DNA of 33,409 nucleotides, taken from the NCBI GenBank assembly GCA_013306675.1, contig JABLUY010000324.1, forward strand, positions 1-33,409. The letters are read 5' to 3'. This document shows, one piece after another, positions 1-33,409 of the stretch (position 1 is the first letter of the stretch; every line of letters begins with the position of its first letter). The DNA comes from Thraustochytrium sp. TN22 (taxonomy: Eukaryota > Sar > Bigyra > Thraustochytrida > Thraustochytriidae). The position numbers were made by a program, and so were the translations under genes. The notes under the pieces are model-generated. The model worked only from the letters and a program-made list of their open reading frames with translations, was not told the origin of the DNA and did no database searches.

Positions 1-60
1 AGGCGAGGCGAGGCGAGGCGAGGCGAGGCGAGGCGAGGCGAGGCGAGGCGCGGCGAGGCG
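1..60. repeat. AGGCG pentanucleotide tandem repeat
   Basis: About twelve near-perfect copies of AGGCG run from the window edge to just before the first gene, with one A-to-C change near position 51. The array may continue beyond the window. It lies in the presumed 5' flank of the gene starting at 77, so it is promoter or 5' UTR sequence of that gene. Confidence 0.9.
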
Positions 61-76
61 AGCCTGGGCGGGGAGC

Positions 77-2026
77 ATGCGCAGGGCGGAGGAGATGCCG
101 CTGCAGGAGCTGCTGCAGATCGACGTGGACGCGGAGGGTAGGGTGCGGCGGAGGAGGCGATCGTGGAGCTCGTCGAGCAGCCCGCAGCACCTCAAGGCGC
201 CCGGACACCTGCTCGCGCAGGCCGTCGCAGGCATGAGCGCAACCGCGCACGCACAACGGGCGGACGGCGCGGACGGTGCCGCACGCCTTGACATGTCCGG
301 TCTGCTTGGCATGGAGGACGAGGAGCATGAGTATCTTGAGCATGAGGACGAGGATGCGGACGACCTGGAGGACGACGAGATCTCCAACGTGGACGTCAAG
401 GACGACCCGGACAACGGCTACGACTCAGAGACGCTACGCGATATCGACGACCTGCTGTCGCCCCGTGATGACGCGGCGGCCAAGGTAGCTGGCCACGTCG
501 CTGCGCCGCCCAAGCCCGCAGCAACGGCGGCGGCGGCGGCGGCGGCGGCGGCAAGCAAACGCGCTCCAAAGGCGCGCGGTCCCGAGAGCGATGACGCCAT
601 CCCAGACGACCTGCAGTCCGAGGCCGAGGTCAAAGCCGAGCACGGCGGAGGCCGCCACACGCCGGCGCGCGACCGCAGCTTCGCGTCCCTGCGCGGGAAC
701 CTGGGCACGCCCCGGGCCTCCTCGGACGAGAACGTCGATATCGTCAACCTCCTCAACAGCTCGCGCCGCCTGCAGCAGCAACAGGCGCGTAAGGTCATGA
801 ACCGCGTGCAGACGCCCGAGAGCGTATCCAAGCATCTGCGAACGCGTAGCGATACTGAGCTCGTCGACCGCTCCGGCCGCGCATCGCGGCCCGGCAGCGC
901 CTCCTCGCGCGGCGGCTGGAAGCCCTTTGGTACGCGCGACCACCCGCCACGGCTTTCCACTTTGCGAAAGGTGGTGTCCTCGAGCCGCTCTGCAGCGGCC
1001 GCCACCGCCGACGCCGCCCAGGCCGCACGCGCGGCCAAGCAGCGCATCGAGGCGGCCGGCGGCGCCACGGCTGACTCAAAGTCCGGCGCGCCGGAGCTCG
1101 CACGTGCAAACGAGACTTCTGCCAGCGAGCACGGCGCGCCAGACATGAAGCCCGGCGCCACCTCCGCTTCCACCGCCTCCACCACGGAGGCGCGCGCCAA
1201 GGCGGCGGCGCCTGGCGGCGCCTGGTCCACGCTTGACTTTTTGCGCTGGGGGCTCGTCATCGCCCTTTGGGCGATTGCCCTTTTCAACCCAAACCTCCTC
1301 GTGGACCTCTCGCGCGGCTTCAAGGGCAGCGGCCCGCGCGGTAGCGTCCCGACCGCCGCGGTGCCCACGCCGGGCGCCACAGAAGCGACAACGCTGCCCG
1401 TGGCAGACCCGGCGTCGGTCCCTATCGAGCCCGCCGAGTCCAGCGAGGCCGCCAAGCCCGTCAGCGTCGAAGACGGGTCTGCGCGCCGCGACGCGCCCCC
1501 CGCGCCCCGGGCCGTAGAGCCGGGGCCGCCGAACGCCAAGGCCAAGTTCACCGTACCCAAGGAGCCCGCAAGGGTGGAGTTTGCTTTCCCAGCCACCGAC
1601 GGCACCAGCGTCCCGCAGGCCGGCGTCGAGCTCAAGCTCTCCTTCTTCCACCTCTACCCGGAGCAGCTTGCGCTGCATCGCAATCCGCGCCTCTGCATGC
1701 GGGTCTCCAATGGGGGCGACGACACCATGCTTGGCTGCGTCCCGGTCAAGGAGGACACCGTGCAGGTCTCGCTCAAGGCGCTCAAGCTTGGCCCCACGCG
1801 TGTCATTGCCACGCTCGTGTCTGAGGCCAAGAAGCTCGCGCGCGCCACCAGGCAAATGAACGTCGTCCTCGCTGACGCCGCCTCGCTGCCCGACGCGGAC
1901 AAGGCCCCGGCGCTCGCCGCTGCCTCCACCACCACCGTGTCCACCTCTACAACGACAGATGAGGCCACGCAGGAGCGCTGCATCACCACCTGTTCGCGCA
2001 CTTGTACGGTCACGTACGAGGTATAA
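77..2026 (+). CDS. Orphan single-pass membrane protein, 649 aa
   Basis: I do not recognise a family. The start is the first ATG after the AGGCG array and the stop is TAA. Residues 1-385 are low-complexity and charged: an acidic stretch (about 76-130), a poly-Ala run (about 148-160) encoded by GGC repeats, and Ser/Arg-rich segments. One hydrophobic helix follows at about 390-408 (WGLVIALWAIALF). The C-terminal ~240 residues look extracytoplasmic: a Pro/Ala/Thr-rich stalk, then about 480-615 with alternating hydrophobic residues that could form a beta-sandwich, then a Ser/Thr-rich tail with three cysteines (CITTCSRTC). With no signal peptide and an internal helix, a type II topology with a long cytosolic N-terminus is likely. 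Function is unknown. Convergent with the neurochondrin gene, 189 bp away. Confidence 0.75.
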   Translation: MRRAEEMPLQELLQIDVDAEGRVRRRRRSWSSSSSPQHLKAPGHLLAQAVAGMSATAHAQRADGADGAARLDMSGLLGMEDEEHEYLEHEDEDADDLEDDEISNVDVKDDPDNGYDSETLRDIDDLLSPRDDAAAKVAGHVAAPPKPAATAAAAAAAAASKRAPKARGPESDDAIPDDLQSEAEVKAEHGGGRHTPARDRSFASLRGNLGTPRASSDENVDIVNLLNSSRRLQQQQARKVMNRVQTPESVSKHLRTRSDTELVDRSGRASRPGSASSRGGWKPFGTRDHPPRLSTLRKVVSSSRSAAAATADAAQAARAAKQRIEAAGGATADSKSGAPELARANETSASEHGAPDMKPGATSASTASTTEARAKAAAPGGAWSTLDFLRWGLVIALWAIALFNPNLLVDLSRGFKGSGPRGSVPTAAVPTPGATEATTLPVADPASVPIEPAESSEAAKPVSVEDGSARRDAPPAPRAVEPGPPNAKAKFTVPKEPARVEFAFPATDGTSVPQAGVELKLSFFHLYPEQLALHRNPRLCMRVSNGGDDTMLGCVPVKEDTVQVSLKALKLGPTRVIATLVSEAKKLARATRQMNVVLADAASLPDADKAPALAAASTTTVSTSTTTDEATQERCITTCSRTCTVTYEV

Positions 2027-2137
2027 AAATGTCCGGGCCACGAGAGTCTGGAGCAAGGGTCGACTTGAGTCGAGATTGGAGTGGTTGAGTAGTCGCGAGT
2101 GTGTTTGCCTGCCTTTCATAGGAACCGAAAGTGCCTG

Positions 2138-2190
2138 CGTGTGTGTCTGTCCGTCTGTGTGTGTGTTTGTGTCTGTGTCTGTGTCTTTGC
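2138..2190. repeat. GT-rich microsatellite
   Basis: An interrupted run of TGTG and CTGTGT units lies in the 189-bp gap between the stops of two convergent genes. It is probably 3' UTR or terminator-region sequence; no clear AATAAA-type signal is visible next to it. Confidence 0.7.
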
Positions 2191-2215
2191 TGCCCCTGGG
2201 CTTCCTTCCGGCACG

Positions 2216-4162
2216 TCACGTGAATTTGGGTCGCCGCAATACGAGCGCTTGCAAACGAGGCAGCACAAAGGAGTGCAGCCCGTCGCTCTGACTTTGCATC
2301 CGCAAAAGTCCTGGGAGCACGCGTGAGATCGCCAACTCGTGCACCTCGTCGTCCCAACCCACCTGGCAAATATCCATGTACAACAGACAGCCGTGCACCT
2401 GCAGAAACGCAAAGCCGAGCGGGCCGTTCTCGTCCGGCGCTGCATAACGTGGGTTGCTCTCGAAGGCTGCCAGGGCCCCGCGCAGGGACGCCGCGTGTGG
2501 CCAGGGCAGGTTCTCGCCGCCCAAATCATGGTAGAGCTCCGCAGCATCCAGGACCGTGGTCTCCGCCTCCGTGAGGCACCCATCAGGGCCGCCGACGGCC
2601 TTCGTGGAGCTTGAGAAATCCAACTTGGACACCGCATCAACCAGAGCTGGCCCGAGCCGCTCGCGGTGCCGCGACAATATGGCGTCAGCAGACGCGCATT
2701 GCTCGGACGCGAGCAGTGTGTTGAGGGTAAGGAGCGCCGGCTGACCGGCGCCCGTCGCAGTCACGAGGAAGATCAACGTGTCCAGCCCGCCGCTAGACGC
2801 GTCTACGCCCAGCTCCTGGGCCTCCGTTTCGCCCATCACCTCGCTGCAGCCGTCCTCGAGCCAGGTCGTCAGACAGCGCTTGAGGGCCTCCGCCGCATCC
2901 GCTGGCACTCTCTGTGTGCTAGTGCTGCTGCCGGTGGTGGTGCTGGTGGTGCTGCGCATCAGGCAGGCGAAGCGCGTCAAAGACCGCACGCAAGCCTGCA
3001 TCCCGTCGCGGCACGCGAGCAGGTTCTCGGCGCCGAGCGCTGTGAAGCGGTCCTCGGGCGGCACGCGCCGCGTGTACGTCTGCGGCAGGCGCTCCGTAAA
3101 GCACCGAATGACCCACTCCAGGACGTCGCAGCACGCCACCAGTGTCTGCGTCAAGTGCTCGCCCTCTCCAGTCTCGCTGCCGAGCCACGCATACCGTGCA
3201 GACGTCAGGCTCACCTCGAGCTCGACGCTCAGGAGGCGCAGAAGGAGGCTCTCCGCGCACGCCGTGCCGAGGTTTTCTGAGCCCGCGACGGCACGGGGCC
3301 ACAGTGGGCCACAGCACGCGAAAAGGGAGCTCGCGAGCGTAAAGGTCCAGGCCCGTCGCGCGGCGCTCGCAGCTATGGACCGCTTCAGCGTCGCAAAGAC
3401 CGCGCTTGCGAGCGATTGCGCCAAGCACAGCGTGGCCTTCTCCTGATCCGATGTGGTCGCCTCGCCCCGCACCGTGCAGAGGCGCAAGTCCTCCGCGTCG
3501 CTGTGCTTGAGGAGGTGATTCACGAAAAGCTCCGCGATCTGCACGAAGGCGTCCGCTTCGCCCCCGGGCGGTGTGGGGTCCTGAGCGAGCGCGCGGAGCG
3601 CCTCGGCCAGCGATGCCAGAGCAGGCCGCGTGAGCTGGTCCGATGCGAGGCAGAGGAGGGCCAGCGCGGCATCGCGAAGCCCCTTCGCGTCCCGCACGCT
3701 GGCGGCGACAGCCTCCACGCAGCCGGGCCGTAGCACGGGCCGCGCCTTGGATGGCGCCGCCAGCAGGCCGCAGAGCGCCGCGAGGAGCTCGCGCACAAAG
3801 ACCTCGTCGGGGTCGGCGCCGACGCCGAGCTCGCGCTCCAGCAGCGTCTGCAGCGGTTGCAGCACGTCGGCGGCGAGCTCCTGCACGAGGACTGGTTCCT
3901 CCGCGAAGACCGCCAGCAGCGTGGCAGCCAGGCGCTGGAAGCCGCCTTCCTGCGCATCGGAAACCAGGAGGCGCGGCAGCAAGCTGGCGTCGCGCAGCGC
4001 CTCCACGACCTCGCGCCTGTGCGCCACGAAGCGCTCGCGCGGCAGGTGGCGCGCGAGGACCAAGAGCCCTGCCACGGCGGCCTCGTCGCTGCCCTGCTGC
4101 AACAGCCGCAGCGCCGCGGCCACGGTCTCAGCGTCCTGCTCGGGGCTCCGTGCCGTCGCCAT
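2216..4162 (-). CDS. NCDN: Neurochondrin-family protein, 648 aa
   Basis: The N-terminus (ALRLLQQGSDEAAVAGLLVL, then RLLVSDAQEGGFQRLAATLL) follows the neurochondrin pattern of a CLxLL helix, a bundle of armadillo-like helices and a xLLxLALTLLACF-like segment. The rest is Leu/Ala-rich helical repeat, and the length is close to the animal protein (about 730 aa). Neurochondrin is a cytosolic, membrane-associated adaptor linked in animals to neurite growth and receptor signalling; its role in microbes is not known to me. The frame is open to 4219, but that codon is GTG. The first ATG is at 4162 with A at -3 and G at +4, so I start there. It is divergent with the esterase gene (271 bp gap), and the two may share a promoter. 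Confidence 0.82.
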   Translation of the reverse strand: MATARSPEQDAETVAAALRLLQQGSDEAAVAGLLVLARHLPRERFVAHRREVVEALRDASLLPRLLVSDAQEGGFQRLAATLLAVFAEEPVLVQELAADVLQPLQTLLERELGVGADPDEVFVRELLAALCGLLAAPSKARPVLRPGCVEAVAASVRDAKGLRDAALALLCLASDQLTRPALASLAEALRALAQDPTPPGGEADAFVQIAELFVNHLLKHSDAEDLRLCTVRGEATTSDQEKATLCLAQSLASAVFATLKRSIAASAARRAWTFTLASSLFACCGPLWPRAVAGSENLGTACAESLLLRLLSVELEVSLTSARYAWLGSETGEGEHLTQTLVACCDVLEWVIRCFTERLPQTYTRRVPPEDRFTALGAENLLACRDGMQACVRSLTRFACLMRSTTSTTTGSSTSTQRVPADAAEALKRCLTTWLEDGCSEVMGETEAQELGVDASSGGLDTLIFLVTATGAGQPALLTLNTLLASEQCASADAILSRHRERLGPALVDAVSKLDFSSSTKAVGGPDGCLTEAETTVLDAAELYHDLGGENLPWPHAASLRGALAAFESNPRYAAPDENGPLGFAFLQVHGCLLYMDICQVGWDDEVHELAISRVLPGLLRMQSQSDGLHSFVLPRLQALVLRRPKFT

Positions 4163-4433
4163 GCTGCCCGCAACCGCGACCGCAGCCGCTAGACTTGCGG
4201 CTCTGCTCTCGCGGCACACGCGGCGCGAGGCGCTCAGCTGCCAGGCTCACTGATCAGCGCTGCCATTCACCAGAGCTGGAAACCCTTAGCGCGCGCAGCC
4301 TGCTCGCGACGTGGGATTCTGGAGGGAAAGCGGCGGCCGGCGCCCCAGCGGAGCTTCGCGTCCACGTCGCTGCACGCCGCAGGAGCAGCTCACGGGGCGG
4401 CTAGCTTGCTAGCTCCACTAGACCGCGGAGACG
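4163..4433. promoter_or_regulatory. Divergent promoter region, neurochondrin/esterase
   Basis: This is the shortest head-to-head gap in the window (271 bp). It must hold the start regions of both genes. I see a GCTAGCTTGCTAGC near-palindrome at 4400-4413 shortly before the esterase ATG, and no clear TATA element. Confidence 0.5.
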
Positions 4434-4746
4434 ATGAGGCGCTTCGTGCTCTTTGGCGACTCGCTCACGCAGGAAGGCTTCATGCCCGGGTACTGGGTCC
4501 AGCGCCTCTCGCAGCGTACGTGCGCGCCGCCGCCGCTCGCGCACGGGCCGTGCGCAGATGACTGACCGTGATTCCTCGCTCGCCGAGCCGCGCAGAGTAC
4601 GTGCGGCGCGCGGACATCTTGAACCGCGGCTTCTCCGGCTACAACACGCGCTGGGGCCTGGAGATGCTACCCGAGATTGAGAAGGACCTGCAGGGCGCTG
4701 CGCTGGGCACTATATTCTTCGGCGCGAGTACGTTTGCCGGTCCATC

Positions 4747-4790
<44 letters not shown>

Positions 4791-5456
4791 AATCGCAGCC
4801 TCTACCTAGCTAGCCACCTGGAGGCATTCGACAAGACCACAGAGTAACTGACCTTGCGTGAGGATCGCCGTGCAGACGACGCGTCCGAGGACGGCCAACA
4901 CGTGCCCCTGGATGAGTACGGCAAGAACCTCAAGAGCATGGTGGACGGCTTTCGCAACGCCGGGTGCGAGCACATCGTGCTCATCGCGCCGCCGCCTCTG
5001 GACGAGGACCTGTACTTCAAGGAGTTCCTCGAGAAGCGCCAGCGCACCAAGCTGGACCGCAAGAACGAGCTCGTGGAGCCGTACGCGAAGCGTTGCGAGG
5101 AGGTCGCCAAGGAGGCTGATGTGGCCTATGTGCCGCTCTTCTCGGCGCTCAAGGGCCGCGCCGAGAAGGATGGCAAGGACCTCGCGCACTACTTCAGCGA
5201 CGGCCTCCACTTGAACGCGAACGGCGGCGAGGTGCTCTACGAAGAGCTCACGAACGTGCTACTTCGCACCAAGCCGGACCTCGTCGTCACGCCCTGCAAG
5301 TACACGGGCAATCCGGCCAACAGCGGGTCCTCCTGCGCCGCGCTGCCTCCCTTCGGCCCGTGGTGGGACAAGATCGATCCTGCTGCTGGCATCGGCAAGG
5401 CCATGCCGTCAAGCACGGAGGAGCCCGAGCCCAAGAAGGCCAAGACGTCCGAGTGA
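4434..5456 (+). CDS. IAH1-like SGNH/GDSL esterase, 3 exons, 264 aa
   Basis: Exons are 4434-4515, 4596-4727 and 4876-5456; joined they give 265 codons including TGA. The protein is a GDSL/SGNH hydrolase of the isoamyl acetate-hydrolysing esterase (IAH1) family, which cleaves short-chain esters. Block I is FGDSLTQ (nucleophile Ser10). ILNRGFSGYNTRW is the family signature with the oxyanion Gly. GAND, formed across the second splice junction, supplies the catalytic Asn. SDGLHLNANG carries the Asp-x-x-His pair. DEYGKNLKSMV and LIAPPPLDE also match the family. The C-terminus has an extra ~45 residues ending in a basic PKKAKTSE tail that could be a nuclear localisation signal, unusual for IAH1. The splicing is inferred from frame, motif restoration and branch sites. 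Confidence 0.88.
4516..4595 (+). other. Intron 1 of the IAH1-like gene (80 bp)
   Basis: Donor GTACGT, acceptor GCGCAG, and a branch-like ACTGAC about 30 bp before the acceptor. Removal joins the block I exon to the NRGFSGYNTRW exon in frame (phase 1). Confidence 0.85.
4728..4875 (+). other. Intron 2 of the IAH1-like gene (148 bp)
   Basis: Donor GTACGT and acceptor GTGCAG, with TAACTGAC as branch site. The junction splits an Asn codon (A|AC) and restores the invariant FFGAND motif, which is strong support for the exact boundaries. The intron carries a GGCT tetranucleotide array. Confidence 0.9.
4747..4790. repeat. (GGCT)11 microsatellite inside intron 2
   Basis: Eleven perfect copies of GGCT (44 bp) lie entirely inside the second intron of the esterase gene. 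Length changes here would not affect the protein. Confidence 0.97.
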
Positions 5457-5519
5457 TTTCCTAATTCAGCACGAGTCTTCCATTGGTGGTACCAAAAGGC
5501 AAATCTTTATCTTTCAAAG

Positions 5520-5592
5520 TCACACTGGCACTGCCAGGCAGGCGCACAGACAGACAGGCAGACAGTCAGTCGAACAGACAGGGAGAGAGAGC
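5520..5592. repeat. CAGA/CAGG-rich tract in a convergent 3' gap
   Basis: Irregular ACAGACAGGCAG units followed by GAGAGAGAG lie between the convergent esterase and SLC35F-like genes (287-bp gap). One copy of CACTGGCA, the complement of the recurring TGCCAGTG motif, lies at 5523-5530. Confidence 0.6.
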
Positions 5593-5743
5593 TATGCACA
5601 CAAGCGAGCTCTACTAGCTTTCTCCGCGCCGCGGAGCTACGTACGCAGCGCCGAGGGGCATCCTTCATGAATTGATGAACGATGGCATGGCCGCTCGCTT
5701 GAGAGCGGAGTGCACGGCATGAAGCGACGCGCCGTTCACGTCC

Positions 5744-7045
5744 CTAAACGCGCGCCAGAGCCTCGATTGCGTCCACGCGCCCCGAAGCCGCGCGCTCGTC
5801 GCCGGCTCGCGGCGACGGAGGCGGTGGTTCAAGGCGCTCGAACGGGCCCATGTCGGTGGACACCGAGGTGGGTCTAGCTGCATCCGGGAGCTGGCCTGGC
5901 AGCACCGAGTTGTAGATGAGTACTCCGCCCACAATGACGGCGAGCGCGAACACGTAGAGCGGCTCGATAGGGTCCTTGAAGAGCAGGTGACCGGCGAAGA
6001 CGGCCCAGACGTCGGAGCTCAGCAGTGAGATGTTGAGAAAGGCCGCGTCGTACGTCTCCAGAAACTTGGAGATGGAGCTGTACATGCCGAAGAGGCAGAG
6101 CACATAGCCGGCAATGAGCGCCCACGCCCATCGCGGCCAGGTGCCAGCGTTGCGCAACGCCTCGTGCTCGGTGGCCGCCACCTGGACGCCGGCAAAGAGG
6201 AAGCCAAAGGCGCCCAGCAAAAAGAGGTACTCAGTGCGGTCGTGCCGCTTCACCATGGCCTCCTGCGACACGTTGCTGATGGCATAGCAGGTGGACGCGA
6301 GGATCACGAGCGCGTCGCCGAGCGGCGGGTTCGACCCGCGCTCCCCCTCGCTATCGGCACCCGAGTCGATCACCACCACCAGGGCGAGGCCGATAAGGCA
6401 CAGTACCACGCCCATGATGTTGCGAGCCGCATAGCGCACTCTCAAAAAGACCTTGCTCAGAATCATGACGACCGGGATCGTGAAGCAGTCCAGCAGCGTC
6501 ACGCTAGAGATGGTCGTGTACCGGAACGCCAGCACCGCAAGGAAGTTGCCCTGCACGTCTGCCAGCGCAATCAGCGCATACGTGTACCAGGGCGCGGCCA
6601 GCCTCGTGTCGCGCTTGGGACCCTCGGCATCGTTGCCGCCCAGCGTCTCGCTCCCTGGCGACGGCTGGTGCTGCTGCTGGTGCTGCTGCTGCTGCTGGTG
6701 CTGCTGGCCTTGCGCCTGCGGGTCGATGGCCAGGTCAACATCCTGCGCGAGCGGGGCCCTTTTGCGCACCCAGAGCGAGCCGTACACGACGGCAAGCATC
6801 AGGTACATGAAGAGGTTCTGCAGGCCGGGCACGCTGACCCCCGCGGAGCGCACAAGCGCCTCTGAGAAGACGCCTGTGCCCGTGAGCAGCACGGACAGCA
6901 GCTGGCCCAGCAGCGCGCCCCGCCATTTGCCGCAAGCAGCCAACCGCGCCGGCGGCGCGGGTCGCTCCGGCCCCATCTCGCCGCGTCCCCCGCGCCTCGC
7001 CCCCGTCCTCGCTCGCTCCCCGCGCACTAGCGGCGCCAGCTCCAT
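5744..7045 (-). CDS. SLC35F1/F2-like membrane transporter, 433 aa
   Basis: Member of the drug/metabolite transporter superfamily, SLC35F (DUF914) branch. Family hallmarks are present: ALADVQGNFLAVLAFRYTT (about 161-178), SSVTLLDCFTIPVVM (180-194), CLIGLALVVVID, LGDALVILASTCYAISNV and a final VIVGGVLIYNS helix. About ten membrane helices are visible, the usual number. Substrates of SLC35F proteins are mostly unsettled, so I assign none. Unusual is a Gln/His-rich insert at about 109-128, encoded by a CAG/CAC tract (6662-6710 on the + strand), in the cytosolic loop after the second helix. The C-terminal ~45 residues are a Pro/Ser-rich tail. The start is the first ATG; an upstream stretch up to 7103 in another frame is not family-like. 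Confidence 0.9.
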   Translation of the reverse strand: MELAPLVRGERARTGARRGGRGEMGPERPAPPARLAACGKWRGALLGQLLSVLLTGTGVFSEALVRSAGVSVPGLQNLFMYLMLAVVYGSLWVRKRAPLAQDVDLAIDPQAQGQQHQQQQQHQQQHQPSPGSETLGGNDAEGPKRDTRLAAPWYTYALIALADVQGNFLAVLAFRYTTISSVTLLDCFTIPVVMILSKVFLRVRYAARNIMGVVLCLIGLALVVVIDSGADSEGERGSNPPLGDALVILASTCYAISNVSQEAMVKRHDRTEYLFLLGAFGFLFAGVQVAATEHEALRNAGTWPRWAWALIAGYVLCLFGMYSSISKFLETYDAAFLNISLLSSDVWAVFAGHLLFKDPIEPLYVFALAVIVGGVLIYNSVLPGQLPDAARPTSVSTDMGPFERLEPPPPSPRAGDERAASGRVDAIEALARV

Positions 7046-7985
7046 TGGCGTCTGCGACCCTCGCAGCCGCGCGGGTGGCCCAGGCGAGGCGGCGCGCGCG
7101 CATGGGCAGGCATCAGCTCAGTACGCGGTCAAGAACTCCGCGAAGCCCACTTGGAAAGTAGAAGCTCCTGGAGAGTGATGCTCCTGGGACCTGAGCTTAG
7201 AGCCATCTGCGATTCTGCGGTCACCATGGGAACGGCTCGAGCGCAGAACGTAGCGAAGAAAGCATGCGGTTCTTTTGCGGTGCAGCCGCAGCACGAGCGA
7301 CCCGGAGATGTCGATCAAATCCATTCATCGTGACTCTGCACTGCTGCAACTGGTCTTGCCACTGGCAGGCCATGTCTCAAGAGTTGGCTCCAGCGTCATC
7401 GCACTGCACTGGCATGGCAATCTGCCGCCGGGCCGAGCCTCTGTCAGAGAAGGTCTCCACGAGTCGTCAACGACCTGGAGCACGTCCCTCCCCCGGCGGC
7501 GGACACCGCCGGCCCTCTCCCACTCAGGCTGGCAGTGCAGGTCCATGCCCTCGGACCGAGATCAACTTCTTCTCAGACTCTAATTCCTTGCCCATGCCAA
7601 AGCGTTATCAAACCAAGGCTCGATCTTCACTCACACTCACAGTCAGTGGGCAGCGCGTGAGCAGCGACTTCACTGTCAAGCTCAAGCGGGATGCGTCCTC
7701 CGTCTCCTCCGTCTCCTCCGTGCCCGGCTCCTCGTTCCGACAGCCCAGGCCGCAAGGGGCGGGATGAGGCGCGACGTTGACCCGCGAGTCAGACGAGGCG
7801 GGAGACAAAGACGATTTGCAGCGCCGCCTCGGCTCGCGCCACGCTGCGCGGCGCAGGCCAGGCCAAGCCAAGCCAAGCCAAAGCCCGAGAGCGCAGCGCG
7901 AGCGAGACCTCGGTTGACCGGCCCTCAGACTCGCGCAGCGCAGGCAGCGCAGGCAGCGCAGGCAACGCAGGCAGCGCAGCGCAGC
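7046..7985. promoter_or_regulatory. Divergent intergenic region, SLC35F-like/small orphan gene
   Basis: No convincing gene was found in these 940 bp; frames at 7151-7333 and 7264-7767 give no family-like sequence. The region holds two copies of CACTGGCA (7360-7367 and 7407-7414), a GCCAA pentanucleotide array at about 7855-7882, and a GCGCAGGCA array from about 7936 leading into the next gene. Confidence 0.5.
7855..7882. repeat. GCCAA pentanucleotide repeat
   Basis: About five copies of GCCAA/GCCAG in tandem, about 100 bp upstream of the small gene's ATG. Confidence 0.85.
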
Positions 7986-8018
7986 ATGGCGCAGGCGGCG
8001 CAGGCGCAGACGCAGGCG
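7936..8018. repeat. GCGCAGGCA nonamer-type repeat
   Basis: Imperfect copies of GCGCAGGCA run across the presumed start of the small gene at 7986. Inside the gene they encode Ala/Gln. Confidence 0.75.
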
Positions 8019-8288
8019 CTGGGGCGCCTCGAATCGCTGCAGAGGGCCATGACGGCGCAGCAGGCGAGCCCGGAGACGCTGTCGGAGTGCGAGGCGGTGC
8101 GGCGCGCGCTGCGCAGCGGGGACTTCGTGCTGCGCGCGCAGAGGACGAGTGGGATCGGCGCTGGCGCTGGCGCGGTCACCGCGACGGTCATCGAGGCGGC
8201 GTCCGCGCGCAGCGGCCGCCTGGAGCTCGCGCAGGCGGCAGGGTCCGACCTCGAGCATCGCCAAATGATCCTCGACGCTTTTGTGTGA
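7986..8288 (+). CDS. Small orphan Ala/Gln-rich protein, 100 aa
   Basis: I do not recognise this protein. The frame is open from 7764, but the upstream part is Arg/Pro-rich and unlike protein. From the ATG at 7986 the sequence reads as a plausible small helical protein: an Ala/Gln-rich start, an amphipathic helix (ALGRLESLQRAMTAQQ), a Cys-containing helix (SECEAVRRALRSGDFVL), a Gly/Ala loop and a final acidic helix ending DLEHRQMILDAFV. The heptad-like spacing suggests a subunit of a coiled-coil complex; this is inference. It is convergent with the demethylase gene (168-bp gap). Treating it as real also preserves the strict strand alternation of the window, which is weak extra support. Confidence 0.45.
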   Translation: MAQAAQAQTQALGRLESLQRAMTAQQASPETLSECEAVRRALRSGDFVLRAQRTSGIGAGAGAVTATVIEAASARSGRLELAQAAGSDLEHRQMILDAFV

Positions 8289-8456
8289 GCGTTGCGGTGC
8301 CAGCACCGAACAAGGCTTCTTTCTCTCTTTCTCCTCCTTCCTTTTTTGGACGTATCCTACTGCACTCACCGAGTCATTATTGCGCCTCTTGGAGCGACGA
8401 GCACACGCCGCTCTTGTTCTCCGACCAAGCTCAATCATATTGCATTGCTTTCCTTG

Positions 8457-11400
8457 TTACACATCACTGCCAAACTTGGACAAGAGGGAGCTCACGTTGG
8501 CGTGGTCCGAGCCCAGACTAGAGCTCAAGAGATCGCCGAGGCCGAGGCGCTGCTGGAGAAGGGAGCTCGCCGTGGCGGAGGAGGACCCAGTCGAGGACCC
8601 CAAAAGCTGGTGCTGGTGCTGGTGCCGGTGCTGCAAGTTGTGGTTTTGCGCTGCCTGAACGTGCTGTGCGAGGGACGCGCCATCGAGCCCATGCGGATGC
8701 TGTTGATGCTGGTGCTGGTGCTGGACATACTGATACTGGCTCTGCAACAGGGCAAGTGACTCCTGCTCCTGTGCGAGCTCCTGTGCGAGCTGGGTCTGCA
8801 GCTGCTGGCGCAGCTGCTCCTGCAGGAGCGCGTCCGGCAGCGAGTTCTGCGAGTTTTGGAACTGGTACGGAAAAGCCTGCTGGTGGTGGGGTTGCAGGTG
8901 CTGCTGAGGTTGATGCTGAGGCGGCAAATGGTGAGCAAACTGCTGCAGGGGTTGGTCTTGGTGCTTGTGTAGCTGCCGCGGCTGCTGATGTGCCTGCTGG
9001 CCGCGCTGGTCCCGGCTTTGCTGCGTTTGCTCGCCGGGTTCCGTGAGCGTGCTGACAACGTTGGCAAGAAGGCCGGCCTCGGGGGTTTCCGGGGTGCGCA
9101 GGCGCGCGAAGACGACGCGGCTCGCGTCGGGATCGCGCAGGACCTCGACGAGCCCGTCGCGCGTGCCCGGGGGTGCGCTCGACAGGTCCACAGACGTGCC
9201 CGGGTGGGAACGCACAGGAATCTCGATCTTGCGCGCCACACGTTGCGGCGACGCCAGGTGACACAGAAATCGCAAGAGAAGCTCGTAGAGGATGACGCCC
9301 ACATCTGTCGCGCAGAGGTCGCGCGGCAGGGTGGCGCCGGCGAAGAGAACGCGCCAGAGCGTGCGCGTGGGCGCCGAGGCGACCTGCAGGGCATCGACCA
9401 CCTTGCGCCACTCGAGCGTGGCCTTGCACAGGTTCGTCAGGTGGCGCTCCTCCGGCACCACCACAACGAGATTGCGCGAGCTGTCCAGCGTGGCCTGCAG
9501 GCCGGAGATCACCAGAGGCCGCAGTTCGACAAGAGCGCCCGAGGCGGTGGTCACCCGTGACTTGGCGGCGGTCAGCGCCTTGAGCTCGCTCATGTGGGCA
9601 AAGGCCGCCAGAAAGCCAGAGGAGCCCGAGTCCACCAGGTAGGGCACGTCGTTCTTGTGGCAGCAATCCTGGCAGAAGAAGTTCTGCTTGCTGGCCGCCA
9701 GGCGCTCGACGGCGTCATCCTCGAGGCCGATGCAAACGCCGTGGAACCACTCATGGCAGCACTCGCAGTAGAGCATCTTGAGGTTGAAGTCGCTGGTGCC
9801 AAAGTCCGGCTTGCGGCAGGTGCAGAACAGGTTCACCATGGGGCGCTTCCCGGCGCGTACGCGGCAGCTCGGGCAGTGAAAGTTCTTGATGTCGCGCGCC
9901 TCCTGCAGCGAGATGCCCACGCAGAGCGGATGGAACCAGTCCTCGCACGTCTCGCAGTAGACCATGGGGTCGTCATTGCCGTGGTCCTTTTGGCACACGC
10001 AGTACTTGCCCGGCGCAGGCGGCGGCACGTCGAGCAGTTTGCCCTCATAGATGCAGGTCGGGCAGTGGAAGCGACCGATCTGCTTGGTGCGCTCCTCCGT
10101 CGTGGCCAGGCAGTGCGGGTGATACCACTCGTTGCACGAGTCGCAGGCAAACATGAAGGTGCCGGGGATGCTCGGCTTGCGACACACGCAGTAGAGCTTG
10201 GTCTTGCTCACCGCGCGGCGCTGCGTGGCGTCGCCGTTCCCGCTGGCCTGGTCCAAGAGCGCCTGGTCGTCCACGCAGAGGCTGGCGTTCTTGAGGGCCG
10301 CGCGCAGAACGTCGCGGTCCTCCACGGCGGCGCCGTCCAGCACGGGAGCGCCAGGCGGCGCCGGCACGAGCAGGCCGTCGGCCAACTTCGTGCGCCACGC
10401 GCGCGCCGCGGCCATGTGGCAGCGCAGCTCGCGCATCTCCTGGAAGTTGTCCTCCGAGACGCCCAGGTCGGCGCCGCTCTGGATGAACTTGGCCAGGCCC
10501 GCCTCGCGCCAGCGATCGCTTGTGGCTTGCGTGTCGAGCTGCTCGACAAGACGGCGCGCGTCGCTGAGCCAGCCCTCAACGCGGTCCACGGCGGCGCCAA
10601 GCTCCGCCTCCAGCTCGCGCGACGGCCGAAAGTGCAGCTTGCCCATGGCCTGCGCCACGCGCCGCAGCTCCACGGCGCTCTGCGCCTGCCGGCAGTGCAC
10701 GTAGCGCGCCTCCCACTCCAGCACCGCCTGCACGCGCTCGCGGAAGGCCTTGTACGCCGGGTGCGCGGCAAGCGCCGAAGGCAGCTGCGGCGCAGCGTCC
10801 AGGTGCTTCTTCGCCTCGCGCGCCAGCGCTACGGGCTGGCGCTCCATGAGCCCCTTGGCCATTTGCAGCCAGCGGCAGGCGTCCGCGAGCGCAACCGCAC
10901 CGTCCGCCTCGGGGCCCAGGCGCAAGCGAATCTGCTGGTACAGCTCATCCTTGGCCTCCCCGAGATTCGCTGCGGCGTCCTCGTCCAGCGGGTCGCGCAG
11001 CAGGCGATCACACAGACCGCCAATGCGCTGCCGCCACGCGCGCGCGGCGTCCACGCGCTTGGCGAGTGCCGCCAGCTCCGGCATGCTCGAGAGCGCGCCG
11101 GCCAGCTTGCGGATCAGCGCCAGCACCTCCTCAAGGGTTGGCCAGCCTGACGGCCCCGCGCGCGAGGATGCCGAAGCGGACGCCACCTTGGCGATGCTCT
11201 TGCGAATCGCCTCCAGCGCGCGCCCGCAGTCGCGGAGCGCATCGCACTCCAGGCACGACGCCGAGATGCCAAATTCCGCGGTGGCCGCCTCCAGGAGGCC
11301 CTGCGCCGCCTCGGCGCCCGACTCGCCCTGCGCCTGCAGCATGCGAAGCACGTGGGTGACGCCGGGCGCCACCTGGTGTCCGGATGGCCCGCGCTGCGGT

Positions 11401-14400
11401 CCGCTCTTGCCGTTGGCCTGGCTCACGAGCAAAAGCTCCGCCTCGGGAAGCTCCTCGAGCGCGGCGAGAGGGCGCCCGGCCTCGGCGGCCGCCGGAAAGT
11501 AGGTCTCCCACACGCGCTGGCGCCACCGATTGAGGCCAGTCAGCGCCTTGGCGAGCTTGCCAAGCATCTCCTCGAGGCGCGCCGTCGAGACGAGATGGAC
11601 GACCTGCTGACGCGACGGGTCCCCGATGCGGAGGCCGTGCGTCAGGCAGTGCACGACGACCTTGGGCACGCCCGAGACCGATGCGCTCTCGTCGTCCTCG
11701 CGCGGGAGCACGGCGGACAGGCTGCAGAATCGCCGGCACACGCGGCACTGCGGCTGCGCGTCGCCGGACGCGCCTCCCATGCGCTGCATCATGCGCGCGT
11801 GCTCCCCGCCGCCGCCCGAGCTGCCAGAAGCGCCGCCCGAGCCGCCGCCCGAGCCACGCTCGCGTCCGTCAATGATGCGTGTGGAGGCGCGGCCCTTTTG
11901 GGCGCCGCCTTGCGGGGCCCCGTCGGAGAGCTGCGCCAGCTGCGCCAGCTGCGCCAGCTGCGCACCCGCGGCGGCGTCGGCCATCGCGGCGGGCGCCTTG
12001 CCCATGCGCGACATGGCCGCGGCGCCGCCCATGCGCGACATAGACGAGCCCGCTCCGGCCTGTGCACTAGCGTCGCGCGCTGCGGCGCGCAGCATCTCCC
12101 TGGACGAGTCCTCCGCGATGACGCGCATGCCGGCGTCCGCGCAGCGCCGGCGCAGTGCCAGCTCGGAGCGCACGAGCGCAAGCAGTGACGGGAAGAGCTT
12201 GCGCGCGAGCGCAAAGGCCTCGTCGTTGTTGGCCTGGTCTCCCACCTCCATGGCGCCGTCCGCCGCGCGGTCCACGAGTGAGAGCAGCAGCGTGCTGTGC
12301 GAGACGACCGGGTTCTTGCGCAGGAGCATGTAGCGCTCGACGCAGGCGTCGCCATAGGGCAGCCAGCGCGGAGTCGCGAAGTTGACCGCCTCGGCACAGT
12401 TGATGCCGTGGTTGAAGCCGCCGTGGTAGGCCTGCGGGAAGGTGAGCACAAAGTCACCAGGGCGCTGGACGACGTGATAGATGGGCGCGCCCTCGCGCGC
12501 CAGCTCGCCCGGATTGAACTGTGTGACAATGCCCGTGAGCACGTCGGGCCGCGCCGAGAAGAGCTCCGGCGTCAGCTTGCGCGCGGCGGCCTCGAAGGCG
12601 GCCGCCCCTGAGGAGGGCGCGCCGTACCAGGTCTTGGGCGCGCCCCAGTGGTGGTAGTTGATGGACGCAAAGTAGTGGTCCTCGGTGTGCCAGCAAAAGG
12701 AACTGAAGAACATACCCATGTAGAGCCACGGCACGATGACGCCCGTAATGTCCTCGCCCACGTACTGCAGCAGCGAGCCGCGCAGCTTGGGGAAGTTGTT
12801 CAGATTCCACGGGTCCTGGCGGTACTTGGCGATGAGAACGGGCGCAACAGGCGGGTCCATCTGCGGCGCCGGCCGATTCGGTGTCGGGAAGCCCGAGCCG
12901 AAGTGGCCCGTGTCCAGATCGCTGCCGTAGGACACCTTGAGGTCGCCCAGATTCATGTCGGTGCGCGCCACCTCGGAGATGAGCCGCCAGTACTCCTTCT
13001 CCAGCGCCGCATCCCCGCGCGGCGTTCCGGCGTGCGCCAGCGCCTCAGCCACGTGTGAGTCCGGCGCGTCCTTGACCTTGGCGAAGTACTTGTCGCGGAA
13101 GGCGTTGCCGAAATCCTCGTACTCGGGGATGCTAAAAGTCTGGCCCTCCCCGAAGCCGAAGGCAGCGATGCGCTTCGGCACATGCGCTCGCTTGCTCGCC
13201 TTGAGGCCGCCGCGGCGCGAGGCGTGGTGGTGCTCGTGTGGATGTTGCGCTGGGTCCTGGGCGGCGGCAGCGGAGCCTTCATCGGAGTGCTTGACGGCCA
13301 GCGGTTCGTCGGTTGCAGTGACGTCGTCGTCGTCGTCCTCGTTCTCATCACCCTCCTCGTCCTCCTCGTCCATGCACACGGAGCAGAACCAGTCCCCCGA
13401 CGGGGTCTCCCGCGGCGCCGGCGTGAGGCAGGTGGCGTGGTAGCCGTAGCCGCAATCGTCGCAGAGCAGCATGGAGGCCGGATTGTCGGCCCGCGTGCAG
13501 ATTTGGCAGATGCCCTCGAGCGCCGCCTCGCGTGCCAGCATGCGGCTCGAACCGGAAGAGAGCAGCATGAGCACGGTCTCCTGGTCCACGGTGTCCTCGT
13601 GCGAGATGGTGCGCGCATCATCCTCGTAGGAGTAGCGCACCTTGAAGGCCGAGGCATGAGAGAACTTGTCACGAATCAGCTCGAGCGCCACGGACTCAAC
13701 CCGGTCGCGGGAGAGGCCGTCCACCGAGACCATCTCGTGCGGCTCCAGCACGGGCTCCATGATCTGGCCCACGAGGCAATCCTTGATGTCCGGGAAGTAC
13801 TTGTAGAAGCTGGCGCCGAGCACGATCTCCGGGTCGGGTCGCGGTCCGAGGCGCGCGCACAGGCGCTTGCGCGTGACGCGGATCGAGTCGGCCGCCTCCG
13901 CACTGCGACGCACGAGCGTCTCGACCTTGGGCGGCCGGCCGCGACGCTTCTTGCGCACCGGCTCGCCGTCCGTGCCGAGTAGAACGCCGCTGGCGGCGCT
14001 CGGGTCCGGCACGTGGTGCACCTCGGTCTCCTCATAGGCGAGCGTGGGCGCAGCGGCCGAGGCGGCCTCGGCCGTGGCCTGCTGCACGGCGAAATCGGCG
14101 GCGCCATCGCCAATTTGACCCGCGCGCGAGCCCTCAATGCCGCGCGCCAGCCCCCGCAGCGCGCCGGCCAAGAGCGCCTCCAGGTCGGCCTCGTCCGGCA
14201 CGGGCGCCTCGGGCGAGGGCGCGCCATCCGGCTCCTCCTTCATGCGCTCGTCGCCATCCTGGTCCTCGGCCTCGGCCTCGGCCTCGGCCTCCGGCTCATA
14301 GTCGTGCAGCGTGAGGTAGGGCAGCAGGTAGCGCTCGTAGGTCGCCGCGAGGGTGTCGGCGAGCGCCGCCGGGCGTGCGGCCGAGGCGAACATGTCCACG

Positions 14401-14843
14401 GCCACGCCGCTCCAAAAGGCGGCGCGGTCCTCTTCGCGCGCCAGCGCGATGAGCTGGCGCGTGCCGCCGGCGCGCTCCACAGCGGCGTACAGCTTGTAGA
14501 GGCGCAGTGCCTCCTCAGAGCCGGGCCGCGACACGCTGGGCACATACGGCATGGGCCGGTCGCCCATGGGCACGCCCCTGCGAAAGTGAAACTTGCGCAC
14601 CTCCATGAGGAACTCGCGCTCCACGCGCGCCACGCCGTCCACCTTGGTCAAGTTTTGCACGCGCGTGTGGAAGCGAAATTTCGACGTGTCCACCGCGAAG
14701 AAGGGCTTCCACCCCTGCGGCGGCACGATCTTGCAGATGCCGGCCTGCTCCGCCTCGTCGCGGATCGACGCGATGTACCTCATCGGGTCCTTGAACTCCT
14801 CCGCGCTCGGCCGGAAGACCGGCGCCTCCCGCACGAGCTCCAT
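8457..14843 (-). CDS. KDM5/JARID1-type histone H3K4 demethylase, 2128 aa
   Basis: Fe(II)/2-oxoglutarate demethylase expected to remove methyl groups from H3K4 in the nucleus. Domains in order: JmjN 7-48; ARID-like helices about 72-178; AT-hook KKRRGRPPK near 298-306; PHD1 445-492; JmjC about 675-840 with iron ligands His719 and Glu721 (WHTEDHY) and His807 (AYHGGF), and 2OG-binding Lys737 (KTWYG); a diverged C5HC2 finger about 1033-1090; helical PLU-1-like region about 1100-1530; PHD2, PHD3 and PHD4 about 1549-1728; a Gln/His-rich tail about 1930-2100. Animal KDM5 has about 1500-1700 residues, so this one is long. It has four PHD fingers where animals have two or three. The frame runs on to 14972, but that codon is GTG; the first ATG (14843, A at -3, G at +4) sits just before JmjN. 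All catalytic residues are kept. Confidence 0.95.
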   Translation of the reverse strand: MELVREAPVFRPSAEEFKDPMRYIASIRDEAEQAGICKIVPPQGWKPFFAVDTSKFRFHTRVQNLTKVDGVARVEREFLMEVRKFHFRRGVPMGDRPMPYVPSVSRPGSEEALRLYKLYAAVERAGGTRQLIALAREEDRAAFWSGVAVDMFASAARPAALADTLAATYERYLLPYLTLHDYEPEAEAEAEAEDQDGDERMKEEPDGAPSPEAPVPDEADLEALLAGALRGLARGIEGSRAGQIGDGAADFAVQQATAEAASAAAPTLAYEETEVHHVPDPSAASGVLLGTDGEPVRKKRRGRPPKVETLVRRSAEAADSIRVTRKRLCARLGPRPDPEIVLGASFYKYFPDIKDCLVGQIMEPVLEPHEMVSVDGLSRDRVESVALELIRDKFSHASAFKVRYSYEDDARTISHEDTVDQETVLMLLSSGSSRMLAREAALEGICQICTRADNPASMLLCDDCGYGYHATCLTPAPRETPSGDWFCSVCMDEEDEEGDENEDDDDDVTATDEPLAVKHSDEGSAAAAQDPAQHPHEHHHASRRGGLKASKRAHVPKRIAAFGFGEGQTFSIPEYEDFGNAFRDKYFAKVKDAPDSHVAEALAHAGTPRGDAALEKEYWRLISEVARTDMNLGDLKVSYGSDLDTGHFGSGFPTPNRPAPQMDPPVAPVLIAKYRQDPWNLNNFPKLRGSLLQYVGEDITGVIVPWLYMGMFFSSFCWHTEDHYFASINYHHWGAPKTWYGAPSSGAAAFEAAARKLTPELFSARPDVLTGIVTQFNPGELAREGAPIYHVVQRPGDFVLTFPQAYHGGFNHGINCAEAVNFATPRWLPYGDACVERYMLLRKNPVVSHSTLLLSLVDRAADGAMEVGDQANNDEAFALARKLFPSLLALVRSELALRRRCADAGMRVIAEDSSREMLRAAARDASAQAGAGSSMSRMGGAAAMSRMGKAPAAMADAAAGAQLAQLAQLAQLSDGAPQGGAQKGRASTRIIDGRERGSGGGSGGASGSSGGGGEHARMMQRMGGASGDAQPQCRVCRRFCSLSAVLPREDDESASVSGVPKVVVHCLTHGLRIGDPSRQQVVHLVSTARLEEMLGKLAKALTGLNRWRQRVWETYFPAAAEAGRPLAALEELPEAELLLVSQANGKSGPQRGPSGHQVAPGVTHVLRMLQAQGESGAEAAQGLLEAATAEFGISASCLECDALRDCGRALEAIRKSIAKVASASASSRAGPSGWPTLEEVLALIRKLAGALSSMPELAALAKRVDAARAWRQRIGGLCDRLLRDPLDEDAAANLGEAKDELYQQIRLRLGPEADGAVALADACRWLQMAKGLMERQPVALAREAKKHLDAAPQLPSALAAHPAYKAFRERVQAVLEWEARYVHCRQAQSAVELRRVAQAMGKLHFRPSRELEAELGAAVDRVEGWLSDARRLVEQLDTQATSDRWREAGLAKFIQSGADLGVSEDNFQEMRELRCHMAAARAWRTKLADGLLVPAPPGAPVLDGAAVEDRDVLRAALKNASLCVDDQALLDQASGNGDATQRRAVSKTKLYCVCRKPSIPGTFMFACDSCNEWYHPHCLATTEERTKQIGRFHCPTCIYEGKLLDVPPPAPGKYCVCQKDHGNDDPMVYCETCEDWFHPLCVGISLQEARDIKNFHCPSCRVRAGKRPMVNLFCTCRKPDFGTSDFNLKMLYCECCHEWFHGVCIGLEDDAVERLAASKQNFFCQDCCHKNDVPYLVDSGSSGFLAAFAHMSELKALTAAKSRVTTASGALVELRPLVISGLQATLDSSRNLVVVVPEERHLTNLCKATLEWRKVVDALQVASAPTRTLWRVLFAGATLPRDLCATDVGVILYELLLRFLCHLASPQRVARKIEIPVRSHPGTSVDLSSAPPGTRDGLVEVLRDPDASRVVFARLRTPETPEAGLLANVVSTLTEPGEQTQQSRDQRGQQAHQQPRQLHKHQDQPLQQFAHHLPPQHQPQQHLQPHHQQAFPYQFQNSQNSLPDALLQEQLRQQLQTQLAQELAQEQESLALLQSQYQYVQHQHQHQQHPHGLDGASLAQHVQAAQNHNLQHRHQHQHQLLGSSTGSSSATASSLLQQRLGLGDLLSSSLGSDHANVSSLLSKFGSDV
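14257..14292. repeat. GGCCTC repeat encoding Glu-Ala dipeptides
   Basis: About five GGCCTC units inside the demethylase gene encode an EAEAEAEA stretch between the ARID-like region and the AT-hook, a low-complexity linker. Confidence 0.85.
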
Positions 14844-16429
14844 GCTCGCGCCGGCGCTGGCGGCGAGTGGCGCCACGCGGAACGAGCCGCGCCGCCGCGG
14901 AGACCGAGAGACAGGCAGGCAGCACAGGCAACGAAGGCAGGGAAAGGCGGCCGCCGCCCCGGCGCCGCCCACGCCCGCGCCGCGCGCGGCCGCGGAGGGC
15001 TATTTCAATTTCGCGGGCGGGTCGGGCCGCGCCGCGCGCGCGCTGGCGCTCCGCGCCGCCGCGCGCCGGCGAGCGCGCCGCCGCGGGCCCGCGCGCGCGG
15101 GCGCCGCGCGCACGGGACGCGCCGGCCGCGCCGCGCCGGCCGCAATGCGGGCCCTGCGCCGCGCGCCGCGCCGCGCGCCGCCGCCAATTCGCGCGCAGCC
15201 CGCGCCGCGCCCTCCCGCGCCGCTCTGCCGAACCCCGCGCGCCGCCGCCGTGCCGCACGCCGGTTCCGAGGCGATTTGATTGAGCATCTGCGACTCGCCG
15301 CGCCGCGCGCCGCGCCGTGGCCGCCCGCGCCGGACCCGGGGTCCCTCCCCGCACCCTGCCCCGGGCCCGCGCCGGGTCCGGTGCGGCCGCCGCGGACGGT
15401 CGCGCGCGACGACGCGGAGGCCGCCGACTCGGACTCGGAGGCCGGGGAGGCCGCCGCCGCGTACGAGCGGCGCCGGCTCGCGTACACGCGCGCGCGCGCG
15501 GACAAAGATAGGGCGTCGGCGAGCGCGGGGAGGGGAGGCTGCCGGCGCATAGGATGATGAGCCGGTGGCTCTGCGGGTGCACGGTGGTTGGTGGCTGCGA
15601 TTGTTTTTTCTTTTCAGGACCAAGACCGTGAAGTGCTGGTGCTGCTGACTGTGAGACACGCTCTTCGTCCAGTAGCCAGCGGTGGCCTTCGTGGCGGTGG
15701 AGATCGGGGTGGGGACGTTGGAGAAACTTGAATGCCTCGAATGCCTCGAATGACGTGACTCTCAGGTATTCGTTCCCACAGGATAGGAACGCAGGTCGGA
15801 CCCGGAGAAGGTCGAAGCCACTCCTAGGCTCACATCCACTGATGTCAGCCTTCTCTTTCTTGCTTTCTTTTTCTTTGCGACTTCTTCGCCTTTGATGTCG
15901 ATGCCGCCTTTACGCGAGCGAACCTTGTGCGCGGGCTTATTCAAGTTTATGTTCGCCCGGAACTTCGCCGACACGCCATTGACGCCAACAGCCTGAGCCA
16001 GGCCACGAGGATGGATGAGCGGTTGCGGCAACGGGCGGCAGCCACTCATGGCCGCGCGAGCCTGGTCCCGACGCGTCAATGAAGCGCGATCCTGCCTGCA
16101 CTGCACGCATGAATCTCGGAGTCCATTCTGTCGCAGGCGCAGGGGCACAGTCTGGGCACATCATGTCATCATGTACTAAGATGCCAACAAGGGGCGCGCA
16201 CCGAGTGCCCGCTCGATCGCGGGCGTCCTCGCTCAGCAAAAGTTGAAAGCCTCAACGCAAGCACGCGACGCAACAGGGCTCGCGGGCCGGCCGGCGACGA
16301 CCTTGGGCAGGAGGGCGCCAGGACGAAGGCGGCAGATCGGCAAGGCGCGGCGGCAGGCGGCGCTCGTGTCGCATCGTCCGCCCGCGAGGTCCCGGGGCGT
16401 GGTGACGCGGCGCGGCGCAGCACGGCAGG
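14844..16429. promoter_or_regulatory. Long divergent gap with an extreme CpG-rich core
   Basis: This is the longest gap (1586 bp). Positions 15001-15400 are almost entirely G and C with dense CGCG, like a CpG island over the demethylase 5' end. Overlapping frames here (both strands, to about 15660) are Arg/Ala/Pro-rich and most are composition artefacts. On the + strand a polypyrimidine tract plus CAG at 15600-15617 looks like a splice acceptor without an evident partner exon. A 10-bp direct repeat (AATGCCTCGA) occurs at about 15731-15750. A weak reading frame lies at 15762-16049 on the - strand. Confidence 0.45.
15762..16049 (-). CDS. Doubtful small basic protein, 95 aa
   Basis: An ATG-initiated frame inside the long divergent gap. 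The C-terminal half has a Lys/Arg-rich segment (AKKKKARKRRLTS) and less Arg/Pro bias than neighbouring noise frames. I recognise no family and see no promoter evidence. It would break the strand alternation, so I rate it low. Confidence 0.15.
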   Translation of the reverse strand: MSGCRPLPQPLIHPRGLAQAVGVNGVSAKFRANINLNKPAHKVRSRKGGIDIKGEEVAKKKKARKRRLTSVDVSLGVASTFSGSDLRSYPVGTNT

Positions 16430-17713
16430 ATGCTGGCGGGGGCCCTGAACGCGGTGCGGCACTGGCAGTCCGGCAAGAAGACAACCGCCACGGACTCGGA
16501 GGAGGACGCGAAGGCCACGCAGGGACCGCGCAGGCGGCGACGGTCGTCGAGAATGCTAAATCTGGCGGTGCGGCCCGTGGGCGGCGCGGACGTGGTCGCC
16601 TTGCGGCGGCGCGGCGAGGACGCGGCGCGCGAGGTGCTGAGCGACTGGGCCGGCCTGGTGAGCGTGGCGGTGAACGTGGCGGTCTTCGTGACGGCGCTGC
16701 TGTGGCTGCGGCATTCGCTGGACCCAAAGATGCTGCAGACGCTCATGGGCGTGATGCTGCTGAGCGTGGCGTTCAGGACCGACACGCCGCAGGCCGCCAA
16801 GCGCAAGGCGCTTCAGGAGATGCGCTGCGCGCTGGCGCAGATGGTGCGCGTGGAGGCCGACCTGTACCGCGCGGCACGTGACGCGCGCAACGAGGCGGCG
16901 CGCGAGGTCAACGCGCTGCAGCAGAGCATCGATGACCAGCGCGGCTGGCTGCACGGCTGGATGAGCTTCCTCTGGCACGAGCGCATCGTGCGCGACACCT
17001 CGCGCCTGGAGGCCTTCGCGCTGCAGACCGGCGAGCTCGTGGGCGACGCACTGTCCGGCCCGCTTGCGGACCGCCTCGTGCATACGCGCGGCTTTGGCCC
17101 TGTCGTCTTTGTGTGCCTTGCGCGCCAGCGCCCGGCCTCGTCCGAGGCGGGCCCGCCGCCCGGCATGCTTGCGTCCATGTTCTCCTCGCGCAAGCCCGAG
17201 ATTGAGCTTCGCACCTTTGGCGTCTATGTCTTTGGCGTGCTGCTCACGCGCTTCAGCGCAGCCAGTGCCGTGGCTGCGCTCTTCCCGGAGGCCATCGAGT
17301 CGGACCGCCTGCTGCGCATGCGCGAGGAGGGCGACCGTCTCCGGGAGCTCGCGCTCGTCAAGCAGCAGGAGCTGCGCCGCGCCAAGACGCCGCGGCTCGC
17401 GGACGCGACCCCGCCCGCTGTCGAGCTTGGCGCGGAGAAGGCGAAGAAGAAGCAGAAGCAGAAGAGCCTTGCGCGCCAGGCCTCGCGGCTGCAGCGAACC
17501 GCAGAGGCCACCTGCATCCAGCGGCAACTTGACCAGGCAAAGGAGCAGGGCTCTTCGCCCCTTCTTCAAGCAGAGCTTGCCGAGGCGCACGGCAGGGTCG
17601 CAGGTCTTGCCGTGAGGACCAAAAAGCCGCAAAAGGCAGAAGATGCGCACCTTCCGGCTCCCCCGATGGTGCCCGAATCGGCGCGAGCGGCTGTGGTCAT
17701 CGCAGCGGCCTGA
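16430..17713 (+). CDS. Orphan membrane-associated coiled-coil protein, 427 aa
   Basis: No family recognised. A basic, Ser-rich N-terminus (RRRRRSS about 34-40) is followed by a hydrophobic helix at about 74-93 (VSVAVNVAVFVTALLWL) and a second at about 102-115 (LQTLMGVMLLSVAF), which together look like a membrane hairpin. Residues 120-200 are strongly helical and charged. A further hydrophobic stretch lies at about 264-285 (FGVYVFGVLLTRFSAASAV). Residues 290-390 are Lys/Glu/Gln-rich coiled coil, and the end is Pro/Ala-rich. A second possible start is Met42 at 16553, after the basic run. The CACTGGCA motif lies at 16460, just after the first ATG, which would suit a 5' UTR if translation starts at 16553. 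Convergent with the receptor gene. Confidence 0.72.
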   Translation: MLAGALNAVRHWQSGKKTTATDSEEDAKATQGPRRRRRSSRMLNLAVRPVGGADVVALRRRGEDAAREVLSDWAGLVSVAVNVAVFVTALLWLRHSLDPKMLQTLMGVMLLSVAFRTDTPQAAKRKALQEMRCALAQMVRVEADLYRAARDARNEAAREVNALQQSIDDQRGWLHGWMSFLWHERIVRDTSRLEAFALQTGELVGDALSGPLADRLVHTRGFGPVVFVCLARQRPASSEAGPPPGMLASMFSSRKPEIELRTFGVYVFGVLLTRFSAASAVAALFPEAIESDRLLRMREEGDRLRELALVKQQELRRAKTPRLADATPPAVELGAEKAKKKQKQKSLARQASRLQRTAEATCIQRQLDQAKEQGSSPLLQAELAEAHGRVAGLAVRTKKPQKAEDAHLPAPPMVPESARAAVVIAAA

Positions 17714-17879
17714 CAGTGAGCGACCGAACTGCAAAGCTAGCAGGGTCTGGGATGGCGACAGTGCAGTGGTTATAGGCGGCTCTCTCATGAACACAGACAG
17801 AAGTAGATAGTTAGCAAGAAAAAAATGCATCGACATCCGCCCCTCTGGGGACGGCCACACGGGCGGCGGCAACCAGTAG

Positions 17880-17930
17880 GTACACTGGGACTGAGTTGGA
17901 GCAAACAGTACACTGGGACTGAGTGAGAGC
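17880..17930. repeat. Direct repeat of TACACTGGGACTGAGT
   Basis: Two perfect 16-bp copies, 28 bp apart start to start, lie just beyond the 3' end of the receptor gene in the 227-bp convergent gap. This could be a small tandem duplication in the 3' UTR. Confidence 0.9.
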
Positions 17931-17940
17931 GCGGGCAAAC

Positions 17941-20900
17941 TTAGAGCGCAAACGGGTCCTCCACGGAGCGGCCAAAGCTCACGGAAGCCTCGTTCACGCC
18001 TGAGCCAGTAGCAGACACAAACGGGTTGCTGCCACCTCCCGAAAGGGCGCCCGGGTCGCTCATTTCGTCATCCGAGACCTCGGACTTGCCGTCATTCCCC
18101 TTGTCCCAGCCTTGCGAGTAGCGAATGATGAGCTTGGGCACGAAGATGAGCAGGATGGTGCCTGCTGAGGTGACGAAGATGATGAAGACTTGAAGGATAA
18201 AGGTCACCGTCGGGTCCGTACCGGTGGAGAAAAACACCGGGATGGAGATGGCCAGCACCTCAAAGGCAGCAATCACGGCAATCGTGATGTAGCGGCCCTC
18301 GTTGAACTCGGACGGGATGTTGCGCGAACGAAAGCTGAGGAGGAGGCCATAGGCAAGCGAGAGGCCGCACACGGCGATGATGGGCGCCGCAAAGAGCAGG
18401 GCTTGGTCTGCGCGGCAGACGCCGTAGGACTCAATGACGTTGCCTTCGGAGTCGGTCTTGACGATGAGGCGCTCGTACCTGAGCGGGTCATTGACCCACC
18501 AGACGGCGAAAAGAATCGCGACGACGGCGAAGAGCCCGACTTGGTAGAAGCGCAGCTTGTTGTTGGTGATGTACACCATACGGAGGCGGTCGTCGTTGAA
18601 AACGCGGATCTGGCGCCAGGTCTTGAGCCAGAGAGACGAGTAGATGATTGCGAAGCCCGCTGCGTACAGCGCCGGCGCGATGTTGCAGGCGAGGTTCAGC
18701 ATTGGGCTTGAGGTGGCGGTGCCGGCGTCCGAGAGGTCAAAGATGACCGCATCGCTCTCGTCCGCTAGGTCCACAGCGTCGAGCGGGTCGGGGCCCACGA
18801 AGCCATCGTCCTGGAAGCCGAGGGGGATGATGGCAGATAGCGCGACGATGCCGCCGATGAGGATCTGCTGCAAAAAGGGCGGCGACGAGACGAGCAGCAG
18901 GCGCTTGTCCTTGTTGACCTGCACCCAGATCATCATGGCTACGCAAAAGATGATGGCGAGCGAGGTCAGGATGTACGCGAAGTAGATGAAGCCCGTAGGC
19001 ACCACTTGGGTATCCTCGTTCGGCGTCAGGATGGACGTCTCGCCGCAGCGAATGGACGCCAGGATGTCAAAGAGGTCCTCCTCGACGAGGGTGCCTGAGT
19101 TCAGGTTGTACAGCGCCACGGCGCCCTCTGCGTCCAGTGGCGTGCCCTCTAGGCTGCCGGTGGTCGACTGTCCCAGCACACGGTCGATGAGATCTTGGTA
19201 CAGGAAGCCAATGAAGTACGTGTTTTTCGTGCCGTAGTCCTTGCCTGTCTCGTTGCAGCCGCCGTTCGCTGTGTCCGAAAAGGTCTGGCGAGCGACAACT
19301 TCGATTGTCTCAGTGAGTGGGTAGCAGCCCGCGGCCGACGCATCGCCGTTGTACGCGTGCGTGACCTTGTCATAGGCGGTTGTTCCGTCGAAGCACGCTT
19401 GAATGGAGCTTGTTGACGGCTCGACGTGGTCGCCGGTAGCGTCGACGAGTCTGGCGAAAGCCGTCTCGCCCGGGGTGTTGCCAAGGACCGGCAGATAGCC
19501 GATGCTGTAGAGAGTCGAAACGATGGCACTCTTTTGCGCGTCCAAGGTCTCGACGCAAATGACGCGGCCGGCAAGCGCCGGTTCGGTCGTCGGCTCGCCG
19601 TTCGGGCAAAGGTACGCGGCGAGCGAGTTGTCCCCGAGCACGGAGCTGGCGGCGCCTGTCGCCTTGAGCTGGCTTACGAAGGACCGCTCAAGCTCGTCAG
19701 AAGCCTCGACCACCACGAGGGTGATATCCTCGGCGGGCAGAAGAACGCCTGAGTTGGTGCTTTGGATGCGACTGTCGTCCCATGAGGAGATGGACCCGTC
19801 CAGGATGGACAGCAGAGTCTGAAAGCTCAGCTTGAGGCCGCCGTCAGCAGTGACAGCGCAGTCTGCGGCCGCAATATCGGCCTCGGTCGCGCCACAGAAG
19901 TTCATGAGCGCACCCAGGCCGAGCGCGGCGTACGGGACGCTAATCATTGCATTTCCGTTGGCACATGCAATGTCTGTGGCGCGCAGAGAGCCGAGCACGA
20001 AGGCGATGCCTTCCGAGCAGGCGGCCGCCTCGGCGTCTTCCGTGTCGAGGCTCTCGAAGGCCTCAAAGTCGACGGAGGTCCGCTCCGCCTGGTAGACGAG
20101 CTGGTACTGGCCAAGAATCTTCTCCAAGGAGGCCGCGCCGAAGTAGGAGACCAGCGTGCCGTCCGTGTCGGGCGCCACGTAGACCTCGTTGCCGTCGTAA
20201 AGCAGGTCGCCGCGCAGGCGCTCGAGCACGAGGTCCCGGATGAGCTCCGGCAGCGGCGCAAAGCCAAGTGCCGTAGCCATCGCGCGCGGCACCTCGTTGC
20301 CGTAGAACCATTCGAGGAAATCAAGCAGAGCTTGGCGGTTTGCCAGCGTGGCGCCCTCGCGCACATAGGTCTTGCGCAACACGAAGTACGTGTAGCCCAC
20401 AATGGGCCACGCCTGCGAGCCGCGTGCGTTGCTGATGGTGACCGTGAGCCGCTCCTCGAGCGTCTCATTGCCGCCAAAGTCGAGGCCCTTCTCCACGAGC
20501 GCGTTCGACACCGAGGTGGCGCCCGCCTTGACGGCCGAGCTGCTGCCCTCGGCGCGCAGGCTCGCGAACGAGATGCCGATGGCCTCGGCCTCGCCAAGAA
20601 CCGAGTAGCCAATGGCGCCAGCGTTTGACCCCACGAAACCGGCCACGCCTTCGTTCCCCTGGCGCTTCGCCAAAAATCCTAGGTTGCCAAAGTTGAGCTC
20701 GTAGTCGGTGTTGCTGGAGGAGCTGCCAAACCCTGTCGCATAGTCGTCATTCGCCAGACTCAGCGCCGTCTTGAAGATCTCGCTCGTACCGGAACCGTCC
20801 TCGCGTACCACCACGGTGATGGTGCCCGCATTTGCGAGCGCCGTGGTGATGAGTGCCGCCTTGGCAGCGCCCACGCCATCCGTGTTGAGCGCGACGATCT

Positions 20901-21447
20901 CAGCGTTGTCCCAGCTGGTAATGTTGCCCATGAAGATCTTGGCTAGCACGTCCATGTTGAGCACCAGCTCCTCGTCGTCATCCAACACTGACGAGAGGTC
21001 CGGCAGATTGTAAATGGGCACCACGGCGCCAGCCACGGACGGGTACATTTGCACGTCGCTGTAGCCTGTGTACATGGCGTCGCTCAGAACCGAATCGGAC
21101 CCGGCAAAGTCAAGGATGACGGGCGTCGCCTCGTCCGAGTCGTTGCACTCCGTCACGCCCGTGTCCGCCGCGAAGTAGTCCAAGATCCGGCATTTCCCGC
21201 TCGTCGAGCCCATGCCGGTGTACGACACGTACACCTCGGACGCCACAAAGCGGTACGCAAAGATGGCTTGTTCATACAGCCGCTCCGGAAAGGTGGCGCC
21301 GGCACCGCGCACCACGACGCGGCCATCGGCCGTCGTGCTCACGCGCTCGCCCTCCACGTCCGCTGACGCGAGCTTGCCGGCCGCCTCGGTTGTTATCAGC
21401 GCCGCCAGCGTCGCCGCCAGCAGCGTGGTGGCCGCTGCCGTGCGCAT
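17941..21447 (-). CDS. Class C GPCR with tandem PstS-like ectodomains, 1168 aa
   Basis: Signal peptide at 1-24, then two periplasmic phosphate-binding-protein-like domains (PBP-like, PstS type), then a 7TM_3 core. Domain 1 (about 44-405) keeps the PstS ligand loops: GAGATFP with Thr52, GMGSTSG with Ser81, DFAGSDSVL with Asp118, and REDGSGTSEIF with Arg215, Ser219, Gly220 and Thr221. It also has AWPIVGYTYFVLRK and ALGFAPLP. Domain 2 (about 447-770) keeps the fold landmarks (ILDGSISSWDD, SIGYLPV) but has EASDELE where RxDGSGT should be, so it probably does not bind phosphate the same way. Seven helices lie at about 819-1105. Class C hallmarks are Cys921 at TM3 and Cys1011 in ECL2, LKTWRQIRVF after TM3, and VPKLIIRY after TM7. 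The closest type is GABA-B-like. It is likely a plasma-membrane sensor coupling phosphate or another oxyanion to G proteins; the ligand is inference. Confidence 0.92.
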   Translation of the reverse strand: MRTAAATTLLAATLAALITTEAAGKLASADVEGERVSTTADGRVVVRGAGATFPERLYEQAIFAYRFVASEVYVSYTGMGSTSGKCRILDYFAADTGVTECNDSDEATPVILDFAGSDSVLSDAMYTGYSDVQMYPSVAGAVVPIYNLPDLSSVLDDDEELVLNMDVLAKIFMGNITSWDNAEIVALNTDGVGAAKAALITTALANAGTITVVVREDGSGTSEIFKTALSLANDDYATGFGSSSSNTDYELNFGNLGFLAKRQGNEGVAGFVGSNAGAIGYSVLGEAEAIGISFASLRAEGSSSAVKAGATSVSNALVEKGLDFGGNETLEERLTVTISNARGSQAWPIVGYTYFVLRKTYVREGATLANRQALLDFLEWFYGNEVPRAMATALGFAPLPELIRDLVLERLRGDLLYDGNEVYVAPDTDGTLVSYFGAASLEKILGQYQLVYQAERTSVDFEAFESLDTEDAEAAACSEGIAFVLGSLRATDIACANGNAMISVPYAALGLGALMNFCGATEADIAAADCAVTADGGLKLSFQTLLSILDGSISSWDDSRIQSTNSGVLLPAEDITLVVVEASDELERSFVSQLKATGAASSVLGDNSLAAYLCPNGEPTTEPALAGRVICVETLDAQKSAIVSTLYSIGYLPVLGNTPGETAFARLVDATGDHVEPSTSSIQACFDGTTAYDKVTHAYNGDASAAGCYPLTETIEVVARQTFSDTANGGCNETGKDYGTKNTYFIGFLYQDLIDRVLGQSTTGSLEGTPLDAEGAVALYNLNSGTLVEEDLFDILASIRCGETSILTPNEDTQVVPTGFIYFAYILTSLAIIFCVAMMIWVQVNKDKRLLLVSSPPFLQQILIGGIVALSAIIPLGFQDDGFVGPDPLDAVDLADESDAVIFDLSDAGTATSSPMLNLACNIAPALYAAGFAIIYSSLWLKTWRQIRVFNDDRLRMVYITNNKLRFYQVGLFAVVAILFAVWWVNDPLRYERLIVKTDSEGNVIESYGVCRADQALLFAAPIIAVCGLSLAYGLLLSFRSRNIPSEFNEGRYITIAVIAAFEVLAISIPVFFSTGTDPTVTFILQVFIIFVTSAGTILLIFVPKLIIRYSQGWDKGNDGKSEVSDDEMSDPGALSGGGSNPFVSATGSGVNEASVSFGRSVEDPFAL

Positions 21448-22512
21448 TCTCTTGCCTGCTTGCTTTGCTTCAGCACGCGAGGGACGACGCCTTGCGTCCC
21501 TTGGCCCGCTCCTGTTGCACCAAATCTGGTTTTGCCGCTGCTAGGGCCTACTGCGCGTGCAGAAACGTAGCGCTGCATCTGCACGTGGCCTCGCGGCGTG
21601 GGGGGGAACTCACAACAGTCAGCGGCTCAAGACGAGTCATCTCATCACAAGTCACGTCACGCCGCGCCGCGCCGCGCCGCGCCGCGCCACGCCACGCCAC
21701 GCCGTGCCACGAATAACGTATACGTCCTCGACTCGGTTAGAGCTGGCCGCCAGTGGCCCGCATGGGCGTGCGCCACTGGGGCGTCATCCCTGCGCCTTCT
21801 GCCAGCGGCGCCTGGCCGGATATCGCGCAACTCGGCCGAAGCCCCTCGCCCGCCGGCGCGTGCCGCGGATAGAAGCAGCGCGGGAACCCATCGAATCTTG
21901 GCCGGGGGGCGCGTGGAGGTACGTGCCAGACCGGGAACCACTGCGGCTGCGTCAGCCTGCGTGCCAGTGGCGTGGCGCTGCATGGCGGCGCTGCATGGCA
22001 CGCCCAGCCTGTGGACCGCGGCCCGCCAGCTGATCCTAGGGTCGATGTGAGCGCGCGCAGCCGCCGCATGGACACTGGCGCAGATCAAGACTCGGTGGCT
22101 CGCTCGCCGACGCGCGACTGATCGCTGGCCAACCGGCCCAGGCTCTGCTGCAGCCAGAGCATCTAGAGCCGCAAGAAGGGTTCCGCTTGCCGGGCCTGGC
22201 GCGGCTGCGCACGCACACCGAGTAGGTGCAGCGGGACGCCTGGCTACCTTGGCGGCGCCTGCGGCGCCCAGCAATTCGCCGCAGGCGCTGCGAGAGGAGG
22301 CGAAAGCAGCGTCGCATCGCCGCGACGCCGTCTTGACTTCGGCTAGCTTGCACCGCGAGCCGTGCGCGCGCCAGAGAAAACGCACTGCCAACAGTCCCGG
22401 GGCCGTGCCGCAGACTGCGCGCGGCGCGACGTGACGTGACCCAGCGCCAGGCGAGGCGGGCGCAAAGACGCAAAGACGCAACGGCGGAAAGGCGCGACGC
22501 GTGCTCGGCATC
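21448..22512. promoter_or_regulatory. Divergent region between receptor and kinase genes
   Basis: Within 1065 bp I find no gene I can support. The region holds a CGCCG/CGCCA pentanucleotide array, an inverted pair CCAGTGGC (21750-21757) and GCCACTGG (21772-21779), and TGCCAGTG at 21962-21969. It is long enough for two separate promoters. Confidence 0.5.
21658..21710. repeat. CGCCG/CGCCA pentanucleotide array
   Basis: About ten GCCGC- and GCCAC-type pentamers in tandem, degenerating at the right end, about 210-260 bp upstream of the receptor ATG. Confidence 0.9.
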
Positions 22513-25323
22513 ATGGCGAGCGACCTGGTCGTGCAGAGCGTGGTGACGATGATTGGCAACCTGCGCAATCGCGTGCAGGGCGTGCTGGTGCTCAAGAACC
22601 AGATGAAGACCCTGGACGAGATGCTGGCCGTCATGGAGCAGGTGCTGAGCGAGCGCGGCAGCGAGGCGGTGAGCGGGCTGAACGAACTTGAGTCGCTGGT
22701 GGGCGAGACAGGCGTGGTCTTGGAGGTCTTCACCTCGGACGGCACGGACCGCGTCGTGCTTAAGTTTATCTCGTTCTGGCACAGCGAGGGCGTGAAGCGC
22801 AAGCTGCACAAGCTGTGCTCGCGAATGGTGAGCGTCTTTCTGGAGCTCTCGGTGCCCATGGACTCGAACGAAATCGACCTGCTCAGCAGCCTGGCCAGCG
22901 AGGAGCAGCAGATGCAGGACGAGCGTGCCGACCGCGCACAGCTGGACGAGGAGCTGCCGCTGCTCTTGGACAGCCTGGAAGCCGTCGCGGACCCGGAGCA
23001 GTTCGGTTACCTCAAGGAGGCGCTGGCTGAGGCGCGCGAGGACGGCGAGTACGCGCTTGGCAATGAGGGCGTCAAGTTCGCCATGGCCAACATCGTGCAC
23101 GTGCTGCAGACGGCTGGCGACGAGGAGGAGATGGCGAACCTGCATGGAAACGACCTCCTCGTGGACATGGAGGCAGAGCTGGGGCGCGGCGGCTTCGGCG
23201 TGGTGTTTCTTGGCCGCTACAAGGACGTGCCGTGCGCCGTCAAGATCATTGACATCGGCGACGACGCGGTCTCGGATGCGGCGCGATCGAACCTGCGAAA
23301 CGAGGTCAAGATCTGGCGCGACCTCAAGCACTCGAACATCGTGGAGTTTTACGGCGCCGCCATCGTGGACCACCGCATGCTTATGGCGCTGGAGCTGTGC
23401 GAGTTCTCGCTGGGCGAGGTCATCCACAAGCAGCACGTGAACTTCAGCAAGAACTTCGACTCGTACTGCGCGATTGCGCGCGGCATCTGCCGCGCCGTGG
23501 CCCATTTGCATGCAAATTTCATCATTCACCGTGACATCAAGCCGAGCAACGTGATGCTGAGCCAGAGCATGCAAATGGTCAAGCTGACGGACTTTGGCAT
23601 GTCACTTGCCAAGGAGGAGATCTACGGCAAGGCCATTACGGCCACCATTCGTGGCACGCCCGTCTACATGGCGCCCGAGGTGTGTTTCCCGCCGGCGCAT
23701 TGGACCTTTCGCGCCGACGTGTACTCGCTGGCCATCCTGCTTTGGGAGATGTTCAATGGCGTGCAGCCCTTCGAGGACGAGGCGAACTCGCTGCACATCA
23801 TGCAGCGCGTCGCCATGAACAACGAGCGGCCGCCGCTGAACGAGGACATGCCGCACTGGCTATGGGAGGTTCTCCAGAGCGCCTGGGACCCTGTCCCAGA
23901 GCGCCGCCCCACGGCCGGCATCTTGCTCGCCACGGTTGACAGACACTCCAAGGACGGCAGTCGCACCAGCATGCGCGCCATTGGCGCCATGCTGGCCAAG
24001 TTGCGCCGACGTCCGGGCCGCCCTCGCGCGTCCACGCTCGCGCGTCGCGCTCCGACGCCGGGCTCCGGCGGAGAGTCCGTGCGCACGCAGCGGGAGTTTA
24101 GTCCGCTGCACTCCGGGTCGGGCGCCGCCCTCGGCGGCCTGGCGCCACCGCCTGGGCTCGACCGCCCGCCTCTGCGCGGCGGCAGCTTCTCGGGCAGTGT
24201 ACTGAGTGCGCCTAGCACGGGCCGCGGCTCCTTTATGAGCGTCCTGCCCGCCGAAGTGGTCGAGCCTCTGGATGGCGTGGACGCGCCGCTTGCGCTGGAG
24301 GTGACCGAGATGGATGACGAGGACGACGGCGTTAACCCCGGCTCACTGGAGTTCTACCACGGCACCGACGAGTCCTCGGGCTCCATCGGTACCGCTTCGG
24401 TCAGCCGCAACTACGGCCAAAAGGCGGACGGCCGCGCCAACCTGCTCGCCATCGGCGGCATGTTTGGCATCGAGCTCTGGGACGCGAAAAAGGGCAAGAA
24501 GGTGCGCAGCCTCGGCGGCCACACCGGCGCTGTCTTCGGCATCGCCTTTTCCGCCGATGGCAGCGTGCTCGTGTCCGCCTCTGGCGACAAGACTGTGCGC
24601 GTCTGGGATGCCTCGCGTTTCCGTCTCTCGTCCACGCTGCGCGGCCACAAGGATGGCGTGCACTGCGTCGCCATCTCCAATAACTCCAACATCATCGCCA
24701 GCGGGTCCGCGGACAAGACCATCAAAATTTGGAACCGCGCCAACTCCGAGGTTGTCTTCTCCTTTACCGGTCACACCGACGCCATCTCCGAAGTCGTCTT
24801 CACCAGCGACGAGACGAAGCTCGTCTCCGCTAGCGCCGACAACACTATCCGCGTCTGGTCGCTGCGGGACACTGGTCTCATCACCACTATCGACACCGGT
24901 AGGCCCATCACGAGCCTTGCGGTCTCCGCAGACGGCCAGCGCGCCGTCGTGGCGCAGGCCTCCAAGGTTATCGCCATCTATTCGATCACCGATGGCATCC
25001 TCACCTCCGAGCTCCGCGCACATTCCACCCATGTCAACTACGTCGCTTGGTCCTCGGAGCCCGGCTCCTATATCGCCTCCGCCTCCAGGGGCGGCTCCGT
25101 GCGCGTCTGGTCCTCCACCGAGCTCACGCAACTGCGCCAGCTCACCGGCCACACCTCGCGCTGCGACTTCGTTCGCTTCAGTCCCAAGAATGGCTTCATG
25201 ATCTCCTGCTCGCGCGACCACACGACGCGCATCTGGAACCTCAACACCGGCAAGGATATCAAGGTCATGCAACACGAGGCCACGCCCCTCTGCGCGACCT
25301 TTTCGCCATTCTTCCTCCACTGA
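22513..25323 (+). CDS. MLKL-like helical bundle, protein kinase and WD40 fusion, 936 aa
   Basis: N-terminal region (1-205) is alpha-helical with the pattern of the MLKL N-terminal/HeLo-like four-helix bundle: a helix containing RNRVQGVLVLKNQMKTLDEM, then LVGETGVVLEVF, then FWHSEGVKRKLHKLCSRM. The kinase domain (about 217-478) looks active: glycine loop GRGGFG (224-229), Lys244 (CAVKII), Glu264, HRDIKPSN (Asp341), DFG (Asp360), APE (387-389). It is tyrosine-kinase-like or mixed-lineage in style. A Ser/Pro-rich linker (about 480-625) follows, then about seven WD40 blades (about 630-936) with repeated GH...D...VRVWD units. It could be a signalling kinase whose propeller senses a partner and whose bundle binds membranes or adaptors; this is inference. 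The frame starts at a GTG at 22501, but the first ATG is 22513. Confidence 0.9.
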   Translation: MASDLVVQSVVTMIGNLRNRVQGVLVLKNQMKTLDEMLAVMEQVLSERGSEAVSGLNELESLVGETGVVLEVFTSDGTDRVVLKFISFWHSEGVKRKLHKLCSRMVSVFLELSVPMDSNEIDLLSSLASEEQQMQDERADRAQLDEELPLLLDSLEAVADPEQFGYLKEALAEAREDGEYALGNEGVKFAMANIVHVLQTAGDEEEMANLHGNDLLVDMEAELGRGGFGVVFLGRYKDVPCAVKIIDIGDDAVSDAARSNLRNEVKIWRDLKHSNIVEFYGAAIVDHRMLMALELCEFSLGEVIHKQHVNFSKNFDSYCAIARGICRAVAHLHANFIIHRDIKPSNVMLSQSMQMVKLTDFGMSLAKEEIYGKAITATIRGTPVYMAPEVCFPPAHWTFRADVYSLAILLWEMFNGVQPFEDEANSLHIMQRVAMNNERPPLNEDMPHWLWEVLQSAWDPVPERRPTAGILLATVDRHSKDGSRTSMRAIGAMLAKLRRRPGRPRASTLARRAPTPGSGGESVRTQREFSPLHSGSGAALGGLAPPPGLDRPPLRGGSFSGSVLSAPSTGRGSFMSVLPAEVVEPLDGVDAPLALEVTEMDDEDDGVNPGSLEFYHGTDESSGSIGTASVSRNYGQKADGRANLLAIGGMFGIELWDAKKGKKVRSLGGHTGAVFGIAFSADGSVLVSASGDKTVRVWDASRFRLSSTLRGHKDGVHCVAISNNSNIIASGSADKTIKIWNRANSEVVFSFTGHTDAISEVVFTSDETKLVSASADNTIRVWSLRDTGLITTIDTGRPITSLAVSADGQRAVVAQASKVIAIYSITDGILTSELRAHSTHVNYVAWSSEPGSYIASASRGGSVRVWSSTELTQLRQLTGHTSRCDFVRFSPKNGFMISCSRDHTTRIWNLNTGKDIKVMQHEATPLCATFSPFFLH

Positions 25324-25443
25324 CTGTGAGGAAGGACCTGTACCAAGCTCTGCCCCTTGAACATGCTCATCCGAGCGACCATACTAGCTAGCTGTCTCTG
25401 TTTCCTCACTGCTCATGACCAACCAAATTTCAACTTTCTCTTT

Positions 25444-26244
25444 TCACATGACTCTGGGCTCCAGCTTGGCTGCCTTGGACGACGGGCTCGGCGAGAATTC
25501 CGAGGGCGAGGACATTTCGTCCGCCCGCCTTTTCGGAGCCCGCTGCTGCTTCTGCTGCTTCTGCTGCTGCTCCTGCGCTTCTTTGTCGATAATATCGCGA
25601 ACGCGCTTGAAGGCCTCCGCGGGCCAGGGCTGGACGAGAAAGTTGGCCAGCTCAGGCTTCCTGAGGTTGCTGAAGCCGGGCACATCGATGCAACGAGCCA
25701 GTTCCCTGAGTTCTTCGAGCGTTAATTCGAGAAGAACGTCATCACGAAACTCTCGCGGCGACCTCTTGAGAAGCGTTTCCTCCAGTAGGCTCGAGAGCGC
25801 TGCGGGCGATCGAGCGCTCGAGGCCAGATCCATCATGGCTTCGCTAATCTCCGGCGAGTCATCGATGTCCTTTCTCGCATGGTCGGCAATCCACTTCTTC
25901 GTGCGCTGCACGAGGCTCTCCTTGTTCAGCTTCGAGAGCCCGCTCTCGCCCATGCTCTCCATAAAGAATTTCAGGTCCTCCATCGTAGCATCGCCGATGT
26001 CCACCCGATGCTTTCCTCCCTGCACGCCTCGCAGCGTCGTGCCGTAGTAAACCTTGGTGTCATTTTTATAGTGCACCTTGAGCACGAGCTTCTCCAGCTT
26101 GCACGGGTCCGGTCCGAGCGAGAGGAGCCCCGCCCAGACCGGCTTGTAACCCTTTCCCCATTGCTCAGGCGGCGGAGATGAGTCCAGCGTCGGCGCGGTC
26201 AGTTCGGCCGGGGCGCTTGCTTCCGTAGCTTGTCGCTGCCCCAT
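25444..26244 (-). CDS. Small protein with one copy of a novel SAP-like repeat domain, 266 aa
   Basis: Residues 29-215 form a domain found twice more in the head-to-head neighbour: WGKGYKPVWAGLLSL start, LEKLVLKV, MEDLKFFMESMGESGLSKLN, LVQRTKKWIA, SSARSPAAL, PREFRDDVLLE, and LRKPELANFLVQPWP end. Two stretches (about 88-120 and 176-207) look like helix-extended-loop-helix units of the SAP type, which often bind DNA or RNA; this is by eye only. The C-terminal tail is Gln-rich then basic (APKRRADE, SSKAAKLE), suggesting nuclear location. The frame extends upstream to a TTG at 26265; the first ATG is 26244. Its stop is 120 bp from the kinase gene's stop. No known family recognised. Confidence 0.8.
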   Translation of the reverse strand: MGQRQATEASAPAELTAPTLDSSPPPEQWGKGYKPVWAGLLSLGPDPCKLEKLVLKVHYKNDTKVYYGTTLRGVQGGKHRVDIGDATMEDLKFFMESMGESGLSKLNKESLVQRTKKWIADHARKDIDDSPEISEAMMDLASSARSPAALSSLLEETLLKRSPREFRDDVLLELTLEELRELARCIDVPGFSNLRKPELANFLVQPWPAEAFKRVRDIIDKEAQEQQQKQQKQQRAPKRRADEMSSPSEFSPSPSSKAAKLEPRVM

Positions 26245-27085
26245 ACTTGCGCTCGCAGTCTGCAAATGCTTTGCTTTGCCAACCTCTTCGATTCAAGTCT
26301 GCTTCTGCCTCGCGCCGCGCCCGACACTCTCCGGTGCCACGGGTGGAGTCTGCCAGTCACAACCTAACTAACTAACTTGAACGAGTGCCAGTGCTGCGCC
26401 TGCCAGTGGCGCTGGCACTCACACAACTTGAAATCAGGCTGTCAGGCTGTCAGGTCCGAGTCCGACTCGGTTCGAGTCTGTGCAGCCTGGTGAGTCTGGC
26501 CAGACTGAAGGTGTGCGCGTGGCCGGTGATGAGCGCTAGTGAGTGCTGGCTCGAATCAAGGGCCGCTCAACCTCCAGGCTAACTGTCCAGCGCCAGCGAG
26601 CTGGCAAGTTGGCTAGCTGGCTTCCTTCTGAACGTTGCGACCGTCGTGATCGCTGGTAGCTAGGCGATCTTGCTGCGGCATCACGCGCCGCCGGCCCGAT
26701 TGGCGCTCGAAGTCAGCACTGCACACCTGCCGCGGCACGTGCACCGCGACCGAGCACGTGCTGCTCGCCGCGCAGCGGCGCGCAGCGCGGCGGCGCGCGC
26801 CGCGCGCGGCGCGCAGCGCGCCTGCCATGGCCAGTGGTCGGCGCAAGCTTGCGACGATAGCTCGGAGCCTCGGAAGCTGGCAGCTGGCAAGGCGAGCGTG
26901 GTAGCTGGAGCCAGAACGAGCCAGAGCTGGGGGACGACAGAGCTGAGTTTTGCTTGGCGTGTTGCACTGGCAGTCAAGTTGCGTACCCCCGAGCCTCGCC
27001 CTTCACTGTGACTGCAGTGCAGGATCCGCGAAAGCCAGTGGTAGCGTTAGGAGCAAGGAATGATCTATGGAGCAGGGCCAGCACC
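26245..27085. promoter_or_regulatory. Divergent region between the two novel-domain genes
   Basis: No gene supported in 841 bp. It contains TGCCAGTG at 26386-26393 and 26401-26408, the latter part of a near-palindrome TGCCAG-5nt-CTGGCA (26401-26417), and CACTGGCA at 26965-26972. Other features are a CAGGCTGT repeat near 26434-26454, AACTAACTAACT near 26362-26377, and a CGCG-rich block at 26768-26822. The motif copies lie 120-160 bp from both ATGs, a promoter-like distance. Confidence 0.55.
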
Positions 27086-29821
27086 ATGGCATGGCAGGCA
27101 AACAAGAATTGCGTGCTGCGTGCCACCATGGTCTGGAGCACGGTGAAGAGGTACTTCACGGGAGACAGCGGCGAGGGCTTGGGCTCGCCAGTAGCTCCTG
27201 GGAAGCCCGCCTCTTCGCGAGCAGCTCCCGCAGCAAGCTCAGCTCGAGCACCGTCAACAAAAGCCTCTGCCACTCACGCGGCCCCGGTGACATGGGGCAA
27301 GGGCCAGATCCTAGCGTGGGCTACCCTTCTCGCGCTAGAGGAAGACGAGGCGCTTGAGCGGCTCGTAATGGAGCTCCGCGAGGTCAGGAAGTACGCTGAC
27401 ATGCTCCGAAGGGACCTGGAGAAGCGGCGTCTGAATATCTCAGCAGCCAGCAAGGACGACCTCATGTTTCTGCTGTCCACGGTGGGCGCTCGGGGCCTCT
27501 CAAGACTGAACAAGGACGACCTTGTGCAGCAGGTTGAGCAGTGGCTCGCCACACCGCCTGCGGGAAGTCGAAGCGGCACTCCGGCCCATCGGGACGCGCT
27601 CATTCGTCTTGGCACGGCTGCTCGGTCCTTCGAGGGCAGGCGCGGCGTTGCTGAGGCGCTTTTGCGTGGGCGAACGCCGGCATGCTTTCGCGATGAGGTG
27701 GTTCTCACTTTCAACGCGGCTAGCCTCAAAAGATGGGCCTCTCACGTAAAGCTTTCGGGCCCCAAGCCCCTCAGGAAGGATATCCTGGCGAACCTCCTGG
27801 TGCAGAAGTGGCCGCCCGAGGTGTTGCGTTCATTGGAGAATGAACGTACGCTCGCTCATTCTGCAGACGCTGCTGCGGAGCGGAGAGTTCCGGAGCCACC
27901 CAGCTCGCAAAATTCTGGCGTCGCTGTCAAGGTGGAGCACAAGCCTGCGTCGAGCCCTGCTGAGCCGAGGTGCGAGTCTGGCACTAGCAGCGACGTTGCG
28001 GGTCTACAGAGAAGGACCGAAACAGCGGTCGCTTGCGCTGCGTCGAGCCCTGCTGAGCCGAGCTGCGAGCCTGGCACTAGCAGCGACGTTGCGGTTCCAC
28101 AGACAAGGACCGAAACAGTGGTCGCTCGCGCTGAGGCGAAGCAGGGCCCTGTTCCGACTCTTCCTGAGCCGAGGTACGAAGCCGCCGCAACTCACCACGA
28201 CGGCAAGGATACCCATGCGGTGACGGCCTCAGCCGTATCAGGTGGTCCTAGAGCGGTGGAGGACTGTGTGTCGCGCCCTGCAGAGCACGGCTGGCGCCAT
28301 GGGCAAAGACGCGCGTGGGCAGAACTCCTTGCATCGGAGGCCTCGCCGAAGACGCTGACCACGCTGGAGAACCTCACGCTGCTACACTGCCACGGGAAAA
28401 AGCTCCAGTCGTACTACGAAGTGACGCTGCGCAGCGCAGCGACGCCTGCGTATTACCACAAGGTCGACGCGCGCGTGTTGGCGACCTTCCTGGCAGCCGT
28501 GGAAACCCAGCCGTACTGTGCCGATGATGCCATGCCCACAGAACCCTCCGAAAAGCGCAAGGAGTGTTTGCAACCCCATGGCGGGAGCCTGCTTGACTCA
28601 ACGAGCCTCGCAAAGCGCGTCTCGCAATGGGTGGCTCTGCATCCCAAGGTGCCCATTGCCGAGACGCAGCAGCTAAAGGACGCCTTCACCGCACTTGGCT
28701 CCGCAGCGAGGCCCCAGGAGGCATTTCCGGACTTTTTCATGAAAACCATCCTCGCCATGGACCCAGAGAGCTTTCGGAGGCGGATCCTTTGCGTGTTTCA
28801 GCTGCCAGTACTCCGTCAGTGGGCAAAGTTCATCGGGGTGGCGTCCACTGGAATCAACAAGCCTGAGCTGATGGATCGCCTCATCGAGCCTTGGCCGGAG
28901 AAAGCGCTCGCAAGCTTTGCGGACGGCACAAACCGCCGAGCGGAGCTGAAGGCAACAAAAGGGCAGAAAAGGAGCGCCCTATCCTCGAGCTGTGGCTGTC
29001 CAGAGGAGGAGCGCCCGAGCAAGCAGCTCAAGAATGAGACCGCACGTACTGATACAAAGAAGACGCCGAACGCAAGCGTAAGTGCTGGCGGTACAGCGAA
29101 CCCGAGCGACGTGCTTGCTCGGTGCGAAGCAGTTGAGGTCAACGCGCGGCAACGCAAGGACCTGGAAGAAGAAGAAGCTTCTCTCTTCAGCAAGATACTG
29201 GAGATCAAACGGCAAAAGAAAATGCTGAATGACGAGGATGCCGAGCTCAGGAGCGCGATGACAGAAGCTGTCAAAGAGCTAGCTCGGGACTTCGACAAGC
29301 TGAAAAGTCGGAACGAGACGTTCCGCAGGGCTCTGGAGAGCCTTGCGCCCTCGGCTCGTTCAGCGATGAAACATGATACCTTCATGTCGCCGAGAGACTA
29401 TGGGCGTATCCTCAAGAAGCACAAGATTCCTGGATTTGAATACAACTCGGACACCGACAACATCTGCCATGTGGTCGCGCGCAAAAATGGCGGCCCAGAC
29501 CATCCGATCAACTTCCTGATTCTGAGCAAGGAATCCAACTCCTACATGGGCACGAAGCTGGACGAAGTGTACTGTTATCTGATCGGGCGCACGCGCACGC
29601 AGAAGATCCTAGACATTTGCCGCAATGAGCGCAACGACGGCACGCAAACGTACTGGGACGTGGGCAAGGGGGGGAGATATCTCACTGACCCGCGTCACCA
29701 TTGGCACGGTCTGTCCGCGGACGAGATTTGCACGAGAGGCCAAGATATCTTGCGCAATGCGCGACACGACAATCGCGACATGGAGAAGGCAAGGCCCAAG
29801 GAAGGGCCCGAGTCAAGATGA
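27086..29821 (+). CDS. Protein with two novel SAP-like domains, coiled coil and HNH-like C-terminus, 911 aa
   Basis: Copy A (about 69-250) starts WGKGQILAWATLLAL and ends LRKDILANLLVQKWP. Copy B (about 400-611) starts WRHGQRRAWAELLAS and ends INKPELMDRLIEPWP. Between them lies a Ser/Pro/Thr linker with a 31-residue tandem repeat. After copy B come a basic tail, a coiled coil (about 688-752) and a C-terminal region with NICHVVARKNGGPDHPINFL then SKESNSYMG (about 785-815), matching the His-(x)n-GGxD-(x)n-Asn-(x)n-Asn layout of HNH/beta-beta-alpha-metal nucleases. It is likely a nucleic-acid-binding protein, possibly a nuclease. The open frame begins at a TTG at 26954; the ATG at 27086 has an ideal context (CACCATGG), and 27128 is also strong (GCCACCATGG). 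The family is unrecognised. Confidence 0.8.
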   Translation: MAWQANKNCVLRATMVWSTVKRYFTGDSGEGLGSPVAPGKPASSRAAPAASSARAPSTKASATHAAPVTWGKGQILAWATLLALEEDEALERLVMELREVRKYADMLRRDLEKRRLNISAASKDDLMFLLSTVGARGLSRLNKDDLVQQVEQWLATPPAGSRSGTPAHRDALIRLGTAARSFEGRRGVAEALLRGRTPACFRDEVVLTFNAASLKRWASHVKLSGPKPLRKDILANLLVQKWPPEVLRSLENERTLAHSADAAAERRVPEPPSSQNSGVAVKVEHKPASSPAEPRCESGTSSDVAGLQRRTETAVACAASSPAEPSCEPGTSSDVAVPQTRTETVVARAEAKQGPVPTLPEPRYEAAATHHDGKDTHAVTASAVSGGPRAVEDCVSRPAEHGWRHGQRRAWAELLASEASPKTLTTLENLTLLHCHGKKLQSYYEVTLRSAATPAYYHKVDARVLATFLAAVETQPYCADDAMPTEPSEKRKECLQPHGGSLLDSTSLAKRVSQWVALHPKVPIAETQQLKDAFTALGSAARPQEAFPDFFMKTILAMDPESFRRRILCVFQLPVLRQWAKFIGVASTGINKPELMDRLIEPWPEKALASFADGTNRRAELKATKGQKRSALSSSCGCPEEERPSKQLKNETARTDTKKTPNASVSAGGTANPSDVLARCEAVEVNARQRKDLEEEEASLFSKILEIKRQKKMLNDEDAELRSAMTEAVKELARDFDKLKSRNETFRRALESLAPSARSAMKHDTFMSPRDYGRILKKHKIPGFEYNSDTDNICHVVARKNGGPDHPINFLILSKESNSYMGTKLDEVYCYLIGRTRTQKILDICRNERNDGTQTYWDVGKGGRYLTDPRHHWHGLSADEICTRGQDILRNARHDNRDMEKARPKEGPESR
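27947..28132. repeat. 93-bp tandem duplication in the linker
   Basis: Two in-frame copies of 93 bp (31 residues), starting at 27947 and 28040, encode SSPAEPRCESGTSSDVA-type units. They differ at few bases, so the duplication is recent relative to the domain copies around it. A third degenerate unit (TLPEPRYEAA) may follow. Confidence 0.9.
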
Positions 29822-29842
29822 ACATATTTCTGTTATCAAAAG

Positions 29843-31933
29843 TCATGATAGGCGCGGCTTGGGATCCTCTCCTTGCTGGAGCATCTCCTTGGGCACCTTG
29901 CGCTTGGCGCTGTTGGCAACTGTGGCGGAGAGGCGGGCCTCGAGGCGGTTGATGGAGCCCACGAGGTGCGCATAGGTGCTGCCGGGGCCACCGGCGGAGT
30001 CGTCGTCGGAGCGGTGCGTCTCATCGAAGACGAGGCGGTGGTGCACAGCCATTTCATTGCAAAGGTAGGACACGAGGCGCGGGCCGACCTGATACTCGCC
30101 GGCACGGTCCTTGTCGAGGCGCGCCTTGAAGTCCTCGTGGTCGACGTTGACGTAAAGGTTGCGGTCGGCCAAGAAGCTGCGGCGCGGCTCGGCGTTGGGG
30201 TCGGTGCCGGAGGCGTGGACGAAGCGCACCTCGAAGAGGCCGGCTCGGTGCGAGTTCTTCTTTTTCCTGTTGCTCGACTCGCGCTTGGCGCGGTCGGTGC
30301 GCACACGCGACTCGCGAACCACGGGCCGATACTCGACGTTATCGAGCGCGATGGTCTTGTCAAGGTCTTCCTCCGGCGCCTCGGACTCCGGCTCGGGCGG
30401 GGGCGGAGGGCGGGCGCCCTCGACCTCGACGAGCTCGTCGTCGTCAACGTCGACATTGAGGTCCTTCTCGTCGAAGCGGAGCAGATCGGCGACGGACTCG
30501 CGCAGCGCGCCCTCGAGCTCCGAGAGCGTGTCTTCGACGGTGAGCTCGATGACGCGCTGCAGCTCGGCCATGAGCTCGTCCTCGAGCGGCTGCAGCGCCT
30601 CGTAGAGGGTTTTGCGATTGGCGGAGCGGACAAAGTCGTCGCGTGTGAGCACGGGCGAGAGCGCGGCGCCGACCTCGATGCGGCCGCACACGCTGGGGTG
30701 CTCCCAGAGTCGCGCCTTGTGCGAGGAGGCCTCAAGAAAGGATGAGAGGCGGTAGGCCTCGGCGATGGAGCGGCCGGACTTGAAGAAGCGCACGCGCTTC
30801 TCCGGCATGACCTCGCGCGTGACGACCACGTCCGCACTCACCGTGCCGCCACCCCCCGGCAGCTCGATGGTGCGCTGGAAGCGCGTGCCGTCCAGCGTGG
30901 CGTAGTCAAAGGCCTCACAGACGCGCTCGCGCCGTACGAGCTGCGTCTTACGTTTGGTGGCCTTGGCGGGCTTGGCGGGCTTGCGGCCTGCCGCGTTGCG
31001 CGCCGCGACGTGGCCCACCACGATGCGTGCGCCGCCGTCGCTGAGGAGGCCCTCGAAGTGGTTCTCAATGTCGCGGCACAGCGACGCAAAGCGCACCGAC
31101 TCGAACCAGACCGGGTCGATGTCCACGAGCGCGACGGCCGTCCCGCTCGTGCCGGCGCCCGGCAAGATGGACGGGTAGGTCCGTGCGGCGGCTGCCGCGC
31201 CGGCGTCCTCCACTTCGTCCTCCACCTCGATGTCGGAGTCCGTGGCCGGCGCGGCCACCTTGAGCACGCGCCTCTCCACGGCGTCGCGCACCAGGTCGTC
31301 CGTGCGCAGCAGGTCCTCCATGCCGATGCGGCGCGCGCGCGGCACCTGGCTGCTGTAGCGGTCCAGCACAACGTAGCGCACGTCGTCACCGGGCTCGTTC
31401 TTGGGCGAGGTGTACACGTGCAGGCGGCTCGCGGCGGCACGAAAGGCGTGTGCCCCGAAGCCGAACTGGCCGTTCAGGTGCGCGGAGCTGCGCTTTTGCG
31501 AGTCGCCAATGCCCAGGACCAGCTGCATGAGCGTCTCCTCGTCCATGCCCAGGCAGCTGTCGCGGATCCAGATGCAGCGCTTCACCGCGTCGATGTCAAT
31601 GCGGAGCTCCACGCGCTCCGTCGCCGCCAGCTCGCCGCGGTGGCGCCCATCCTCGGCGCTATCCAGCCCGTTGTCGACGTACTCCATCACCACGCGCGAC
31701 ATGCTCCTGTACGTGGACGCGATGGCGTTCAGCAGCGCCGTCGGGTTCTTGATGCGCACGTCCAACGGCGTGTCCTTGTCCGTCTCCGTCGACAGCGCGC
31801 GCCGCTGGGGCCGCCGCAGCGCGAGCGGCCGCGGGCCCGCCCTCCAGGTCGAGCCCCTGCCCGCCATGGGCGCCGCCGCATCCAGCGCCAAGGCGCGCCG
31901 CGCCACGCGCGCGGCGCCGCGCCACGCCGCCAT
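29843..31933 (-). CDS. GHKL ATPase with mitochondrial-type presequence, 696 aa
   Basis: Residues 1-49 are Arg/Ala-rich with no acidic residue apart from Asp18 and end RRPQRRALSTE, typical of a mitochondrial presequence and cleavage site. The Bergerat ATP-binding fold follows: EYVDNGLDSA (Glu84, Asn88), IRDSCLGMD (Asp125, in place of DxGxG) and GQFGFGAHAF (155-164). This resembles MutL/MORC/HATPase_c_3 proteins rather than Hsp90/TRAP1. The middle part (RVRFFKSGRSI, CGRIEVGAALSPVLTRDDF) fits a transducer-like second domain, then an acidic and Lys-rich segment (about 505-570). The C-terminal part (RNLYVNVDHEDFK) resembles that of bacterial GHKL ATPases of unknown role. The frame extends upstream to a TTG at 32170 through an Asp-Arg repeat; the first ATG is 31933. 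Its stop lies 21 bp from the HNH-like gene's stop. Confidence 0.82.
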   Translation of the reverse strand: MAAWRGAARVARRALALDAAAPMAGRGSTWRAGPRPLALRRPQRRALSTETDKDTPLDVRIKNPTALLNAIASTYRSMSRVVMEYVDNGLDSAEDGRHRGELAATERVELRIDIDAVKRCIWIRDSCLGMDEETLMQLVLGIGDSQKRSSAHLNGQFGFGAHAFRAAASRLHVYTSPKNEPGDDVRYVVLDRYSSQVPRARRIGMEDLLRTDDLVRDAVERRVLKVAAPATDSDIEVEDEVEDAGAAAAARTYPSILPGAGTSGTAVALVDIDPVWFESVRFASLCRDIENHFEGLLSDGGARIVVGHVAARNAAGRKPAKPAKATKRKTQLVRRERVCEAFDYATLDGTRFQRTIELPGGGGTVSADVVVTREVMPEKRVRFFKSGRSIAEAYRLSSFLEASSHKARLWEHPSVCGRIEVGAALSPVLTRDDFVRSANRKTLYEALQPLEDELMAELQRVIELTVEDTLSELEGALRESVADLLRFDEKDLNVDVDDDELVEVEGARPPPPPEPESEAPEEDLDKTIALDNVEYRPVVRESRVRTDRAKRESSNRKKKNSHRAGLFEVRFVHASGTDPNAEPRRSFLADRNLYVNVDHEDFKARLDKDRAGEYQVGPRLVSYLCNEMAVHHRLVFDETHRSDDDSAGGPGSTYAHLVGSINRLEARLSATVANSAKRKVPKEMLQQGEDPKPRLS

Positions 31934-33383
31934 GGGCTCGCCTGCCGCGCCCACCCCCGCCGCCGCAGCGCGCGCGCCGCCGCCGACGATGAGCCGGAAT
32001 TCGGGGTTGGCTGCAGTGCCAGAGGGGCGGTGGCGGTGCTGCTCCAGCTTCTTGGGTTCGTGGTGGTGGCCATCACGGCCGCGGTCGCGGTCGCGGTCGC
32101 GGTCGCGGTCGCGGCGATGGCCACGGAAGTGGCCCGGCACGGCATCGTTGAAGGATAGGATCTTGATCAAGAAGCTGGAGGGCTAGCGGGTGTTTCTGGG
32201 GTGAGCATGGCGAACGAAGCATCACGACGCCATGCGCCTTGGCCCTGGTCAGCCAGCTGCAAAAGAGGAGCAGGCGTACACGCCGATGGAAAGGGTTCTC
32301 TTTTGATTGGGCTCAAGGGAACATTTGAACCTAACATTGGGTCAAGGCGGGCATGTCTCTGGGCCAAGCCGGGGCCAGAAGGCGGTAGTTGGGACAATGT
32401 TTCGCTCGCTTTTGTGGGAGGTGCGTGTCGCGCCGCGCCCGGACGAGGAGGCGAGAGCGAGGCACGCGCGCGCATACCGGTCTCCAACGGTGAGCGCCAA
32501 CGACTTCGGGGACATTTGCGCTCCGGTCGACCTGGAAACAAGCGCACCACTGTGAGCCGCTCCGGCCTCAAGGCCCACCCACCCACGCTCGCAAGCACGC
32601 TCGCGCCTCGTCCGCTGCGCCAACCCCATTTCGCCTGGCATCTAGGTCTCGCCTGTTTTGGTAGCCTGGCCCGACCTGTCCGAGAAGTGATTCATGCAAT
32701 GATCGATGGTCCGCCTCGTGCGTGCTCGGGACATCCCACGTTACCAGCCGCAGAGCACTGCGACGCCCGAGCAACGGCGTCCGTCATCCACAACGAGCAC
32801 GCGGCCGAGACGCCAAGAGCCGCCCATAGCGGCGAGCAAGGCCGCCGCTGCCAAGCGGCGCACCGCACCGGGCGCACTCCCATCATGGCATGTGAGCCAC
32901 CGCCATCAATCAACGCACTCGCGCGCCACGCGTTCTCTGCAGAACGCCCGCGCAACCCCAATTCCCTCAGCCGCGCCAGAGGGCGCGTGAGGCACCGGCT
33001 ACCCGAAACTGCCCTCCTTGGGGAGAGGGCCATCACGGGAAAATTCGGTCGCCCCTCCGGCGCGCGCGGCTCTTTCAAAAAAATCGCGCGGCGCGCCCCC
33101 CGCCCCCACTGGCCGTTTCCCGCGGTCGGCGTGCCAGTGGCGCAGGGGCAGCGGCGCGGGAGGGGCGAAACGGGGCGAAAAGGCGGCGATAACAGGACGC
33201 GCGCCCCCGCGCAGTGGGCGGCGGGCGGGGGCAGAGGGTGGCGGCGAGAGCAATAACCGCGGCGACGGCGCAGCAAACTACGCGAGGCCGCGCCGAGACC
33301 GCAGGCTCCGCCGCGCGCCGCGCCCGCCCCCGCCCCCGCGCGCGCCGCGCCCGCGCGCCGCCGCTACGCCACGCGCGTCCGCG
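31934..33383. promoter_or_regulatory. Right-end intergenic region
   Basis: Apart from a GGTCGC array near the GHKL gene start, this 1.45-kb stretch has no family-like reading frame. A long + frame (32207-33256) is Arg/Gly/Pro-rich and judged noise. TGCCAGTG occurs at 33132-33139, and the last 150 bp are extremely GC-rich, like the promoter block upstream of the demethylase. Confidence 0.45.
32081..32116. repeat. GGTCGC hexanucleotide repeat
   Basis: Five to six tandem copies of GGTCGC lie about 150 bp upstream of the GHKL ATG. Read on the - strand in the upstream frame they give Asp-Arg repeats, but that frame has no ATG, so this is probably 5' UTR or promoter. Confidence 0.9.
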
Positions 33384-33409
33384 ATGCCGCCCGCTGCCAA
33401 CACCGGCAC
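33384..33409 (+). CDS. Possible start of a further gene (partial)
   Basis: An ATG at 33384 opens a frame (MPPAANTG) that runs off the window. It lies after a CpG-rich block and 245 bp after a TGCCAGTG motif, and its strand would continue the alternation. Nothing can be said of its product. Confidence 0.25.

Follow-up and report, generated by a model that had tools for sequence, protein, structure and literature searches.

A gene of the thraustochytrid Thraustochytrium sp. TN22 encodes a receptor in which PstS-type domains are joined to a class C seven-transmembrane (7TM) core, and this observation is confirmed here. The product, which has two paralogs in the genome, is in our view probably a class C GPCR of the cell surface through which inorganic phosphate outside the cell is detected directly. 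It mounts a bacterial-style phosphate-binding ectodomain on a GABA-B-like 7TM core, and phosphate in the surrounding water is therefore probably what is sensed.

RESULTS

The window, that is, the whole stretch of 33,409 nucleotides that was analyzed, carries the gene on its minus strand at 17941 to 21447, where the original prediction had correctly placed it. The gene is a single open frame of 1168 codons from an ATG at 21447 to a stop at 17941 to 17943 (Table 1), with GC fractions of 0.60, 0.46, and 0.82 at the three codon positions. The 1168-amino-acid product consists of a signal-peptide-like start, a PstS-type domain (D1), a degenerate PstS-like domain (D2), and the class C 7TM core, in this order. 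Two full-length paralogs were found, each with the same domain order in a single open frame, bringing the family of PstS-tandem 7TM receptors in this genome to three paralogs at three loci on three contigs. Because these full-length paralogs lie on other contigs, neither an assembly chimera nor chance can explain the long frame (the DNA is GC-rich, and the window has 72 frames of at least 150 amino acids); the domain matches also fall in one frame, and the same architecture recurs at all three loci. A pair of genes split by a stop was rejected as well, as there is no internal stop and the paralogs are likewise single frames.

TABLE 1 Positions of the receptor gene and its features in the window
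Feature	Coordinates	Strand	Evidence
Whole receptor gene, 1168 aa	17941..21447	-	Single open frame; codon-position GC; two colinear paralogs
Probable signal peptide, residues 1-23	21379..21447	-	Hydrophobic stretches within 1-27 by hydropathy (no dedicated predictor)
D1, PstS-type phosphate-binding domain, residues 44-411	20215..21318	-	
Thr52-Phe53, predicted phosphate contacts (E. coli T10, F11)	21289..21294	-	Invariant in 3 paralogs
Ser81 (E. coli S38)	21205..21207	-	Kept in 3 paralogs; 49/49 bacterial PstS rows
Asp118 (E. coli D56)	21094..21096	-	Kept in 3 paralogs; 49/49 bacterial PstS rows
Arg215-x-Asp217-x-Ser219-Gly220-Thr221 phosphate loop (E. coli R135..T141)	20785..20805	-	Kept in 3 paralogs; bacterial PstS rows
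D2, degenerate PstS-like, residues 413-805, phosphate loop lost	19033..20211	-	hhalign with controls; hmmsearch PDB PstS-3
Class C 7TM core, residues 811-1114 (Pfam 824-1105)	18106..19017	-	PF00003; 3-paralog profile vs GABA-B subunit 2
Cys921, TM3 end of class C disulfide	18685..18687	-	Invariant in 3 paralogs
Cys1011, extracellular-loop-2 end of class C disulfide	18415..18417	-	Invariant in 3 paralogs
Cytoplasmic tail, residues 1115-1168, weakly conserved	17944..18105	-	Paralog alignment

The Pfam search called for in the original prediction matched both PF12849 (PBP_like_2) and PF00003 (7tm_3) above their cut-offs, so a PBP-like domain is indeed found by HMM. The PF12849 match (E 7.6e-24, 85.3 bits against a curated cut-off of 27) falls in two stretches, the best of which spans residues 38-385, and D1 scored 202 bits (E 1.1e-59) on the NCBIfam PstS model TIGR00975. 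Since this score, like those of the two paralogs (148.7 and 169.2 bits), stays under the 205-bit equivalog cut-off of the model, D1 is referred to as a PstS-type domain and is not filed as a PstS protein. By alignment, D1 of this receptor has each of the eight residues that contact phosphate in E. coli PstS (T10, F11, S38, D56, and those of the R135..T141 loop), upholding the claim that the first domain keeps the phosphate-holding residues, and both paralogs have them as well. Every residue that had been named (T52, F53, S81, D118, R215, S219-T221, C921, and C1011) stands at the position given for it, and Asp118, equivalent to E. coli D56, is presumably the hydrogen-bond acceptor that favors phosphate over sulfate. 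Contacts were counted in an alignment that used 49 of 80 bacterial loci: the identical eight occur in 41 of the 49 rows, and the only departure in the remaining 8 is Ser at the Thr52 position. The Phe53 position is F in all 49 rows and the Thr52 position T in 41 and S in 8, but conservation at these two sites is biased because the patterns by which the rows were collected cover them; the other six contact sites lie outside those patterns. The R.D.SGT motif occurs once in each of the three receptors, namely in D1.

We read the D1 pocket as intact on this evidence, with phosphate as the most likely ligand and its binding predicted from the contacts. The affinity or specificity of D1 may nevertheless have shifted, as it departs from PstS at 22 of 63 columns that are otherwise conserved. 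These changes, the lower scores of the paralogs on the PstS model, and the fact that binding proteins do change ligand would fit a pocket used for something else, such as a phosphate ester, a phosphonate, a polyphosphate end, arsenate, or another oxyanion, in which case inorganic phosphate would not be the physiological signal. We regard this as unlikely: the contacts kept in all three paralogs include the Asp and the Arg, PstS contact residues close fully around a single small oxyanion, and the best matches of D1 in structure comparison were PstS proteins, several of them phosphate-bound, far above molybdate binders.

Two tandem PstS-type domains had been predicted; the tandem stands, with the correction that its second member has degenerated and lacks the phosphate loop. 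D2 alone gave E 0.028 and 14.6 bits with PF12849, under the cut-off of 27. Its three-paralog profile matched PDB PstS-3 in hmmsearch at E 6.8e-4, and hhalign against the 49 bacterial PstS sequences returned E 4.6e-9 and a score of 69.7; none of 10 column shuffles scored above 18.8, and six other ectodomains of this genome, entered as single sequences, reached no more than 22.1. D2 as an unrelated domain was rejected by this comparison with its controls. A direct comparison of the D1 and D2 profiles was weaker (probability 69, E 4.5e-5), and the R-x-D-x-S-G-T phosphate loop was absent from D2 in all three receptors by motif search and alignment. The predicted model of D2 is mostly below pLDDT 50, and the second structure comparison, in which only model residues 15-396 were effectively compared, gave no structural support for the D2 fold; a MAFFT alignment of whole PstS with D2, apparently misregistered in its first half, was set aside. 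Judged by the profiles, D2 is a real but weak match, best described as a degenerate PstS-type copy that has lost the phosphate loop. Because this loss in D2 is accompanied by the retention of eight of eight contacts in D1, in all three paralogs, selection on the D1 pocket is indicated.

The 7TM core matched PF00003 over residues 824-1105 (E 9.1e-35, 121 bits against a curated cut-off of 33.5), and the closest solved structure to its three-paralog profile is that of GABA-B subunit 2 (E 2.5e-26). A simple hydropathy scan, used in place of a dedicated predictor and with overlapping stretches merged by hand, placed seven hydrophobic segments at 814-847, 850-881, 916-941, 963-990, 1009-1041, 1050-1077, and 1074-1110. 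KTW at 942, PSEFNE at 1045, and FVPK at 1102 are the class C motifs of TM3, ICL3, and TM7, and the two cysteines of the predicted TM3 to extracellular-loop-2 disulfide are conserved in all three paralogs. The original description of a class C core with this disulfide pair and the TM3 and TM7 motifs was thus borne out by PF00003, the alignment, and the motif positions. At thresholds up to E 1, Pfam showed neither an ANF_receptor flytrap nor an NCD3G cysteine-rich domain, and therefore the receptor is not filed in the mGlu/CaSR subfamily; the ANF_receptor flytrap that marks the GABA-B subfamily is likewise lacking, though the 7TM core is closest to GABA-B subunit 2. By the matches of its core, the receptor is a class C (Glutamate-family) GPCR with putative coupling to G proteins. 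A signal-peptide-like start would place the ectodomain equally well in a lumen or outside the cell, each chain of the three receptors has 4 to 7 N-glycosylation sequons, which are compatible with either, and there are class C receptors that work intracellularly. That the protein instead senses phosphate in the lumen of an internal compartment (a vacuole, an acidocalcisome-like organelle, or the secretory pathway) seems quite unlikely to us.

No transport by a class C 7TM core is known to us, and PstS needs the permeases PstC and PstA. A six-frame search for the ABC permease family PF00528 yielded no match in this genome, whose assembly may be incomplete, versus matches in 14 of 14 control genomes. 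G-alpha and RGS genes are present, and the G-protein toolkit is large. These observations, together with the class C motifs of the core, make it very improbable that the protein works in phosphate uptake, its binding domain concentrating phosphate for membrane passage, even though analogous Plasmodiophora brassicae fusions were named transporters by Rolfe et al. from homology to prokaryotic binding proteins (PMC4815078).

Class C matches over the cut-off number 37 in this genome, against which a 7TM tree and a Pfam survey of ectodomains covered 18 of 20 loci, two having been dropped because the locus edge truncated the frame or the frame was short; the ectodomain of locus L011 had no match in the PDB at E 0.1. 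A fourth PstS-like protein of the genome, Kelch-PstS-1TM, has a changed phosphate loop. In a D1 tree of 47 rows, the three receptor domains form one clade (100/100), the Kelch-PstS protein falls outside it on a long branch, and no donor is singled out. Scans of viral contigs with D1 and with the 7TM core, and of genome contigs with the D1 paralogs, found no relatives; with bacterial and phage PstS added, the latter scan found at least 581 relatives among at least 598 stretches, the best 80 all titled prokaryotes. A tblastn search with D1 identified PstS in 55 records of plasmids and 64 of phages, with every identity below 60%.

DISCUSSION

We infer a model in which the receptor sits at the cell surface and the D1 flytrap would bind phosphate and then close. 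D2, between D1 and the membrane, may be a stalk or transducer in place of the mGlu cysteine-rich domain. If other class C receptors are a guide, closure would lead the GABA-B-like 7TM cores of a dimer to rearrange and so to activate a heterotrimeric G protein, the signal presumably running in this direction; the physiological role of the receptor may lie in phosphate status or foraging. That D1 is instead a structural relic, its pocket kept by fold constraints, with phosphate bound permanently or never and signaling answering to something else, is barely credible given the loop loss in D2 beside the intact D1 sites, even though the pocket is only modestly enriched in conservation because 41 of the 63 other conserved PstS columns are also kept, and even though the Kelch-PstS-1TM loop has changed. 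A fuller statement of the phosphate-receptor reading would be that inorganic phosphate in the environment is the orthosteric ligand of this GPCR and is bound with high affinity, the ectodomain having arisen from a captured bacterial PstS whose duplication yielded an active D1 and a transducer D2 that lacks the pocket, both linked to the G-protein system. It strikes us as evenly balanced between right and wrong.

Contrary to what had been expected, a GPCR that senses inorganic phosphate directly would not be new, since the calcium-sensing receptor has already been reported as one (PMC6795806), nor is the fusion of a PstS-type domain with a class C core a novelty, given those in print from Spizellomyces (PMC3251606) and Plasmodiophora (PMC4815078). 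Neither an active-plus-degenerate PstS tandem on a class C core nor an orthosteric phosphate-receptor reading of such a fusion was found in the open-access literature; as far as that search reaches, the receptor reading of the PBP_like_2+7tm_3 fusion and the tandem are new.

If the phosphate-receptor reading is true, a free-living marine protist can read external phosphate directly at its surface, and the printed "phosphate transporter" fusions of Plasmodiophora, a crop parasite, are suggested to be receptors too. To our knowledge, direct sensing of external phosphate by eukaryotic microbes is poorly known. A class C core would here use a different flytrap family to sense its ligand, a second, degenerate copy possibly acting as linker, and, the binding site being a PstS pocket, this candidate can be tested with a ligand that is predictable, a rare situation among orphan GPCRs of protists.

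Among known systems, bacterial PstS resembles D1 in its fold, its eight phosphate contacts, and the TIGR00975 score, but it is a free periplasmic protein that feeds an ABC permease, whereas D1 is tethered to a 7TM core and duplicated in a genome with no ABC permease match. The GABA-B receptor shares the closest solved 7TM and a flytrap without a cysteine-rich domain, and the flytrap of one of its subunits binds no ligand; it has one ANF-type amino-acid flytrap per chain, in contrast to the PstS type in tandem seen here. The calcium-sensing receptor is also of class C and is directly affected by extracellular phosphate; there, phosphate inhibits non-competitively and depends for this on R62 in an anion site (Centeno et al. 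2019, PMC6795806), whereas the present receptor has an ectodomain built entirely from the phosphate-binding-protein type. Dictyostelium Grl receptors combine class C cores with bacterial-type binding-protein ectodomains, which in the available portions of the sources are BMP-type or ANF domains and not PstS (PMC3251606, PMC10445921). Spizellomyces punctatus SPPG_06488 has the same layout, PBP_like_2 (PF12849) N-terminal to a Glutamate-family GPCR, and the accessible text gives it as a domain match, without ligand, pocket, or tandem (Krishnan et al. 2012, PMC3251606). A parallel in a SAR protist is that of P. brassicae, for which four PBP_like_2 + 7tm3 sequences, single coding regions supported by transcripts, were predicted as phosphate "transporters" and described as unique to that species (Rolfe et al. 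2016, PMC4815078). Those fusions likewise pair a PstS-type domain with a class C 7TM core and a predicted phosphate ligand, but they belong to a rhizarian and were read as transporters, whereas the present protein comes from a thraustochytrid stramenopile, a placement that two PfaD loci in the genome fit, and is read as a receptor.

Domain architecture of the receptor

The receptor gene is a single open frame with a coding-like GC content by codon position (0.60/0.46/0.82). Both Pfam domains expected from the original prediction were recovered over their cut-offs, PBP_like_2 (PF12849) at E 7.6e-24 and 7tm_3 (PF00003) at E 9.1e-35, and Pfam found neither an NCD3G nor an ANF domain in the window's receptor. 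The nearest solved sequence is E. coli PstS for residues 47 to 406 (E 3.2e-21) and GABA-B receptor subunit 2 for residues 912 to 1108 (E about 2e-15). When a profile of the 7TM cores of three paralogs was employed, GABA-B subunit 2 was the best match (E 2.5e-26 across profile positions 6 to 285), followed in order by GABA-B1, mGlu, GPR158 and GPR156. The core carries the disulfide cysteines, KTW at the TM3 end, PSEFNE in ICL3/TM6 and FVPK in TM7, bearing out the predicted class C disulfide pair and TM3 and TM7 end motifs.

Features of the window and of the source genome
Feature	Location	Strand	Description
Receptor gene	window 17941-21447	minus	single open frame, 1168 codons
Direct repeat	window 17880-17924 (17880-17896 and 17908-17924)		GTACACTGGGACTGAGT twice, just 3' of the receptor stop codon
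Kinase-WD40 frame	window 22501-25323	+	940-aa open frame, Pkinase domain (E 3.1e-48) joined to WD40 repeats (Pfam)
Kelch-PstS protein, 845 aa (fourth PstS-like locus)	L036:2501-5038, contig C434	-	Kelch repeats and PstS-like domain
PDC/Cache-7tm_3 receptor, 521 aa, compact	L023:3267-4832, contig C7	+	chemoreceptor-type sensor of bacterial kind fused to 7tm_3
G-alpha match	contig C331, 66388-67389		~2.5 kb from the class C 7TM part, same strand
Class C 7TM part	contig C331, 69878-70624

Of the tandem PstS-type domains proposed originally, the first (D1) is clear, scoring 202 bits with the NCBI PstS model TIGR00975 (equivalog cut-off of 205 not reached); the second (D2) proved PstS-like but degenerate, without the phosphate loop. 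D2 by itself is barely detected by Pfam (E 0.028), and its structure prediction is of low confidence. A D2 profile from the three paralogs matched mycobacterial PstS-3 (E 6.8e-4) and, weakly, the D1 profile (probability 69, E 4.5e-5). Against a bacterial PstS profile, D2 aligned over 289 columns (E 4.6e-9) with a score of 69.7, versus at most 18.8 for column-shuffled D2 (n=10) and at most 22.1 for six other ectodomains of the same genome, run as single sequences. In the bacterial-PstS register, which is uncertain outside the loop, the window's D2 keeps 0 of the 8 phosphate contacts. Each of the three receptors has one R-x-D-x-S-G-T loop, confined to D1, and the D2 stretch aligned to it lacks the Arg and the Ser-Gly-Thr.

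Paralogs and other class C receptors

The genome (37.9 Mb, 453 contigs) holds two more full-length copies on other contigs, 40 to 42% identical to the window's copy, each a single open frame with the same domain order, which rules out an assembly chimera. Between the window's copy and these paralogs, D1 diverges slowest (52 to 54% identity) and D2 fastest (31 to 32%). Since the 7TM cores of the three PstS receptors form one clade in a tree of 18 class C cores (support 99/99), the sequences are most simply explained by a single fusion, duplicated afterwards.

Class C matches over the cut-off number 37, and the class C genes are single-frame. Among the 18 surveyed by Pfam, ectodomains were PstS-type (3), ANF_receptor (3), MCP-like PDC (1), weak Cache-like (8, one over a Cache cut-off) or without a Pfam ectodomain (3). 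Eight receptors of about 1045 to 1174 aa (loci L013 and L015-L019) form a supported clade (99/99) with long ectodomains and weak sCache_2/dCache_2 matches, one over the Pfam cut-off. Contig C222 bears 4 of the 20 class C places of the genome search. The compact L023 receptor matches MCP-like_PDC_1 (E 6.5e-20) and the PDB sensor protein 3lic (E 4.9e-14). A 2025 choanoflagellate survey describes non-metazoan GPCRs among the opisthokonts examined as having no Cache domain (PMC12716839).

The PstS-like domain of the Kelch protein scores 132.8 bits with TIGR00975 and has an altered phosphate loop; with one C-terminal membrane segment, seen by eye, the protein is apparently another membrane-tethered PstS domain in this eukaryote. 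Two matches to PfaD, a component of PUFA synthase, were over the cut-off; taken with the single-frame class C genes, they point to a probable thraustochytrid.

Proposed signaling mechanism

Similar Plasmodiophora proteins have been read as phosphate transporters. Two observations make this reading improbable for the present receptor: its membrane domain is that of a receptor, and the genome search turned up no permease that a PstS could supply, BPD_transp_1 giving zero matches in this genome and matches in all 14 control genomes. Searches for G-protein components gave 12 G-alpha matches above 100 bits and 45 RGS matches. In the receptor reading, phosphate bound by D1 would close this domain, a first step strongly indicated by the residues of its pocket. 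By analogy with class C receptors, D2 would most likely relay this closure to the 7TM core; the receptor, probably dimeric, would then activate a G protein.

Comparison with known systems

In the open-access literature searched, we found no proposal of a PstS domain as the orthosteric sensor of a GPCR and no pairing in tandem of an active PstS domain with a degenerate one. PBP_like_2 has been reported together with 7tm_3 in Spizellomyces (PMC3251606). The same combination is reported for Plasmodiophora brassicae, four of its sequences being predicted phosphate transporters whose single coding regions are confirmed by transcripts (PMC4815078). The calcium-sensing receptor is described as a direct phosphate sensor (reported in PMC6795806; restated in PMC8476121), and the suggestion that a GPCR phosphate sensor would be new does not hold. 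Given these reports, the PstS-7tm_3 fusion has precedents, and so does a class C GPCR that senses phosphate; neither is new by itself.
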